From contig JAHBTJ010000019.1 of assembly GCA_019638595.1 (NCBI GenBank), forward strand, positions 62,001-126,000: a stretch of DNA of 64,000 nucleotides, given 5' to 3'. The stretch comes from Chitinophagaceae bacterium. GTDB lineage: Bacteria; Bacteroidota; Bacteroidia; Chitinophagales; Chitinophagaceae. The position numbers and the translations under genes were made by a program. Shown here in pieces: positions 1 to 64,000 of this stretch; position 1 is the first letter of the stretch; each line of letters opens with the position of its first letter. The notes under the pieces were generated by a model. That model was given only the letters and a program-made list of their open reading frames with translations, had not been told where the DNA came from and made no database searches.

Positions 1-359
1 AGGTCGCAGGCAAATTGTACAGACAGGCTGGGATGGAACTCCTTAAAAACACATAACGCAATGGCAGGCTTTTTTGAATCGGGAAACCAATCGCTGAGCG
101 AGGGATTACGGATATGCCATAAATAATCCTCGCCAAAGCTAACGCCCGTTAACTGCTCTACCTTTGGATACCATTCCTGTATGTAAGCGGCAGTAACGCC
201 GATATGCCTGGGTGCTGCCGGCAAAATCATTCCCCCTGACAGTACCTCAAAATCCAGTTTGGAGCGGTATTCGTATTCCAGCTTTTTTACTACACTGCTA
301 AAGCCATAACACCAGCCACAGTAAGCGTCATAACAATAAATAATAAGAGGCGTTGTCAT
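1..359 (-). CDS. DsbA-family thioredoxin-like oxidoreductase (partial, 3' end outside window)
   Basis: The reverse strand reads from an ATG at 359 into MTTPLIIYCYDAYCGWCYG. This is the first beta strand and CxxC active site (CGWC, about residues 13-16) of a DsbA/FrnE-like thioredoxin-fold protein. The frame stays open to the window edge (about 119 residues) and has the helical-insert composition expected of the family. No signal peptide is present, so a cytoplasmic FrnE-like dithiol oxidoreductase is more likely than periplasmic DsbA. The substrate is unknown. The C-terminal part is missing only because the window ends. Confidence 0.75.
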   Translation of the reverse strand, partial: MTTPLIIYCYDAYCGWCYGFSSVVKKLEYEYRSKLDFEVLSGGMILPAAPRHIGVTAAYIQEWYPKVEQLTGVSFGEDYLWHIRNPSLSDWFPDSKKPAIALCVFKEFHPSLSVQFACD

Positions 360-544
360 AAACAGGGCAAAGGTAAGCCCCTGACTGATAGGTTTGTTAC
401 AGCATGCGCCGGTCAATACAGTTGTTCAACGTCCTGCAAAAAACTTAATAGAGAGGTTGCTGCAGCAAGATCAGCGAGCTTGTGTCCGTTATCCATTGTT
501 CGCCAGCAGCTTACGAATGTCTCCGGTTCACGCCTGCACGGGCA

Positions 545-618
545 ATTTATGGTTTATGGTTTTTTGTTTATGGTTGAAAACAACAAACCCTGCCCCCGAA
601 ACTTGTAACCTGTAATAT
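545..618. repeat. Dispersed intergenic repeat, copy 1
   Basis: Variants of TTTATGGTTTATGG followed by ACAAACCC and AACTTGTAACCTGTAA. The same ordered blocks recur at 1207-1285, just past the RRM gene. Such short A/T-rich intergenic repeats flank genes in related genomes. No coding meaning seen. Confidence 0.45.
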
Positions 619-665
619 CTTCAATAATCTTTTGTTATTAATGTAAATAATTCATTACAATACCT

Positions 666-673
666 TATCTTTG
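666..673 (+). promoter_or_regulatory. -7 promoter element of the RRM gene
   Basis: TATCTTTG matches the Bacteroidota -7 consensus TAnnTTTG. No good -33 TTTG lies at the usual distance; the nearest is at 631-634. Transcription from here would give a leader of about 125 nt before the ATG at 807, long for this window and possibly a control region for an RNA-binding protein. Confidence 0.55.
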
Positions 674-806
674 CGGCGTCAAATTTGAGTTTCTACAGTC
701 CCGGCAAGTGAAATGATTCAATCTGCTACGCATCTTCTGCTAATAGTTCAGTCTTCTTTACTTCCCTGTTTTCTCAGATTTTCATTTTTTAATTTAACCA
801 GTTAGT

Positions 807-1115
807 ATGAACATTTATGTTTCTAATTTAAGCTTCAATGTAGTTGATGAAGACTTAAAAGCTTTTTTTGAAGAATACGGTGAAGTATCTTCTGCCAGAG
901 TTATTACCGACAAATTTACCGGCCGCAGCCGTGGATTTGGTTTTGTTGAAATGCCCGATGATGAAGCCGCTAAAAAGGCCATCACGGAATTAGACAAAGG
1001 CGTGGTAGAAGGCAGAGCAATTACTGTTACTGAGGCCAAACCCCGCGAAGAACGCAGCAACAACGGCGGTGGTAACAGGCGCTCTTTTGCAGGCAGCAGC
1101 CGTAGCCGTTACTAA
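807..1115 (+). CDS. RRM-domain RNA-binding protein
   Basis: This 102-residue protein is a single RNA recognition motif. RNP2 is IYVSNL near residue 3, and RNP1 is RGFGFVEM near residue 42, with the aromatic residues that stack on RNA. After the domain ends (about residue 80) there is a short basic tail rich in Gly, Arg, Ser and Asn, as in cyanobacterial Rbp and Bacteroides Rbp proteins. Such proteins bind single-stranded RNA in the cytoplasm; in Bacteroides one of them works with small RNAs. The gene is monocistronic, with its own -7 element, a long leader, and a strong hairpin terminator at 1161-1208. Its RNA targets cannot be told from sequence. Confidence 0.93.
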   Translation: MNIYVSNLSFNVVDEDLKAFFEEYGEVSSARVITDKFTGRSRGFGFVEMPDDEAAKKAITELDKGVVEGRAITVTEAKPREERSNNGGGNRRSFAGSSRSRY

Positions 1116-1160
1116 AAAAGGCAAAAACTCTTTGTTGCGTAAAGCAATATAGTTTTAAGA

Positions 1161-1208
1161 AAGAGAACAGGTATTATACGAATTGTATAATGTTGTTCTC
1201 TTTTCTTT
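1161..1208 (+). terminator. Intrinsic terminator of the RRM gene
   Basis: An outer stem AAGAGAACA/TGTTCTCTT (1161-1169 with 1194-1202) encloses an inner stem ATTATAC/GTATAAT. It is followed by a T-rich tract, TTTTCTTTT. Confidence 0.8.
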
Positions 1209-1285
1209 TATGGTTTATGGCTGTTTGAAGTTGTGTAGACCATAAACTATAAACCACAAACCCAAAATTTGTAACCTGCAACCTG
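1207..1285. repeat. Dispersed intergenic repeat, copy 2
   Basis: Shares TTATGGTTTATGG, CACAAACCC and TTTGTAACCTGCAACC with 545-618. Located between the terminator of the RRM gene and the oxidoreductase gene. Confidence 0.45.
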
Positions 1286-1306
1286 GATAGCTGATAGCCC
1301 AAAGCT

Positions 1307-2638
1307 CTACACAACCGGGATCCTGTACCCGTTATGATAAGGTTTGGCAAGGTATTCCTTATTGATCGCATCGTCGGTAAACTTACCGGCAGCTTTGTTC
1401 CAAACAACCCGCTTGCCGCTCCGGAAGGCAATATTGCCCATTTGCGCTACAATAGCAACATCTGCCCCAACCTGTATGGGAGCCGTGAGTTGATCGTATT
1501 GCCCCGAACGAATAGCGGATACAAAATTGTCCGTATGTTTATCGAGCCCGCTTTCGGAAGGTTTAACATGCGGTTTACCTACCTTGTTCTTGGAGTTCTT
1601 TTCTTCAATTATTTCCCAGCCGCCCCTGTCGAGCACCAGGGTTCCATTGTTACCAACAAAGGCTATTCCATGGTCCCTCCCGTATTGCCCATTGTCTATG
1701 CCCATGGCATGATCCCATACCAGGTTAAACTTGTCAAACTCATAAAGGGTAGTGAGCGTATCCGGGGTTTCCTGGGCCAGTTCGGGATAGGCGAATTTGC
1801 CGCCCAGGGCAACCACTGTTTTAGGTACATCTGCTTTCATGCCAAATAAAGCGTAGTCCAGCAAGTGCACGCCCCAATCTGTCATAAGGCCTCCGGCATA
1901 GTCCCAAAACCAGCGAAAGTTAAAGTGAAAGCGGCTGGCGTTAAATGGCTTTTTAGGAGCAGGTCCCAACCAGCCGGCATAATCAACGCCGGGGGGAGGC
2001 GCACTATCGGGTTGAACAATATCAGGCTTCATCCAACCCTGGTAACACCACACTTTGGCTGTGCGTATATTACCAAGCTTGCCGGAATGCACATATTCAA
2101 TCGCATCGCGAAAATGTTGCTGACTGCGTTGCCACTGGCCAACCTGTACTGCTTTATTATATCTTTTTTGCGCGGCAACCATCGCCCTGCATTCAACTAT
2201 TGAATTACCGATCGGCTTTTCTACATATACATGCTTGCCAGCCTGGCAGGCTTCTACCATTTGAAGGCAATGCCAATGATCGGGAGTACCTATAATTACG
2301 GCATCAATGTCTTTATTTTCCAGCATTTTGCGGTAATCACCATATATTTTCACCTTCGATGCATCCACATTCAGCCCCGATAGTTCATTCATCCGGCTGT
2401 CAAGCACGTTTTTATCTACATCGCACAAGCCTACCAGGTTAACTCCCTGAACTTTTAAGGCGGATTTTGTATCGGCCCAGCCCATACCCTTAATGCCAAT
2501 GGCGGCAATATTGAGCTGGCCGGCTGCAGCAAAGCGGCTTTTATGAATGGCAAATACCTTCGGCGACAGGCCGGATAATAACAATCCTCCTGCTGCTACG
2601 CGGGAACTGTCGGTTAAAAATTTTCTTCTGCTCGACAT
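1307..2638 (-). CDS. Tat-exported Gfo/Idh/MocA-family oxidoreductase
   Basis: This 443-residue NAD(P)-dependent sugar or polyol dehydrogenase starts with a twin-arginine signal (SRRKFL, then a hydrophobic stretch to about residue 30), so it probably acts in the periplasm. A Rossmann nucleotide-binding motif follows (NIAAIGIKGMG). The family EKP motif is present as VEKPIGNS near residue 140; its lysine contacts substrate and cofactor. The C-terminal half matches the family's substrate domain. The isomerase gene (2663-3514) lies only 24 bp upstream on the same strand, and an SGNH esterase gene lies before that, so the three probably form one carbohydrate-processing operon. The exact sugar is unknown. 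Confidence 0.88.
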   Translation of the reverse strand: MSSRRKFLTDSSRVAAGGLLLSGLSPKVFAIHKSRFAAAGQLNIAAIGIKGMGWADTKSALKVQGVNLVGLCDVDKNVLDSRMNELSGLNVDASKVKIYGDYRKMLENKDIDAVIIGTPDHWHCLQMVEACQAGKHVYVEKPIGNSIVECRAMVAAQKRYNKAVQVGQWQRSQQHFRDAIEYVHSGKLGNIRTAKVWCYQGWMKPDIVQPDSAPPPGVDYAGWLGPAPKKPFNASRFHFNFRWFWDYAGGLMTDWGVHLLDYALFGMKADVPKTVVALGGKFAYPELAQETPDTLTTLYEFDKFNLVWDHAMGIDNGQYGRDHGIAFVGNNGTLVLDRGGWEIIEEKNSKNKVGKPHVKPSESGLDKHTDNFVSAIRSGQYDQLTAPIQVGADVAIVAQMGNIAFRSGKRVVWNKAAGKFTDDAINKEYLAKPYHNGYRIPVV

Positions 2639-2662
2639 TTGATGAAGTATTTATTAAAGAAA

Positions 2663-3514
2663 TTATTTTACAAGATTTTTACGGATATAATCAATGCTTT
2701 TTTCAGCGCTTTCCAATGGGGGACCGGGGCAAACATCCTGCTCCACAAAATAATGCTTCATGCCCGACTGCTTTGCGGCCGCAAATATTTTCTTATAATC
2801 AATTACACCATTACCAACCTCGGTAAATGTTTTTTTGGGCTGGGTTACCATATCTTTTACATGCCACAGCTCAAACCTTCCATTGTATTGCCGGAACATG
2901 TCTAAGGGATCTTTATCTGCAAAGCTGGCCCAATAAATATCCAGCTCAAAAGTTACGAGCGCCGGGTCTGTTTCTTTTAATAATATTTCATATCCGGCAT
3001 GGCCGTCAAGATCTTTAAATTCAAAATCGTGGTTGTGATAACCAAAGCGAAGTCCGCTTTTTTTGCATAATGCTCCTACCTTGTTAAACCTGGCGGCTGT
3101 TTTTTTATAATCATCGGCTGTTTTACGCATATCTCCGGGAATGGAAGCTACCACCAGGTATTTTTGCCCGGCGGTTTTGGCATCATCCATTACTTTTTGA
3201 GGATCTGCTTCAATCCCCGCCAGGGAATAATGACTGCTGGGGTGTGAAAGATTGTTGCTTTTAAGAAAGGCGGCAAATGCTGCAGGCGTCATACCAAAAT
3301 ATTTACCATCCTTATAGCCAAACGACTCTACCTCTTTGTATCCTAACGCGGCCACTTTGCTGATAGTACCCATAGCGTTTTTGGCAATATCAGAACGCAG
3401 CGTATACAATTGTATACCAACATTACCACGGGCTTTATAGAAAGAAGATTTGTCGGTAAACGCTGCGAGCGAAAACAATCCTGTCTGCTTTATAAATGAC
3501 CGGCGGCTGATCAT
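2663..3514 (-). CDS. Sugar phosphate isomerase/epimerase family protein (TIM barrel)
   Basis: This is a xylose-isomerase-like TIM-barrel protein of 283 residues, as found in inosose dehydratases and sugar epimerases. I chose the ATG at 3514 because it gives MISRRSFIKQTGLF, a twin-arginine signal; a longer frame to 3595 adds a poor N-terminus. Metal-binding positions of the family are visible: YHNHDFEF (His/Glu), FELDIYW, WHVKDM and, near the end, FVEQD. It probably acts outside the cytoplasm with the neighbouring oxidoreductase, a pairing that is common in Bacteroidota. Substrate unknown. Confidence 0.85.
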   Translation of the reverse strand: MISRRSFIKQTGLFSLAAFTDKSSFYKARGNVGIQLYTLRSDIAKNAMGTISKVAALGYKEVESFGYKDGKYFGMTPAAFAAFLKSNNLSHPSSHYSLAGIEADPQKVMDDAKTAGQKYLVVASIPGDMRKTADDYKKTAARFNKVGALCKKSGLRFGYHNHDFEFKDLDGHAGYEILLKETDPALVTFELDIYWASFADKDPLDMFRQYNGRFELWHVKDMVTQPKKTFTEVGNGVIDYKKIFAAAKQSGMKHYFVEQDVCPGPPLESAEKSIDYIRKNLVK

Positions 3515-3621
3515 GGCAAGAAGAGTTTGTAATGATAAGGAAATGAAATTAAGGAAAAAGTGTTGAACCGTAACAGTAACCTTCAAAGTTCGCATTTAAT
3601 AAATAATGCTTTAAACAGCGG

Positions 3622-4668
3622 CTACCAACCTGTAATTTTTTTTATGAAAGGCAATAGTGCCGCGGCCATTTGTTCGTGCTCTTTTATATTAGGGTGCCAG
3701 TCGCTGCCATTGGAATCAATGATACCAAAATCGAAATAATACACCTGTTTATCCGCACCTTTAAAATGGTTGGTTACCGCTTTAATATATGATTGAAATT
3801 TTGATCCCACATCGCCGGACTCGTTAGGTCCTGCAGCACAAACGATTTTCGCACGGAGGTACTGTTGCCTTATCTTTTTAATAAACCGGATGTACGCATT
3901 GGCAAACGCGGCACTGTCCAGGGGTTTGGCCAGATCGTTTGCCCCAAGCTCAATAACCACTACATCCGGCTGATTCTTTTTGTAGTTCCAAACAGCCTTG
4001 CTTCCCACTACAATTTCATCGTATAATTTCGGTTGCACAAAACCAGTATCGCCACCATAGGATTGATACATGCCAATGCCCGACCTGCATACCGCTATAT
4101 AGTTTGCATTAACAGCTCTGGCTACCAGTGTTCCGTATGTATAATAATTATTTTCGGTTTCGTACGTAAAATGCTCTTCCCTGCTTTTTCCTTCGTTGCC
4201 GTAACCGCAGGTAAGAGAATTCCCTATAAACTCAATGGTTCTTTTTAGCCCGGGTAAAGAAAACAGTCGGCTTCCCTCATCAATTATAAAAGCTTCAACA
4301 CGGGTATTTCCTCCATGCCATTCTGTTCGCCTGCTGATCTCAAGGCTATGGGCTTTATCGGGCAGGTTTTTGGCCAGTTGATACAGCGCTCCGGCGTGGC
4401 CTGATTTAAAAGTGAAAATACTGTCATCAAGCTTTACGGTAAACCAATTCCTCAAACTATCATCCGCCAGCTTAATGGAAACAGAGGTTCCGGTAAAGCC
4501 GGTTCTTATCATACAACCGGAATACATGAACGCAGGTCGCAAAGGGTCTGTAAAATCGAACCGGCCTACATATTCAATGGAGGGGTTATTTGCCCGGATG
4601 GTTTGCTGCTGACCAAGCAGGCAAAGCGGGAACAGCGATAAGCTTACAATAAATACGATCCTGTTCAT
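3622..4668 (-). CDS. SGNH/GDSL hydrolase, carbohydrate-esterase-2-like
   Basis: This is a secreted esterase of 348 residues. It has an N-terminal signal peptide (to about residue 20), a beta-sandwich N-domain of the CE2 type (about 25-135), and an SGNH hydrolase domain. The catalytic blocks are visible: GNSLTCGYG with nucleophile Ser151, GAND with Asn244, and DWH with Asp323 and His325. CE2 enzymes remove acetyl groups from plant or other polysaccharides. Its position between sugar-handling genes and opposite a beta-helix protein fits deacetylation of a glycan. The acyl group and glycan are unknown. Confidence 0.85.
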   Translation of the reverse strand: MNRIVFIVSLSLFPLCLLGQQQTIRANNPSIEYVGRFDFTDPLRPAFMYSGCMIRTGFTGTSVSIKLADDSLRNWFTVKLDDSIFTFKSGHAGALYQLAKNLPDKAHSLEISRRTEWHGGNTRVEAFIIDEGSRLFSLPGLKRTIEFIGNSLTCGYGNEGKSREEHFTYETENNYYTYGTLVARAVNANYIAVCRSGIGMYQSYGGDTGFVQPKLYDEIVVGSKAVWNYKKNQPDVVVIELGANDLAKPLDSAAFANAYIRFIKKIRQQYLRAKIVCAAGPNESGDVGSKFQSYIKAVTNHFKGADKQVYYFDFGIIDSNGSDWHPNIKEHEQMAAALLPFIKKITGW

Positions 4669-4788
4669 TGAATGTGAAAGTAATAATTTTAAATAACCGG
4701 GATCGAATTAAAAAACAACCATTATTCTTTTAATAAAACAATGGTTTTTAATGGTAAAAGCGCGGGTATACCTCCTCTATGCTAAAGT

Positions 4789-7197
4789 ATGAAGCAGATC
4801 GTATTCCCAATACTATTATCGCTGTTTTTTACCCTGCCCGTAACCGCGCAGCAAGGCCCGGCAAACGATATCAGAGCCTTCTATATAGGTCATAGCTTAA
4901 GCGATGGTATCCCGGAAATGATCAGGGGACTTACACAAAAGGAGCGTACCGTAACATTTGAATATAGGTATCAAAAAATAAACGGCTCTCCGTTAAGGCA
5001 TCAATGGAACCAGTGGCTGAACACTACGCACAAAGACTATCTTGACCATGTGGATAAAGAAATGCTTAAGGTGTTTGATCCGGTAGTTAATAATCCTGAG
5101 CTTAATATCTATAGTTTTTTCGATAAAACATACGGATTGCCAACAGGGCAATACACACATTTAGTGCTTACAGAAAGCGTACCGCGCTACTATGCGGAAG
5201 GATGGGGCAATATTGAAGATACATACCGGTATACAGACAGCTTTTACCGTTACGCGCAACAATACAATCCTGATGTTAAGCCTTATTTATACGAAGTATG
5301 GCATTGTATTAACAGTGGCACACCAACCGGTTGCCCGTATGATAAGGATTCGAAACCTTTCCGGCAACGCCTGGCGGCCGACCTTCCTATGTGGGAAGAA
5401 GTAGTGACCAGGTTCAATGCAAAAAATCCGCGGCAAAAAATGACGCTCATCCCGGTGGGGCAGGCTATAGGAAATTTATACGACGCGATTGAGAGAAAGG
5501 AAGTCCCCGGCATTCATTCGATCAAAGAGCTGTTTACGGATGATATCCATATCAATGATACGCTCCGTTACCTCTCTGCCTGCGTTCATTACGCCACCCT
5601 GTTTGAGCGCAGTCCTGTAGGGTTAACCCATGAAGTAAACAGGCTTGGAGGAGAACCTTTTGTACGGCTAAGCAAAGACCTTTCCCTGCTGCTTCAAAAG
5701 ATCGCCTGGGAAACGGTTCAAACATACACGGCAAAAAGCCGGAAAAATATTCCCTCCTCAAAAAAAACGGCCATCCTGCAACAGGAAATTTTTGTTTCCC
5801 CTACCGGAAAAGATTCCAACCCGGGCACTATACAAAAGCCCCTGCGTTCCATTCAAAAGGCAATAAACCTGCTTGGGCCAGGCAAAACGGTTACTTTGCT
5901 TAAGGGCGTTTATGATCTTAAAACCCCGGTTACCATATCAGTAAAAGGAGATCATACCGACTGGGTAACCCTGCGGGGAGCCAAAGGCGAAAGCGTTATC
6001 CTGGACGGCATAAATGTTAATATTCCTGATTCGGGAAAATATCCCCGGAACAATGGATTGATACAAATTGAAAATGCAGCCTATATCCGTGTTCAGAACA
6101 TTCACGTCCGCAATTCGCGCCGCGCGGGGATCAACATCCAGGAAAGCAAATATATTGACGTTGTAAACTGCATTTCGGAAAACAGCCTTTCGCCCGGAAT
6201 TGCCGCCTGGCAACGGTGTGAGCATATACGGGTTCTGGGAAACACGGTTATCAATGCTAATAATATGAATATGAGCTGGACACCCTACCGCGGACATGAA
6301 GCGCCTCATGAAGCGATCAGTATGGCTGGTCCTCATTACTTCGAAGTGGCATGGAACCATGTTTACAATTGCCAGAAAGAAGGAATAGACGTTAAGGAAA
6401 CAGCGTCGTTTGGAATCGTTCACCACAATTACATTCACGATTTAAAAAGGCAGGGGCTTTATATTGACGGTTGGTTCGGGCAACTGGAAGATATTGAAAT
6501 GTATGAAAACGTTGTGCATGGCTGTGAATCGGGAATAGCCATTTCTTCGGAAGAAGGCCCTAACACAAAAAACCTGAAGATTCACCACAACCTGGTGTAT
6601 AACAATCGTGCAACCGGGATTTTCTTTTCAAGATGGGGAGCGGATAACCCGCGGGAAAACGTGGACATTTATAACAACACTTTTTACAAAAACGGGTGGG
6701 GGCATAACTTTTCCGGCGATCCTCAATACTGGCTTACGGGAGGTTGCTACTTGTATTCTACCAACCTGAAAGATATAAGGATCAGCCATAACATTTTCGC
6801 GCATAATTTTCCGTTTGAAATAGGGCATACCGCACGGTTTGGCGAAAGCTGGTCCATCCGGAAAAAAATTGATATCAGCCATAACCTGATCCAGGACATT
6901 AACACCGTAGTGTATCCTGTTTACCTGCATACCTGGTTAAAGGACAGTGTTTTCTCTATGACCGGCACACATGCAATACTGGCTGACCCGCTTTTTGTAG
7001 ACGCACAAAACGGAGACTTCAGGCTGCAGCAACATTCACCGGCGCTGAATACCGGCTATTTAAAAAGCAACAACGAACAAAACGGCTCCTGCAATTATAT
7101 GGGAGCGTTCCCTGTAGGCGCCTCTAAAGAAAAGTTCTGGTGGTCCGGTAAATTTCCCCCGGAAATTGATATTGAAAATTACAGATCCGCAAAATAA
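4789..7197 (+). CDS. Secreted two-domain protein: SGNH-like domain plus right-handed beta-helix
   Basis: An 802-residue exported protein (signal peptide to about residue 20, ending near TAQQ). Residues 30-300 resemble an SGNH hydrolase: FYIGHSLSDG has Ser after GH as in block I, and DDIHIN carries the block V His. From about residue 333 (FVSPTGKDSNPGTI) to 780 it is a right-handed parallel beta-helix of the pectate-lyase or NosD type, with many repeated NxxxxN turns. Such domains bind or cleave acidic polysaccharides. A single polypeptide pairing an esterase-like and a lyase-like domain suggests coupled de-esterification and backbone cleavage. It is divergent from the CE2-like gene across a 120-bp region. 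Its stop codon directly abuts that of merC. Confidence 0.82.
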   Translation: MKQIVFPILLSLFFTLPVTAQQGPANDIRAFYIGHSLSDGIPEMIRGLTQKERTVTFEYRYQKINGSPLRHQWNQWLNTTHKDYLDHVDKEMLKVFDPVVNNPELNIYSFFDKTYGLPTGQYTHLVLTESVPRYYAEGWGNIEDTYRYTDSFYRYAQQYNPDVKPYLYEVWHCINSGTPTGCPYDKDSKPFRQRLAADLPMWEEVVTRFNAKNPRQKMTLIPVGQAIGNLYDAIERKEVPGIHSIKELFTDDIHINDTLRYLSACVHYATLFERSPVGLTHEVNRLGGEPFVRLSKDLSLLLQKIAWETVQTYTAKSRKNIPSSKKTAILQQEIFVSPTGKDSNPGTIQKPLRSIQKAINLLGPGKTVTLLKGVYDLKTPVTISVKGDHTDWVTLRGAKGESVILDGINVNIPDSGKYPRNNGLIQIENAAYIRVQNIHVRNSRRAGINIQESKYIDVVNCISENSLSPGIAAWQRCEHIRVLGNTVINANNMNMSWTPYRGHEAPHEAISMAGPHYFEVAWNHVYNCQKEGIDVKETASFGIVHHNYIHDLKRQGLYIDGWFGQLEDIEMYENVVHGCESGIAISSEEGPNTKNLKIHHNLVYNNRATGIFFSRWGADNPRENVDIYNNTFYKNGWGHNFSGDPQYWLTGGCYLYSTNLKDIRISHNIFAHNFPFEIGHTARFGESWSIRKKIDISHNLIQDINTVVYPVYLHTWLKDSVFSMTGTHAILADPLFVDAQNGDFRLQQHSPALNTGYLKSNNEQNGSCNYMGAFPVGASKEKFWWSGKFPPEIDIENYRSAK

Positions 7198-7590
7198 TCA
7201 CTTGTGGTTACAATCCGCCGAATGGCAATGATTGGCTTTGCGGCAAAGACGATAATTAAGATAGTGAGCCGATATGATAAGAAGCACGGCCGGTATCAAC
7301 AGCCATAAATGAACGCTATGGAACAGCTCCTTCAGCAGCAGGCAGGAAATGCCCAGGCTAAACAAAATAACCGGGAATAATTTATGATGATGTTTTTTGT
7401 AGCCGTGATACAACGCGTATATACCTATTGCAAAGGCCAGGAAAATCATAAAGTATTCAAAAAAATAATTATGGATAAGATTAATGCCAAATACCGGGAG
7501 GCTGGTGAGCATTAACGGTAATATGGCACAATGTATGGCACAAGCGAGCGAAGCCGTAATTCCAAGCGCGTCGTAATTGATCCTGAACAT
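7198..7590 (-). CDS. MerC-domain membrane protein
   Basis: A small integral membrane protein of 130 residues starting at the ATG at 7590; a longer frame to 7632 runs across the promoter and is unlikely. It has four hydrophobic segments and the MerC pattern: SLACAIHCAILPLML near the start with a Cys pair, then a His-rich loop (KKHHHK) and a Cys/His-rich tail (CHSADC). MerC proteins were named for mercury uptake, but Bacteroidota homologues often lie beside Fur-type regulators and may handle other metals. Divergent from SCO1, with a shared palindrome in between. Confidence 0.85.
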   Translation of the reverse strand: MFRINYDALGITASLACAIHCAILPLMLTSLPVFGINLIHNYFFEYFMIFLAFAIGIYALYHGYKKHHHKLFPVILFSLGISCLLLKELFHSVHLWLLIPAVLLIISAHYLNYRLCRKANHCHSADCNHK

Positions 7591-7610
7591 ACTCTTTCGT
7601 AAATAAGCGG

Positions 7611-7618
7611 CAAATATA
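7611..7618 (-). promoter_or_regulatory. -7 promoter element of merC
   Basis: The reverse strand reads TATATTTG, an exact TAnnTTTG match, 20 bp upstream of the merC ATG. The palindrome at 7628-7642 lies immediately upstream, where a repressor would block the polymerase. Confidence 0.6.
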
Positions 7619-7627
7619 CATATATTA

Positions 7628-7642
7628 TGCAACTTTGTTGCA
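7628..7642. promoter_or_regulatory. Candidate Fur/Zur operator palindrome
   Basis: TGCAAC-TTT-GTTGCA is a perfect inverted repeat in the merC/SCO1 divergent promoter region. The half-site GTTGC also occurs in the inverted repeat at 8815-8832, just after the fur gene. Its position next to the merC -7 element and the nearby Fur-family gene make it a plausible binding site. The binding is inferred. Confidence 0.5.
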
Positions 7643-7699
7643 ATTTTAGACAGAATTTATCAGGACCCATTTTATGAACGGCGGCATGCGGTTGTACCG

Positions 7700-7707
7700 T
7701 AACTTTG
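7700..7707 (+). promoter_or_regulatory. -7 promoter element of the SCO1 gene
   Basis: TAACTTTG matches TAnnTTTG, 22 bp upstream of the ATG at 7730. No clear -33 element is visible. Confidence 0.5.
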
Positions 7708-7729
7708 CCAGTGAACAACAAATACGGAT

Positions 7730-8344
7730 ATGAGTAAAAGAACCTGGATATATGTGGGGTTTTTTGTTTTGCTTTTCGGCGGATTTTATGCGTTCTTATA
7801 CGCCACGATTGACACTTCCAAATCGCGGCTTCCTGTGTTGAGTGATGTAAAGCCTTTTGAGTTTATACGGCAGGACAGTGTTGTTGTTACACAAAAAGGG
7901 GTATCGGGCAAAGTATATGTTTCCGAGTTCTTTTTTACCACCTGCCCCGGCATTTGCCCTAAAATGAACAGCAACATGAAAAAGCTGTACGAAGTACTGA
8001 AAGAAGAAAAGGACTTCATGATCTTGTCGCATACGGTAGACCCTGCCAACGATTCTGTTGCCAGGTTAAAATTTTACGCAGATTCGCTGGGGGCCGATAT
8101 TAAAAACTGGTGGTTTTTAACCGGCAACAAGCAAAGCCTTTACAAAAGCGCCCGCGAAAGCTATATAGTAGATGATCCAAAAAATAATTCGGAAAATATA
8201 AATGAAGAATTTCTTCATACACAGTTTTTTGCGCTGGTTGACAAAAACGGGCGTGTAAGAGGCGTATACGATGGATTGAAAAATAATGAAATCAACAAAC
8301 TGGTTACTGACGCAAAAGACCTCCTGAAAGAAAAAACGCGGTAG
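7730..8344 (+). CDS. SCO1/SenC family copper-binding thioredoxin-like protein
   Basis: A 204-residue protein with one N-terminal membrane anchor (about residues 5-27) and a thioredoxin-fold domain outside the membrane. The copper site is visible: CPGICP near residue 77 (CxxxC) and the conserved His in FLHTQFF near residue 163. SCO proteins deliver copper to the CuA centre of cytochrome c oxidase or act as thiol reductases. The fur gene follows after 40 bp on the same strand and is probably co-transcribed. Linkage to merC and fur points to metal-responsive expression. Confidence 0.92.
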   Translation: MSKRTWIYVGFFVLLFGGFYAFLYATIDTSKSRLPVLSDVKPFEFIRQDSVVVTQKGVSGKVYVSEFFFTTCPGICPKMNSNMKKLYEVLKEEKDFMILSHTVDPANDSVARLKFYADSLGADIKNWWFLTGNKQSLYKSARESYIVDDPKNNSENINEEFLHTQFFALVDKNGRVRGVYDGLKNNEINKLVTDAKDLLKEKTR

Positions 8345-8384
8345 TCTGGTTTTGTTGTAAAAGAAGTTGAACAAATAACAGCAT

Positions 8385-8801
8385 ATGGCAGAACAAATTT
8401 CGGAGCTGTTACGAAAAAACCAGTTGAGTGTAACAGACAACAGAAAAAAGATACTGGAGCTTTTTTTGCAAAGCGATAGTGCCCTGGCACATCACGATAT
8501 TGAGGCCAGAACAAAAGAAAAATTCGACAGGGTAACGGTATACCGTACCCTGCAAACCTTTATGGACAGGGGGATCATTCATACCATTCCTACTGCCGAC
8601 AATTCAGTTAAATACGCTTTGTGCAAAGACAGTTGTGAGCAGGGGCATCACCACGACGATCACGTTCACTTTATTTGCTCATCCTGTGGCACTACCACCT
8701 GCCTTGAAGAGATACATATACCGGAAATTAAATTACCGCGTGGGTATAAAACAAAACAAACCGAAGTGGTGATCAGCGGCGTTTGTAAGCTATGCAGTTG
8801 A
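8385..8801 (+). CDS. Fur-family metal-responsive transcriptional regulator
   Basis: A 138-residue Fur-family repressor. The N-terminal winged helix includes the recognition-helix pattern DRVTVYRTLQTF. The C-terminal dimerisation domain has a His-rich metal site (GHHHDDHVHF) and the structural zinc site made of two CxxC pairs (CSSC and CKLC). The two CxxC motifs and the MerC/SCO1 neighbours fit a Zur-like or general Fur function; sequence alone does not settle which metal. Probably in one unit with the SCO1 gene. Inverted repeats built on GTTGC lie upstream of the unit and just downstream of this gene. Confidence 0.9.
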   Translation: MAEQISELLRKNQLSVTDNRKKILELFLQSDSALAHHDIEARTKEKFDRVTVYRTLQTFMDRGIIHTIPTADNSVKYALCKDSCEQGHHHDDHVHFICSSCGTTTCLEEIHIPEIKLPRGYKTKQTEVVISGVCKLCS

Positions 8802-8814
8802 GCTAAAGAATTGC

Positions 8815-8832
8815 TTGTTGCCGTTGCAACAA
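8815..8832. promoter_or_regulatory. Inverted repeat with Fur-box-like half-sites
   Basis: TTGTTGC-CGTT-GCAACAA is a perfect 7-bp inverted repeat, 14 bp after the fur stop codon and 67 bp before ruvB. It shares the GTTGC/GCAAC half-site with the palindrome at 7628-7642. It could be an operator or a weak terminator; the following sequence is only moderately T-rich. Confidence 0.35.
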
Positions 8833-8898
8833 ACTAAACCTTATTTTTACCTGGTATAACAATACAACCATTACTTAAAGCCAAGCAGGCAGTACCAC

Positions 8899-9921
8899 AT
8901 GCAAAATCCTCATTTAAACAGCGATAAAACTTCACTGAGTGCTGCCGAAAAAGAATTTGAAAATAATATCCGCCCTCATGAAATAGCCGAGTTCAGCGGG
9001 CAGGTACAGGTAATTGAAAATATCCGCATTTTTATCAAGGCGGCGCGAATACGGGGCGAAGCTTTGGATCATGTTTTATTTCACGGTCCTCCCGGGCTGG
9101 GTAAAACAACGCTCAGCCGCATTGTTGCAAACGAGCTGGGAGTGAATATTAAAGAAACTTCGGGGCCGGTAATAGAAAAGCCCGCGGACCTCGCAGGATT
9201 GCTTACCAACCTTCAGGCCAACGACGTTCTTTTTATTGATGAAATACACAGGCTTAGCACCGTGGTAGAAGAATACCTGTATTCTGCTATGGAAGATTAC
9301 CGTATAGATATAATGATTGATACGGGACCAAACGCGCGAAGCATACAAATCAACCTGAACCCTTTTACCCTTATTGGCGCTACCACCAGGAGCGGACTGT
9401 TAACCGCGCCGTTGCTGTCGAGGTTCGCTATTAAATCGCGTCTTGAATATTATGATGCCGTAACGCTTCAAAAAATAATTTTACGTTCGGCTTCCATTTT
9501 AAAAACCAGCATAGCGCCCGAAGCTGCGAAAGAAATCGCCGGGAGAAGCAGGGGAACTCCCCGCATAGCCAATGGATTATTACGGCGCGTGCGCGATTTT
9601 GCGCAGGTGCTCAACGATGGTATAATTGATCTTGGCATTACCCAGCATGCGTTGCGCGCGTTGAACGTAGACGAGCACGGGCTTGATGAAATGGATAACA
9701 GGATACTTTCTACCATTATTGAAAAATTTAAAGGCGGCCCCGTAGGCATTACTACCATTGCTACAGCAGTAGGAGAAGAGCCGGGCACGCTGGAAGAAGT
9801 ATACGAGCCCTTTTTAATACAGGAAGGATTTATTATGCGCACGGCCCGAGGCAGGGAAGCTACTCATAAAGCTTATGAACACCTGGGAAAATCCAGGCCC
9901 CGCCAGGATCTTTTATTTTAA
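8899..9921 (+). CDS. ruvB: Holliday junction branch migration ATPase RuvB
   Basis: A 340-residue AAA+ motor that, with RuvA, drives branch migration of Holliday junctions in recombinational repair. Visible motifs: Walker [10 protein letters not shown] near residue 62, Walker B DEIHRL near residue 113, sensor 1 GATTRSG, the arginine finger region LLSRF, and the C-terminal winged-helix DNA-binding domain with RTARGREAT. Length and order match the family. No ruvA or ruvC is adjacent. Confidence 0.98.
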
Positions 9922-10095
9922 CAACTACTGGTACGGGTTTTGTCCTTATTGATCACACCCCTGAAAAATAATATTCCAGGTAAGGCTGGGCAGAACTCCG
10001 GAGAAAGTTTCAGATCTCATAATTTTTAAAGGGCTTGCAACCTTTTTGTGTAGCCTTCGTCCAATAATAGTATACATTTTAAAATAAACCGGTAA

Positions 10096-10389
10096 ATGGA
10101 AAAAGTACAAAAGCAACCTTCTCTGTTTATTTGTATTTTAATGGATTTGATAGGTTTGGCCACTTACAGCCTGCCTGTGTTAGGAGAATTGGGCGATTTG
10201 ATATGGGCGCCTGTTTCAGCGCTGGTTTTCTTTAAACTTTTCGGTGGATGGAAAGGAGCTGCAGGCGGTATTTTTAACTTTATTGAAGAGCTTGTTCCCG
10301 GGCTGGATTTTATTCCCAGCTTTACTATTATGTGGATTTTAAGGTCGTTCAGCAGGCCGCAAATAACAAGGTCAATCCAACCCATATAA
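10096..10389 (+). CDS. Small conserved-looking membrane protein
   Basis: A 97-residue protein of unknown function with two hydrophobic stretches (about residues 10-50 and 55-80), a Gly/Ala-rich turn (GGWKGAAGG) and a basic C-terminus. It is not an antisense shadow, and it is followed at once by a strong intrinsic terminator, so it is probably expressed. It resembles small inner-membrane proteins in Bacteroidota genomes, but I cannot assign a family. Confidence 0.7.
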   Translation: MEKVQKQPSLFICILMDLIGLATYSLPVLGELGDLIWAPVSALVFFKLFGGWKGAAGGIFNFIEELVPGLDFIPSFTIMWILRSFSRPQITRSIQPI

Positions 10390-10395
10390 AGCTAC

Positions 10396-10427
10396 AGCGC
10401 TTCAATTCGTTTGAAGCGCTACTTTTT
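10396..10427 (+). terminator. Intrinsic terminator after the small membrane protein
   Basis: AGCGCTTCAA and TTGAAGCGCT pair perfectly around a 5-nt loop (10396-10420), followed by ACTTTTTT. Confidence 0.85.
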
Positions 10428-11122
10428 TATTCCGTTACAAAACGATAGCCAACTCCTTTCACCGTTATGATCTCCAGGGTACTATCCCCTTTCAGGTAGC
10501 CCCGCAGCTTGGTAATATACACATCAAGCGTACGGGAGTTAAAAAACGAATCGCTTCCCCACAGTGCATTGAGTATATCTTTCCTGTCTATAACACGTTC
10601 GCGGTTTTCATACAAAAGGCGCAACAGCTCGCTTTCCCTGAAGGATAATTTCCGTTCTTCGCTGCCGTTAACAAGCGTTTGCCGGTTAGCATTGAAATTA
10701 AAGCTGCCGATCTTTATTTCATCTTTAGCTTCTGCCGTTTGCCGTACGCTGTTACTCTTTGTACGCAACGCATTCTCAATCCTTACGATCAGTTCTTCCA
10801 TACTAAAAGGCTTACGGATATAATCGTTCGCACCCATGTTAAAGCCTTTCACCAGGTCGGTTGTTTGCGTTTTGGCTGTTAAAAAAATAATAGGGACTTC
10901 AAGGTTGGTTTCCCGAATTTCTTCTGCTATTGTAAAGCCGTCTTTGTTCGGCAGCATAATATCCAGCAGGCAAATATCCGGGGCGCAGGTGTTGAATTGG
11001 GATACGGCATCCTCTCCATCCATTTCCAGCACTACTTCATACCCCCGGCTTTCAAGGCTTTCTTTTACAATTTTTGCCAGGAAAACCTCATCTTCAACAT
11101 ACAGTATTTTAGTTTTTTTCAT
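10427..11122 (-). CDS. OmpR-family response regulator
   Basis: A two-domain DNA-binding response regulator of 231 residues, starting MKKTKILYVEDE at 11122. The receiver domain has the acidic pair Glu10/Asp11, the phospho-acceptor Asp54 in CLLDIMLPNKDG, the Thr in IFLTAKT and the Lys in IRKPFSMEEL. The C-terminal winged helix ends in the typical VKGVGYRFV. The gene starts inside the 3' end of the kinase gene (14-bp overlap), so the two are translationally coupled. Target genes are not evident. Confidence 0.95.
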   Translation of the reverse strand: MKKTKILYVEDEVFLAKIVKESLESRGYEVVLEMDGEDAVSQFNTCAPDICLLDIMLPNKDGFTIAEEIRETNLEVPIIFLTAKTQTTDLVKGFNMGANDYIRKPFSMEELIVRIENALRTKSNSVRQTAEAKDEIKIGSFNFNANRQTLVNGSEERKLSFRESELLRLLYENRERVIDRKDILNALWGSDSFFNSRTLDVYITKLRGYLKGDSTLEIITVKGVGYRFVTE

Positions 11123-12539
11123 GTACAACAGGCAGTTTAACTGTAAATTCACTTCCTTCTCCCGGGGTACTCTCCAGCGAAATAGTACCCTGGTGTTGCC
11201 TTACAATATGTGCAACATAACTCAAACCTAAGCCATATCCCTTTATGTTGTGCCTGTTGTTGGTAGGAACCCTGAAAAATTTTTCAAATATTTTTTTCCT
11301 GTACTCTTCATCTATGCCTATTCCATTGTCTTTAACCTTTATAGTGCAGTATTTAGCATCGCAAAGTATGTTGATGTTGATCACCGGGCGGTCTTTACTG
11401 TATTTCAGGGCATTGTCTATTAAGTTATACAGTACGCTGGTAATATGCATGTGGTCTGCCTGGATAATAAAATTGTCGCCGCCCGCATGCAGGTATACAT
11501 TGGCTTTCGTTTTTTCAAACTGAAGGCTCATGGAGTTGATCACTTCATTGGCAAGCTGCTTTATATCAAATTCATCGTATTTAAGCTCTGTTTGCTGTTT
11601 TTCGAACATATTCAGCTTAAGCACCTTGTCAACCAGCATTGAAAGGCGGGTCAGTTCATTACCGGCAATATCAAGATACTCCCGGGCGGTTTCGGGCTTT
11701 TGAAGAACATTAAAGTTCTTGATAGCCTCTATGGCAACGCTTACCGTAGAAATAGGCGTTTTAAGCTCGTGTGTAATATTGCTGATAAATTCATTTTTTA
11801 TATTGGTAAGCTTATGCTGCGCCTGTAAATTCCTGTACAAAAAAACAAAGGCAGAAATAGTTAGCCCCAGCAGAAAAACCGAAAAAAGTATTTGCGGCAG
11901 CAGCCTGGCAAAAAGGTAAGGAGTGGTATTCCCCAGCTCAAGCTGGTAATTTACAGGATTTGTAAATCCTATAGTTACCTTATTCCATTCGGGCCGTGGT
12001 GGTGGTTCTTGTTTTGCATGGCTGCTGTCTACCGACCTTAAGATACTGAAGGGAACATTAATCTTTTCTTTTTGCAGGCTTGCCGTATAGGCATATACAA
12101 TGTCTTTTACCTTAAGCGAATCCTGCAAAGAATCAATACCGATCAAAAATTCAAAGAATCTTCCGGCAGACCTGTACCCGGCTCTTGGCGTGGAATCGGG
12201 CAAACTCAACGCGCCCTGTTTTTCAAGGGTAATAATAGAATTACGCCGCGGCATGATCTGGTCGGTAGAATCAAACAGCTTTTGCCGGATGGCATCGGTA
12301 AACCTGGCTATATCGGGGGGTAATCCATAACGGAAACGAGCCGTTGTATCCAGCTTCAGCTTTGAGGACCTTAAGTCAAAAACAGACTCCCTGAACAAAA
12401 AATTGGTTCGCCAGCGCAGTGTTCTCTTCTCTTCCTCCATGTTCATATACAGCCAATAAATCTGAAAAGCCGCGATCAAAAGGATGGCGGCTACCATGAG
12501 CACTACGGATATATTGAGCCTGCGTTTCACTACAGGCAA
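11109..12539 (-). CDS. Membrane sensor histidine kinase (two-component)
   Basis: A 476-residue kinase: transmembrane segment at about 11-31, a periplasmic sensor region of about 180 residues with no recognised fold, a second transmembrane segment near 212-236, HisKA with phospho-acceptor His257 (NITHELKTPIS), and a HATPase domain with N box NLIDNALKYS, G1 DNGIGID, F box FEKFFRV and G2 GYGLGLSY. It phosphorylates the overlapping OmpR-type partner. The architecture resembles the RprX/RprY pairs of Bacteroidota. The signal is unknown. Confidence 0.94.
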   Translation of the reverse strand: MPVVKRRLNISVVLMVAAILLIAAFQIYWLYMNMEEEKRTLRWRTNFLFRESVFDLRSSKLKLDTTARFRYGLPPDIARFTDAIRQKLFDSTDQIMPRRNSIITLEKQGALSLPDSTPRAGYRSAGRFFEFLIGIDSLQDSLKVKDIVYAYTASLQKEKINVPFSILRSVDSSHAKQEPPPRPEWNKVTIGFTNPVNYQLELGNTTPYLFARLLPQILFSVFLLGLTISAFVFLYRNLQAQHKLTNIKNEFISNITHELKTPISTVSVAIEAIKNFNVLQKPETAREYLDIAGNELTRLSMLVDKVLKLNMFEKQQTELKYDEFDIKQLANEVINSMSLQFEKTKANVYLHAGGDNFIIQADHMHITSVLYNLIDNALKYSKDRPVININILCDAKYCTIKVKDNGIGIDEEYRKKIFEKFFRVPTNNRHNIKGYGLGLSYVAHIVRQHQGTISLESTPGEGSEFTVKLPVVHEKN

Positions 12540-12659
12540 ATGTATATTTTACAATAGTTACAAAGTATTAACATTAACCATAATTAACGTGTATACTAAA
12601 ACCTGGTTTATGTCGTTATACAAAAATTACTTTACCTCCAACATCTTAAATAAGCCATT

Positions 12660-12806
12660 ATGAATACGTTCATTTCAAAAAAATCATCTGTAGTCAACCG
12701 GTTCGTTTTCAGCATTTTGCATAAGCTAACCCAGCGTGCTGATTTTTATCCCATAAAATATTACCATCGTAAAAAAAGAAACAGGGGTGGGTTACAAAGC
12801 TTATAA
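12660..12806 (+). CDS. Putative small basic protein (48 residues)
   Basis: An ATG-initiated frame of 48 residues, with Lys/Arg/Tyr-rich C-terminus (PIKYYHRKKRNRGG), sits alone between two minus-strand genes. It is followed 58 bp later by a clean plus-strand intrinsic terminator (12864-12889), which shows that something on this strand is transcribed here. Function unknown; a short stand-alone RNA is the alternative. Confidence 0.45.
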   Translation: MNTFISKKSSVVNRFVFSILHKLTQRADFYPIKYYHRKKRNRGGLQSL

Positions 12807-12863
12807 GCGAAGTTCCCGCTGAACCATTTTAGCACAACCTCTGAAGTCACAATACGTGCTAGG

Positions 12864-12889
12864 CGCCCTGGTAAAACAGGGCGTTTTTT
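12864..12889 (+). terminator. Intrinsic terminator, plus strand
   Basis: CGCCCTG and CAGGGCG pair around a GTAAAA loop (12864-12883) and are followed by TTTTTT. No plus-strand gene other than the 48-codon frame at 12660-12806 precedes it. Confidence 0.85.
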
Positions 12890-12916
12890 ATAAAAGCGCT
12901 GTTGTTGCTGAAAAGA

Positions 12917-13957
12917 TTATTCAATTACCCATACTTCCTTCCCCCTGAGCAGCTTATCAAGATCTCCTTTTCCTTTTGTAGCTATAACTTCTTCTATCTG
13001 CATTGCCATTATGTCTTCATAGCAGGGCCGGTCGGTTTCGTAAAAAACCCCGAAAGGACGGGGAAGGGCCGTATCCAACGAGGGATCGTCGAACATCCGT
13101 ACCAAAATCTGCGCCTTATAAAAATCGCGCTCATCGTGTATCCATAAATCGTCTGCGGAAAAAGTACCGCCCAGCTCCGCTACTACCGGCTTAAAGCCAT
13201 CCAGCCGTATGCCTTTGTTTTTATTAACGCCAAAAATCAACGGTTTTCCCTGTTCAAGAAAAAGCGTATGATCGGGTTTTGATCCCTTTTCAGTAAATAT
13301 TTCAAAAGCGCCATCGTTAAAAATGTTACAGTTCTGGTATATTTCGGTAAAGGATGATCCTTTGTGACGGTTGCTGCGGATCAGTATTTCCTGGAGGTGC
13401 CTGGGATCGCGGTCCATGGTACGGGCTACAAAGCTTGCGTCTGCACCCATGGCAAGCGCCAGTGGATTGAAAGGGTGATCAATGCTCCCGAACGGGGTTG
13501 ATTTGGTAACTTTCCTTTCTTCGGATGTGGGTGAATACTGCCCCTTGGTAAGCCCGTATATCTGGTTGTTGAAGAGCAGCATATTTACATCAAAGTTCCT
13601 CCTGAGCAAATGAATGGTGTGATTGCCTCCTATGCTCAGCGCATCTCCATCGCCGGCAACGATCCAAACCGACAGTTCCGGACGGCTGGCTTTTAGCCCC
13701 GAAGCGATAGCGGTTGCCCTGCCATGAATGGAATGCATGCCGTATGTATTCATATAATAGGGAAACCTTGATGAGCAGCCTATCCCAGAAATGATCACAA
13801 TATTCTCTTTTGGAATGCCCAGCCCCGGCATTACCCGCTGCACCTGGGCAAGTATGGAATAGTCGCCGCAACCCGGGCACCAGCGAACTTCCTGGTCGGT
13901 AGCAAAATCTTTTGCGGTTAATGGAGGTTGAGAAGGTATGGCTGCTGTATTATTCAT
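12917..13957 (-). CDS. korB: 2-oxoacid:ferredoxin oxidoreductase, beta subunit
   Basis: A 346-residue thiamine-diphosphate-binding beta subunit, starting at MNNTAAIP (13957). A longer frame to 14044 has no support. Visible: the Cys-containing WCPGCGDY near residue 24, and the ThDP motif GDGDALSIGG followed about 20 residues later by NNQIYGLTKGQ. With an alpha/gamma subunit it would interconvert 2-oxoglutarate (or pyruvate) and acyl-CoA, reducing ferredoxin. The alpha subunit, nearly always next to it, is absent from both flanks. The TAnnTTTG element ends 9 bp from the ATG, so the mRNA is close to leaderless. Confidence 0.9.
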   Translation of the reverse strand: MNNTAAIPSQPPLTAKDFATDQEVRWCPGCGDYSILAQVQRVMPGLGIPKENIVIISGIGCSSRFPYYMNTYGMHSIHGRATAIASGLKASRPELSVWIVAGDGDALSIGGNHTIHLLRRNFDVNMLLFNNQIYGLTKGQYSPTSEERKVTKSTPFGSIDHPFNPLALAMGADASFVARTMDRDPRHLQEILIRSNRHKGSSFTEIYQNCNIFNDGAFEIFTEKGSKPDHTLFLEQGKPLIFGVNKNKGIRLDGFKPVVAELGGTFSADDLWIHDERDFYKAQILVRMFDDPSLDTALPRPFGVFYETDRPCYEDIMAMQIEEVIATKGKGDLDKLLRGKEVWVIE

Positions 13958-13965
13958 CGTTAAAG

Positions 13966-13973
13966 CAAATGTA
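13966..13973 (-). promoter_or_regulatory. -7 promoter element of korB
   Basis: The reverse strand reads TACATTTG, ending 8 bp before the ATG at 13957. Transcription would begin at or within a few bases of the start codon. This also shows that the gene has its own promoter and is not the tail of an operon with a missing alpha subunit. Confidence 0.6.
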
Positions 13974-14044
13974 AGACGATATGCTGAAAAATAGTAGCGG
14001 GAAGTAAGAGGCAAAGGCATTTGAACTGGTTTATGTTCATTCAC

Positions 14045-14235
14045 CAGACTACACTTTTTAAATGGCCCTGGCTGTTATTACTGTATATTGCTAAAGGGTA
14101 ATGCATAAGCCATATCTTGTAGATATCCGACTTAACTCATTATCCGCACTACAAGGTCTCTACATTGAAGAGGAGGGTATCATAGCGAGAGTGAAGAACT
14201 GATTATTACAGAAATTGAATTACAACATTGATCAG
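14045..14235. other. Gap without recognisable gene
   Basis: 190 bp between two minus-strand genes. All frames are broken by stops. A short stretch near 14140-14200 reads like a fragment of a protein (SALQGLYIEEEG on the plus strand), but it is too short and interrupted to assign. Confidence 0.4.
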
Positions 14236-15426
14236 TTAAGGTATAAAATTGCTGATTTTTTTTTCCTTTTCGAATTTTTGAATAATATTTTCTTCTTCCG
14301 CAGTTCGTTTTACAATTGGATTTTCTTCCCAAAATTTGGGATCGTATGGTGTTACATGATAGGCTGCGAGATCATTGGACCCGGCATTAATCGCAACAAG
14401 TCCCTCGCTCTTAACATTCACATCATAATCAAGCATTAATAATTTTGACGAGTATGATATTTTCCTGGCAGTTATAAAGCCAAAACTTGCCTTAGCCGAA
14501 AATTCGATATCAGCGAAATCAAGGACAGATTCACGGTCGCCTCTCTTTTTATATTGGGCAATACTACTAATCTCTATGTTTCTCATCTTTAAGGGTCCGC
14601 TTAAGTTAACTTGTAAATTCAGAATAACACCTTCTGTTTTTAATACCTGAAAAGTATTAGTGTCAATATAAAATCTTCCGGAGAAAATACCCTTTTTATA
14701 TCCCGGTTTAGGCGCGCAAATAATTACAGCAACCTCTGCATCATCATAAGAAACATACTTTTCCAATTGGAATGTATATAACGAATCAGGTTTTTGAGCT
14801 AACGGGAACCTCACATAATTATTTGATATATATCCCGACGTTACAAAACTTAAAAAGCTAAAATTAGCAAGTGTAATGGATCTGTTTTCAACATTGGCAT
14901 ACCTTGCCTGCATAGGTCTCCAGCTATTCATAGCAAAGTTTCTCCATTCTCCGTCAAAAAACACTTCCTGTAAGCCGGTATATTCATCTGCTTCCTTACT
15001 AATCTGCCTTAAGTAGCCTTTCCCGGTATAGGCTATATCAACATTTTTTTTTGCTGTATTAAAGGCATTCATCATTATGGTGAGGCCTTCATTTTTTCCA
15101 ATAACAATTTCGGGCAGAGTGCTATCAGCAATGTTAAGAAATACAACAATGGAGTCAACGTATTTATCCAATACTATGCATTTGGATTGATACCCTATCC
15201 TGGTAAAGCACAATTTCAGGGGTATAGACGATGAGGAGATAACGAAGCCTCCATGCTCATTGCTCACACTTGCTGTTGTAGCTGTTATAACACTTACAAA
15301 TTCAACAGGCGTTCTGTTTGTGGAATCAAGTACAACCCCTTTAAACCTGTGTTCAGTAGCCGATTGACTGAATATTTTGCTAAAAAAAAGCAAAAGAAAA
15401 CAAGAAATAATACCTATTCTCTCCAT
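14236..15426 (-). CDS. Exported protein with carboxypeptidase-regulatory-like domain
   Basis: A 396-residue protein starting MERIGIISCFLLLFF at 15426, which provides a signal peptide (cleavage near IFSQS). Residues 25-105 form a carboxypeptidase D regulatory-like beta-sandwich (FKGVVLDSTNRTPVEFVSV). This is the domain that opens many SusC/TonB-dependent proteins in Bacteroidota, but here no beta-barrel follows. The remaining 290 residues look like beta-rich outer-membrane or periplasmic sequence with no family I recognise. Stand-alone gene; the terminator at 15489-15541 separates it from the gene upstream. Confidence 0.75.
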   Translation of the reverse strand: MERIGIISCFLLLFFSKIFSQSATEHRFKGVVLDSTNRTPVEFVSVITATTASVSNEHGGFVISSSSIPLKLCFTRIGYQSKCIVLDKYVDSIVVFLNIADSTLPEIVIGKNEGLTIMMNAFNTAKKNVDIAYTGKGYLRQISKEADEYTGLQEVFFDGEWRNFAMNSWRPMQARYANVENRSITLANFSFLSFVTSGYISNNYVRFPLAQKPDSLYTFQLEKYVSYDDAEVAVIICAPKPGYKKGIFSGRFYIDTNTFQVLKTEGVILNLQVNLSGPLKMRNIEISSIAQYKKRGDRESVLDFADIEFSAKASFGFITARKISYSSKLLMLDYDVNVKSEGLVAINAGSNDLAAYHVTPYDPKFWEENPIVKRTAEEENIIQKFEKEKKISNFIP

Positions 15427-15488
15427 TGAAAATCTATTTTGTTCAAAATACCTTTTCGATATCATTATAACTGGAACATTAGTGTTAA

Positions 15489-15541
15489 AAAAGCTGTTGG
15501 TTGCACGATCAGAAATTAATTGTCGACTACCAACAGCTTTT
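15489..15541 (-). terminator. Long-stem terminator
   Basis: AAAAGCTGTTGGT (15489-15501) and ACCAACAGCTTTT (15529-15541) form a perfect 13-bp stem around a 27-nt loop. A T-run follows on the minus strand. It terminates the broken gene at 15545-16028. Confidence 0.75.
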
Positions 15542-15544
15542 GTT

Positions 15545-16028
15545 TTACGCAGTTAGAACTCTGCTTTGATCTTCAAATTCTTGCAAATGAAATTGCTGGC
15601 ATTTCTTTGATTTCTCCCTCTCCCATAACTGAGCTTTAAAATATTTCTGTTTGCAACATTCAAGATCTGTCCAAAATTTGGCATCGTGTTCAAAAAGCCT
15701 TCCCAACTCTCTGGAAGCTATTTCGAAAAAATTAAAAAAAACATAAAATGAAATGCTCCTGTCTGCAGCCTCGGAATCATTCAATGTATCAAAGAGGAGG
15801 AGAGAACGGAAATATAAATAGCATACAAAATGCTAGTTTAGGTAGTTTTTCTTTTACAATATCGCGCTTGTCAGTCTCAATTGAAGAAAATATAAAAGAT
15901 GGTAAATCGATATAAAAGCTATGCGCAGCGTATAATTCGTTCGAAATTAAATTCCTCTTACTTTCATTACTTATTTTAAGAGAATCTACTAATTTCTCAA
16001 ATTGCAGAATGGTGTTTTTATTCATCAT
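15545..16028 (-). pseudogene. Frameshifted unknown gene (two adjoining half-frames)
   Basis: Two 79-residue minus-strand frames (15789-16028 and 15545-15784) abut in different phases. Read through with one frame change near 15800-15840, they give one helical protein of about 158 residues without an internal stop: the first half ends KLAFCML and the second frame is already open there as YLYFRSLLLFDTLND. The Asp-containing segment LFDTLNDSE loosely recalls the first Asp-rich motif of class I isoprenoid synthases, but this is weak. The 5' half has a proper ATG; the 3' half has only a TTG. It is followed by a good terminator. A sequencing error, a recent frameshift or two small genes are all possible. 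Confidence 0.5.
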
Positions 16029-16071
16029 AAGTTAGGTTATTCACAAATGAGTGCCAGGTAGCTAATGTACA

Positions 16072-16093
16072 AAAGAAGATAATTATCTTCTTT
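16072..16093 (-). terminator. Perfect 22-bp palindrome after the GH125 gene
   Basis: AAAGAAGAT-AATT-ATCTTCTTT is a perfect palindrome 7 bp beyond the GH125 stop codon. It probably serves as a weak (A/T-rich stem) terminator. Confidence 0.45.
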
Positions 16094-16099
16094 AATTTT

Positions 16100-17494
16100 T
16101 CAAATTTCTTTATGCACTTTTAAAATAAACTCTCCAAACAATGTATTTGCCCAAGCAAACCATTTCCGGGTAAATTTCAGTGCGTCGTCTTTGTGAAAGC
16201 TTTCGTGCATAAAGCCGGTGCCGCCATGCGTTTTTTGAAGTATATCAATACAATGTTTGATTTCCCTGTTATCCATGCTGGTAATTCCCCTTATAATGAT
16301 CCCTATCGGCCATATCATATCTACCAGGGTATGAGGGCTGCCCACGCCTTCTCCTGCCGCTCCTTTAAAAAAGTACGGGTTGCTGTCGCTCAAAATAAAC
16401 CTGCGGGTGTTTTGATATACAGGATCGGTAGCTTTAACATTACTGAAATAGGGCAAGCCCAACAGGCTGGGCACATTGCTGTCGTCCATAAGCAGGTGAT
16501 TGCCAAAGCCATCCGCTTCGTATGCATATATTTTCCCAAAACGAGGATGTATTACCGTTCCATATACCTGCAATGCCTTTTGCACCTCGGCAGCAAAAGA
16601 CGCGCATTCAGCAGCAAACGATTCGTCTTTTAATATTGACCGGCTCATTTCAGCCATTTGCTGCAAACTTGCTACGGCAAAAAAGTTGGCTGGTATAAGA
16701 AAGGGGAATATGGTAGCATCGTCTGAAGGGCGGAATATGGAAACAATGAGTCCAACGGGTTTTACCGGGTTACCGTATCCGTTACCAGGTACGGTATCGG
16801 TAGACCAGGAAGTAGTTCTTCCAAAAGTATAGGGCCCGCGGTCTTTTTTTCGTTGCTGTTCCCTGAATGTTTTCACCGTTGCCTGTAATGCTTCTTTCCA
16901 TTTATTATCAAACGGGCTGGTATCTCCTGTTATCTTCCAGTAATGATAGGCCAGCCTTACGGGGTAGCACAGCGAATCTATTTCCCACTTGCGTTCATGC
17001 AGCTCCGGTTTCATGGCGGTATGATCTTTTTCCCATTCACTGCCGGTTGGCCCATTGTTAAACGCGTTGGCATAAGGATCTATCAGTATACAGTCGGTTT
17101 GCCGGTTAATTACGCCCGCTATCAATTGCTGCAGGAACTTGTCCTCCTTCATCAACGGCAGGTAGGGCCACACCTGGGCCGTACTGTCGCGCAGCCACAT
17201 TGCATGTATATCGCCAGTTATTACAAAAGTATCAGGTCTGCCGTTTATTGTTTTATGCTCTACTGTAGTATCAAGTGTATTTGGAAAACAGTTTTCAAAA
17301 AGCCAGGCGACTTCTTTATTTCCAACCGTTTTTTTAACGGACTCAATGGTTTTTTCAACCGCAACACTTTTGAATTTCCGATCGGCCTCCGGTATGCGCA
17401 CTACAGGAAAATCGGCCCCGCCTGAAATGCGCGGCGTCAAAAACAAGCCTGCTGAAGCCAATGAAGTTTGCTGTAAAAAAGTTCTCCGGTGCAT
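16100..17494 (-). CDS. Glycoside hydrolase family 125, exo-alpha-1,6-mannosidase
   Basis: A 464-residue enzyme starting MHRRTFLQQTS at 17494, which gives a Tat-like or lipid-type export signal. A longer frame to 17800 is an artefact because it runs across the divergent helicase gene. GH125 hallmarks are visible: GDIHAMWLRDSTAQVWPY, DPYANAFN, the aromatic YHYWKITG region and, near the C-terminus, GAAGEGVGSPHT. Family members release terminal alpha-1,6-linked mannose from N-glycans or mannan without a metal ion. It is transcribed alone, away from the helicase gene. Confidence 0.92.
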   Translation of the reverse strand: MHRRTFLQQTSLASAGLFLTPRISGGADFPVVRIPEADRKFKSVAVEKTIESVKKTVGNKEVAWLFENCFPNTLDTTVEHKTINGRPDTFVITGDIHAMWLRDSTAQVWPYLPLMKEDKFLQQLIAGVINRQTDCILIDPYANAFNNGPTGSEWEKDHTAMKPELHERKWEIDSLCYPVRLAYHYWKITGDTSPFDNKWKEALQATVKTFREQQRKKDRGPYTFGRTTSWSTDTVPGNGYGNPVKPVGLIVSIFRPSDDATIFPFLIPANFFAVASLQQMAEMSRSILKDESFAAECASFAAEVQKALQVYGTVIHPRFGKIYAYEADGFGNHLLMDDSNVPSLLGLPYFSNVKATDPVYQNTRRFILSDSNPYFFKGAAGEGVGSPHTLVDMIWPIGIIIRGITSMDNREIKHCIDILQKTHGGTGFMHESFHKDDALKFTRKWFAWANTLFGEFILKVHKEI

Positions 17495-17575
17495 AACAAC
17501 AAGGATTTGAATATGCAAGATAAGAAACAGCCTCCGGCTTTTATCAACTTCAACGCAGCCGGACTTTTGTTTGTG

Positions 17576-17583
17576 TACCTTTG
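17576..17583 (+). promoter_or_regulatory. -7 promoter element of the helicase gene
   Basis: TACCTTTG is an exact TAnnTTTG match ending 5 bp before the ATG at 17589, so the transcript is predicted to be leaderless. Confidence 0.6.
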
Positions 17584-17588
17584 CGCAA

Positions 17589-18917
17589 ATGAAATCTACC
17601 GTCCCGTCTACTAAAGATATACTGCAGCATTTAAAAATTGAAGCGTTGAATGAAATGCAGCTTGCCGCCATTGAAGCGGTGGATAAAAACCACCATGTTG
17701 TTTTATTGTCTGCCACAGGTTCCGGCAAAACACTGGCCTTTTTATTCCCGTTGCTGCAAACCTTTAACGCCTCCGGCAAAACAACCCAGGCGTTGATCAT
17801 TACCCCCTCGCGGGAGCTTGCTTTACAAATTGAAAAAGTGTTCCGGCAAATGGGTACACCGTTTAAAGTAACCTGCTGCTATGGCGGGCATTTGCGCGAA
17901 ACGGAAGAAAACAACCTGCTGGAACCCCCGGCGCTGTTAGTCGGAACCCCCGGAAGAATTGCAGACCATATCCGGCGGGGAAATATTACAACCGGCACTA
18001 TTCATACGCTGGTGCTGGATGAGTTTGACAAATCGCTGGAAGCGGGCTTTCACGAAGAAATGGCTTTTATTATCAGCGCGCTGCCGGCTGTTCAAAAAAG
18101 AGTACTCACTTCAGCTACAGAAGCTGTTGAAATACCCTCCTTCGTTGGTTTAACGGATCCTGTCCGGCTAAACTTTTTGCCCCAAACCGTACGGGCTCCC
18201 GAAAAGCTTGAAATAAAAAAGGTAGCAAGCCCTGTTAATGATAAGATAGATACACTCTTCCGGCTGCTTTGTTTTATCGGCAACCGTTCCGTTATTGTAT
18301 TTTGTAACCACAGGGATGCTGTTGAACGCGTAAGCGGCTTACTGAAAGAAAAAGGCATCACCAATGTTTTCTATCACGGCGCAATGGAACAGCGGGATCG
18401 GGATTCGGCATTAAGCAAATTCAGGAACGGATCGGTAAATGTGCTGGTTACTACCGACCTGGCCGCAAGAGGGCTGGATATTCCCAATATCCGTTTTATT
18501 ATACATTATCACCTGCCGCATACGGAAGACAGCTATGTGCACAGGAACGGTCGTACGGCACGTATGGAGGCCAGCGGAACCGTGGTTGTAATGGTTGCGC
18601 CGGATGAAACCCTGCCGGAATATATAGACGCCGAAGCGGAAATGCTCTCGCTACCGGCAACAAGCACGCTTCCTGAAAAACCAAAATGGGTTACTTTATT
18701 TATTGGCGCCGGCAAAAAAGACAAAGTGAATAAAATTGATATCGTGGGGTTTTTGAGCAAAAAGGGGGAGTTTAAGAAAGACGATATCGGCTTGATAGAA
18801 GTAAAGGACTTTTTTTCCTTTGTGGCAGTGCGTAAAAACAGGCTGGCAGCAGCATTGCCCCTGATACAAAAAGAAAAGATCAAAAATAAAAAGGTGAAGA
18901 TTGAAATTGCTAAATAA
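17589..18917 (+). CDS. DEAD-box-type ATP-dependent RNA helicase with DbpA-like C-terminal domain
   Basis: A 442-residue RNA helicase with motifs in order: Q-motif region LNEMQLAAIEA, motif I ATGSGKT (42-48), Ia PSRELALQ, Ib TPGR, motif II DEFD (144-147), motif III SAT, IV VIVFCNHRD, V TTDLAARGLDIP and VI HRNGRTAR. Motif II reads DEFD instead of DEAD. The last 75 residues (KWVTLFIGAGKKDKV onward) match the DbpA RNA-binding domain, which in E. coli recognises 23S rRNA hairpin 92, so a role in large-subunit assembly is likely. I start at 17589; the 6-codon-longer frame begins before the -7 element ends. Confidence 0.93.
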   Translation: MKSTVPSTKDILQHLKIEALNEMQLAAIEAVDKNHHVVLLSATGSGKTLAFLFPLLQTFNASGKTTQALIITPSRELALQIEKVFRQMGTPFKVTCCYGGHLRETEENNLLEPPALLVGTPGRIADHIRRGNITTGTIHTLVLDEFDKSLEAGFHEEMAFIISALPAVQKRVLTSATEAVEIPSFVGLTDPVRLNFLPQTVRAPEKLEIKKVASPVNDKIDTLFRLLCFIGNRSVIVFCNHRDAVERVSGLLKEKGITNVFYHGAMEQRDRDSALSKFRNGSVNVLVTTDLAARGLDIPNIRFIIHYHLPHTEDSYVHRNGRTARMEASGTVVVMVAPDETLPEYIDAEAEMLSLPATSTLPEKPKWVTLFIGAGKKDKVNKIDIVGFLSKKGEFKKDDIGLIEVKDFFSFVAVRKNRLAAALPLIQKEKIKNKKVKIEIAK

Positions 18918-18926
18918 TCATATAAC

Positions 18927-18958
18927 AAAAAGGGGTAAGCGAAAAGTTACCCCTTTTT
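18927..18958. terminator. Bidirectional intrinsic terminator
   Basis: AAAAAGGGGTAA and TTACCCCTTTTT pair perfectly around an 8-nt loop, with A/T tracts on both sides. It serves the helicase gene (plus) and the small Lys-rich gene (minus). Confidence 0.9.
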
Positions 18959-18980
18959 GTCGTATCACAAACATTACAAT

Positions 18981-19136
18981 TCAGCTACCTCTTTGTGAGC
19001 CGGTATTCATTTGCTTGCTTATAAAACCGGTTGTTTTTGGTTTTTGAATAAACTTAGACCCCTGGCTGCCCCCCGGCTGATTTTTTTTATTTCCTTTCTT
19101 CTTGCCTTTACTGTTCTGTTGATTTAGCAGTGACAT
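18981..19136 (-). CDS. Small Lys/Gly/Gln-rich protein (51 residues)
   Basis: A 51-residue frame starting MSLLNQQNSKGKKKGNK (ATG at 19136) and ending KQMNTGSQRGS at a TGA. The highly basic, disordered composition with a C-terminal TGSxRGS tail looks like small proteins I associate with Chitinophagaceae genomes. It is followed by the shared bidirectional terminator, and TATCTTTA, one base off the -7 consensus, lies about 20 bp upstream of the ATG. Probably a nucleic-acid- or ribosome-associated protein, but that is inferred only from charge. Confidence 0.65.
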   Translation of the reverse strand: MSLLNQQNSKGKKKGNKKNQPGGSQGSKFIQKPKTTGFISKQMNTGSQRGS

Positions 19137-19244
19137 AGCGAATGTATTTTTATAAAGATAAATATTTATCTGTGCTCGTGATCATTCAAAAGTTATAATG
19201 ATTTTCTAAAAAATACTACTTATAGTATTCCGTGTTTAGCTAAA

Positions 19245-19273
19245 ATAAAAAAGCCCCGCTAAAAGCAGGGCTC
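19245..19273 (-). terminator. Intrinsic terminator of ncRNA copy A
   Basis: The minus strand reads GAGCCCTGC-TTTTA-GCGGGGCTTTTTT: an 8-bp stem with one C-A mismatch, then a T-run. Confidence 0.85.
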
Positions 19274-19598
19274 AATATGTTGAAATCTTGTCAGAGGTAG
19301 GTTCGTTAGCAATAACGGTTTTAATAGAGGCTGACGGACTTCGGGGGACAGGCATTGGCTTTTCAGGATCCGGATAGTGATAATTCAAAAGATCAGTCCG
19401 GCTTTTCAATAGCCTGGATTCAGTTCTTCAACAGATTTGGACTTGTTACGGTTCTCCGGATATTGGACTGTTGGTTGGGTTCTTCTTAAGATGGGATATT
19501 CTTTCTCAGGGTTCAGGATTTTCAAGGGATCGGGGGCGGCTTATCCAGGATTCGGGTTTGTTTGGCTTTTCTTTCAGGATATCGTTATCATTAATGAC
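19247..19598 (-). ncRNA. Putative ~350-nt non-coding RNA, copy A
   Basis: No credible protein is encoded here. Read on the minus strand, the element has a promoter-like block (19603-19637), a 230-nt stretch poor in G, in which degenerate 22-25-nt units carrying ATCC and TGAAAA-nCC recur, a conserved 3' module, and an intrinsic terminator (19245-19273). The 3' module has GAAGTCCGTCAGC, then the hairpin CGTTA-TTGC-TAACG, then CCTCTGACAAGATTTCAA; GTCAG and CTGAC can pair around the hairpin. The same architecture, at nearly the same length, recurs at 48448-48850 on the plus strand. See copy B. Confidence 0.6.
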
Positions 19599-19602
19599 AA
19601 TA

Positions 19603-19637
19603 CAAAGATGTTCAATATCTGCCTGCTGCGGAACTTA
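19603..19637 (-). promoter_or_regulatory. Promoter block of ncRNA copy A
   Basis: The minus strand reads TAAGTTCC, 18 nt, then ACATCTTTG followed by TATTGTC. The same two blocks at the same 18-nt spacing precede copy B, where the first is TAAGTTTC. ATCTTTG resembles the -7 element. Confidence 0.55.
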
Positions 19638-19786
19638 TTTCGCCGGGAGGGCTTTTTGTTTCGATGTTTGGTACGATATCTTCGATTAAGCGGCTTTACA
19701 GAGGGCTTTTATCGTTTAAAAAGATTATTTAAGCAAGTTTGTTTTAAAATTTGCGAACTTAGTTCATAAACCAACCTGTTCATTAT

Positions 19787-20899
19787 ATGCATACCCGACG
19801 CGATTTCCTGCAAAAGCTTTCAATTGGCATCGGCGCCGCGGCTTTCACGCCGTTTGCTTCCGGCGCATCCTTGTTATACCCGTCATTACAGCCCGGCAAA
19901 AAGCTGAAGGTGGCATTAATGGGGCTGGGTGGATATGCTACCATTGTTGCGGAAGCCATGAAAGACTGTAAAATGGCTACGCTTACCGGCATCATTACCG
20001 GCACTCCTTCCAAAATAGATACATGGAAAACCAGGTATGGTATTCCGGACAAGAATGTATATAATTATCAAACCGTAGAGAATATAGCTAAAAACCCCGA
20101 TATAGACCTGGTGTATGTTACAACGCCCAACTCCCTTCACCACCGGCATGTTTTGCAAATAGCGGCAACGGGTAAGCATATTATATGTGAAAAACCACTG
20201 GCAGATACCGCACAACAGGCAAGGGAAATGATCGCCGCCTGTAAAAACGCGGGCGTTAAGTTCTATGTAGGATACAGGTTGCATTTTGAGCCGCATACAC
20301 GGGAGTTGATCCGCATGCGCGAAGCGGGAACGTTTGGCGCCGTTAAGTATGTAGATAATTTCATGGGATTTAAAATAGGCGATCCTGCACAATGGCGCCT
20401 GAAAAAGGCCCTGGCGGGCGGCGGCGCAGTAATGGATGTAGGCGTTTATTCTCTTAACGGCGCGCGGTATGCTACCGGTGAAGAGCCTGTTTGGGTAACC
20501 GCACAGGAAATAAAAACAGACCCGGTAAAGTTTGCCGATGTAGACGAAACCGTACATTTTCAGCTTGGTTTCCCCAGCGGGGCTACCGCGTCCTGCGGCT
20601 GTTCTTATAATTTCAATTATGCCGAAAGGCTGTTTCTTTCGGGAGAAAAAGGCTTTGCTGAATTAAAACCGGCCTTTGGTTACGGTCCTATTAAAGGTAT
20701 CACTCACCTGGGGCCTATGAACATGCCATCCATTAAACATCAAACAGCCCAAATGGACGGAATAGCCGATTGTATTTTAAACGGAGCGCCTGACCCAAAT
20801 GTAACAGGCCACGAAGGTTTAAAAGACATGATAGTGATAGACGCCATCTACGAATCCATTAAAAAAAACGGGCTTAAAATTCATTTACCGCAAGCGTAA
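19787..20899 (+). CDS. Tat-exported Gfo/Idh/MocA oxidoreductase (glucose-fructose oxidoreductase-like)
   Basis: A 370-residue NAD(P)-dependent oxidoreductase with a twin-arginine signal (TRRDFLQKL). It has the Rossmann motif ALMGLGGYAT near residue 45, the catalytic EKP motif CEKPLADT near residue 129, and the second-domain signature DVGVYSLNGARY near residue 217. The combination of Tat export and GFOR-type second domain suggests a periplasmic enzyme with a tightly bound cofactor. It stands alone. It is only distantly similar to the oxidoreductase at 1307-2638. Substrate unknown. Confidence 0.9.
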   Translation: MHTRRDFLQKLSIGIGAAAFTPFASGASLLYPSLQPGKKLKVALMGLGGYATIVAEAMKDCKMATLTGIITGTPSKIDTWKTRYGIPDKNVYNYQTVENIAKNPDIDLVYVTTPNSLHHRHVLQIAATGKHIICEKPLADTAQQAREMIAACKNAGVKFYVGYRLHFEPHTRELIRMREAGTFGAVKYVDNFMGFKIGDPAQWRLKKALAGGGAVMDVGVYSLNGARYATGEEPVWVTAQEIKTDPVKFADVDETVHFQLGFPSGATASCGCSYNFNYAERLFLSGEKGFAELKPAFGYGPIKGITHLGPMNMPSIKHQTAQMDGIADCILNGAPDPNVTGHEGLKDMIVIDAIYESIKKNGLKIHLPQA

Positions 20900-20918
20900 T
20901 AACAGCAGGCGCCCGGTG

Positions 20919-21689
20919 TCAGGAAAGCTCATTGGCAGTAAGCTGCAACACTACAATATCAACGGTTGCTTCAAGCCGGGTAATCAGCGCCGGCAGGTCG
21001 GGTGAAGGAGCATTAGTCCTGGCTATGGATTCAATTTGCCTTATTATATCTTTCAGAGGCGTTATTTCAAGGCTATCAATATTGGCTTTTATACTATGCG
21101 CCAGCTCATATACCTGCGGCAGGTTTTTATTTGCATGCGCTTTTTTTAACTGCGTTACCGCAGCCGGAACTTCTGTACAAAACAGCGTCAGCATTTTTTT
21201 CAGTAACGCGGTATTGTCCCTGGCAATAGCCTTCAACGCGTACAGGTCGTATAGTGAAGAGGTATTTTTCACCGGCTCATTGCCGGTTTCGGCCGTTGTT
21301 TTGCCGGTTTTTTTAAGCGTGGCCAATATTTTGTCGAGCAGCGCTTTTTCGGTATACGGCTTGGAAATAAACCCGTTCATCCCGGCTTCAACGCATCGTT
21401 TCTCTTCATCGTTTATAACATTGGCTGTAATAGCTATTATCGGCACACTGAGCAGCAGGCTTTTTCTTATATGTTCTGCCGTTTCAAACCCGTTCATTAC
21501 AGGCATATTCAAATCCATCAGCACAATATCAAACGCCTGCTTTTTAAGTACCTCAATAGCATCCCTTCCATTGTTAACCTCTGTTATGATGGCGCCCGTA
21601 CGTTCAATAATAGAAGCAGCAAGCAGTGTATTCATTTCATTGTCTTCCACTAACAGTATAGACAGGTCTTTCAACGGCTCCTCATTCAT
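20919..21689 (-). CDS. Receiver-HPt phosphorelay protein
   Basis: A 256-residue signalling protein. Residues 8-127 are a CheY-like receiver with acidic residues Glu15/Asp16, phospho-acceptor Asp59 (LMDLNMPVMNG), Thr88 and Lys110 (SKPYTE). Residues 150-250 form a histidine phosphotransfer domain with phospho-acceptor His198 in ELAHSIKAN. It has no output domain and no kinase next to it, so it is probably an intermediate in a phosphorelay started by a hybrid kinase encoded elsewhere. Convergent with the oxidoreductase gene, 19 bp apart. Confidence 0.9.
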   Translation of the reverse strand: MNEEPLKDLSILLVEDNEMNTLLAASIIERTGAIITEVNNGRDAIEVLKKQAFDIVLMDLNMPVMNGFETAEHIRKSLLLSVPIIAITANVINDEEKRCVEAGMNGFISKPYTEKALLDKILATLKKTGKTTAETGNEPVKNTSSLYDLYALKAIARDNTALLKKMLTLFCTEVPAAVTQLKKAHANKNLPQVYELAHSIKANIDSLEITPLKDIIRQIESIARTNAPSPDLPALITRLEATVDIVVLQLTANELS

Positions 21690-22060
21690 AATAAAGATTT
21701 ACAAAGTCCTTCAGGAAAAATATTTGGAATAGCGGCGCTTCAGTTCTCTACAGTTTCTCCTCAATTCATGGCTTAAAATTACTATGGCAGGCGTTAAAAA
21801 TAAAATGTTTTTACTGCCGGATAATGCTGCAAAATAAGCATTACTCATTGATTTATAGCCAATTCGAAGCATATTTTTTCCAAAACCACGCGCTTTGTTT
21901 TTTCAAAGGGTATAAAAGAAATGTTAACATGAGCATAAACAAAAAATTAAGAGGAGCATTTAATTTGTTTGTGCTTAAATTTACGGCCTGATTTTTGTGG
22001 AAAGGGCGCCTCTTATATTAAAATTTTTCTTGTTATTAATCTTAGTGCTTAAATCTAAAT
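21690..22060. other. 370-bp intergenic region upstream of rpoN and the receiver-HPt gene
   Basis: A divergent promoter region with no coding frame. It is A/T-rich towards rpoN. I saw no exact TAnnTTTG element or convincing hairpin. Confidence 0.4.
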
Positions 22061-23545
22061 ATGGCTCTTAGTCAGAGTTTACAGCAAAAGTTACTGCAAA
22101 AACTATCTCCTCAGCAAATTCAATTAATGAAGTTGCTGCAGGTGCCTACGGCCAATTTGGAAGAGCGGATCAAGGAAGAAATGGAAGAAAACCCTGCGTT
22201 GGAGGCAACGGAAGAAAATCATGAAGATAATGAAGCGGAACACCAGGATGATTTTGAAGCTGAAACAGACGATGATTTTGAAGCCGACGGCAGCGAAGAA
22301 GAATATGACAACCTGGATATAAGCGAGTATGTGAGCGACGATGATGATATTGCGGATTACAAGCTCAAGGATGAGAATTACCCGGAAATGGATGAAAAGC
22401 AAACGCTGCCTTTTAAAATAGAGAGTACTTTTCACGAGCTTTTGCTGGAACAGCTCAGCATGCTGAACCTGGATGAAAAACAAAAAAAAGTGGCCGAACA
22501 TATAGTGGGCAGCATTGACGATGATGGTTATCTCAGGCGCGATTACAGCGCCATTGCCGACGACCTGGCTTTCAGGCAAAATATAAGCGCTACCGAAGAG
22601 GAGATTGGCCTTTTGGTAAAACAAATCCAACGCTTTGACCCCCCCGGGATTTGCGCGCGCGACCTGAAGGAATGTTTATTGCTTCAACTGCAGCGGAAAA
22701 AAGAAGAGGGGCTGGAGGTAGAAACAACCATCAAGATCCTTTCTGATTATTTTGATGAGTTTACCAAAAAGCATTACGAAAAAATTCAACGCGGATTAAA
22801 TCTTTCCGACGAAGACCTTAAAAACGCGATCAGCCAGATAGTACGACTGAACCCCAAACCCGGCGGAAATATTGGAGAGATCAATAAAGCTGAAAGCTAT
22901 ATTATTCCCGACTTTTTCATACATAACAACAACAACAACCTTGAGCTTACACTCAACTCCAAAAACGCACCTGATCTGCGTATAAGCGAGGGATACCGCG
23001 ATATGCTGAAGGAATACGACCGGGGCAGTAAAAAAGACAAGCGCCAAAAAGAAGCCGTCATTTTCATCAAGCAGAAAATAGACGCCGCCAAATGGTTCAT
23101 TGATGCTATCAAGCAGCGGCAGCATACTTTGTATACTACCATGCACGCCATTATGGATTACCAGCGCGATTTCTTTTTAACCGGCGACGAAACCATGCTC
23201 AAGCCAATGATCCTGAAAGACATCGCGGAACGTACCAGCCTCGATATTTCTACCGTAAGCCGCGTTGCCAATAGTAAATTTGTACAAACAGAGTTCGGCA
23301 CTTACCGGTTAAAGTTCTTTTTCAGTGAATCGCTCAGCACCGAAAGTGGCGAAGAAGTATCAACACGTGAAGTAAAAAAGATTTTGAGTGACCTGGTAGA
23401 AGGTGAAAACAAGAAAAAACCATTGAGCGACGAAAGGCTTACCGAGCTGCTGCAGCAAAAAGGTTATAATATTGCACGACGTACTGTTGCCAAATACAGG
23501 GAGCAGTTAAACATTCCCGTAGCCCGGTTAAGAAAACAATTATGA
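22061..23545 (+). CDS. rpoN: RNA polymerase sigma-54 factor
   Basis: A 494-residue sigma-54. The Gln/Leu-rich activator-interacting region I spans residues 1-50 (LQQKLLQKLSPQQIQLMKLLQ), followed by a long acidic region II (about 55-115), the core-binding domain (120-310), and the C-terminal DNA-binding part with a helix-turn-helix near 390 (DISTVSRVANSKFV). The RpoN box is ARRTVAKYREQL near residue 475. It directs transcription from -24/-12 promoters with an AAA+ activator. The stop codon overlaps the next gene's ATG (ATGA). Confidence 0.98.
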   Translation: MALSQSLQQKLLQKLSPQQIQLMKLLQVPTANLEERIKEEMEENPALEATEENHEDNEAEHQDDFEAETDDDFEADGSEEEYDNLDISEYVSDDDDIADYKLKDENYPEMDEKQTLPFKIESTFHELLLEQLSMLNLDEKQKKVAEHIVGSIDDDGYLRRDYSAIADDLAFRQNISATEEEIGLLVKQIQRFDPPGICARDLKECLLLQLQRKKEEGLEVETTIKILSDYFDEFTKKHYEKIQRGLNLSDEDLKNAISQIVRLNPKPGGNIGEINKAESYIIPDFFIHNNNNNLELTLNSKNAPDLRISEGYRDMLKEYDRGSKKDKRQKEAVIFIKQKIDAAKWFIDAIKQRQHTLYTTMHAIMDYQRDFFLTGDETMLKPMILKDIAERTSLDISTVSRVANSKFVQTEFGTYRLKFFFSESLSTESGEEVSTREVKKILSDLVEGENKKKPLSDERLTELLQQKGYNIARRTVAKYREQLNIPVARLRKQL

Positions 23546-24201
23546 CCCCATACGAAAATCCAGGAATGAGCATTCCTTTGTCTCCCGCCTACAAATATCC
23601 CGGCATTTTCTTTTCCTGGATCTTTCATCCGTTGCTGGTGGGGCTGTACATGGCTTTGTTCCTCATTTACGGTAATCCCGATTATTTTATAGGAGTTAGC
23701 AAAGAAGGAAAACTACAAACCTTATTGATCTATATTATCAACAGTGTTTTTTTCCCTTTAGTATCCATTCTGCTTTGCAAGGCATTAGGATTTGTTCAGT
23801 CGGTTTACCTGCGTACGCAAAAAGAAAGGATTGTGCTGTATTCTATTACCATGATCTTTTTTTTCTGGACCTTTTATGTTTTTAAAAACAAAACTGGCGT
23901 TCCGGTTGTAATGGCGCAAATGTCGCTAGGTATATTTTTTGCTTCTATTGCAGCCTTCATTGCCAATATTTATCTTAAAATAAGCATGCATGCCATTGGA
24001 GTGGGGGGCTTAACAGGACTTTTTACCATGCTTCTGTATACAACGGAGGGATCAGTAGGTATTCCCCTGGCAGCTTCCATATTAATAGCAGGCATTACCT
24101 GCACGGCACGGCTTATAGTATCCGATCATACATCAAAGGAAATATCCTGGGGTTTCGTGTTTGGCTTCTTATGCCAGGTGCTGGCCGGCTGGTTCATTTA
24201 A
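23542..24201 (+). CDS. Polytopic membrane protein, PAP2-like
   Basis: A 219-residue integral membrane protein with about six hydrophobic helices, overlapping rpoN by 4 bp and therefore translationally coupled to it. Segments near residues 147-155 (KISMHAIGVGG) and 190-205 (ARLIVSDHTSKEI) are placed like the second and third motifs of PAP2 phosphatases, though the usual PSGH and SRxxxxxHxxxD patterns are degraded, so catalytic activity is uncertain. The name is a weak structural guess. Confidence 0.7.
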   Translation: MTPYENPGMSIPLSPAYKYPGIFFSWIFHPLLVGLYMALFLIYGNPDYFIGVSKEGKLQTLLIYIINSVFFPLVSILLCKALGFVQSVYLRTQKERIVLYSITMIFFFWTFYVFKNKTGVPVVMAQMSLGIFFASIAAFIANIYLKISMHAIGVGGLTGLFTMLLYTTEGSVGIPLAASILIAGITCTARLIVSDHTSKEISWGFVFGFLCQVLAGWFI

Positions 24202-24210
24202 TGGAATATA

Positions 24211-24236
24211 AAAAAGGCGGATGAAATTCATCCGCC
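24211..24236 (-). terminator. Intrinsic terminator of rho
   Basis: GGCGGATG and CATCCGCC pair around a 5-nt loop. On the minus strand the stem is followed by TTTTTTATATT. It lies about 25 bp past the rho stop codon. Confidence 0.8.
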
Positions 24237-24259
24237 CGGCATATTGTTATCAACAAATA

Positions 24260-25921
24260 TTAACTGTTCATACTGGCCAAAAACTCAGAGTTGTCTTTGG
24301 TTCCACGCATTCTTTTTAACAGCTCATTCATTGCCTCTTCGGCGTTCATATCTGCAAGGTAATTGCGCAACAGGTGCATTCTTTTTAATACATCTTTATC
24401 AAGCAACAGGTCTTCGCGGCGTGTGGAAGACGCCACAAGATCAATTGCCGGGAAAATTCTCCTGTTGGCAAGCCGGCGGTCCAACTGCAATTCCATATTA
24501 CCGGTTCCTTTAAATTCCTCAAAGATCACCTCATCCATTTTTGAACCGGTATCAATCAGCGCGGTAGCAAGTATTGTTAACGATCCTCCGTTTTCGATTT
24601 TGCGGGCAGCGCCAAAAAACTGCTTGGGCTTTTGCATAGCGTTCGCTTCCACACCGCCGGACAATACCTTACCCGAGGCCGGGGCTACCGTATTATGTGC
24701 ACGGGCCAGGCGGGTTATTGAATCGAGCAATATCACTACATCATGACCGCATTCTACCAGTCGTTTTGCTTTTTGTAAAGCGATCGTAGATACTTTCACA
24801 TGTTTTTCTGCGGGTTCGTCAAATGTAGAAGCGATCACTTCCGCCTTTACGCTTCTTTCCATATCTGTCACTTCCTCGGGGCGTTCGTCTACCAGCACGA
24901 TCATCAGGTAACATTCCGGGTGATTTTCAGCTATCGCATTGGCAATATCTTTTAATAATACTGTTTTACCGGTTTTAGGCTGTGCCACAATCAATCCGCG
25001 CTGCCCCTTTCCTATAGGCGTAAACAGATCTATTAACCTGGTGCTGTATAAAGTAGGGGAGGTAAACATGTTCAGCTTTTCAAACGGGAAAAGTGGGGTA
25101 AGGTAATCAAACGGAACACGATCCCTTACTTCCTCCGGAGACTTACCATTAATGGTTTCTACCTTCAGCAGCGCAAAATACTTCTCCCCTTCTTTGGGAG
25201 GGCGTACAGAACCCGAAACGGTGTCGCCGGTTTTTAAGCCAAATAATTTTATTTGTGAGGGAGAAACATAAATATCATCAGGAGAAGACAGGTAGTTATA
25301 ATCACTGCTTCTTAAAAAGCCGTAGCCGTCGGGCATCATTTCCAAAACACCCTCGCTCATTACCACGCCGTCAAACTCAATATTAAAGTTCTGCTCACGG
25401 CGGCTGGGGTATTGTTTTCTTTCTACCTGCGGCTCTTCCAGCACAGGAATTTCTGCTGTTACAGGCGTTTCGTCCCTAACCTCAGCTTCTTCCGGCTCAG
25501 GAATTTCTGCCGGCACTCCCACCTCCTCCTCATTTATGAGGGGAAGCTCTTCTGCCTGTGCAGCGGGAGGCGCGGTACGCGAAGGTTTCTTTACAAGCTT
25601 TTTTTCCGGTTGCTTTTTCTCGGCATCGGCGCCCTGTTTTTTCTTTCTGCCGGTGGTGGGTGCCGGCTTTTCGGGTTCCGATTCAATGATCGCTTCTTCG
25701 GTTGAGTTTGCGGTGGTTGCTTTTACCACGCGTTTACGCTTACCGGGTTTTTCTTCGGCTCCGCCTTTGGCGGCAGCGCTGTTAACTATCGCCTGCTTGT
25801 CAAGAATTTTGTAAATCAGCTCTTGCTTGTCGAGTTTTTTAGCGTTAGCTATACTTAATTGCTCAGCAATATCAAGCAGTTCAGGAACGAGCATATCGTT
25901 CAATTGCAAAATGTCGTACAT
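24260..25921 (-). CDS. rho: Transcription termination factor Rho (Bacteroidota type)
   Basis: A 553-residue hexameric RNA helicase. It has a Rho_N helical domain (1-48), then an insertion of about 130 residues (50-185) rich in Lys, Glu, Pro and Ala, with basic blocks first and acidic blocks later. Next come the cold-shock-like RNA-binding domain (GYGFLRS, about 190-260) and the ATPase with Walker A AQPKTGKT near 313-320, Walker [14 protein letters not shown] and the Q-loop. E. coli Rho lacks the insertion; such insertions in Bacteroidota are disordered. A TAnnTTTG element at 26047-26054 gives a leader of about 120 nt. Confidence 0.98.
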
Positions 25922-26046
25922 AAAGGACTTAATGGTTTATCATCTCATCAAACACCAAATGCTGCTTTGAAAGAGAAATGTCGAAATGAATTTTTGGTTG
26001 AATGAAATTTAGGCGCGGAATAGCTAAAACTGATATAATCCTGGAG

Positions 26047-26054
26047 CAAAGGTA
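26047..26054 (-). promoter_or_regulatory. -7 promoter element of rho
   Basis: The reverse strand reads TACCTTTG, about 125 bp upstream of the rho ATG. The long leader would be suited to autoregulation. Confidence 0.55.
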
Positions 26055-26125
26055 AGAACTGACCAGCTAGATTCCATCGGCAATAATACGTCAATTTTCG
26101 GGAAATTAAAAAAAATTTACTCCCT

Positions 26126-26133
26126 TATCTTTG
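26126..26133 (+). promoter_or_regulatory. -7 promoter element of asnS
   Basis: TATCTTTG, 59 bp upstream of the asnS ATG. No -33 TTTG at the standard spacing. Confidence 0.55.
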
Positions 26134-26192
26134 CCTGCCGTTTAAAACAGCCCGCCGGAACAGGCTTAAACCGGCGTTTTAAAATAAATTAT

Positions 26193-27632
26193 ATGTTCAA
26201 CAAGCGACTCAAAATCAAAGAACTACTTAAGCAGGAAGCAGAAAATCAACAGGTAACCATCATGGGTTGGGTGCGGAGCTTCAGGAATAACCAGTTTATT
26301 GCCCTGAACGACGGTTCAACCAATACCAATGTACAGGTGGTAGCAGAACTGGGTAAATTTGAGGAGTCGTTATTAAAAAGAATTACTCCCTCTGCCTCAT
26401 TGAAAGTAACAGGCTCAGTCATTCCGTCCCTGGGGAAGGGGCAAAAGCTGGAAGTAAAAGCTACCTCCATCGAGGTTTTGGGCGATAGTGATCCGGAAAC
26501 ATATCCCCTTCAGCTAAAAAACAGGCCCAGCCTGGAATACCTGCGCGAAATAGCTCATTTGCGGTTCCGCACCAATACTTTTGGCGCTATATTCCGCATC
26601 AGGCATACGCTGGCTTTTGCTATTCACCGGTTTTTTAACGACCGGGGATTTGTATACCTGCATACTCCTATCATTACCGCCAGCGACGCGGAAGGAGCCG
26701 GAGAAATGTTCAGGGTAACCACATTACCCCTGGAAAACCTCCCTAAAAACGAAGACGGCACCATTAATTTTAAAGAAGATTTTTTCGGGCGCTCCGCTAA
26801 CCTTACCGTGAGCGGACAACTGGAAGGCGAGCTGGCAGCTACCGCGCTGGGGGAAATATATACGTTTGGTCCCACCTTCAGGGCAGAGAACTCCAATACT
26901 CCCCGGCACCTGGCAGAGTTCTGGATGATTGAACCCGAAATGGCTTTTTGCGACCTGGAAGACAATATGAACCTGGCGGAGGAATTTATTAAATTTCTTA
27001 TCCGCTACACGATGGAACACAACCACGACGACCTGGCCTTCCTGGCACAGCGGCTGGCAGATGAAGAAAAACAATTGCCGCAGGATAAAAGAAGCGAAAT
27101 GGGGCTGATCGAAAAGCTGGACTTCGTGCTGAATAACGCTTTTGAGAGAATTACCTATACCGAAGCCATAGACATACTGCTTCAATCGCCTGCATATAAA
27201 AAGAAAAAATTCCAATATCCCGTAGAATGGGGAATAGATATGCAAAGCGAGCATGAACGTTACCTGGTAGAAAAGCACTTTAAAAAACCGGTGATCGTTA
27301 CCAACTACCCGGCAAAGATCAAAGCCTTTTACATGCGGCAGAACGACGACGGAAAAACGGTTGCCGCTATGGACATACTTGCCCCCGGCATTGGCGAAAT
27401 AGTAGGCGGTTCACAGCGCGAAGAACGCCTGGAACGCCTGGAACAACGCATGAAGGAAATGAATGTTCCCGCGGAAGACTTATGGTGGTATCTTGACACC
27501 CGCCGGTTTGGTTCGGTTCCTCATTCCGGTTTTGGATTAGGCTTTGAACGAATGGTACAGTTCGTAACGGGCATGACCAATATACGCGATGCAATCGCAT
27601 TCCCGAGAACGCCGAACAACGCTGAATTTTAG
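26193..27632 (+). CDS. asnS: Asparaginyl-tRNA synthetase
   Basis: A 479-residue class IIb aminoacyl-tRNA synthetase that charges tRNA-Asn. An N-terminal OB-fold anticodon-binding domain (about 15-105, [11 protein letters not shown]) is followed by the catalytic domain: motif 2 [11 protein letters not shown] with AEFWMIEPE, and motif 3 [10 protein letters not shown] near the C-terminus. The sequence favours Asn over Asp, and the length fits AsnRS. Its TAG stop shares bases with the stop codon of the convergent usp gene. Confidence 0.97.
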
Positions 27633-28465
27633 TCGTTTTCGTGTATAGAAAGTATCGGTATATGTGAGTGTATTGCCAGTTCCGTAGTATGGCTTCTCTG
27701 GAACAATACATCCAGCAACCTTTGCTTTTTAGGCACTACAACTATAAGGTCAATATTGTTGCTTTCGGCAAATTCGCTGATACCGGCTTCCACATTTTCT
27801 TTGTTTATAAAAAAATATTTAGGCTTTGCGTCCTGCAGCATGGCATGCAGCAATACCGATTGCTCAGGAGTATCCGGTTTAAAGTTCTTATTGTTGTAGT
27901 CAACATTTAAAATTTCAAGCTCTGCGTCAAACGCTTTTACCCATTGCTTAATTACTGCTGCCGGTATACTTTGCTCCACCGCTTTAAAATCGCAGGCAAA
28001 CCCTATCTTTTTTATGCCTTTGAATATACATCCCGGAGGCACAACAACCACCGGCCAGGTAAGATGCCGCAGGGTTGAGAGGGTAGAGCTGCCTATAAAA
28101 AGCCGCTCCACAAAACCCGCCCCTTTGGTTCCCATCACCACGGCAAACGGCTTTAATTTTTCCGCCACATCTTCCAGTTCCGGAACCAGGCCGCCCATCC
28201 TTAACTCGGTATATACTGTTAAGGTATTACCGGTAATTCTTTCCACCTGCTCTTTGGCATGCTCCAGCTTTTCCCGGTTCATTGCTTCAAGATCCTCAAT
28301 ATTTATAATAGGCAAAGGAACATCTGTGCCGGTATAGGAAACGGGTATTTCATATGTATGCAACAAAGTAACCGACGCATTTATAGCTTTCGCCAGGTCT
28401 ACTGCGTAATTCATGGCGTTGATCGCTACAGGCGAAAAATCAGTAGGAATGATGATTGTATGCAT
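27629..28465 (-). CDS. Tandem universal stress protein (UspA family)
   Basis: A 278-residue cytoplasmic protein with two Usp domains (about 1-145 and 150-278). The first has the nucleotide-binding pattern: [16 protein letters not shown] at the start and [23 protein letters not shown] near 110-130. The second lacks the glycine-rich GxxGxxxxxxG loop and probably does not bind ATP. Usp proteins respond to starvation and stress. Overlaps asnS by 4 bp at the 3' ends. Confidence 0.9.
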
Positions 28466-28645
28466 AACTGGCTGTTTTATTTATGATGAAAGTACGGTTT
28501 CCCTGCCGGTAATATCCTGACGGAACTCAGTGCCTCGCCTGATCTAATATATTACAAAAGCAAGGAATTGTATACTTTTTGATAAAGAATTGATACTAAT
28601 TTCACACCAAAAACATACTTACCTCAAAAATATAAATTGCGCTGT

Positions 28646-29590
28646 ATGAACATACCGGTAGTAGATCTTTCAGATTTTTTGAACAACGATGCTGCAAAAA
28701 AAAGCGCCTTCGTGGAACAATTAGGAAAAGCATACGAAGAGGTTGGCTTTGTAGCGGTAAAAAATCATGGCATTTCCAATGAGCTAATAGCAGACCTGTA
28801 CAAATATGTACAGGACTTTTTTTCGTTATCTCCCGAAAAAAAGCTGAAATATGAAATTCCCGGATTGGCCGGTCAACGGGGGTATACTTCCTTCGGAAAG
28901 GAGCATGCCAAAGGAAGCGAAGCTCCGGACCTGAAAGAGTTTTTCCAGTATGGACAAACGATAGAAGACAATGAAGTAGTTTCGGAAAAATATCCCGAAA
29001 ATGTAAAAGTAGAGGAGATCCCGGGCTTCAACACTACCTTTCTTCATACTTACCGGGCTTTTGAAAATTGCGGAAAAGCCCTGTTACAGGCAATTGCCAT
29101 ATACCTGAAGCTGGATACGCATTTTTTTGATGATAAGATACACAATGGCAATTCCATATTAAGAGCTATCCACTATCCTCCCATTACACAGGAGCCAAAA
29201 TCGGCAATACGCGCGGAGCAACATGAAGATATAAACCTTATTACACTGTTAGTGGGCGCCAGTGCGGATGGGTTACAGATATTGAGCAAACAGCAGGAAT
29301 GGGTTCCGGTTACTTCTTTACCCGACCAGATTGTAGTGAATGTGGGCGATATGCTGCAACGGCTTACCAACGATAAGCTGAAAAGCACTACACACCGTGT
29401 TGTAAACCCACCACGGGAATTTTGGCATACATCCCGGTTTTCCATTCCTTTTTTCCTGCACCCCAAAGGCGAAATGTCTCTTGCCTGCCTGGAAAACTGC
29501 GTGGATAAGGCGCATCCAAAAGCATACCCCGATGCTACTGCCGGAGAATACCTTGACGAGCGATTACGGGAAATAGGGTTAAAAAAATGA
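28646..29590 (+). CDS. Isopenicillin N synthase-like 2-oxoglutarate/Fe(II) oxygenase
   Basis: A 314-residue non-haem iron oxygenase starting [11 protein letters not shown] (ATG 28646). It has the N-terminal DIOX_N region ([10 protein letters not shown] near 35) and the C-terminal 2OG-Fe(II) domain. The iron ligands appear as HED ([11 protein letters not shown] near 192) and a distal His in TTHRVVNP near 250. The co-substrate carboxylate is bound by Arg in RFSIPFF. The family hydroxylates or desaturates small molecules; the length and start resemble bacterial homologues of the plant-type oxygenases. A chrA gene follows after 40 bp. Substrate unknown. Confidence 0.9.
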
Positions 29591-29630
29591 CCGCTGTGCC
29601 CGTATTAATTCTTTATTCAATTTTTCCGGT

Positions 29631-30884
29631 TTGAATTTTTTACGTCATATCCCGTTCCTGAAAGCCGTTTTTTTATACAGCATTACCGCGTTTGGCGGGG
29701 CGCAGGGTCATTTTGCCATTATGATGAAAACATTTGTTGGCAAACGCAGAGATATAACGGAGCAGGAATTGCTGGAGTACAACGCCTTTTGCCAGCTACT
29801 TCCCGGGGCATCTTCCACACAAATAATTACTTTAATAGGTTACAAAAGAGGCAGGCTGCCCCTGGCTGTTATAACCCTGCTGATATGGATATTACCCGCC
29901 TGCTCTCTGATGAGCTTCTTTTCTTTCGGGATAGGCTACTTTGAAGAGCACAGGCTCCAAAATGACTTTTTCAAGTTTATTCAGCCTATGGCTGTAGGGT
30001 TCCTGGCTTTTGCCACCTTAAGGGCTTACACGTTATTAGCCGCTAATAAAATAGCAAGAATGATCATGGTATTGATCATGGTCATTACTTATTTCCTGTT
30101 TAAAACACCCTGGGTTTTTCCCGGCGCCATTTTGCTGGGGGGCATCATTACCAATTTTACGGAAAAGACAAAAAAAGTTCGTGTAGAACCCAGGCCTATT
30201 AAATGGGGAAACATAGTAATATTTTTTTTAATATTTATAATAGCGGGAACGCTGAGTGAATTGGCCCGCAAAAACGAATGGCGCGAAAGAAAAGCGCTGA
30301 ACCTTTTTGAAAATACCTACAGGTTTGGCAGTCTTGTTTTTGGAGGAGGCGATGTATTGATGCCAATGATGTATGAACAATACGTAATCAGGCCTGCTAC
30401 AGAAAGGGTGCAGGAGAAAAACCAGAATGTATTAAAAATCCCAAAGAACGAATTTTTAACCGGTGCAGGACTGGTGCGAGCTATTCCCGGGCCCACGTTT
30501 TCGTTTGCCGCCTTTGTTGGCGGGGAAGCTTTAAAGCCGGAAGGAAAAACCATGCAGCTTTGGGGTTGTATTATAGGCACACTGGGCATTTTCCTGCCCA
30601 GCGCTTTGCTTGTTTTGTTTTTTTTCCCGGTTTGGAATAATTTAAAAAAATATGCCGGCATTTACCGGTCGCTTAAAGGTATAAACGCGGCCGTAACAGG
30701 CATAATGGCGGCTTCTACTTTATTTCTTATGAAAGACATTTCCTTCTTTGAGCTGAATGAAGAACCTGCCATCAGCTTTTTAAATATCGGCGTAATAGCA
30801 GGCACTTTTCTTATTCTTACATTTACTAAAATTCCCGCACCTGTCATTACATTATTATGCCTTTTATTAGGCTGGATCTTTTAG
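29631..30884 (+). CDS. chrA: ChrA-family chromate/anion transporter
   Basis: A 417-residue membrane protein made of two homologous chromate-transport halves (long-chain CHR family), with about ten to twelve hydrophobic helices. Half 1 has the signature [11 protein letters not shown] near residue 21 and LPGASSTQ near 55; half 2 has [11 protein letters not shown] near 235 and [15 protein letters not shown] near 288. Family members export chromate in symport or antiport with sulfate or protons. The only sensible start is TTG at 29631; no in-frame ATG lies between the preceding stop and the first helix. Convergent with nadD, 7 bp apart. Confidence 0.9.
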
Positions 30885-30891
30885 CTGCAGG

Positions 30892-31470
30892 CTACCTGTA
30901 ATAACCATTATTTACAATCTCGTGCATTACGGCATCCGGTACCAGGTAGCGTATAGATTTTCCCTGTTTCAGCAGGTTGCGGATATAAGTGGCAGAAATC
31001 TGGAGAAGAGGAGCATTTACAATAGTAATATTTTCCGGCTGGGGGTCATGGATCTCGAAGCCGGGGCGGGTATACACAAATAAATTATACCTCGTCATAA
31101 TTATTTCCGCATTCTTCCATTTGGGCAGGTTCTGAAATGAATCGCTTCCCATTATTACGGAAAAAGAATGCTGCGGGTATTTTTCTTCCAGGTAAACCAG
31201 GGTGTCTACCGTATAAGAAGGCTTAGGTAAATGAAATTCAATGTCGTTCGCTTTAAGCTGGTTTTCTCCTTCTATTGCCACTCTTACCAGGTGCAGCCTG
31301 TGATATTCGTTTAAAAGCGTTGCGGAGGGTTTAAAGGGATTTTGCGGAGAAACGATAAACCAAACCTGGTCAACCCCGGTATTTTCCAGCATGAACCTGG
31401 CTATAATAAGATGCCCGTGATGAATGGGGTTGAAAGAGCCGAAGTATAAACCTATCTTCATGTTGTCCAT
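30892..31470 (-). CDS. nadD: Nicotinate-nucleotide adenylyltransferase
   Basis: A 192-residue enzyme that makes deamido-NAD from nicotinate mononucleotide and ATP. It shows the nucleotidyltransferase motifs GSFNPIHHGH near residue 11 and SATYIRNLLKQG near 163 (the ISSTxIR position), plus the family SFSVIMGSDSF segment. The start at 31470 immediately follows the feoA stop; a second ATG lies 3 codons in. The two genes form an operon with likely translational coupling. nadA of the same pathway lies nearby (34804-35814). Confidence 0.95.
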   Translation of the reverse strand: MDNMKIGLYFGSFNPIHHGHLIIARFMLENTGVDQVWFIVSPQNPFKPSATLLNEYHRLHLVRVAIEGENQLKANDIEFHLPKPSYTVDTLVYLEEKYPQHSFSVIMGSDSFQNLPKWKNAEIIMTRYNLFVYTRPGFEIHDPQPENITIVNAPLLQISATYIRNLLKQGKSIRYLVPDAVMHEIVNNGYYR

Positions 31471-31695
31471 TTAGAGTTCTTCCACAATCACACTCTCGGC
31501 CTCATTTAATCTCAAACTTAAATTATACCCGGCAACATAAACAGATATAGGATCGCCGAGTGGAGCTATTTGTTCAATTTTAACCTGTTCTCCCGGGATA
31601 AAACCCATTTCCATAAGTTTTAAAAAGAAATCATCTTTTTGAATTTCTTTGATCACCACTGTAATGCCTGCAGGGATTTGAGACAGTTTTTTCAT
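31471..31695 (-). CDS. FeoA-domain protein
   Basis: A 74-residue SH3-like FeoA domain protein starting MKKLSQIPAG at 31695; a longer frame to 31755 runs into the divergent ybeY region. The pattern LMEMGFIPGEQVKIEQIAPLGDP and LSLRLNEAESVIVE is characteristic. FeoA usually helps the FeoB iron transporter, but no feoB is present; instead nadD follows with no gap. A TAnnTTTG element lies 6 bp upstream, so the mRNA is near-leaderless. Confidence 0.9.
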   Translation of the reverse strand: MKKLSQIPAGITVVIKEIQKDDFFLKLMEMGFIPGEQVKIEQIAPLGDPISVYVAGYNLSLRLNEAESVIVEEL

Positions 31696-31700
31696 ATACG

Positions 31701-31708
31701 CAAATCTA
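31701..31708 (-). promoter_or_regulatory. -7 promoter element of feoA-nadD
   Basis: The reverse strand reads TAGATTTG, 5 bp from the feoA ATG. Confidence 0.55.
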
Positions 31709-31756
31709 TTGTTTAGTTTTACAGCATCCTTACGAATTTTGGAAAAGGAACACAAT

Positions 31757-32182
31757 ATGGCGGAAATCCGTTTTTTCTTTGAACATACAGCAGTAAATCT
31801 CCGGCAAAGGAAAAGTCTAAAATTATTCCTTGAAGCTCTTTTTAAAAAAGAAAAGCGAACGCTGGAATCCCTTCACTATATTTTTTGCTCCGATGCTTAC
31901 CTGTTACAGATCAACAAGGAGTTTTTAAATCACCATTACTATACTGATATTATAACTTTTGAGCTTAGTGCCATGCCCCAAATGGTGCAGGGAGAAGTGT
32001 ATATCAGCGTAGATAGGGTTAAAGAGAATGCCCAAGAGATGAAAACGAGCTTTAAAAATGAATTACACAGGGTAATTTTTCACGGAGCTTTGCATTTATG
32101 CGGCTACAAGGATAAGTTAAAAGAAGATATTATAACAATGCGAAGGAAAGAAGATCGTTTGCTTGATTTATATTTTCGATAA
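31757..32182 (+). CDS. ybeY: Endoribonuclease YbeY
   Basis: A 141-residue single-strand endoribonuclease for 16S rRNA 3'-end maturation and ribosome quality control. I start at MAEIRFFFEH (31757). The zinc-binding region reads HGALHLCGYKDK: the first two His of HGxLHLxGYDH are present, while the position of the third His is Lys-Asp, as I recall for Bacteroidota homologues. The gene lies 13 bp upstream of the CAP-domain gene. Confidence 0.93.
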   Translation: MAEIRFFFEHTAVNLRQRKSLKLFLEALFKKEKRTLESLHYIFCSDAYLLQINKEFLNHHYYTDIITFELSAMPQMVQGEVYISVDRVKENAQEMKTSFKNELHRVIFHGALHLCGYKDKLKEDIITMRRKEDRLLDLYFR

Positions 32183-32187
32183 TAATT

Positions 32188-32203
32188 AGTTCCACGTGAA
32201 ACG
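32188..32203. promoter_or_regulatory. parS centromere-like site, overlapping a start codon
   Basis: The 14-bp core GTTCCACGTGAAAC matches the ParB-binding consensus TGTTNCACGTGAAACA in 14 of 16 positions; only the outermost base on each side differs. The GTG within it (32196) is the predicted start codon of the CAP-domain gene. A second, perfect parS lies at 32875-32890. Confidence 0.8.
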
Positions 32204-32864
32204 TTTATTCTTCTTTTTTATTGTTTGCATATTCAACATGACAAATGCAAATTCGCAAGGATCGGTTAGCTTTATTGATAAAGACTTTATATACTCTTCT
32301 GCCAGGGATCCTGAAATAGATAGTATGTTATCAAACTCGGAAGCCTGTAAAAAACTTAGTCCACAGGAAAAAGAAACTATATACTGGATAAATTTTGTGA
32401 GAAAGGAACCCAAAAGATTTAACTCAGAAATTCTCACTCCTTTTCTTAAGCAATTTCCTGAAGTAAAAAGCAGCTATTCCCGTTCGCTTCTACATGAATT
32501 ATCTTCTATACCACCGGCACCTGTACTTCTTCCACATAAAAAATTAAACGAAGTAGCCGCTAAACATGCCAAGGATCTGGGAAGCACCGGCTCTACTATA
32601 AGTCACAGTTCCAGTTATGGAGCCAGCTTCCAGGAAAGAATGAACCAGGCAGGACTAACCAACTGTGTAGCAGAAAATGTGTATGAGGGTAAACAACAAG
32701 CTTTACAAGCCATCATTTTTCTTTTAATTGATAATGGTGTAAAAAACCTGGGACACAGGAAAAACATACTTTCTCCTGACAATAAATACATTGGACTATC
32801 CTTTTACCCGATCAAAAACAAGAAATCTTTTTATTTTCTTGTCCAAAATTTTTTATGCGAATAA
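32196..32864 (+). CDS. Secreted CAP-domain (SCP/PR1-like) protein
   Basis: A 222-residue protein with a signal peptide (MKRLFFFFIVCIFN, cleaved near residues 19-20) that exists only if translation starts at the GTG at 32196; the next ATG (32238) would remove it. Residues 60-222 contain a CAP domain: INFVRKEPKRF, NEVAAKHAKDLG (the helix with the first His), ISHSSS, VAENVYEG and GHRKNIL with the second His. CAP proteins are extracellular, of varied and often unknown function. The GTG start lies inside a parS palindrome, so ParB binding might affect expression. Confidence 0.88.
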   Translation: MKRLFFFFIVCIFNMTNANSQGSVSFIDKDFIYSSARDPEIDSMLSNSEACKKLSPQEKETIYWINFVRKEPKRFNSEILTPFLKQFPEVKSSYSRSLLHELSSIPPAPVLLPHKKLNEVAAKHAKDLGSTGSTISHSSSYGASFQERMNQAGLTNCVAENVYEGKQQALQAIIFLLIDNGVKNLGHRKNILSPDNKYIGLSFYPIKNKKSFYFLVQNFLCE

Positions 32865-32874
32865 CACAATAATT

Positions 32875-32890
32875 TGTTTCACGTGAAACA
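32875..32890. promoter_or_regulatory. parS centromere site (perfect match)
   Basis: TGTTTCACGTGAAACA is an exact 16-of-16 match to the ParB-binding consensus and a perfect palindrome, lying between the CAP gene and mnmG. It sits 7 bp upstream of the -33 element of the mnmG promoter. parS sites cluster near chromosomal origins. Confidence 0.9.
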
Positions 32891-32897
32891 TTGCAGT

Positions 32898-32926
32898 TTT
32901 GTTATCATAGCATCTCACTAATTTTG
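32898..32926 (+). promoter_or_regulatory. mnmG promoter (-33 and -7)
   Basis: TTTG (32898-32901), 17 bp, then TAATTTTG (32919-32926): a full Bacteroidota-type promoter. The -7 ends 4 bp before the mnmG ATG, so the transcript should be leaderless. parS lies directly upstream. Confidence 0.65.
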
Positions 32927-32930
32927 CAGG

Positions 32931-34799
32931 ATGTTTTCAAAATATGATGTAATTGTTGTTGGGGCAGGTCATGCCGGTTGCGAAGCAGCAGCAGCGGCAG
33001 CAAATATGGGCAGTAAAACCCTGCTCATAACCATGAACATGCAAACCATTGCACAAATGAGTTGCAACCCTGCCATGGGAGGTATAGCAAAAGGGCAAAT
33101 TGTTAGGGAAATAGATGCTTTAGGTGGATATTCCGGAATAGTAACAGACCATTCCATGATCCAGTTCCGCATGCTTAATAAATCAAAAGGCCCTGCCATG
33201 TGGAGTCCCCGGGCTCAAAGCGACCGGATGCTTTTCTCTTTAAAATGGAGAGAGCTGCTTGAACAAACTCCCAACCTTGACTTTTACCAGGATATGGTGA
33301 AAGGATTGATCATAAACGGAAAAAGTTGTACCGGTGTAATTACCGGACTCGGACATTATATCTCCGCTAAAACAGTTGTGCTCACGAACGGAACCTTTTT
33401 AAATGGCATCATTCATATTGGCGAAAAACAATTCGGCGGAGGAAGAGTAGCTGAAAAAGCCGCCACAGGAATTACAGAGCAACTGGTAACGCTGGGCTTT
33501 GAAAGCGACCGGCTAAAAACAGGAACTCCTCCACGTATAGATGGAAGAAGTCTTGATTACTCGAAAATGGAAGAGCAGAAAGGAGATGAAGAAATAACAG
33601 GATTCAGCTTTATACCCACATCCAAAATAACAGCTCAACAACAAAGAAGCTGCTGGATATCTTACACCAGCCAGGAAGTACATGATATTTTAAAAACCGG
33701 TTTCGACAGAAGTCCTATGTATGCAGGTAGAATTGAAGGAGTAGGCCCCAGATACTGCCCGAGCATTGAAGACAAGATAAACCGCTTTGCGGAAAGAGAC
33801 CGTCACCAGTTATTTGTTGAACCGGAAGGATGGAATACAGTTGAAATTTATGTAAATGGTTTTTCCACCTCTTTACCGGAAGATGTACAACATGCAGCGC
33901 TGAGGAAAGTTCCCGGCTTTGAACATTGTAAAATGTTCCGCCCGGGGTATGCTATAGAATACGATTACTTTCCCCCCATGCAACTGGATTATTCTCTGGA
34001 AACCAAAATTATCTCTCACCTGTTTTTTGCAGGTCAAATAAACGGAACGACCGGCTATGAAGAAGCCGCCTGCCAGGGAATAATGGCAGGTATAAATGCA
34101 CATCTGAAAGCCCACGAAAAAGATCCCTTTTACCTGAAACGAAGCGAAGCTTATATAGGAGTACTGATAGATGACCTTATAAGCAAAGGCACAGAGGAAC
34201 CTTACCGCATGTTTACCAGCCGTGCTGAATTCAGAACCCTTCTGCGGCAAGACAATGCCGATATGCGGCTTACCCGTAAAGGGTATGAACTCGGGCTTGC
34301 TTCCGGGGAAAGATTAAACCTACTGAACAGGAAAGAAAAAGATATTTCCAATATACTGGAACTGTTGAATCAACTTGTACTGGAACCTGAAGAAGTAAAT
34401 ACATTTTTACATAACACCGGTTCCGCAGCACTTACACAAAAACAAAAAGCAGCCCAACTGCTGTTACGCCCGGGGATCAATCTCTTTGATATGGCGAAAG
34501 CTGTACCCCGCTTATATTCAAATCTGCCCGTTACAGAAAAAGAAAGCCTGGAACAAGCAGATATACAAATAAAGTATAATATATATATAGAGAAAGAAAA
34601 AGAGCTGGTTGAAAAAATGAGTAAGCTGGAATACCTGAGCATACCCGAAAACTTCAATTACAGCCATATTCCAGCCCTTTCTGCCGAGGCAAAACAAAAA
34701 CTGATACGTATTAAGCCCAGAACTTTAGGGCAAGCCTCGCGCATCTCAGGCGTTAATCCGAGCGATGTGCAGATCCTGATGGTTTATATGGGACGATGA
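32931..34799 (+). CDS. mnmG: tRNA uridine-34 carboxymethylaminomethyl modification enzyme MnmG (GidA)
   Basis: A 622-residue FAD-dependent enzyme that, with MnmE, modifies the wobble uridine of several tRNAs. Visible: the dinucleotide-binding motif VVGAGHAGCEAA (residues 9-20), family signatures CNPAMGGIAKG near 44-54 and GTPPRIDG near 200, the catalytic-Cys region YCPSIEDK, and a C-terminal helical MnmE-binding domain (RIKPRTLGQASRISG, DVQILMVYM). mnmG is commonly near oriC, in agreement with the parS sites here. Convergent with nadA, 4 bp apart. Confidence 0.98.
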   Translation: MFSKYDVIVVGAGHAGCEAAAAAANMGSKTLLITMNMQTIAQMSCNPAMGGIAKGQIVREIDALGGYSGIVTDHSMIQFRMLNKSKGPAMWSPRAQSDRMLFSLKWRELLEQTPNLDFYQDMVKGLIINGKSCTGVITGLGHYISAKTVVLTNGTFLNGIIHIGEKQFGGGRVAEKAATGITEQLVTLGFESDRLKTGTPPRIDGRSLDYSKMEEQKGDEEITGFSFIPTSKITAQQQRSCWISYTSQEVHDILKTGFDRSPMYAGRIEGVGPRYCPSIEDKINRFAERDRHQLFVEPEGWNTVEIYVNGFSTSLPEDVQHAALRKVPGFEHCKMFRPGYAIEYDYFPPMQLDYSLETKIISHLFFAGQINGTTGYEEAACQGIMAGINAHLKAHEKDPFYLKRSEAYIGVLIDDLISKGTEEPYRMFTSRAEFRTLLRQDNADMRLTRKGYELGLASGERLNLLNRKEKDISNILELLNQLVLEPEEVNTFLHNTGSAALTQKQKAAQLLLRPGINLFDMAKAVPRLYSNLPVTEKESLEQADIQIKYNIYIEKEKELVEKMSKLEYLSIPENFNYSHIPALSAEAKQKLIRIKPRTLGQASRISGVNPSDVQILMVYMGR

Positions 34800-34803
34800 T
34801 TGC

Positions 34804-35814
34804 TTATAAGCCTAATTTAGCGCTGATATCAAGCATCCTCCGTATTGGCTTTAAAGCAGCCTGCCGGAGCGATTCCTCCATCAGCAGCTCGGGAGTTTCA
34901 TACTCCATACACAAGTATAATTTTTCCAGTGTATTCAGCTTCATATGCGGACAGTCGTTGCACGCGCAGCTATTATCAGGTGGGGCGGGTATAAACAATT
35001 TTCCAGGCGAATCCTTTTGCATCTGGTGCAGTATACCCGTTTCCGTAGCCACAATATATTCCTTTGAATCATCTTTCTGCGTGTACTTTAACAATTGCGT
35101 GGTGGAACCTATATAATCCGCCAGTTGCAATACAATATCCTCGCACTCCGGATGGGCTATAACCTTAGCCTGGGGATGTCTTATTTTAAGCCTGGTTATT
35201 TTTTCCCTGCTGAATATTTCATGTACCATACAGGCCCCATCCCACAACACCATTTTCCTCCCGGTTTGCTTATTGATGTAGGCACCCAGGTTTTTATCGG
35301 GCGCAAATATTATTTTCTGATCAACCGGTAAACTTTCCACAATCTGCTTCGCATTGGAAGAAGTACAGATAATATCGCTCAAAGCTTTTATACCCGCAGA
35401 GCAATTGATGTATGAAATAACCAGGTGACCTGGGTATTGCTCTTTAAACTTTTTAAACAAATGCGGAGGAGCGGAATCCGACAAGGAGCATCCCGCCTTT
35501 AAATCAGGTAGTAATACCTTTTTATCCGGATTTAAAATTTTTGCAGTCTCCGCCATAAAATGTACACCTGCAAAAACGATCACATCCGCTTTTGTTTTTT
35601 CCGCCTGCTGCGCCAGTCCAAGACTATCCCCAATATAATCGGCTACATCCTGTATATCCGCTTCCTGGTAATAGTGCGCCAGTATAACCGCATTTTTTTC
35701 TTTCTTTAACCGCTCTATCTCTTTGAACAAATCCAGCTTTACATCCACGTCTATATCCAGAAAACCAACCTGCTCAATATTTTTTTTTGCTTCGTTGATG
35801 TTAATTACTGCCAT
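34804..35814 (-). CDS. nadA: Quinolinate synthase
   Basis: A 336-residue [4Fe-4S] enzyme that condenses iminoaspartate with dihydroxyacetone phosphate to quinolinate in NAD synthesis. The three cluster cysteines are recognisable in [15 protein letters not shown] and CNDCPHM. Substrate-binding motifs AHYYQ near residue 46 and [13 protein letters not shown] near 89 are intact. Oxygen-sensitive in known members. No nadB or nadC is adjacent, but nadD is 3.3 kb away. Its start faces the AT-rich 35.8-36.3 kb gap. Confidence 0.97.
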
Positions 35815-36344
35815 AGTATTTAATAATAATTAATTATTTATTTAAAAGGCCTATTACTATTAGGGCTGTGAATTTGGGGAAAGAATGCAATAGTAATATT
35901 TTGGTAAAGTTAAAGCTTATGAATTATACACGCTGTTTAACACTTAATTCACAGCGGGGCATTCAGTGCTGTATTGAATCTGGTCTGTTTATTAACAGTG
36001 TTGAAACAAAAAGGGTGCGGAAAATTAAGAGGGCAAAAATGCTTTTTTTACCTGTTGAAAAAAGGAGGTAAAATTTTAAAAATGTGGTATAAAATAGGAA
36101 AGAGTAAAATCTGTATATCAGCCAAAAAAATGTTTGACCTAAATCCTCACCAAATTCTGTTTAATAAAGCGAGATTTTCAACAATAAACAGCCGCTTTTC
36201 ACATAGCCCTGTGAATTTTAATAAACGGTATACAGGCTTTTTTTATTGCGGTATTAAAAAACTTAGATTTACACACTAAAAAAATCAGTACAGCAGCGCA
36301 TTTCAGTGTGTTTTCCACAATTTGTTGATAAACATATATTCCCC
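35815..36344. other. AT-rich non-coding gap; candidate replication origin region
   Basis: About 530 bp without a credible gene between divergent nadA and the prolyl isomerase gene. It begins with a run of only A and T (about 35818-35846) resembling an unwinding element. It contains three copies of AATTCACAG or its complement (about 35867-35874, 35946-35954, 36209-36217) and, at 36311-36319, TTTTCCACA, which fits the DnaA-box consensus TTWTNCACA. There are two parS sites 3-4 kb away. The box number is low, so oriC is a hypothesis; long leaders or regulatory sites for the two flanking genes are the alternative. Confidence 0.35.
36311..36319 (+). promoter_or_regulatory. DnaA-box-like sequence
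   Basis: TTTTCCACA fits TTWTNCACA. It lies just before the promoter of the prolyl isomerase gene, so it could serve either origin function or transcriptional control. Confidence 0.4.
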
Positions 36345-36352
36345 TATTTTTG
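36321..36352 (+). promoter_or_regulatory. Promoter of the prolyl isomerase gene
   Basis: TTTG (36321-36324), 20 bp, then TATTTTTG (36345-36352), which matches TAnnTTTG. ATG at 36381. Confidence 0.55.
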
Positions 36353-36380
36353 CCGTCCACAAAAATATACGTTTCATAAT

Positions 36381-38507
36381 ATGTCTATTATTCAGACGAT
36401 ACGCGACAAAGCAGCGGTATTGGTATTCGGTATTATTGCCATAAGTCTTATTGGTTTTTTAGTGCAGGATGCTTTCGTAGGAGGCGCCCGGAATCCTTTT
36501 CAGTCGGAGGCAAAAGATGTTGGAAAAGTAAACGGATCAGAAATAACGAAGAGCGAATTTGATGAGCGCGTAAAAAATACGGAAGCCCAGTACCAGGGGC
36601 AGGGATACAGGGTTGATGAATCCATGCGCCAGCAAATACAGGAACAAATATGGGAAGCCCTCATAAATAAACAACTGATTGCTGATGAAGCAAAAAAACT
36701 GGGTCTCGGTTTTACCTCTAAAGAATTTACTCATTTATTATTCAGTGAAAAAGCTCCCGAAGAGTTCAAGAGACAATTTACCGATCCCAAAACCGGTACA
36801 TATAATATAGAAGCGGCGAGAAACGCTTTTAAAAGCATTCAAAGAACCAAAGATCCGGAACAGCTCAGGCAAATCAATGAACAGTTAATTGATCCGATTA
36901 TACTGAGCCAGTTGCAGGTAAAACTGATGGATATTTATTCTAATGGAGTATATCTTCCCAAATGGCTGGTTGAAAAACAACAGGCCGAGAGCAACCAGGT
37001 TTCCGATATTTCTTTTGTGGGAATTTCATATTCTACCATAGCTGATTCCACGGTAAAAATTACCGATGCAGCTATTAATGAATATATACAGGCGCATAAA
37101 AATGATTTTAAGCAGGAAAGGTCGAAAAGTATTGCATATGTTTTATTCAATGCCGCTCCTAACCATACCGACAGCACAAACCTGTGGAATAAAATAGAGA
37201 CCTTGAAACCACAGTTTGCCGCTGCAACAGATGCAGGTGTTTTTGTTACCCGCAATGGAACAAAATCTCCTTTTTATGATGGCTATATTAATAAAAGCCG
37301 TATACAGGTACCTGCTAAAGATTCAATTCTGTCGCTTGCTCCCGGGCAGGTATACGGACCTTACTATGATGGAAACTCCATAGCGCTGGCACGCGTAATT
37401 GGCACTAAAGTGTTGCCCGATTCAGTAAGAGCGCGTCATATACTGATAGCTACCATGGATCCCCAGAGCGGACAGCCCACAATGGCTGACTCCACGGCAA
37501 AAAACAGGATTGACAGCATACAGCAGGCAATAGCAAAAGGATCCGCTAGTTTTGAAACACTGGTGGTTCAATACTCAGATGATCAGGGTTCCAAAGAAAG
37601 ATTCGGAGACCTGGGTTATTTTCCAAACGGGCAAATGGTAAAAGAGTTTAACGATTTTTGTTTTGAAGGAAAAACCGGCGATAAAGGTGTTGTAAAAACA
37701 CAGTATGGGTATCACTATATAGAAATACAGGATCAGAAAAATTTTGAGCAGGCATATAAAATAGCGTATCTGTCCAAGAATATAGAAGCAAGCAAAGAAA
37801 CCGATGACGCGGCTTCTTCGGCTGCAACCCAGTTTGCTTCTGCAAGCCGTACCGCCAAAACGTTCGATGAAAATATACTTAAAGAAAAGCTGAATAAGCG
37901 ATTGGCAGAAACAGTAAGGGAAATGGATTACCAGATACCCGGACTGGGCGCTTCAAGGGCATTTGTAAAATGGGTGTTCAATAATAAAGCGGGAACGGTA
38001 TCTGAACCAATAAGCGTAGGCGACCAGTATGTAGTGGCATTAATTACAGGAGAAAAAGCAAAGGGACTTCAATCTGCGGCCACTGCCAGATTAATGGTAG
38101 AGCCCATTTTACGGAACAAAGAAAAAGCAAAGCAACTGGCGCAGAAACTTGGAAAATTCAGCAGTATTGATGAAGCAGCGAAAAATGTTGCGCAGGAAGT
38201 ACAGCAGGTTGATAGTATCCGGCTTTCAGATAATTTTAAACCCGGCTTTGGCAACGAACCTATTTTAATAGGGGCAGCTTTTAATAAAGAATATCAAAGC
38301 AAGGTTTCTGCTCCGTTAACAGGCAATTCCGGGGTATACGCCATGGTTATAAAAAACAGTAGCTCTTTGCCGGGCGGGGATGCTTCTGTTGAAGATCAGC
38401 GCAGCGCTACAATGATGCAGATGAAACAGATGATGAGCTTTGGCTGGATGCAGGCCCTGAAAGAGGCTGCCAAAATTGACGATTTTCGTTTGAAAGCAGG
38501 CTATTAA
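36381..38507 (+). CDS. Membrane-anchored periplasmic peptidyl-prolyl isomerase (PpiD/SurA-like)
   Basis: A 708-residue folding factor starting MSIIQTIRDKAAVLVFG (ATG 36381). An N-terminal transmembrane anchor (about residues 12-33) is followed by a SurA_N-like chaperone region (45-210) and a parvulin domain (about 350-455: RARHILIATMD, FGDLGYFPNGQMV and YGYHYIEIQD). The chaperone-like C-terminal part (460-708) includes a second, degenerate parvulin-like segment around PGLGASRAFVKWVFN. PpiD proteins assist outer-membrane and secreted protein folding. Monocistronic, with its own promoter and terminator. Confidence 0.92.
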   Translation: MSIIQTIRDKAAVLVFGIIAISLIGFLVQDAFVGGARNPFQSEAKDVGKVNGSEITKSEFDERVKNTEAQYQGQGYRVDESMRQQIQEQIWEALINKQLIADEAKKLGLGFTSKEFTHLLFSEKAPEEFKRQFTDPKTGTYNIEAARNAFKSIQRTKDPEQLRQINEQLIDPIILSQLQVKLMDIYSNGVYLPKWLVEKQQAESNQVSDISFVGISYSTIADSTVKITDAAINEYIQAHKNDFKQERSKSIAYVLFNAAPNHTDSTNLWNKIETLKPQFAAATDAGVFVTRNGTKSPFYDGYINKSRIQVPAKDSILSLAPGQVYGPYYDGNSIALARVIGTKVLPDSVRARHILIATMDPQSGQPTMADSTAKNRIDSIQQAIAKGSASFETLVVQYSDDQGSKERFGDLGYFPNGQMVKEFNDFCFEGKTGDKGVVKTQYGYHYIEIQDQKNFEQAYKIAYLSKNIEASKETDDAASSAATQFASASRTAKTFDENILKEKLNKRLAETVREMDYQIPGLGASRAFVKWVFNNKAGTVSEPISVGDQYVVALITGEKAKGLQSAATARLMVEPILRNKEKAKQLAQKLGKFSSIDEAAKNVAQEVQQVDSIRLSDNFKPGFGNEPILIGAAFNKEYQSKVSAPLTGNSGVYAMVIKNSSSLPGGDASVEDQRSATMMQMKQMMSFGWMQALKEAAKIDDFRLKAGY

Positions 38508-38527
38508 CAATATTTTTTATAGCAACG

Positions 38528-38558
38528 AGCCGCCGGGTATCGCCATGGCGGCTTTTTT
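38528..38558 (+). terminator. Intrinsic terminator of the prolyl isomerase gene
   Basis: AGCCGCC and GGCGGCT pair around a 12-nt loop (38528-38553) and are followed by TTTTTT. Confidence 0.8.
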
Positions 38559-38578
38559 ATTTTCGGTAACTTTACGGC

Positions 38579-39106
38579 ATGAGCAACAACGTGATAGTAA
38601 ACAAGGTGGCGGAGAGTGGCATAGTAACCATCAACCTGGAGGATTTTTATCCGAAGCAGGAGATTGTTGTATTTGACATGAAGAATTACCTTTTCCGCGA
38701 GATGATCTTAAAAGAAAAGGATTTCCGCGAAACCTTAAAAACAACAGACTGGCAACAATACCGGCATAAAACTATTGCGCTTACCAATACGGCAGACGCT
38801 ATTATACCGATGTGGGCGTATATGCTGGTTGCGAGCTATCTTGAACCTTATGCGGATTCGGTTGTATTTGGAAACGAAAAGCAGTTGGTGGAACATATGA
38901 TGGTACAGCAGATCAACGCCATCGGGGAAAAAGAATATGAAGGGAAACGCATTGTAATAAAAGGATGCGGGGATATTGATATACCCGAAGGTGCTTATAT
39001 TGCTATAACATTAAAACTGCGGCCGGTTGTTAAGAGCCTGATGTACGGCGAGCCCTGCAGTACAGTACCGGTATATAAAACACCGGTAGCTTTAACCAGG
39101 AAATAA
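38579..39106 (+). CDS. DUF2480 family protein
   Basis: A 175-residue cytoplasmic protein of the DUF2480 family, which is found in Bacteroidota and has no assigned function. Recognisable features are an N-terminal NVIVNKVAESGIVTINLEDFYP, a central TIALTNTADAIIPMWAYML and a C-terminal CGDIDIPEGAYIAITLKLRP with a conserved-looking Cys. It starts 24 bp after the preceding terminator; TAACTTTA just upstream of the ATG is one base off the -7 consensus. Confidence 0.88.
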   Translation: MSNNVIVNKVAESGIVTINLEDFYPKQEIVVFDMKNYLFREMILKEKDFRETLKTTDWQQYRHKTIALTNTADAIIPMWAYMLVASYLEPYADSVVFGNEKQLVEHMMVQQINAIGEKEYEGKRIVIKGCGDIDIPEGAYIAITLKLRPVVKSLMYGEPCSTVPVYKTPVALTRK

Positions 39107-39156
39107 GCAGCCACCGGTAAATGGAATTATTTTTGATTGAAGTATAAAAAAAGATC

Positions 39157-39531
39157 ATGAAAATTCCGGAACATCACCAGGCCGTAATGCCTTATTTAAT
39201 AGTAAAGACTGCAAAAAAATTCATTGACTTTACCGAAACGGTTTTTGGGGCAAAGGTGATCCATACCGAACAGCGGGAAGATGGAACGACAATTAGACAC
39301 GCTGAAATACAAATAGAAGGGTCCACGATAATGTTTGCCGACGCCACAGAACAATTTTCACCACAAACAGCCAGCTTGTTTGTATATGTGCCCGATGCCG
39401 ATATTGCTTATCAAAAAGCGCTCGACCATGGAGCCGTAAGCGTTATGCCTCTCTCGAACCAGGATTATGGACGTACCTGTGGCGTGAAAGATACCTGTGG
39501 TAATACATGGTGGATAACGGCGGTAAAATAG
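39157..39531 (+). CDS. VOC-family (glyoxalase/bleomycin-resistance fold) protein
   Basis: A 124-residue single VOC module with the PhnB-like pattern: VMPYLIVKTAKKFIDFTETVFGAK, IRHAEIQIEGSTIMFAD, VYVPDADIAYQKALDHGA and GVKDTCGNTWWI. Members bind a metal and catalyse varied reactions or bind small molecules. The typical metal ligands (His near HAEIQI, Glu replaced by Asn/Trp region) are only partly present, so catalysis is uncertain. It follows the DUF2480 gene by 50 bp. Confidence 0.85.
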   Translation: MKIPEHHQAVMPYLIVKTAKKFIDFTETVFGAKVIHTEQREDGTTIRHAEIQIEGSTIMFADATEQFSPQTASLFVYVPDADIAYQKALDHGAVSVMPLSNQDYGRTCGVKDTCGNTWWITAVK

Positions 39532-39608
39532 TATGTGCTGTTTAATTTGTTTTAAATTCCTTTAACCTCATTTTTCCCTACATTTACGCCTCAAAATCAA
39601 CAAAGCAC

Positions 39609-40856
39609 ATGAAAAAATTCTTTTACCTGTCTGCTGTTGCTTTAACAGTATTCAGCATTGGATGTAATAATAATGCTTCAGGAAGCGGTCCCGGGGAGAC
39701 CCCTGCTGTAAATGCTGATACTACCAGCCTGCCACCGCTGGAAACGAATCCCGCTAATTCAGATTATAAACCCGCATTTCCCGGGCAGACCCGGATTGGC
39801 GCAGTTAAAACAACTACACCCTACCAGGTGGATAAGCTGGCGGAGAACCTGGGTAAACCCTGGGCTGTAATCATAATGCCCGACGAAAAGCTCCTTTTAA
39901 CAGAAAAGTCGGGTTATATGGAGATACGCAATGCGGACGGCAGCCTGGTGAAAAAAATTACCGGATTGCCTAAAGTAGATGACAGGGGGCAGGGTGGCCT
40001 GCTGGATGTGGCGCTCGACCCGGATTATGCAAATAATAAAATCATTTACTGGTCTTTTTCCGAACCATATAAGAAAGGTAATTTAACAGCGGTGGCTAAG
40101 GGAAAACTGAATGATGCAGAAGGCAAGGTTGAAAATCCAACTGTAATATTCCGTGCAACGCCCGAGTTGGATAACAGCACGCTTCACTATGGCTCCAGGT
40201 TGATCTTCGATAAAGATGGAAACCTGTTTGTGAGCGCAGGCGAAAGATCTGTGTTGAACGGAAGAGCGCAGGCGCAGTTGTTGAATGCAGGATTGGGCAA
40301 GGTTTTCAAGATCACCAAAGAAGGCAAGCCGGCTCCGGGTAATCCGTTCATTGACCAAAAAGACGCAATGCCGGAAATATACAGCTACGGGCATCGCAAC
40401 CCCCAGGGCCTGGATATTCATCCCGTGACCGGTGAATTGTGGGAAGCTGAATTTGGTCCACGTGGGGGTGATGAGGTTAATATTGTAAAGGCCGGGAAGA
40501 ATTACGGATGGCCCGTTATTACCTACGGGATAGAGTATAACGGAAAAAAAATCGGTGATTCTATTCAACAAAAAGACGGAATGGAACAACCTGTTTATTA
40601 TTATGATCCTGTGTTATCGCCCAGCGGCATGAGCTTTTACAAAGGAAACGCCATACCTGAATGGGAGAATAATTTATTCATAGGGGGTCTCAGCAGCATG
40701 CATATTGCCCGCCTGGTGATCAAAGACAATAAAGTAGTGGGAGAAGAATGGCTGTTAGGAGATCTTTCGCAACGTTTCAGGGATATAGCATACCACAACG
40801 GAATGCTATATACCGTTACGGATAACGGAAACCTGTACCGCATCAGTAAAAAGTAA
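39609..40856 (+). CDS. PQQ-dependent sugar dehydrogenase-like lipoprotein
   Basis: A 415-residue lipoprotein (lipobox FSIGC, Cys19) of the soluble glucose dehydrogenase/YliI six-bladed beta-propeller family. Signatures: GKPWAVIIMPDEKLLLTEK, GQGGLLDVALDP, YGSRLIFDKDGNLFVSAG, YGHRNPQGLDIHP (catalytic-His blade), LWEAEFGPRGGDEVN and KNYGWPVITYG. Homologues oxidise aldose sugars with pyrroloquinoline quinone, or have lost the cofactor. No PQQ biosynthesis gene is in the window. The spacer after the signal is disordered (Gly/Pro/Thr-rich), as usual for lipoproteins. Confidence 0.92.
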   Translation: MKKFFYLSAVALTVFSIGCNNNASGSGPGETPAVNADTTSLPPLETNPANSDYKPAFPGQTRIGAVKTTTPYQVDKLAENLGKPWAVIIMPDEKLLLTEKSGYMEIRNADGSLVKKITGLPKVDDRGQGGLLDVALDPDYANNKIIYWSFSEPYKKGNLTAVAKGKLNDAEGKVENPTVIFRATPELDNSTLHYGSRLIFDKDGNLFVSAGERSVLNGRAQAQLLNAGLGKVFKITKEGKPAPGNPFIDQKDAMPEIYSYGHRNPQGLDIHPVTGELWEAEFGPRGGDEVNIVKAGKNYGWPVITYGIEYNGKKIGDSIQQKDGMEQPVYYYDPVLSPSGMSFYKGNAIPEWENNLFIGGLSSMHIARLVIKDNKVVGEEWLLGDLSQRFRDIAYHNGMLYTVTDNGNLYRISKK

Positions 40857-40885
40857 TTGCGACTGGTGGTTGGTTTTAAAACCTA

Positions 40886-40925
40886 TAAGGTTTGCAACGC
40901 AGCCCGGCAAACCTTATGGGGTATT
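40886..40925 (+). terminator. Hairpin terminator after the sugar dehydrogenase gene
   Basis: TAAGGTTTGC and GCAAACCTTA pair around an 11-nt loop (40886-40895 with 40907-40916), followed by a moderately T-rich tract (TATTTTATTT). Confidence 0.6.
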
Positions 40926-41028
40926 TTATTTCTCAACCTTATTGGATTTGTTTAGGGATTAACATAATTTATAAGCCATTGGTACAATAATCAGATATTA
41001 GTGAGGTTTCTTTTACAAAATATTCTCC

Positions 41029-41910
41029 ATGAAACGACTTTTTCCTTTCCTGTGGATAGTACTATTATGCGCCTGTAACGATTCTGAAAAGGAGAAGGAG
41101 TATCTCTCCCTCATCTTGGTAGAGAATATAATAACAAATACAAATTTTATTAAGCAGGAAAGTGAAAATGCTTACAAGATATTTAAATACCAGGCAGAAG
41201 ATCCTAAAACAAGAGAAAAAGCTTTGATTTGGTTGCCTGCTATTGAGAAAATTCATGCATTTTCAGATAGCCTCGTTCAATACATGCAAAATCTAAAAGG
41301 CATGGTTGATGCTGATAAACGCGATAGCGATATTTTTAAGCACACCTATTTTTTACACAATTTATATGATAGTCTTTTATCATTTCAATCCAACATACTT
41401 AATATTGACCCTGAGTTAAAAGAACAGTTTAAAAACGCTGTGTTTATTTCAAATCTGGGGCAAAATACGGTTCAGAAAAATTTTAGCGACTTTAAGCAAA
41501 TAGTTCTTTCTATCCAATCAAACCAAGGATATATTGCTATTCTAGCTGTACTCGAAAACAGGATAAGAAATCTGGAACATAACATGATAAGCTTCTGTTC
41601 ACAAAAAATTACTTTTCACGGTTGTTTTCTTGAAAAACATATCCCTCTACTCAATCAGGATAAAAGTATTGTTGCTCCGAATGATACGATCGAAATAACA
41701 GTAGCTACAGGAAGAATAATTACGGAAGCCAAAACAGATATGACTGTACAAGGGAAAAAATTATCTTCAAATGAATTAGGACTTATCGCATACAAATTCA
41801 GTGCTTCCGATAAAAAAGGAAAACATTTTATACCTATAACAATTGAGTTTGCAGACGAAGCGGGGATAAAGAAAAAAGTATCGAATACGATCTCATATAC
41901 TGTTCAATAA
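41029..41910 (+). CDS. GldM-like lipoprotein
   Basis: A 293-residue lipoprotein (lipobox LLCAC, Cys near residue 16). Residues 20-200 are helical with coiled-coil-like stretches. Residues 225-293 are an immunoglobulin-like beta domain (DTIEITVATGRIITEAKTD, HFIPITIEFAD). The order of helical bundle, the pattern LENRIRNLEHNMIS and the Ig-like domain resembles the periplasmic N-terminal half of the gliding/type IX secretion motor protein GldM. The GldM transmembrane helix is absent and the other gld genes are not here, so it is at most a paralogue. Confidence 0.55.
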   Translation: MKRLFPFLWIVLLCACNDSEKEKEYLSLILVENIITNTNFIKQESENAYKIFKYQAEDPKTREKALIWLPAIEKIHAFSDSLVQYMQNLKGMVDADKRDSDIFKHTYFLHNLYDSLLSFQSNILNIDPELKEQFKNAVFISNLGQNTVQKNFSDFKQIVLSIQSNQGYIAILAVLENRIRNLEHNMISFCSQKITFHGCFLEKHIPLLNQDKSIVAPNDTIEITVATGRIITEAKTDMTVQGKKLSSNELGLIAYKFSASDKKGKHFIPITIEFADEAGIKKKVSNTISYTVQ

Positions 41911-41937
41911 AACAATGTTTCATGGGTAAGGAAACAA

Positions 41938-43284
41938 CTATCCTAATATTTTCTTCTTTTGCGCTTCAAACTCATCCTGCGTAAGCACGCCGGCATCCAG
42001 CAGGTCTTTTAAATCGAGCAATGCCTGTTTTTTATCAGAGATATTATTGTTTGACGGAACGGTAGTAGTAGGGGTCGTTTGCACCGGTTGGGCCTGTACC
42101 GCTGTTCCTTTAGGGCTATATTGAAGAATTAATGCTGTTATTTCATTAAAGCCTTTAATGTTGCTATAATCAATGGCCTTTTGTTCTTTTACATTCACAA
42201 TAGTTGGATCAGCCCCCTGTTCTAATAATAATTTCACCGCGTCTTTTTTTCCGTTAGCGGCAGCATAATGCAATGCTGTATTGCCGGATTCATCCTGTAT
42301 ATTGATAGAGGCGCCACGCTCAAGCAGCAGTTTGATCATACTGATATGCCCGCTTTTAACGGCAAGGTGCAGCAGGCTTTCTCCCCCATATTCATAAGTA
42401 GCGTTTAGCGAAAAGCTGCTTTGAACGGAAATATTGTTCGTGGTTTCCACCCAGTCTAAGTAAGCGTTCATTGATTCGGTAGCGCCGGTTACAGGGCGGC
42501 TGTGGTTCACATCCAGCCCGTGATCTAAAAAGAGCGCCACCATTTCTTTCTGGTTATTAGCGCAGGCATACCATATTGGCGATACTCCTTCGTTAGAGGA
42601 AACAAACAGGTCTGCGCCTTTATCAACCAATAATTTTACGATGGTGCGGTTGGTATCATAGCAGGCCAGCAGTAAAGCATTTTCTCCCGCGTGGTTTATA
42701 TGGTTGATGTTGGCGCCATTATTCAATAACAACTCTACCATAGGTATGTGCTTTGACCTAACGGCAAAAAGCAATGGAGATTCTCCCTGCTTATTGGTAG
42801 TGTTGATATTTGCACCTTTGTCTATCAGCAGCTTTACCACTTCGGTATTGCGCCAGGCCGCTGCAATCAGCAAGGCTGTTTCAGCCTGGTTGTTTTCAAG
42901 ATCAACCTCCGCGCCTCTTTCCAGTAATTCTTTTACCACTTCGGTTTGGCCCGTTTGCGAGGCGAGATGTAAAAGACTGTTCCCGTTCAGGTCATTTATA
43001 TTTATCCTGGCGCCCTGTTCCAATAAATATACCGCTGTTTGTTTTTGCTTTTGCAGGCATGAAAAAAATAAAGGTGTTTCTCCCTGTTGGTCTTCATAAT
43101 CAAGTTCGGCGCCATCTGCAACCAACAGCTTTACAAGATCAAGATAGCCGCGATGTGCTGCGTAATGCAGGGCGGTACGGCCTTTTTCATCTGTATATTT
43201 TACATCCACTTCTTTATTGGCAAGCAGCATTTCAGCTATTTTGCGCTTGCCCCCTTCACATGCTATTATAAACGACATTGACAT
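41938..43284 (-). CDS. Ankyrin-repeat protein with C-terminal SHOCT domain
   Basis: A 448-residue cytoplasmic protein with about eleven ankyrin repeats (residues 1-390; repeated GRTALHYAAHRGYLDLVKLL-type units), a Thr/Pro/Gln linker (390-415), and a SHOCT helix pair at the end (LDLKDLLDAGVLTQDEFEAQKKK). Ankyrin stacks bind proteins; SHOCT is a short oligomerisation motif. It is downstream of a second ankyrin gene (26-bp gap), so the two are co-transcribed. They diverge from a secreted phospholipase C gene. Confidence 0.92.
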   Translation of the reverse strand: MSMSFIIACEGGKRKIAEMLLANKEVDVKYTDEKGRTALHYAAHRGYLDLVKLLVADGAELDYEDQQGETPLFFSCLQKQKQTAVYLLEQGARININDLNGNSLLHLASQTGQTEVVKELLERGAEVDLENNQAETALLIAAAWRNTEVVKLLIDKGANINTTNKQGESPLLFAVRSKHIPMVELLLNNGANINHINHAGENALLLACYDTNRTIVKLLVDKGADLFVSSNEGVSPIWYACANNQKEMVALFLDHGLDVNHSRPVTGATESMNAYLDWVETTNNISVQSSFSLNATYEYGGESLLHLAVKSGHISMIKLLLERGASINIQDESGNTALHYAAANGKKDAVKLLLEQGADPTIVNVKEQKAIDYSNIKGFNEITALILQYSPKGTAVQAQPVQTTPTTTVPSNNNISDKKQALLDLKDLLDAGVLTQDEFEAQKKKILG

Positions 43285-43310
43285 AGAACTTCTCTTTTAA
43301 AGTATGATCA

Positions 43311-44492
43311 TTATTTTTTTGTCAGCAACATTTCGGCCAGCTTTGCTTTTAAATTGTCTTTTGATGCAAGCATAAAAGCCGTTTCATCATTATTATTGGT
43401 AATAGAAACATCCGCCCCGGCTTCAAGCAGCAGCTTTGCCTTTTTATACAATGCTTTTGCCACTTCCTGCGAATAGTTGGGATCAATAGCGCATACTTTA
43501 TGCAACAGCGTATTGCCGTCATTATCCTGCTCATTTACATCCTTGCCGGTTTTCTTTAATGCAATCTCCAATATTTCTATGGGTTTTTCCACTATCCAGT
43601 CCCAGCCCGATTTATTATTGCTGTACCAGGGGGCGCTTTCTTCCAGGCTTGCGCCGTCTTCCAGCAGTTGTTCCACTAATTCAACATCGCTTTTGCCACC
43701 CTGCATCATATGTAAATATTCTGATAATACCGTTTGATCTTCCCGGTTACGTTGTGAGAAATCCGCAGCTTCATGCGCCGATAATATTTTATAAACTTTC
43801 GGGCTAAGCTTGTGTGCCAGTGCATAGTAAAAAGCGGAGTTCCCTTTGTTATCCTGCAAATTAGGTTGTGCCCCATTGGCAAGCAATGTTTCCAGCAAAT
43901 GATTTTTATCGCGTTCCACAGCTATATGCAATGCCGTTTGCTTTACTACATTGGGCTCGTTTAAATCTACTCCTGCTTTCAGTAGCATATCTATATAAGC
44001 GAGTTGCCGTTCGTTGGGTATCATGTTAATGCGAACCGCCTGGTTAATAAGATTATCTTCGGCATTGTTTTTAAAATCTGTTCTTAGCCCTGCATCTATA
44101 AGCGTTCGTATAATGCCTGGCTGCGCTTTCATTTCCAGCGAAAAGCTTAATAGCGTATAGCCCTCCACTTCATCATTAATATTATCCAGTGTAGAAAGAA
44201 AGCGTTTTAAAAACTGTAATTCTTCTTCCCCATCCGGCATATAGGCAAACATATTTTCAAATATGCTACTCTTAAATGAATCATACTCATATATATCAGT
44301 ATTGATCAATCCTTTGTCAATAAAGATATCAAGAATAGAAAAGGCTTTGTTTCTGATGAGATTGTCGTATACCTGTTTTAGATCGAAATCATTAATACCA
44401 TCTGGTAAAATTTCTCCATCTTTAAGAAGTTCTTCAGCGGTTTTGTAGTCCTGTTTTTTTAAAGCGTTGCATAACGGTGTGTCAGGTAACAT
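43311..44492 (-). CDS. Ankyrin-repeat protein
   Basis: A 393-residue protein with degenerate ankyrin repeats. They are best seen in the middle (GYTLLSFSLEMKAQPGIIRTL, QTALHIAVERDKNHLLETLL, GNSAFYYAL) and at the C-terminus (GNTLLHKVCAIDP, LLLEAGADVSITNNN). The first 90 residues have poorly conserved repeats. No signal peptide. It starts about 220 bp from the divergent phospholipase C gene. Function unknown; protein binding is likely. Confidence 0.88.
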   Translation of the reverse strand: MLPDTPLCNALKKQDYKTAEELLKDGEILPDGINDFDLKQVYDNLIRNKAFSILDIFIDKGLINTDIYEYDSFKSSIFENMFAYMPDGEEELQFLKRFLSTLDNINDEVEGYTLLSFSLEMKAQPGIIRTLIDAGLRTDFKNNAEDNLINQAVRINMIPNERQLAYIDMLLKAGVDLNEPNVVKQTALHIAVERDKNHLLETLLANGAQPNLQDNKGNSAFYYALAHKLSPKVYKILSAHEAADFSQRNREDQTVLSEYLHMMQGGKSDVELVEQLLEDGASLEESAPWYSNNKSGWDWIVEKPIEILEIALKKTGKDVNEQDNDGNTLLHKVCAIDPNYSQEVAKALYKKAKLLLEAGADVSITNNNDETAFMLASKDNLKAKLAEMLLTKK

Positions 44493-44714
44493 GTGTTATT
44501 TTTTTTAGCGGTACCCATCAATAATATGCTTTATAGCGCATGCATATAGTTGATGCGTGTTAATGAACAATGAGTATACAAGATATTAAGCCCTTGCTAC
44601 ATAAAAAAATTGAAAATGCGGACAATGAACAGAATAACGAAAGGGAAAGGAATGTAGTATTTATTTACGATATTTGAAAGGATTGCTATTGCTCATCCAC
44701 TCAAAATATCAGTT
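44493..44714. other. Divergent promoter region, ankyrin genes/phospholipase C
   Basis: A/T-rich, no coding frame, no exact TAnnTTTG match; it must hold promoters for both directions. Confidence 0.4.
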
Positions 44715-47255
44715 ATGGATACCCGAAGAGAGTTCCTTCGCAAATCAATGCTGCTGTCTGGCGCAGCCGGGTTGTCATCGTTTGTTGTTCCCGAATCTGT
44801 TCAAAAAGCTTTTGCCATTGACCCTGCGCCCGGCAGTACATTTATGGACGCGGAGCATATTGTGATAATGATGCAGGAAAACAGGTCTTTCGATCATTGC
44901 TTCGGCACTTTGCAGGGCGTTCGCGGCTTTAATGATCCCAGGGCAATCGCTTTGCCCGACAAAAAACCTGTTTGGTTTCAAACCAATGAAAAAGGAGAAA
45001 CCTATGCGCCTTTCAGGCTTGATATAAAAGATACCAAAGTTACCTGGATGGGCGATCTCCCCCACTCCAGGCCAAGCCAGGTTGATGCGCATAATGAGGG
45101 TAAATACGATAAGTGGCTGCAGGCAAAAAGATCGGGCAATAAAAAATACTCGGATATGCCTTTAACCATGGGGCACTATACCAGGGCCGACCTGCCTTTT
45201 AATTATGGCATGGCCGACGCCTTTACAGTTTGCGATCAGAACTTCTGTTCAGCAATGACAAGCACAACGCCTAATCGTTCTTTCTTCTGGACGGGAAAGA
45301 TTACCAATGTAGAAAATGGCATACCCAAGGCAAATATCCGCAATGATAATTACAGCTATGCCAAAATGCAATGGCAAACATTTCCCGAATTGTTAGAAGA
45401 TAATAATATTTCGTGGAAATTTTACCAGAACGAAATAAGCTGTGGTGGCGGGTTCCAGGGAGAAGAGCGTGCGTGGCTGGCAAATTTTGGTTGCAACCTG
45501 CTGGAGTTTTTTGCCGCGTATAACGTAAAATTTTCTCCGCGTTATATTCAAAACCTGCAGAAGCTGGCAGATGAGCTGCCCGGGCAAATTACCAAATTGC
45601 AGGAAGAAAGCCCGTCGAGTGAAGACGCGGCGAAAAAGATACAGGTTGAAGTGGCCAAAAAGCAGGAAGTGCTGAATAATGCTTTGAGCGAGTTGAAAAA
45701 ATGGAATAAGGAAACATTTGAAAAACTGTCTGAAAAAGAAAAGAACCTTTTTCGCAATGCATTTGTGGTGAATGAAAATGACCCGAATTACAGAAGTATT
45801 ACCGAGCTGAACTATAAGGAAGGCAATGTTGAAAGAAAGGTTACCATACCTGCCGGCGATATTCTTCACCAGTTCCGTAAAGATGTGAATGAAGGCAGGC
45901 TGCCAACCGTATCATGGTTCGCGGGGCCGCAAAATTTTTCTGACCATCCCAGCGCGCCGTGGTATGGAGCATGGTATGTATCAGAAGTGCTGGATATACT
46001 TACCAAGAATCCTGAAGTATGGAAGAAAACAATATTGATCTTAACCTACGATGAAAACGATGGCTATTATGATCATATACCACCGTTTTCTATTCCCGAT
46101 AATAATAAACCGGAAACCGGTAAATGCTCTGCAGGCATTGATACCGAAATTGAGCATGTAAGACTGGAGCATGAATTAAAACATGGTATTCCTGAAAAGC
46201 AGGCGAGAGAGGCGCCGGTTGGTTTGGGCTTCAGGGTGCCGATGATCATTGCCTCACCGTGGAGTCGTGGCGGCAAAGTTTGTTCAGAAGTGTTTGATCA
46301 TACATCCACCTTACAGTTCCTTGAAACCTTTATCAATAAGAAATTCAGCAAGCATATACATTTGGATAATATCAGCAAATGGCGCAGAACCATTTGCGGC
46401 GATCTTACCGCGGCATTCAGTCCTTTTGATGGTACGCCTGTACAAAAAATTCCTTTTTTACAAAGAGATGAATTTGTAGAAGATATTTACAACGCCAGGT
46501 TTAAAGATGATCCGGCAGGCTATAAACAAGTAGCCGGTAATGATATTGAGCTGGCGTTAAGAAAAAATGATTTATCGGGGTTAATGTCATCGCAGGAAAA
46601 AGGAACAAGGATTGCCACTCCGCTGGCATACGAACTGTACGCCGACGGAAAGCTGACCGGCGACGGAAAAGAGGTTGAGATAACAATGGCGGCAGGGAAT
46701 ACAGCATTTGGTAAAAATGCCTGTGGATCTCCTTTCAGTATTTACGCGCCCGGCGCTTTTACGGATGAAAACGGGAAGACCAACAGCGCTAAAAACTGGG
46801 CGTTTGCTGTAATGGCCGGCGATACCTTAACCTACCGGTGGCCTATAACCGCTTTCGAAGATGGTAAGTACTATTTGCGTGTATACGGGCCTAATGGATT
46901 TTTCAGGGAGCTCAGCGGTAATAAAAATGACCCTGCGATTGATATAGCCTGTAAGTACGAATTGGGCGTATCAAAAAAGCCGACAGGAAATATCGCATTA
47001 TCACTCACCAATAAAAATGCCGAAAAGTCGGTAAATATTCAAGTGATAGACAATGCATATAAGAATAAGCCGGTTAAACGAACAATCGCAAGATCATCCA
47101 CAGCGAATATTATTCTTAATACGGGCAAGAGTAAAGGCTGGTATGATTTTACAGTTAAAGTATCCGGTGCGGAAGATTTTGAAAAGCGCTTTGCCGGCAG
47201 GGTAGAAACGGGGAAGGAAAGTATAACGGATCCGTATATGGGAAAGATGGTATAA
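44715..47255 (+). CDS. Phosphocholine-preferring phospholipase C, Tat-exported
   Basis: An 846-residue enzyme with a twin-arginine signal (TRREFLRKSMLLSGAAG). The catalytic domain belongs to the phosphoesterase/acid-phosphatase-type phospholipase C family: EHIVIMMQENRSFDHCFG with the metal and nucleophile residues near 48-65, TPNRSFFWTG, LILTYDENDGYYDHIPP and GLGFRVPMIIASPWSRGG. Two C-terminal beta domains (about 620-835) of the family follow. It cleaves phosphatidylcholine or sphingomyelin outside the cytoplasm. Residues 275-345 form a helical insertion (coiled-coil-like, QITKLQEESPSSEDAAKK). Divergent from two ankyrin genes. Confidence 0.93.
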   Translation: MDTRREFLRKSMLLSGAAGLSSFVVPESVQKAFAIDPAPGSTFMDAEHIVIMMQENRSFDHCFGTLQGVRGFNDPRAIALPDKKPVWFQTNEKGETYAPFRLDIKDTKVTWMGDLPHSRPSQVDAHNEGKYDKWLQAKRSGNKKYSDMPLTMGHYTRADLPFNYGMADAFTVCDQNFCSAMTSTTPNRSFFWTGKITNVENGIPKANIRNDNYSYAKMQWQTFPELLEDNNISWKFYQNEISCGGGFQGEERAWLANFGCNLLEFFAAYNVKFSPRYIQNLQKLADELPGQITKLQEESPSSEDAAKKIQVEVAKKQEVLNNALSELKKWNKETFEKLSEKEKNLFRNAFVVNENDPNYRSITELNYKEGNVERKVTIPAGDILHQFRKDVNEGRLPTVSWFAGPQNFSDHPSAPWYGAWYVSEVLDILTKNPEVWKKTILILTYDENDGYYDHIPPFSIPDNNKPETGKCSAGIDTEIEHVRLEHELKHGIPEKQAREAPVGLGFRVPMIIASPWSRGGKVCSEVFDHTSTLQFLETFINKKFSKHIHLDNISKWRRTICGDLTAAFSPFDGTPVQKIPFLQRDEFVEDIYNARFKDDPAGYKQVAGNDIELALRKNDLSGLMSSQEKGTRIATPLAYELYADGKLTGDGKEVEITMAAGNTAFGKNACGSPFSIYAPGAFTDENGKTNSAKNWAFAVMAGDTLTYRWPITAFEDGKYYLRVYGPNGFFRELSGNKNDPAIDIACKYELGVSKKPTGNIALSLTNKNAEKSVNIQVIDNAYKNKPVKRTIARSSTANIILNTGKSKGWYDFTVKVSGAEDFEKRFAGRVETGKESITDPYMGKMV

Positions 47256-47304
47256 AGCAGGAGCTTTTGTGTATCAAAAACGCATATATTGTGTCCAACC
47301 CTTG

Positions 47305-48310
47305 TTACTTACCGTCTAATATTGCTTTCACTTTCTTTTGTAATTGTTTTTTGTCAGGCAGGTAAATCTGATATTTTGAAACAAAGATTTTGTTGGAGAT
47401 TCCACCCGTAGCAAATTCAACCAATACTTCGTCCTTCTCGGCTGAAAGAATAATACCGATTGGTTCATTGTCGCCTTCAACATTTTCTTCTGTCTTGAAA
47501 TAATTCAGGTAAAGATTCATTTGCCCAATGTCGCCATGGTCAACCTTTCTTATTTTGAGGTCTATCAAAACAAAACATTTCAAAATTCGGTGATAGAAAA
47601 CAAGGTCAATATAGTAATGCTTGTTGCGGAGTGAAATTTTGTATTGTCGTGCTACAAACGCAAATCCTTTTCCCAATTCAAGTAAGAACAGTTGCAGGTT
47701 GTCAATAATTTTTTGTTCAAGTGCTTTCTCGGTTATTCTGTGACTTTGCGGTATTTTGAGAAAGTCCAAAACATAAGGGTCTTTGATGGCTTCTGTAGGT
47801 TCGGAAACAATATACCCTTTCTCTGAAAGTTGCAACACACCTTTTTTTGTCCTTACTTAATGCAAGCCGTTCAAACAAAGAAGAATCAATCTGCCTTTCA
47901 AGTTCACGATAACCCCAATTTTCAAGTATAGCCTGCTTTTCGTAAAATTTCCGTGCGGTGTCGTCCGAAACCGCAAGTAAGGTTATAAAATGTGTCCAAC
48001 TCAATTTGGCAGGCACTGCCTGCCATTTCTGATAAGCAAGATAAAACCTCCGCATATCAAGGATGTTCCGCCTGCCAAATCCTTTACCATATCGTTGTCT
48101 TAAATCTTTGGAAAGCCTTGATAATAGCTCACTTCCGTATTCTGCTCTTTCTTGCCCGTGCTGCTCATATTCCACTATGTGCCTGCCAATTTCCCAGTTG
48201 GCTTTTACCAATTCAGTGTTTACGGCTTTGAAAGCATTTTGCCTCGCTTGTTCAATAGTAAGACCTATGCTGTCAAGCAGTTGGTTATATTTATTTGAAG
48301 CTGGCTTCAT
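47305..48310 (-). pseudogene. YhcG-family (DUF1016) PDDEXK nuclease, frameshifted
   Basis: Two overlapping frames encode one protein. The N-terminal half (48310 down to about 47842) is the DUF1016 helical domain (TIEQARQNAFKAVNTELVKANWEIG, GFGRRNILDMRRFY). The C-terminal half (from about 47838 down to 47305) is the PDDEXK nuclease fold with YYIDLVFYHR and VLIDLKIRK, plausibly the catalytic Asp, Asp and Lys. The break is at a run of seven A on the coding strand (47842-47848). With six A, the frame joins exactly as LSKDKKG-VLQLSEKGY. YhcG proteins are usually linked to restriction-modification and mobile regions, but none is seen here. It could be a true pseudogene, a phase-variable gene or an assembly error. 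Confidence 0.85.
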
Positions 48311-48316
48311 TGTTTG

Positions 48317-48324
48317 CAAATATA
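48317..48324 (-). promoter_or_regulatory. -7 promoter element of the yhcG-like gene
   Basis: The reverse strand reads TATATTTG, 6 bp from the ATG at 48310: a near-leaderless arrangement. Confidence 0.5.
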
Positions 48325-48447
48325 GCCCAAATACTTAGGCTTATTTGATGGTCAAAAAATTCAATGGTTGTACGTGAGCGCATTCCAAAATTCTCCTTAT
48401 CGAAGCTATTCTCCCAAAAATCGAAGTATTCTTTTCCTTTACCGAAT

Positions 48448-48482
48448 TAAGTTTCAAAGCCGCTGATTCCTTTACATCTTTG
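48448..48482 (+). promoter_or_regulatory. Promoter block of ncRNA copy B
   Basis: TAAGTTTC (48448-48455), 18 nt, then ACATCTTTG (48474-48482) followed by TATTGTC. The 16-nt ACATCTTTGTATTGTC is identical in copy A, at the same spacing from the TAAGTT block. Confidence 0.55.
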
Positions 48483-48486
48483 TATT

Positions 48487-48846
48487 GTCAAACAGCGATA
48501 CAAAATCCACATCCACTGAAAACCGGTAACCGTTAGAAAAGCACAACCTCTATAATCCAATCCACCGAAAGCCATCAATATCCCGGAAAAGCTGATATAA
48601 TAAATCCGATCCGCTGAAATCCAGATCCAATCCTACACAATTACCAAACATCAATCCAATCCCTGCAAAAACCGGAAATCCTCATTCATTGAAAACCATG
48701 TCCAAATCTTTTGAATAATCAACGTATCCTTAAAAACCAAGCCTTAACCGAAGTCCGTCAGCTTTTTATTAAAACCGTTAGTTGCTAACGTCCCAGCCTC
48801 TGACAAGATTTCAAAATATTGAGCCCCGTGTTTAGCGGGGCTTTTT
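48487..48846 (+). ncRNA. Putative ~360-nt non-coding RNA, copy B
   Basis: No open frame of note. After the promoter block comes a G-poor array in which the box AATCCnATCCnCYGAAAnCC occurs at 48504, 48554, 48603 and 48653, a spacing of 50, 49 and 50 nt, with weaker half-units in between. From 48750 there is a module shared almost letter for letter with copy A: GAAGTCCGTCAGC (48750-48762), the hairpin CGTTAG-TTG-CTAACG, CCTCTGACAAGATTTCAA (48797-48814), then an intrinsic terminator. GTCAG and CTGAC can close a stem around the hairpin. The 5' array sequence differs between copies while its style is kept. Probably a paralogous RNA family; function unknown. Confidence 0.6.
48822..48846 (+). terminator. 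Intrinsic terminator of ncRNA copy B
   Basis: AGCCCCG-TGTTTAG-CGGGGCT followed by TTTTT; same position and sequence type as in copy A. Confidence 0.85.
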
Positions 48847-48849
48847 GTT

Positions 48850-48965
48850 GTAATAAGTTTTTGTTGCGGCTGTTACAGGTTACAGGTTAATCCTACTGTG
48901 GCATAAGGCAAAAGGTGTAGGGTCGTAAACCCTCCGCCTTCCACCCTATACCCTCCACCATCTCC
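48850..48965. repeat. Short intergenic repeat sequence
   Basis: Contains GTTACAGGTTACAGGTT (about 48870-48887), the complement of AACCTGTAACCTGTAA-like sequences found at 599-616 and 1266-1285, followed by a pyrimidine-rich tract with an imperfect inverted repeat (GGTGTAGGGT and ACCCTATACC). No gene. Confidence 0.4.
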
Positions 48966-51900
48966 CTATCTCTTTTCATACGCTGGCAGCGTAGGCGCCG
49001 TATACCCCTTCGTTTTCATCAGGTTCTTTATTTCCGTAATGGCGCGTTCCAGTTGAGGATCTGTACCTTTGGACATTGCTGTCAGATCTTCCGGCACTTC
49101 AATATCAGGATCAACGCCATGCCCTTCCTTAAACCAGGTACCATCTGCATTATACATGCGGAAAGTAGGCACGGTAATCCCTCCGCCATCTATCAGGCCG
49201 GGGCACCCGCTTATACCTATCAGTCCGCCCCAGGTTCTTGTTCCTATCAGGGGTCCTAATCCTTTCTTCCTGAAAAAATCAGGAAAGGCGTCACCACCTG
49301 AACCGCTCCAGCCGTTCATCAGCATTACCTTGGGGCCAAAATTAGATTGCGGCGGCCATGGCCAGTCTTTTCCATCACGTATAGCCCAATACGCCAGCGG
49401 TGGGCGGTCCAGCATTTCTATGAACCTGTCGGGGATCTGTCCGCCATCATTGAACCGTTCATCAACTATCAGCGCTTTTTTATCTGATTGCGCGTTCAGT
49501 TGACGCAACAATTCTGTTTGCCCGTCAATGCCGGTGCTTGGTACATAAATATAACCCACCTCTCCGTTCGTAGCATCATTCACACGTTTACGCATACCCT
49601 CAATCCAGGCAAGATTGCGTAAACGATATTCATCATCCATTGTTTTTACAACCGCTGTTTTAGCGTTGGAGAAGGAGGGAGTGTTGTTATAAGTAAGCTC
49701 TACCGTTTTGTTGGCAAGGCCAATAAAAGCAAGATAGGGCTCCTGTGTTGTGGTGAGGGGCACACCATTTACCGCCAGTATATAGTCGCCTTCTTTTATT
49801 TTTATTCCGGATTCTGCCAAAGGCGAATGTTCTTCTGCATCCCATGTAGCGCCTCTTACTATTTTTTTGATCCTGTAGTGTTTGCCGTCGGCCTGCCAGT
49901 CAACGCCAAGGTAGCCGCAGGATTCCATTTTTTCATTTTCGCCATCGCCGCCCCCATGATAGGTGTGAGACGCATTTAATTCGCCGATCATTTCGCCTAT
50001 AATAAAATCAACCTCTTCTCTTGTCATGGCATCGTTCAGCATTTTCATATAGCGCTCCTTTACCAGGTTCCAGTCAACACCATGCATGTTAGGATCGTAG
50101 AAATAATCTCTTTCCAACCGCCATGCATCTGTAAAAAGTTGTTTCCACTCCTGCTGCGGATCAACTGTCATCATCATTTCCGCAATACGAACGGATTTTT
50201 CAAATTTTTGATTCTCCTCTGGTTTTATTACTGCATAAGCGCCAGCCTGCGATACCAGCATTTTTTGTTTGTTGTCAGAAAGCCAATAATTGTTCGCGCC
50301 ATCGAGTATTGTTTTTTCTTCCCGCTTTTCAATATCATAAAACTTAACGGAGGGCTTGCTTTCTGGGGCGCCGGTATTGGTATACCGTATATAAATCACC
50401 TTGCCGTTAACCGCCGTTAATTTACCGAGATTACCTGATGGAGGTGGAAGCAGTACCATTCTTTGTTCGAAGCCATCAAAATCTATATCAACCGGCTTCT
50501 CTTTTTCTTTCTTGTCTTCCGCTGAAGTTTTATTGCTGTCCCTGCCTTTTTTCTTTTCATCTTTTTTTGATGTATCCGACGGTTTTTCTTCATCGGCCTT
50601 AAGCGATACCGAATCATTCTTTGCAGCAAGAATAGAGGGAGTATCGTTTTTCAACGCTATGGCAGCCAGTTGCGTTGAATTGGCATAAATAAATGAATTG
50701 TCAAAATCTCCGTAATAAGGTAGAAATTTCTGGGAGGTAAAAAGGAACAAATATTTTCCTTCTGTATCAAAAGTTGGTTTGGTGCAATTATAATAGCCGC
50801 TGGTTGCCTGCTGCTTTGTTTTATTTTTTGTATCGTAAATAAAAACCGCGTTATGCCAGTTTTCTACATCGCGGTTATATGCCAGCCACCTGCTGTCGGG
50901 CGACCAGCTGCAAGAGAAATTCTCCTGCTCGTCATAAGAATATCGCAGCGCCGCATCAACATCGTAGGTTTGGTTTACAGCAAGATCGTATACTTTCATT
51001 TTGTTGGCGTTGTCTAAATAGCAAAGCTTTTTACTATCCGGACTCCAGAATAAGCTGTAACGGAAACCGGGACCATAGCTGGTTATTTTTTTCGCGCTGT
51101 TTTCTTTACCGGCTTCCATCAGCCATAATTCATATTCCCCGCTTTGATCGCTCCAGTAAGCAATGGTTTTACCATCGGGGCTCCACGAGGGGTAACGTTC
51201 CGCGGCAGTGGTACTCATCGTGAGGTTTTTTACAAAACCATCCTGCGCGGGCAGGGAAAAAATTTCTCCTCTTGCTTCCACCAGTACCCGGTTACCATCG
51301 GGGCTGATGTTTACATGCTGTATATATTTATCCGCTTTCTCCAACCTCGGCTTTAACGCGGTTCTGTCCATTACCACAGTTACTTTTATTTCCTTATACC
51401 GGAGAGTGCTCAAAGAAAAAAGATATAATTTACCCGCCTGTTCAAAAACGATATCATCCGGCCCCATTGATGGATAATGGGCGTCGTAATCTGTGAACTT
51501 CGTTAATTGTTCAAATGTTTTTTTGCCGATATCATATCTCCACAGGTTCATGCGCTGTTCCGGGCCACGATCGGTAAGAAAATAAATATAATTGCCATGC
51601 CACATCGGGAACTCATCTGCCCCATTGCTGTTAGCGGAAATATTTTCTGAAGTCAGCGTTTCAAAATTAAAAATATGTATATCCGCGTTCCATCCGCCAC
51701 GATAACGTTTCCAGTTACGCCCAACCTGTGTACGGAAGTTCAGCGCCATTTGTTTGCCATCGGGAGAATAAGAACCATATTCTGCGTAGGCGAGCGGTAA
51801 TTTTGACGCAGGCCCTCCTGTTGCAGGTACTGTATAGAACTGGTTGAAACGATATTTACCGCTTTCCCTGATAGAAGCGAACAACACGCTTTTTCCATCA

Positions 51901-52247
51901 TTTGTCCAGTCAACGATTCTGTCGCTTACGCTGTGTGATGTAATACGCTGCGGCACCCCGCCTGCTACCGGTATCGTATACACATCCCTGTTACCGTCAT
52001 AATTGCCCGTAAAGGCGATCTTGGACCCATCGGGCGAAAACTTGGGATAAACTTCTACACCTGCAGGTGAGCTCAGCCTTACCGCATTACCCCCCTCTTT
52101 AGGCGCCACCCACAAATCATTGGCGTAAGTAAAAACGATCTGTGTTTTTGAAACATCCGGATAGCGGAATAAGCCCGCGTCGGTTTGCGCACAGGCGTTT
52201 CCTGCATATACTGCCACCAGGAGCAGGCAGAAACATAGCTTTTTCAT
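48966..52247 (-). CDS. Tricorn protease homologue (S41 family)
   Basis: A 1093-residue exported protease (signal peptide to about residue 20). Two beta-propellers (about 25-350 and 355-680) with repeated SPDGKxIA-type TolB/WD blades are interrupted by a Lys/Glu/Asp/Ser-rich disordered segment near 555-600. A helical C1 domain follows, then a PDZ domain (about 765-850, LAVNGVPL), and a ClpP/S41-type peptidase domain whose nucleophile Ser is in NGWSGSGGDAF near residue 990. Tricorn cleaves oligopeptides downstream of larger proteases; here it is periplasmic rather than cytosolic. Confidence 0.95.
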   Translation of the reverse strand: MKKLCFCLLLVAVYAGNACAQTDAGLFRYPDVSKTQIVFTYANDLWVAPKEGGNAVRLSSPAGVEVYPKFSPDGSKIAFTGNYDGNRDVYTIPVAGGVPQRITSHSVSDRIVDWTNDGKSVLFASIRESGKYRFNQFYTVPATGGPASKLPLAYAEYGSYSPDGKQMALNFRTQVGRNWKRYRGGWNADIHIFNFETLTSENISANSNGADEFPMWHGNYIYFLTDRGPEQRMNLWRYDIGKKTFEQLTKFTDYDAHYPSMGPDDIVFEQAGKLYLFSLSTLRYKEIKVTVVMDRTALKPRLEKADKYIQHVNISPDGNRVLVEARGEIFSLPAQDGFVKNLTMSTTAAERYPSWSPDGKTIAYWSDQSGEYELWLMEAGKENSAKKITSYGPGFRYSLFWSPDSKKLCYLDNANKMKVYDLAVNQTYDVDAALRYSYDEQENFSCSWSPDSRWLAYNRDVENWHNAVFIYDTKNKTKQQATSGYYNCTKPTFDTEGKYLFLFTSQKFLPYYGDFDNSFIYANSTQLAAIALKNDTPSILAAKNDSVSLKADEEKPSDTSKKDEKKKGRDSNKTSAEDKKEKEKPVDIDFDGFEQRMVLLPPPSGNLGKLTAVNGKVIYIRYTNTGAPESKPSVKFYDIEKREEKTILDGANNYWLSDNKQKMLVSQAGAYAVIKPEENQKFEKSVRIAEMMMTVDPQQEWKQLFTDAWRLERDYFYDPNMHGVDWNLVKERYMKMLNDAMTREEVDFIIGEMIGELNASHTYHGGGDGENEKMESCGYLGVDWQADGKHYRIKKIVRGATWDAEEHSPLAESGIKIKEGDYILAVNGVPLTTTQEPYLAFIGLANKTVELTYNNTPSFSNAKTAVVKTMDDEYRLRNLAWIEGMRKRVNDATNGEVGYIYVPSTGIDGQTELLRQLNAQSDKKALIVDERFNDGGQIPDRFIEMLDRPPLAYWAIRDGKDWPWPPQSNFGPKVMLMNGWSGSGGDAFPDFFRKKGLGPLIGTRTWGGLIGISGCPGLIDGGGITVPTFRMYNADGTWFKEGHGVDPDIEVPEDLTAMSKGTDPQLERAITEIKNLMKTKGYTAPTLPAYEKR

Positions 52248-52439
52248 ATTTTAAAAATTTTGGGGTCTTTGATTATTGCAAATGGCCAGGCAAAGTAACA
52301 GGGAAAAGTATTGGATAGTCTGAGTTCTACAGGAAGGGATCATAAAGCAGGATAAACGGATTTGGGTAAGATTGCCATACCTGACCCAAAAACCAGGGAT
52401 TGTTTCAGTGCAGGCTGTTTGAAATAAGAAGGATATGGA

Positions 52440-53549
52440 TCAATACCAGCCTCTTTTCCTGAAAAAATATAACATGATCAATGGTATAAATAACATACCG
52501 GTTACAGAAATATAAAAGCCCCATTTGTTATGCAGCAGCGGAATGTCTTCAAAGTTCATTCCGAAAATACCACCGATGACCGTTGCCGGCGCCATTAGGC
52601 AGGTAACGATCGCCATTACTTTCATTACTTCGTTCATGCGCAGGTTAACGTTGTTAATGTATATATCCTGCATGCTCATCATCATATCGCGGTAGTTCTC
52701 TGTAAAGTCGTAAGCCTGTACTATGTGATCGTATACGTCTTTAAAGTATTTGGTGGTACGGTCTTCCAGCAAATCACTCTCGCTGCGGATGAAGCCGTTC
52801 ACCAGCTCACGAACGGGAGCGATATTTCTCTTGAGCACGATCAGCTCTTTACGCAACTGGTTAATTCTTGCCAGCGACCTGGTATTGCTGCGCCGTATTA
52901 CTTCTTCTTCCAGCAGCTCAATCTCTTCCCCCAGCTTTTCCATTACCACGAAATAGTTATCAACTATCATATCGAGCATGGTATAACAGAGGTAATCGGC
53001 GCCACGCTGCCGAATTTTACTTGCCGTCATTTTTAACTTAGAGCGTAGCGGATCAAATACATCCCTGGAGCTGTCTTCCTGAAAGGAAACCACAAAATCG
53101 TTTCCAAGCACAATGCTTATTTGTTCGGTTTCAACAGTTTTAGAGCTGCTGTTGAAATACAGCATATTCAGCAGGCAAAAAAGCACTCCTTCCACATCAT
53201 CCATTTTAGGGCGCTGTCCTACACTTAATATATCTTCTACAAGCAACTGGTGAATGCCGAACTGGGTACTTACATTTTCAACATCCGATTTACGAAGCCC
53301 GTCAATATTTATCCAGGTTATACGTCCGTTGTTTTTAAAGCCGGAGCAGTCGTTGATATGCTCCAGCTTTGTTTCGTTTACAACAGTTGCATCATAGTCA
53401 AAAACATAAATCTTTACATCCTTCGCCTCTTCTCTTTGCGGAAGAATGGTAGGATTTACCTTAAATAATTCCCTGGTGCGCTGGGTACCGAATAATGAAG
53501 CCAGCGGAGTAGCCAGCGGAATATACCGCAGGATCTTGTTCTTAACCAT
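52440..53549 (-). CDS. corA: CorA-family magnesium/cobalt transporter
   Basis: A 369-residue pentameric divalent-cation channel with a cytoplasmic N-terminal domain (1-305), a long stalk helix, and two C-terminal membrane helices. The selectivity signature GMN follows the first helix (GGIFGMNFEDIP near residue 330). The C-terminus is basic (FRKRGWY), as expected for the charge ring at the membrane. The first 45 residues extend beyond E. coli CorA. Length otherwise typical. Confidence 0.96.
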   Translation of the reverse strand: MVKNKILRYIPLATPLASLFGTQRTRELFKVNPTILPQREEAKDVKIYVFDYDATVVNETKLEHINDCSGFKNNGRITWINIDGLRKSDVENVSTQFGIHQLLVEDILSVGQRPKMDDVEGVLFCLLNMLYFNSSSKTVETEQISIVLGNDFVVSFQEDSSRDVFDPLRSKLKMTASKIRQRGADYLCYTMLDMIVDNYFVVMEKLGEEIELLEEEVIRRSNTRSLARINQLRKELIVLKRNIAPVRELVNGFIRSESDLLEDRTTKYFKDVYDHIVQAYDFTENYRDMMMSMQDIYINNVNLRMNEVMKVMAIVTCLMAPATVIGGIFGMNFEDIPLLHNKWGFYISVTGMLFIPLIMLYFFRKRGWY

Positions 53550-53598
53550 ATGGCCAAATTAAAATGCCGGCGTAAAAGCAAACCGGCATAGTAATATA

Positions 53599-54117
53599 TT
53601 ATTTACCGCCTTTAGAAGCGCTTACTGTCGCTTCCAGAGTAAGGATATCCCTGTCAAACAGGTATAAGCCGCCTTTATCGTCTCCTATCAGCTTCAGCTT
53701 GTCTATTACCCTTCTTGCCAGCGCTTCTTCTTCAATTTGCTCGCTCACGTACCATTGCAGGAAATTATGAGTGGTGTAATCTTTGTCTTTCAGGCAGATA
53801 TCTACCAGCTTATTGATCTCGTCGCTTACATGAATTTCATGGTTCAAAACCTGCTCAAATAACGGCTTGATGCCCTTATATTTTAAGGAAGGCTGCGGCA
53901 GGGCAGGAATTACACCATGCCCGCCTCTTTCGTTAATAAATTTTACGAGCTTCAACATGTGAATACGCTCTTCGTCGGAATGCTTGTACAGGAAGTCGGA
54001 AATTCCATTGTACCCTTCCACCTCAGCCCAGCTTGCCATTGCAAGATATATCTGCGAAGATTCAGCCTCTAACTGCACTTGCTGGTTAAGCGCTTTTTCA
54101 ATTTTTGGAGAGATCAT
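53599..54117 (-). CDS. Ferritin (bacterial non-haem type)
   Basis: A 172-residue ferritin starting MISPKIEKALNQQ (54117); the longer frame to 54192 runs across the promoter. Ferroxidase ligands are visible: Glu in VQLEAESSQIYLAM, ExxH in DEERIHML, and Glu/Gln of the third and fourth helices (LNHEIHVSDEIN, QWYVSEQIEEEAL). It stores iron in a 24-subunit shell in the cytoplasm. The near-consensus TATCTTTC lies about 35 bp upstream. Confidence 0.96.
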   Translation of the reverse strand: MISPKIEKALNQQVQLEAESSQIYLAMASWAEVEGYNGISDFLYKHSDEERIHMLKLVKFINERGGHGVIPALPQPSLKYKGIKPLFEQVLNHEIHVSDEINKLVDICLKDKDYTTHNFLQWYVSEQIEEEALARRVIDKLKLIGDDKGGLYLFDRDILTLEATVSASKGGK

Positions 54118-54208
54118 AGCATTATGATTTAGCTTTTTAAAATAATTGCGGTTCGAAAGATAGAAAGAATAATTGAACCTTGCAGCAACCAATCGGGAAA
54201 TGTTTGCG

Positions 54209-54216
54209 TATCTTTG
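54209..54216 (+). promoter_or_regulatory. -7 promoter element of nfu
   Basis: TATCTTTG, 19 bp upstream of the ATG at 54236. Confidence 0.55.
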
Positions 54217-54235
54217 CCTGCTAAAATTGTAGTGT

Positions 54236-54832
54236 ATGATAAGGACTGGAAATCCGGTTATCAGTATTTATACTGAAATGACTCCTAACCCGGAGACAAT
54301 GAAGTTTGTAGCAAATAAATTGTTATATCCCGGAAAGAGCATTGATTTTCCTGATATGGAAGCCGCAAAACCTTCGCCGCTGGCGCAGGAGCTTTTTGGC
54401 TTTCCGTTCATTAAGGCTGTTTTTATAGCAAGCAATTTTGTAACGCTTACAAAAACCAGCGAAACCGACTGGCAGGATGTTATTCCTAACATCAGGCAGT
54501 TTTTAAAAGAGTACCTGGAAGACGGTAAACAGGTAATTAATGAAGATGAAGTTATCGTTCTTAAATCAGAACCGTCCAATACTATAAGCGCAGACGATGA
54601 TGATGTGGTGAAGCGCATTAAGGAAATATTAGATAATTATGTTAAGCCGGCTGTGGAAATGGACGGCGGCGCTATACAATTCAGGAGCTATAATGACGGG
54701 GTTGTGAATCTTATGTTGCAGGGCTCCTGTTCGGGCTGCCCCTCTTCGATGATCACGCTGAAGTCGGGTATAGAAGGAATGATGAAAAGAATGATACCCG
54801 AAGTAAAAGAAGTAATAGCAGAAGCCGAATAA
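54236..54832 (+). CDS. NifU-like iron-sulfur scaffold/carrier (Nfu)
   Basis: A 198-residue Fe-S carrier. The N-terminal Nfu_N domain (about 10-95, YTEMTPNPETMKFVANK) is followed by the NifU C-terminal domain (about 125-195) with the cluster-binding CxxC in GSCSGCPSS. It receives [4Fe-4S] clusters from the assembly machinery and passes them to client enzymes; quinolinate synthase and the 2-oxoacid oxidoreductase in this window belong to systems that need such clusters. Divergent from ferritin over about 120 bp. Confidence 0.95.
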   Translation: MIRTGNPVISIYTEMTPNPETMKFVANKLLYPGKSIDFPDMEAAKPSPLAQELFGFPFIKAVFIASNFVTLTKTSETDWQDVIPNIRQFLKEYLEDGKQVINEDEVIVLKSEPSNTISADDDDVVKRIKEILDNYVKPAVEMDGGAIQFRSYNDGVVNLMLQGSCSGCPSSMITLKSGIEGMMKRMIPEVKEVIAEAE

Positions 54833-54864
54833 AAACCAGGCTAAAAGAAAGAAACGATCTTTTT

Positions 54865-54893
54865 AACCTCCCTGTGCGGGAGGTTTTATTTTA
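54865..54893. terminator. Intrinsic terminator between nfu and dusB
   Basis: AACCTCCC-TGTGC-GGGAGGTT with a T-run on the plus side (TTTTATTTT). A shorter T-run on the minus side may let it serve dusB as well. Confidence 0.85.
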
Positions 54894-54904
54894 TGCAGAT
54901 CATA

Positions 54905-55945
54905 TTAGTTTACAGGACATTTTTCGTGGTAATTGATCAACTCAATCGGAGCTTTTTCGAATGTAAATCCTGCATAAAACCTGCTTACTTCATCCAGCAC
55001 GTCATCTATTTCCCCGGTAGTGTTTAAAGTAACCAGGCGTTTACGGAACTCTTTTATTTCGGGCAGTCCTTTCAGGTAGTTGGCATAGTGCCTGCGCATT
55101 TCGAGAATGCCCACAACAGGCCCCTTCCACTCAACAGATTTATGCAGGTGTTTACGACATACTGCTACCCTTTCTTCCAGAGTTGGTGGCGTAGCGTGTG
55201 TGCCCGTTTGCATGTAGTGTTTTATTTCATTAAAAATCCAGGGATAGCCAATGGCCGCGCGGCCGATCATAATACCATCTACGCCATACCTGTTTTTATA
55301 TTCCACCGCTTTTTCCGGGGAATCAATATCTCCGTTCCCGAAGATGGGAATTTTAATGCGGGGGTTGTTTTTTACTTTCCCAATCAGCGTCCAGTCGGCA
55401 GAACCCTTATACATCTGGGTACGGGTGCGGCCATGAATGGCAAGCGCCCGGATACCAACATCCTGCAGGCGTTCCGCTACCTCTTCAATATTACGGGTAT
55501 TATCGTCCCAGCCTAACCGTGTTTTTACAGTAACAGGCAGACTGGTTGATTTAACCACGGCGCTGGTTAAACGAACCATCAGGTCAATATCCTTCAGCAC
55601 CCCGGCTCCGGCGCCTTTCAGTGCTACTTTTTTTACCGGGCAGCCAAAATTAATATCCAGCAGGTCGGGGTTGGTAACGTCTACAATTTTAGCGGCGAGC
55701 GAAAGGCTTTCTTCATCTCCTCCAAATATCTGTATCCCTACAGGTCTTTCGTAATCAAAAATGTCCAGCTTTTTGCGGCTTTTGATGGCATCGCGGATCA
55801 ATCCCTCACTTGAAATGAATTCGGTATACATGAGGTCTGCCCCGTTGTCTTTGCAAACCGCGCGGAACGGAGGGTCGCTTACGTCCTCCATCGGAGCCAG
55901 CAGCAACGGGAAATCAGGGAGTTGTATATTACCAATACACACCAT
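54905..55945 (-). CDS. dusB: tRNA-dihydrouridine synthase (DusB type)
   Basis: A 346-residue FMN-dependent tRNA reductase starting MVCIGNIQLPDF (55945). Signatures: LAPMEDVSDPPFR, INFGCPVKKV (catalytic Cys), HGRTRTQMYKG, GNGDIDSPE and GIMIGRAAIGYPWIF. The C-terminal helical domain binds tRNA. It has its own -7 element just upstream even though it follows the efflux genes on the same strand. Confidence 0.96.
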   Translation of the reverse strand: MVCIGNIQLPDFPLLLAPMEDVSDPPFRAVCKDNGADLMYTEFISSEGLIRDAIKSRKKLDIFDYERPVGIQIFGGDEESLSLAAKIVDVTNPDLLDINFGCPVKKVALKGAGAGVLKDIDLMVRLTSAVVKSTSLPVTVKTRLGWDDNTRNIEEVAERLQDVGIRALAIHGRTRTQMYKGSADWTLIGKVKNNPRIKIPIFGNGDIDSPEKAVEYKNRYGVDGIMIGRAAIGYPWIFNEIKHYMQTGTHATPPTLEERVAVCRKHLHKSVEWKGPVVGILEMRRHYANYLKGLPEIKEFRKRLVTLNTTGEIDDVLDEVSRFYAGFTFEKAPIELINYHEKCPVN

Positions 55946-55964
55946 ACTAATCAATGAATCTGCA

Positions 55965-55972
55965 AAGGTAAG
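55965..55972 (-). promoter_or_regulatory. -7 promoter element of dusB
   Basis: The reverse strand reads TACCTTTG, 19 bp from the dusB ATG. Confidence 0.55.
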
Positions 55973-55989
55973 AAATGGTGACAGGAATA

Positions 55990-57174
55990 TTAACGAATTA
56001 CGGAGTTGTTGCGTATTTCCTCGTTAGCGCGTTTAACCAGGGTATCCCCGGCGTTTATATTTCCAAAAATTTCCACCTGGTCACCCTGCTCGCGTCCTTT
56101 TTGAATTTCAACCCATTTGGCGGTTCCGTTGATGGCCTGTATAACAAACAGCCCTTCGGTGGAAGTAACAATGGCGGTTTTAGGTACAATAACCGAACTG
56201 TCGCGGGCAGGTAAAGGAATAGACACAGAGGCGATCATTCCCGGGAGCAATTTTTTATTGGTATTGTTTATATCCATTTCAATGCGTTGCGAGCGGATAC
56301 GATTGTCCAGCGCGCCTGCCATTCTTTGTATGCCGGCGGAGAATTTTTCGCCGGGCAATGATTGAATGGTAAAGGAAATTTCTTTTTTCGCCTGCAGATA
56401 CTGAGTGTAAGTTTCCGGAACCGCAACGGCTAAACGAAGCTTTTTCTGCTCCTGCAAAGTAAACATTGGCTGTTCGGAGCCTTTGCCAGAGGGACCTACA
56501 TACGCGCCCGCGCTTACATTCCGGGCGGTTATTATACCGCTGAAAGGAGCCCGGATAACGAGGTAATTTTTATTATCGGTTATTTCGCGCTCCGCGGCTT
56601 TTGCAGCCTGCAATTGCGCATAATCCGCTTTTTGCTTTGCAAAAGCGATATCAATATCGTTGGGGGGTATAGTGCCGGGTGTTTTGCTGGTTTCGAGCAA
56701 CCTGTCATAATGCGCTTTGCTTGCCGTATAGGTTGCTTCCAGTGCCTGTAACCTTGATGCGGCACCCGATAGCTGGGCGTTTATTTCGGGCGCTTCCATT
56801 GTTGCCAGCACCTGCCCTTCCTTTACTTCCGACCCAACATCCACGTTCAGCTTTTTAACAAAGCTGCTTACTTTGGCATAAATGTCTACCTGTTGAAAGG
56901 CGATCAGCTCACCGGGAATTTCAACAGAGGTAGATAGCTTACCTTTTTCTGCTATGAAATATTCAGGAGCCGCGGGCGCTCCGGTAGCCGGGGATGTTTT
57001 TTTCTCTTCTTCCTGCGGGCCGTTACACGAGAGCAGCAGTATACCTGCAAATAAAACAAGCCTGCCCGGTTGTATACAACCCGAACGCAGGGCAGTGTTA
57101 CCACTGTACAAGAGTGCGACGCAAGTGTTGTTGAGGAGAGTTACTACAGCACGGTACATAAAAATATTAAACAT
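55990..57174 (-). CDS. RND efflux periplasmic adaptor (membrane fusion) lipoprotein
   Basis: The HlyD/AcrA-type adaptor of a tripartite pump, about 394 residues. The start is uncertain: ATGs at 57174 (overlapping the permease stop by 8 bp) and 57159 both leave an unusually long leader before the lipobox LLLSCNG. The lipoyl halves (VDIYAKVSSFVKKLNVDVGSEVKEGQVLATME and YLVIRAPFSGIITARNVSAGAYVG) enclose a helical hairpin (QLSGAASRLQALEATYTASK). Beta-barrel and membrane-proximal domains complete the fold. It is last in the order outer-membrane factor, permease, adaptor. Confidence 0.92.
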   Translation of the reverse strand: MFNIFMYRAVVTLLNNTCVALLYSGNTALRSGCIQPGRLVLFAGILLLSCNGPQEEEKKTSPATGAPAAPEYFIAEKGKLSTSVEIPGELIAFQQVDIYAKVSSFVKKLNVDVGSEVKEGQVLATMEAPEINAQLSGAASRLQALEATYTASKAHYDRLLETSKTPGTIPPNDIDIAFAKQKADYAQLQAAKAAEREITDNKNYLVIRAPFSGIITARNVSAGAYVGPSGKGSEQPMFTLQEQKKLRLAVAVPETYTQYLQAKKEISFTIQSLPGEKFSAGIQRMAGALDNRIRSQRIEMDINNTNKKLLPGMIASVSIPLPARDSSVIVPKTAIVTSTEGLFVIQAINGTAKWVEIQKGREQGDQVEIFGNINAGDTLVKRANEEIRNNSVIR

Positions 57175-60100
57175 TGTGTGATTGATTTTTGTTGTGTGAG
57201 GACGCTCCGGCATAAAACCTGCTTTCCCTGTCTTCGGGATCGAGCGAAACAGATTGGGTAGAGGCTTTACCCTGCACCCAGGCAAAAACAAGCGGTAAAA
57301 TAAAAAGCACGGCTATCGTTGAGGCTGCCAAACCGCCGATAACGGCCCGCCCCAACGGGGATACCTGGTCGCCACCTTCGCCATGCCCGATCGCTACAGG
57401 CAGCATGCCTGCTATCATAGCCACGCTCGTCATAATAATAGGACGCAGGCGTAGTGCGGCGGCTTCTTTTGCAGATGCCATCGCATTGCCGTTGTGCTTG
57501 CGCAGGTGCTCGGCGTTGGTGATCAGCAATACCGCATTAGCGATGGAAACGCCTACCGACATGATAATGCCCATATACGATTGCAGGTTCAGCGTGGAGC
57601 CTGTAAGTAACAGCAGCCCGATGGCGCCTAAAACCACCGCAGGCACGGCAGCAAGAATGACCATTGGCACCCTGAAGGACTGAAAGTTGGCGGAAAGCAT
57701 GAGGAATATAACTACAACGGCTACCAGTAATCCTGATTGCAGGCTTGATAAGGTATCGGATAATACCGTGCTTAATCCTATGCGGTCAATAAATAACCCA
57801 CGCGGTAATGTTCCCAGCGAAGCGATCGCCCTGTCCACATCTGCTGATGCTGTTCCCAGGTCTTTATCAAACATATTGGCGGTTACCGACACAAAAGGTA
57901 TGGCGCCAAGATTATCGTTTTCTCCATAGGTGGTATCGCTGGTAATGGTTGCTACATCGCTCAGCACCGGTCGTACGGAATTCTTTAATACCGGGATGCC
58001 TTTTAAATCGTCAATACTGTTCATTTCATACAAAGGCACCTGCACCTGCACGGCGTAGGGAAGGTTCGTTTTTTCATCTATCCAGGTATTTTTTTCGGTA
58101 TACCTTGATGATGAAGTGGAAGCTACCAGCGACCTCGAAATATCGCTCATATCTACCCCCAGTTGCGAGGCCTTAACGCGATCTATATTAATATTGAGCG
58201 CGGGATACCTTACAGGCTGGGCGATCTGGATATCGCGCATATATGAGATCTGTTTCAGCTTTGCTATCAGCTTATTGGCATATTCTTCATTCAACTGTTT
58301 GTTTTTACCGGTAATACGCACTTCAATGGGTGTGGGCGAGCCCTGGCTTAATACTTTATCGGTTAATTCAATAGGCTCGAAGGATAGCTTTACGCCAGGT
58401 ATTGACTGCTGCAACCGCTCCCGCATTTTTTCTTTGAACAGGTCCATATCTTCACGATAGTTTTTTAAGCTAACCTGCAGCACGGCTTCGTGCGGACCGC
58501 CCATGAAAAGATAAATAGGACTTACAGAGTATAGCGAAGGGTGCTGACCTACATAAGAAGAAGTAATACCGATATGTTCTTTACCGGCCACCTCTTCCAG
58601 TACCTTCAACGCAACCAGCACTTTTTCTTCGGTACGTTCCATCCGGGTTCCTTCAGGCGCGCGCAAGCGTAACTGAAACTGGCTGGAATTTACTTTGGGC
58701 AAAACATCTCTTCCAACAACAGATAGTAACAATACCGCGCTGCCTGTTATAACAACACTATATGCTACCACGATCGCTTTCCTGTACGGCATCATCCGGT
58801 TAATGAACCGCATGAACCTGTTCCGGAACTTTTCAAAACGGCTTATTTTTCCATCGTTATTAAAGTCGTCGCGCTCTACCAGTATTTTCTTTTCATCCCA
58901 GGTATCCGGCGGCAGATTTTCTTCAGCAGGGCCGGGGCTGGTTTCGCCTGTAATGGTATTTTGTTTTTTGGGATGCACTTTCATGATCCAGTTGGCCATT
59001 ACCGGAACAAATGTTTGTGATAGTATGAACGACATGATCATTGAAAAACCGATGGCCAGCGCCAGAGGTAAAAACAAGGCACCGGGAATACCCACCATTG
59101 TAAATGCCGGTGCAAATACAGCCAGGATACAAAGCAGGATCAGCAATTTGGGAAAAGCAATTTCCCTGCAGGCATCCCATATGGCAACGGCTTTGGGCTT
59201 GCCCATATCAAAGTGCTGGTGAATATTTTCGATGGTTACCGTGCTTTCGTCTACCAATATGCCAATTGCCAGGGCCAGGCCGCTTAACGACATGATATTG
59301 ATCGTTTGCCCGAAGAGTTTCAGGAACAATACCCCCGAAATAATAGAAGTAGGAATGGTAAGTATTACGATCAAAGCCGCACGCCTGTCGCCCAAAAAAA
59401 GCAAAACCATCAACCCGGTAAGTATGGCGCCCATAACACCTTCGCTTACCAGGCTTCGGACAGCATTGATAACATATACGGATTGATCAAACTCGTAAGA
59501 GAGCGTTACATCTTCGGGCAGGGTGCTTTGTATGCGTGGCAAAGCGGCTTTCAATTGCTTTACCACTTCCCAGGTAGAGGCGTCGGCAGATTTGGCAATG
59601 CTTACGTATACAGAGCGTTTACCGTTAATGAGCGCGTAGCCGTTATTAATATCCGAGCCATCTTTTACTGTTGCCACATCGCGCAGGTACAGGTTTTGAA
59701 CGCCGCCTTTAAAGATCGGGATGTTTTCAAACTCTTTGAGTGTTTTAATAGTGTTGTTGGTGGGTGTAATATAGTTTTTATCGCCGATGCGCACGTTGCC
59801 CGAAGGCGACGTTTGGTTGTTAAGCCTGATGGCTTCCACCACCTGGTCGGGCGTGAGATTAAAAGAGCGCAGGGAAGCGGGATTTACATTGATCTCAATA
59901 GTACGCGGGCTGCCGCCAAATGGAGGCGGCGCCAGCAGCCCCGGTACGGAGGTAAAGGAAGCGCGTACATATACGTTGGCCAGGTCCTGCAGTTGGTTAT
60001 TATCACGGATAGGACTGCTTAAAACCAACTGCCCAACCGGCAAAGACGACGCGTCGAAACGGATGACAAACGGGGGTTGCGAGCCCGGAGGGAACGCAGC

Positions 60101-60448
60101 CTGTATCCTGTTGGTAAGCGCGCTTACTTCGGCAGCCGCCTGGGCCATGTTGGTTCCCTCATAATAGCTTAGCTTCATTAAAGTAAGCCCCTGTGTGTTT
60201 TTGGTTTCCACACTTTTAATGCCATTGGCAAACAACAGGATGTTTACATATTGTTTTCCAAAGTACGCTTCCATCTGATTAGGAGTGTAGCCGCCAAAAG
60301 GGTGCGCGATGTAAATAACCGGGAGGTCCATTTTGGGCAGGATATCCACCTTAATATCATCAATAGCCTTTATACCAAAAAAAAACAAGCCTGCTACCAG
60401 TACCAGCACCGAAACAGGTTTGCGTAATGCCGCTTTAATTAAATTCAT
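57167..60448 (-). CDS. RND-family efflux permease (HAE1/AcrB-like) with EF-hand loop
   Basis: A 1093-residue inner-membrane proton-driven pump with twelve predicted transmembrane helices (one near residues 12-28, a block at 335-490, one near 557-575, and a C-terminal block) and two large periplasmic loops. The proton-relay region reads GILVDESTVTIEN (Asp400-Glu401) where AcrB has Asp-Asp. In the central cytoplasmic segment between helices 6 and 7, residues 528-539 read DFNNDGKISRFE, a canonical EF-hand Ca-binding loop. Substrates may be drugs or other compounds; the sequence does not decide. The 3' end overlaps the adaptor gene. Confidence 0.95.
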   Translation of the reverse strand: MNLIKAALRKPVSVLVLVAGLFFFGIKAIDDIKVDILPKMDLPVIYIAHPFGGYTPNQMEAYFGKQYVNILLFANGIKSVETKNTQGLTLMKLSYYEGTNMAQAAAEVSALTNRIQAAFPPGSQPPFVIRFDASSLPVGQLVLSSPIRDNNQLQDLANVYVRASFTSVPGLLAPPPFGGSPRTIEINVNPASLRSFNLTPDQVVEAIRLNNQTSPSGNVRIGDKNYITPTNNTIKTLKEFENIPIFKGGVQNLYLRDVATVKDGSDINNGYALINGKRSVYVSIAKSADASTWEVVKQLKAALPRIQSTLPEDVTLSYEFDQSVYVINAVRSLVSEGVMGAILTGLMVLLFLGDRRAALIVILTIPTSIISGVLFLKLFGQTINIMSLSGLALAIGILVDESTVTIENIHQHFDMGKPKAVAIWDACREIAFPKLLILLCILAVFAPAFTMVGIPGALFLPLALAIGFSMIMSFILSQTFVPVMANWIMKVHPKKQNTITGETSPGPAEENLPPDTWDEKKILVERDDFNNDGKISRFEKFRNRFMRFINRMMPYRKAIVVAYSVVITGSAVLLLSVVGRDVLPKVNSSQFQLRLRAPEGTRMERTEEKVLVALKVLEEVAGKEHIGITSSYVGQHPSLYSVSPIYLFMGGPHEAVLQVSLKNYREDMDLFKEKMRERLQQSIPGVKLSFEPIELTDKVLSQGSPTPIEVRITGKNKQLNEEYANKLIAKLKQISYMRDIQIAQPVRYPALNINIDRVKASQLGVDMSDISRSLVASTSSSRYTEKNTWIDEKTNLPYAVQVQVPLYEMNSIDDLKGIPVLKNSVRPVLSDVATITSDTTYGENDNLGAIPFVSVTANMFDKDLGTASADVDRAIASLGTLPRGLFIDRIGLSTVLSDTLSSLQSGLLVAVVVIFLMLSANFQSFRVPMVILAAVPAVVLGAIGLLLLTGSTLNLQSYMGIIMSVGVSIANAVLLITNAEHLRKHNGNAMASAKEAAALRLRPIIMTSVAMIAGMLPVAIGHGEGGDQVSPLGRAVIGGLAASTIAVLFILPLVFAWVQGKASTQSVSLDPEDRESRFYAGASSHNKNQSHNV

Positions 60449-60487
60449 TGCTGCTTATTAAAATAAGTTGATTCATTTGTAATGTCG

Positions 60488-61918
60488 TTATCTAAGCTCT
60501 GCAAGAAAGAGATGTATGTTTCCGGTAGCTGCCGCTTTGAGTAAGAGTGCCTGCCACACGTTGCTGTATGTAATATCCCGGTCAATTTCAGCGCGGTTTA
60601 AAGCATAGAGCGCCTGCGTAACATCTACGATGGTGGTAAGCCCGTTGCGGTATAGAACAGATCGTTGCAAAAAAGCATCAGAAGCTGCCTTTAACTGGGC
60701 GGGTACTTCCCTATATGCGTCAATAGCGTTTTTTATGCGGGTTTCCGCAAGCGCCTGCTGCGCTTTGATCTGCTGATCCGCTACTTCATATTCGTGCTGT
60801 AAAGCCCGCGAAATGAATTGCTGCGAAATTACCTGCTGGTTCACCCGTGTTATAGAAGTAAGATTCCAGGTAACTCCAACTCCCAAAAGGTAATTGCTGC
60901 GGGAGGGTTTAATGCCTTCAAAGTACTTGTGATCGAAAGCGGTTTGATCGGTAGCATAATTAGAATAAAAGCCCGAACCGCGGGTTTGGAAAACTCCGAA
61001 TAGCGAAAATGCGGGATACTTGAAAGTGTTGAAATATTTAGCCTGCTGGTTGCTTACGCCAATACGGCTTTTATAATAACGTAATAAAGGATGCTCTGCT
61101 GTTGTGCCGGAAGTATCAACCAGTGAAACGGGGATGGAAGCAATAAAAACCGTATCGAGCAAAAGCTCACGGGGCGCTATTCCCATCAACGTTGCCAGCT
61201 CATTGGCTCTTTCCTGCTCTATATCTTTTGCCCTGATCCACGATATTTTTGCATTGGCGAGCTCTGCGTTCGCCAGTGAGGAATCCACGCCGGCGATCAG
61301 CCCGTTTTTTGCGCGTGCGGTTACCGACAGGCGAAAAGTATCGGCCCTGGCCAGGTTATTTTTTTGAGAAATGCTGATACGTTGCGCTGCCAGCAGGTTA
61401 AGATACGCCGCGGCGGTTTTTACCTGGTGTTGAAAAAGTTCCTGCTGCCTGTCGCTTTCATCTCTTGCTACAGCGCTTTCCGCGGTCCGGATTTTTTCTT
61501 TCGCCCTGCCAAACGCGAAAAACTCCCAGTTGATATTGGCGAGATATAAAGCGCCGAAGGCGGCGTTCCAGTTCTGGTTGGGTAAAGGCAATCCCGAAGA
61601 GGCAACCCCGTATCCCCCAAAACCATACAACGGACCATTCTGCCCGTTAACAGTACCATAATCCTGCTGCGCAGATATTACCAGGTTCGGCAAATAGTCG
61701 TTCTTTACCTGCTGAACCGTAGCCTGCGAAGCCCGGGTATACATTTCTTTGGCTTTGATGCTTCCATAGTTGGCCAGGGCGGTTTCTATAGCCTGTTTTA
61801 GCGTAAGTACCTGGGCTTCCCCGTTTTGAAGCAGAAGTGCAGTAAAAATAAATATTACTATACCTGTTCTTTTTACCGATGCAGGAACTTTTGCGAACTG
61901 CCGGACTGAGTGAAACAT
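60488..61918 (-). CDS. TolC-family outer-membrane efflux protein
   Basis: A 476-residue outer-membrane channel starting MFHSVRQFAKVP (61918) with a signal peptide ending near NGEAQV; 13 further codons upstream are possible. TolC hallmarks: LTLKQAIETALANYG after the signal, duplicated long helical halves (QQLQELF-type coiled coils near 155-230 and 355-430), and a C-terminal TTIVDVTQALYALNRAEIDRD. It is the first gene of the pump operon, 39 bp before the permease. Confidence 0.93.
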   Translation of the reverse strand: MFHSVRQFAKVPASVKRTGIVIFIFTALLLQNGEAQVLTLKQAIETALANYGSIKAKEMYTRASQATVQQVKNDYLPNLVISAQQDYGTVNGQNGPLYGFGGYGVASSGLPLPNQNWNAAFGALYLANINWEFFAFGRAKEKIRTAESAVARDESDRQQELFQHQVKTAAAYLNLLAAQRISISQKNNLARADTFRLSVTARAKNGLIAGVDSSLANAELANAKISWIRAKDIEQERANELATLMGIAPRELLLDTVFIASIPVSLVDTSGTTAEHPLLRYYKSRIGVSNQQAKYFNTFKYPAFSLFGVFQTRGSGFYSNYATDQTAFDHKYFEGIKPSRSNYLLGVGVTWNLTSITRVNQQVISQQFISRALQHEYEVADQQIKAQQALAETRIKNAIDAYREVPAQLKAASDAFLQRSVLYRNGLTTIVDVTQALYALNRAEIDRDITYSNVWQALLLKAAATGNIHLFLAELR

Positions 61919-61972
61919 TATTCCCTTTTTATCTTTTAAGCATTTGAGGAAGAACAAAGTAAAACCGGGCTG

Positions 61973-62545
61973 TTATCCCGGTTTTTTATCTTCCTTATAT
62001 TTTTTTTCTGCCTCAGTGGCTTTTGCAAAATCAAGAATTACCCCGTTAATGCAGTAGCGCAGCCCGGTAGGCGGTGGTCCATCATTAAATACGTGACCCA
62101 GGTGAGCTTTACAGCGGCCGCATTGTACTTCTGTTCTTTCCATTCCGTGTGAATGATCGGGGGTATAAATAATACTGCTTTTGCTTACAGGTTCGTAAAA
62201 GCTTGGCCAGCCGCACCCACTTTCGAATTTGGTATCGCTTTTAAACAATGGGTTTCCGCATGCCGCGCAAAAATAAGTACCTGCTTCATCAAACTTTTCG
62301 AACTTACTGGTCCAGGGCCTTTCGGTCCCCTTCATCCGCCCAATATAGTACACCTCTTCAGGGAGTATTTTTTTCCATTCCTCTTCGCTCAGGTTTACTT
62401 TAGAGGTATCTGTTCTTGAATAAGCCTTGTGTTTATTATCTGTATTATCCATATGCGTTATTGTTTTTTTATCAGTAGTTTGAGAAAAGCTGCACTGGCA
62501 AAGCACGAACGGCAGCGCAACAATGAAGAATAATTTTACCGACAT
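61973..62545 (-). CDS. msrB: Peptide-methionine (R)-S-oxide reductase, exported
   Basis: A 190-residue MsrB that reduces methionine-R-sulfoxide in damaged proteins. The zinc site is CAACG and CGRC (two CxxC), and the catalytic Cys is in RYCINGVILDF. GHVFNDGP is the substrate-pocket motif. The N-terminus has a hydrophobic signal (MSVKLFFIVALPFVLCQCSF) with a possible lipobox, so it acts in the periplasm or outer membrane. It is 54 bp upstream of tolC on the same strand. Confidence 0.95.
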   Translation of the reverse strand: MSVKLFFIVALPFVLCQCSFSQTTDKKTITHMDNTDNKHKAYSRTDTSKVNLSEEEWKKILPEEVYYIGRMKGTERPWTSKFEKFDEAGTYFCAACGNPLFKSDTKFESGCGWPSFYEPVSKSSIIYTPDHSHGMERTEVQCGRCKAHLGHVFNDGPPPTGLRYCINGVILDFAKATEAEKKYKEDKKPG

Positions 62546-62567
62546 AATAAATTGTTTTCTGGTAATA

Positions 62568-62575
62568 CAAATTTA
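62568..62575 (-). promoter_or_regulatory. -7 promoter element of msrB
   Basis: The reverse strand reads TAAATTTG, 22 bp from the ATG. The downstream efflux genes may also depend on it. Confidence 0.5.
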
Positions 62576-62687
62576 CAACAAGCACCTATTATATGTGATA
62601 TATGGTAAAGATCGGGGATTGTTAAAAAAACGAACGCCAATACTGTATTTCATGGAAATTGTTAAGAGATTTTTAATATCGTTACTT

Positions 62688-62695
62688 TATATTTG
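62688..62695 (+). promoter_or_regulatory. -7 promoter element of adk
   Basis: TATATTTG, 23 bp upstream of the ATG at 62719. Confidence 0.55.
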
Positions 62696-62718
62696 CCCCT
62701 CACCTAAGGCTAGTTATA

Positions 62719-63297
62719 ATGTTTAATCTTATTTTGTTTGGACCTCCCGGAAGCGGAAAAGGCACGCAGTCTGAAAAGCTCATCGCTAAATACGGCTTAA
62801 AGCATCTTTCAACCGGCGATCTTTTACGCAGCGAAATTGCCAGTCAAACACCGCTGGGGTTAGAGGCAAAGAACTTTATGGATAAGGGGCAACTGGTTCC
62901 GGATGAAGTAGTTATAGGAATGATCAGCTCCGCGCTTGATAATAATCCCGAAGCTAATGGCTTTCTTTTTGACGGGTTCCCCCGCACGGAGGCGCAGGCC
63001 GAAGCGCTTGATAAGCTGCTGAAACTGAAAAAAACCGCTATACACCTGCTGCTGGCACTGGATGTAAGCGAAGAGGAGCTTGTAAAGCGGTTACTGGGCA
63101 GGGGAAAGACCTCCGGAAGGAGCGATGATACGAATGAAGAGGTGATCCGCGCCAGGATCGTTGAATATCATAAAAAAACGTCACCTGTAGCCGACTACTA
63201 TGCAAAGTTTGACAAAGTAAAGCATGTAAAAGGCGAGGGAACGATTGATGAGATATTTGAGGCTTTGTGTGAGCAGGTGGAAATGAAAAAGAAATAG
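62719..63297 (+). CDS. adk: Adenylate kinase
   Basis: A 192-residue short-form adenylate kinase that equilibrates ATP, ADP and AMP. It has P-loop GPPGSGKGTQ (8-17), AMP-binding STGDLLRSEI near 31, GFPRTEAQAEALD near 82 and the LID region GRGKTSGRSDDT near 128, which lacks the zinc-binding cysteines of longer forms. ATG at 62719, with a clean -7 element upstream. Confidence 0.98.
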   Translation: MFNLILFGPPGSGKGTQSEKLIAKYGLKHLSTGDLLRSEIASQTPLGLEAKNFMDKGQLVPDEVVIGMISSALDNNPEANGFLFDGFPRTEAQAEALDKLLKLKKTAIHLLLALDVSEEELVKRLLGRGKTSGRSDDTNEEVIRARIVEYHKKTSPVADYYAKFDKVKHVKGEGTIDEIFEALCEQVEMKKK

Positions 63298-63302
63298 GTA
63301 AA

Positions 63303-63331
63303 GGCGGGGAAAGCCCCGTCTTTGATTTTTA
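63303..63331 (+). terminator. Intrinsic terminator of adk
   Basis: GGCGGGG-AAAG-CCCCGTC (one G-U pair, 63303-63320) followed by TTTGATTTTT. Confidence 0.75.
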
Positions 63332-63365
63332 CTATAATCTTTTTTTGCGGCTCAGCCGCCTGCTG

Positions 63366-63815
63366 TTAATGATCAAAAAGCTGCTGTGCTTTTTGAATGC
63401 TGCTGTTGATCCTGGCTTCAACAGTATCCACTTTTTCTTTTTCGTTGCTGTAAAATGCGGTCTTTTCTTCTTCGGTGTTACCCGCTTTATTGGGATCAAA
63501 TTCATCCATCCATTTGTTCATTAGCTCTGTGGCGTGATCCAGGTCGTGAGCAACAGAGTCCAGTATTGACAGTTGCGCTGTTTCTTTTGAGCTGAGCCCC
63601 GCAAGAGCGTCTTTTTTTTGTTTAACGAGATCCCTGTAACGACTTACTTCACCCATTTTTGCCATTCCCCTGTCGTGCCCCTTCATTACCAGCCTGTATA
63701 AGCTGTCCGACGGGGTTTTAGCTACAGCAGCATTATTTTCGTTTGTGTGCTGATGCCCGCCTCCGTTACAACCCCAGGCCAGTAAGCCGCCTATAATCAG
63801 AATAAAATATTTCAT
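63366..63815 (-). CDS. Small lipoprotein of unknown function
   Basis: A 149-residue lipoprotein starting MKYFILIIGGLLAWGC (63815); Cys16 is the lipidated residue. The longer frame to 63986 has no signal and is rejected. The mature part is helical (about 40-145) with heptad-like spacing and several His residues (GGGHQHTNEN, HDLDHATELM). It is somewhat like short viral A-type inclusion or cytochrome b562-like proteins of Bacteroidota, but I cannot assign it. TATCTTTA lies about 20 bp upstream. Confidence 0.75.
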   Translation of the reverse strand: MKYFILIIGGLLAWGCNGGGHQHTNENNAAVAKTPSDSLYRLVMKGHDRGMAKMGEVSRYRDLVKQKKDALAGLSSKETAQLSILDSVAHDLDHATELMNKWMDEFDPNKAGNTEEEKTAFYSNEKEKVDTVEARINSSIQKAQQLFDH

Positions 63816-63943
63816 AATAGAGTTAGTTAAGGCGTAAAGATACTGCTGATTTGAATAGAGGAGACCGCCGGGTGCATTTACCTTCGGTATATTACTAAAG
63901 CAGAAGTTAATAAAATGAAATTGTTTATGCAGATTCGAAAAAA

Positions 63944-64000
63944 ATGAGTTATTTAAAGGAACAAAAAAGCAGCAGGTATGATACACGAAATACAGGACGG
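63944..64000 (+). CDS. Possible start of the next gene (partial)
   Basis: An ATG at 63944 opens a frame that runs to the window end (MSYLKEQKSSRYDTRN). Another ATG in a different frame at 63978 is also open (MIHEIQD). Too short to decide which, if either, is real. Confidence 0.3.
   Translation, partial: MSYLKEQKSSRYDTRNTGR

Follow-up and report, generated by a model that had tools for sequence, protein, structure and literature searches.

What is encoded between positions 48448 and 48850 of the 64,000-nucleotide stretch of a Chitinophagaceae genome analysed here (the window), where a preliminary description had proposed a new non-coding RNA family carrying a 50-nt periodic array? Judged from sequence and its comparison, this locus, called copy B, most likely specifies an ncRNA of about 360 bases with many copies of a short motif. 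It apparently belongs to a multi-copy RNA family, undescribed so far, whose genes most likely share one switch, and this switch is probably worked by a sensor-regulator system that is often encoded beside the RNA genes. The RNA may soak up a regulatory protein as sponge RNAs do, although with different parts. The element and its parts, in window positions, are the following.

48397-48847, plus strand: copy B, promoter through terminator
48397-48405, plus strand: promoter box 1, TTATCGAAG, putative LytTR regulator site (ungapped alignment of 32 promoters, 98 columns)
48418-48426, plus strand: promoter box 2, AAATCGAAG, separated from box 1 by a 12-bp spacer (CG invariant in the 32 aligned promoters)
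48439-48447, plus strand: promoter box 3, TTACCGAAT, separated from box 2 by a 12-bp spacer and adjoining the -33 region (promoter alignment)
48475-48482, plus strand: -7-like element, CATCTTTG (promoter alignment)
48490-48847, plus strand: predicted copy B ncRNA, about 358 nt
48504-48740, plus strand: array of degenerate AAUCC/AUCC-UGAAAA units, with boxes at 48504, 48554, 48603 and 48653 and weaker ones
48750-48812, plus strand: 3' module (found by model R2 in every one of the 12 genus genomes)
48750-48755 with 48807-48812, plus strand: outer pairing of the 3' module, GAAGTC with GATTTC
48757-48761 with 48800-48804, plus strand: stem GTCAG/CTGAC of the 3' module, enclosing the CGTTAG/CTAACG hairpin (48776-48790)
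48822-48846, plus strand: intrinsic terminator, hairpin and T run (covarying pairs)

Much of what had been said of copy B itself holds on reading the sequence. The interval carries no protein gene (no ORF of at least 60 aa, and a longest ATG ORF of 6 aa within the predicted RNA), it is G-poor (47 G in 361 nt), and the GTCAG/CTGAC stem around CGTTAG..CTAACG is present together with the terminator. The AATCC boxes start at 48504, 48554, 48603 and 48653 as claimed. The longer 20-nt box proposed around them recurs, with up to three mismatches, at 48505 (three), 48554 (none) and 48603 (none), that is, at 3 places against a mean of 0.39 expected by chance, whereas 48653 does not match at this limit. 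A generic repeat finder run over 48200-49000 reported nothing, because the units are too degenerate. The whole RNA folds no better than its shuffles (z -0.10). Transcription is predicted to start at about 48488-48493, the RNAs being expected to begin a few bases 3' of CATCTTTGTATTG; in calling CATCTTTG -7-like we take the -33/-7 promoter form to be typical of Bacteroidota. The promoter boxes (48397-48447) fall just outside the interval first described. A DUF1016/YhcG PDDEXK nuclease gene (window 47305-48319, minus strand), split over two overlapping frames with the DUF1016_N and YhcG_C parts, sits between a phospholipase-C gene and copy B.

Copies of the element, their promoter and their 3' end

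BLASTN found further copies on contigs C24, C11 and C28 of the same genome (G000) and in other genomes of the genus. The C11 copy, at 19247-19688 of the window on the minus strand, is probably the one that had been labelled copy A:

19591-19688, minus strand: copy A promoter, of the same type (R1 match G000:C11:81593-81688)
19247-19602, minus strand: copy A RNA, sharing body words and 3' module with copy B

When the copies are compared by reading, the body drifts and the 3' end is conserved, and the promoter could be aligned without gaps in 19 of 20 copies, the twentieth having missed the search pattern by one base. This shared promoter, with a 21-bp box spacing that had escaped the preliminary description, consists of three CGAA boxes (9-bp boxes, 12-bp spacers). 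Across 32 promoters it aligns over 98 columns without a gap, the boxes beginning at columns 5, 26 and 47. C5 and G6 of box 1 are kept in at least 90% of these promoters, and the CG of box 2 (columns 26-27) and the CGAA of box 3 (columns 47-50) are invariant, the invariance of box 3 and CATCTTTG being partly by construction because both were fixed in the pattern by which 13 outside promoters were taken, with boxes 1 and 2 left free.

A model of the promoter (R1) matches in all 12 genomes of the genus, at 4-11 places each (E ≤ 0.1) and at nine in the genome of copy B. In a family sample searched with stricter filters, 96 of 294 genomes have a match at E ≤ 0.01 among the matches listed, many of these short and weak, and 39 have one at E ≤ 1e-4. 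In an order-wide sample the latter threshold is reached in 10 of 298 genomes, nine of the ten within the same family. The promoter occurs in part of the family, apparently the Chitinophagaceae. A pattern scan of named genomes gave 30 stretches, with titles including Terrimonas, Niastella and Agriterribacter, besides metagenome genomes labelled Chitinophagaceae, Chitinophagales, Sphingobacteriales, Bacteroidetes or Bacteroidota.

The 3' end tells a similar story of conservation. Eighteen sequences fold as GAAATC/GATTTC plus TCAG/CTGA plus terminator, and two-sided changes are seen in 8 of the 18 pairs; the terminator holds five of these, and the outer stem the other three, each in two sequences. 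The inner stem is nearly invariant and therefore says little on pairing. A covariance model of the 3' module (R2) gives 30 matches, with all 12 genus genomes represented, and every match lies on the same strand as an R1 promoter and 0-600 nt downstream of it; 17 of the 30 had been used to train the model, and of the other 13 one is identical to a sequence so used. The CGTTAG hairpin, first taken as a part of this module, is confined to 5 of the 18 aligned copies, those closest to copy B.

By position weight matrix, the examined loci contain 105 distinct promoters, and a terminator was found for 90 of them. Simple rules sort them under rough labels into class I (59), class II (22), class III (8) and others (16). 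Class I RNAs measure about 225-474 nt by terminator scan; class II RNAs measure about 130-180 nt and carry AGGATA near the 5' end. The existence of other RNA classes under the promoter type of copy B was not part of the preliminary description. Among the promoters whose downstream stretch was read, none drives an evident protein. Tandem sRNA genes with the same promoter were seen at L150, L151 and L155-L158 (in G010, G182, G005, G008, G003 and G006), including four promoters in a row in G182. Genes of one family lie upstream of 11 of the 22 class II promoters; the single member scanned is alpha-2-macroglobulin-like.

For the analysis of the RNA bodies, the 59 class I RNAs were first cut to the 50 that had a terminator and scored 42 or higher, then to 46 by removing near-identical sequences. 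The longest ATG ORF in these 46 has a median of 14.5 aa and a maximum of 68, and neither they nor the copy B interval hold a conserved ORF of the kind that a protein-coding gene would need. Neither the whole window nor 16 related loci matched an Rfam 15 family at the gathering threshold; at E ≤ 10 the interval had eight matches, none of which came near that threshold (best: E 0.0049, 23.1 of 86 bits). With homologues that keep the 3' module in other genomes, the proposal of a new ncRNA family is supported, and comparative genomics indicates that the copy B RNA gene is real. That it is instead a degraded mobile element or a functionless interspersed repeat, as the preliminary description had allowed, is extremely improbable: there are several copies per genome, some in tandem, but 48200-49000 has no inverted repeats, no transposase is found among three scanned genes beside copy B, the copies lie at syntenic places (beside a phospholipase-C gene 85% identical for the B-type copy in G005, a tricorn/S41 protease gene 90% identical in G004, quinolinate phosphoribosyltransferase type genes at eight loci and ATP-synthase beta type genes at ten), and promoter and 3' module are kept while the remainder diverges. 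In G005 the homologous phospholipase gene is 114 bp from the sRNA promoter.

A LytTR phosphorelay as the probable switch

The geometry of the three boxes, 9 + 12 bp, is that published for LytTR sites and therefore counts for a LytTR regulator. In the accessible part of PMC6193735, such a site is defined as 9-bp direct repeats with an 11-13 bp spacer, and LytTR proteins are described as using such repeats, in most cases with a spacer of 12 bp, immediately upstream of promoters. Here the 9-bp direct repeats have spacers of 12 and 12 bp and lie upstream of the core promoter, and a cognate LytTR protein co-occurs with them. In 14 cases among the 105 promoters, the gene closest upstream lies on the same strand and encodes a protein of 229-233 aa; all 14 proteins have Response_reg and LytTR domains and an invariant receiver D55.

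These regulator genes, which adjoin part of the family and had been missed before, stand in a conserved module of kinase, HPt, LytTR regulator and sRNA. In the genome of copy B, a 134-aa gene precedes the LytTR gene, and a gene for a hybrid kinase, which combines PAS, HisKA, HATPase and receiver domains, is divergent from the LytTR gene. G005 likewise carries the regulator gene beside one copy of the element and has several more copies. The 134-aa protein carries the HPt motif HxxKPxxG; Pfam Hpt (PF01627) recognises 18 of 18 homologues at E ≤ 0.05, with 5.4e-11 as the lowest value; the protein itself, at E 0.0046, falls below Pfam's cut-off. Regulator orthologues were found in 53 family genomes (56 at E ≤ 1e-50, minus G113, G189 and G261, with only 38-42% identity). 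Among 20 contexts hand-picked from these 53 for reading, an HPt-sized gene (126-139 aa) precedes the regulator in 17, and a divergent kinase is present in 17, in 16 cases with both kinase motifs by regular expression and in one case with one; the G080 and G018 contexts have neither gene, and their regulators are 51-53% identical to the query.

Promoter and regulator also occur together. An R1 promoter lies 6-673 bp downstream, on the same strand, of 34 of the 53 regulator orthologues. Across the 294 family genomes, with R1 at E ≤ 1e-4, 38 have both, 1 the promoter only (G048), 15 the regulator only and 240 neither, so that the regulator is present in 38 of 39 genomes with a good promoter against 15 of 255 others; counted by genus the figures are 16, 1, 6 and 78, and the Fisher statistics on such counts ignore shared ancestry. 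At E ≤ 0.01, among the matches listed, R1 matches in 48 of 53 regulator genomes against 48 of 241 others, and 48 of the 96 promoter-positive genomes have the regulator.

Alternatively, another factor could activate the promoter, the LytTR gene being merely a frequent neighbour of one ancestral copy. Such a neighbour could owe its place to common descent, and among the 53 regulator genomes 8 have promoter copies only elsewhere and 11 have no promoter among the matches listed. However, the co-occurrence persists by genus, the box geometry suits LytTR, and the eight other copies in the genome of copy B lie away from the regulator gene and yet fit the same promoter model; we consider this alternative distinctly unlikely. 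The preferred reading is that a phosphorelay (histidine kinase, HPt and LytTR response regulator) would switch the copies on together, the regulator binding the three CGAA boxes just upstream of the core promoter, as co-occurrence, adjacency and site geometry suggest. In other genera, RNA-like stretches downstream of a LytTR gene (L214, L215, L221, L222 and L227) share words, among them GTGACGGTTATC..ATCCGTACAGTATGAAAACT and CTCCTCGGAGAAAAACC.

The repeated units and their candidate ligand

The body of the RNA is built of units that read roughly (A)AUCC n AUCC nn UGAAAA n CC. In the 46 class I RNAs, ATCC, AATCC, TGAAAA and AAACC all occur far more often than in dinucleotide shuffles (TGAAAA 118 against 30.6, AATCC 169 against 58.1, ATCCTT 41 against 5.3), and counting by a simple anchor gives 2 to 14 units per RNA, with a mean of 6.4. 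The 50-nt period, offered earlier as a trait of the family, is peculiar to copy B; elsewhere in the 46 the spacing is irregular, distances of 16-27 nt being the commonest. The idea of an array of repeated binding-type units is nevertheless supported, and a sponge remains the leading idea. Motif bases are predicted to be unpaired slightly more often than the rest of the body: over 45 RNAs, the one RNA without a motif being left out, the values are 0.67 and 0.62, a small effect. They are also better conserved between related copies (76% against 66% identity), in 17 of 19 pairs, with the opposite in 2 of 19; these pairs share sequences and are not independent, and one group in the comparison, 'A/C24-like', mixes paralogues and orthologues. 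In two RNAs, L071 and L203, internal tandem duplication of units can be seen by eye.

A word search of the genome revealed a second sRNA family with the same AUCC/UGAAAA units, at G000:C10:123199-123759 (L270) and G000:C34:25356-25510 (L290). The L270 RNA has the promoter TTTCTTTGTGTAACAAATCC, without the three boxes, and the terminator GCAACAGAAAATG..CATTTTCTGTTGC; the terminator of the family has the pair CAACAGAAAATG/CATTTTCTGTTG. BLASTN finds this family in 11 of 12 genus genomes at E ≤ 0.01, most of the matches having been read. That two RNA families differ in their ends and control and still have the units in common points to a shared ligand. A short interspersed repeat, GGGCTGGATAGAAATCC..GCCCCG..TTTT followed by AATCCAATATCCTATGAAAAACC, recurs within a few hundred bases on the minus strand at L268 (G000:C19:66500-67700) and L269 (G000:C3:185800-186800), and amounts to one array unit beside a hairpin.

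Since the units are enriched, slightly less paired, better conserved, tandemly duplicated in two RNAs and reused in a second family, we favour, by analogy, titration of a protein over the alternatives. At the level of sequence, each RNA carries several AAUCC/AUCC and UGAAAA units and ends in the 3' stem and terminator; the units would then titrate a shared RNA-binding ligand, most likely a protein, whose mRNA targets the signal would free. This last step is the least certain. The scheme would resemble that of CsrB/RsmZ, although motif and protein would both differ. In the genome of copy B, the Hfq model found no match (it matched in 5 of 14 control genomes), nor did the CsrA model PF02599 (which matched in 3 of 14); the RRM_1 model found four proteins, of which one lies in the window:

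807-1115, plus strand: gene for a small RRM_1 RNA-binding protein, candidate ligand of the array

The proposal as a whole, phosphorelay-switched multi-copy sRNAs whose units titrate a shared RNA-binding ligand, appears to us reasonably likely. More tentatively, the Chitinophagaceae might possess a Csr-like global post-transcriptional system made of new parts. In it, RNAs offering one and the same AUCC/UGAAAA array to an RNA-binding protein, which might be among the four RRM proteins, would be turned on by the LytTR phosphorelay and, through another promoter, by one further signal or more.

The RNAs could instead act by base-pairing, with AUCC/UGAAAA as repeated antisense seeds against GGAU/UUUUCA in mRNAs or in class II RNAs. 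Class II RNAs carry AGGAUAAAGGAUC or similar, their GGAU motifs are partly complementary to the units, and duplex energies between 17 class II RNAs and the class I RNAs of the same genome lie slightly below those with shuffled class I (mean z negative in 14 of 17, about -0.5 overall). The Bacteroides FopS sRNAs are described, in the accessible part of PMC11697453, as pairing with susC start regions. The z values are weak, however, with means from -1.51 to +0.31 by a method that ignores site accessibility, and the units are degenerate and irregularly placed, unlike a conserved seed. Base-pairing therefore seems to us unlikely, and as for class I serving as the antisense partner of class II, the lean is too slight for it to be preferred. 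The word ATCCNNTGAAAA occurs 51 times in the genome of copy B against 9 for its reversed control; the 14 of 30 loci that were read follow no pattern, being mostly intragenic and on both strands, with two shortly upstream of genes.

Rho favours C-rich, G-poor and unstructured RNA, and the body, with A 39%, C 27%, G 13% and T 21% and no more structure than shuffles, might accordingly be a decoy that binds Rho, or else a site where Rho loads and so limits how long the RNA becomes. This is quite improbable, as UGAAAA and AAUCC are far more frequent than dinucleotide composition predicts and the intrinsic terminators are retained with covarying pairs.

Relation to known systems

Protein titration remains the preferred reading, and under it the copy B RNA would work most like a phosphorelay-controlled sponge RNA. 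The Csr/Rsm systems (CsrB/CsrC and RsmX/Y/Z, GacS/GacA-controlled) likewise consist of co-regulated sRNAs under two-component control with repeated short protein-binding motifs. Their motif, however, is multiple GGA in loops, whereas copy B has GGA only twice and its enriched words are ATCC and TGAAAA; their protein is CsrA/RsmA, whereas the genome of copy B has no CsrA match, and here the regulator is of LytTR type and the phylum another. Because motif and protein both disagree, the family is not a member of Csr/Rsm.

In Vibrio, LuxU-LuxO-Qrr links a hybrid kinase, an HPt protein and a regulator to several redundant sRNAs; LuxO is a sigma-54 activator, and the Qrr RNAs use Hfq and base-pair. 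The layout of kinase, HPt, regulator and multiple sRNAs is thus alike, and the sigma-54 activator and Hfq-dependent pairing differ. AgrA-RNAIII is a case in which a LytTR regulator drives an RNA effector. The family shares with LytTR systems the presence, ahead of the promoter, of 9-bp direct repeats whose spacers there are mostly 12 bp (accessible part of PMC6193735), but differs from them and from AgrA-RNAIII in its three boxes, separate HPt protein and set of paralogous and unrelated sRNAs. FopS/GibS of Bacteroides, with RbpB, are likewise multicopy sRNAs in Bacteroidota; as the accessible part of PMC11697453 has it, they measure about 65-70 nt, against about 225-474 nt for class I, have canonical sigma-ABfr promoters, act by seed base-pairing and are described without a unit array. 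A search of open-licence papers, with PMC11697453 and PMC7366714 among those consulted, brought up no account of LytTR-driven sRNAs or of arrays of this kind in Chitinophagaceae.

Sequence evidence lends good support to the RNA family, its promoter and its likely regulator. Little is known of post-transcriptional control in Bacteroidota, and the genome of copy B yielded no match to Hfq or CsrA. With a phosphorelay driving a set of array-bearing sRNAs, the regulator would have a name, and its site and the RNA motif would be defined, so that both halves of the proposal, the switch and the soaked-up ligand, could be tested directly. If the proposal is true, it would suggest that phosphorelay-controlled sponge RNAs have arisen more than once, with different motifs.
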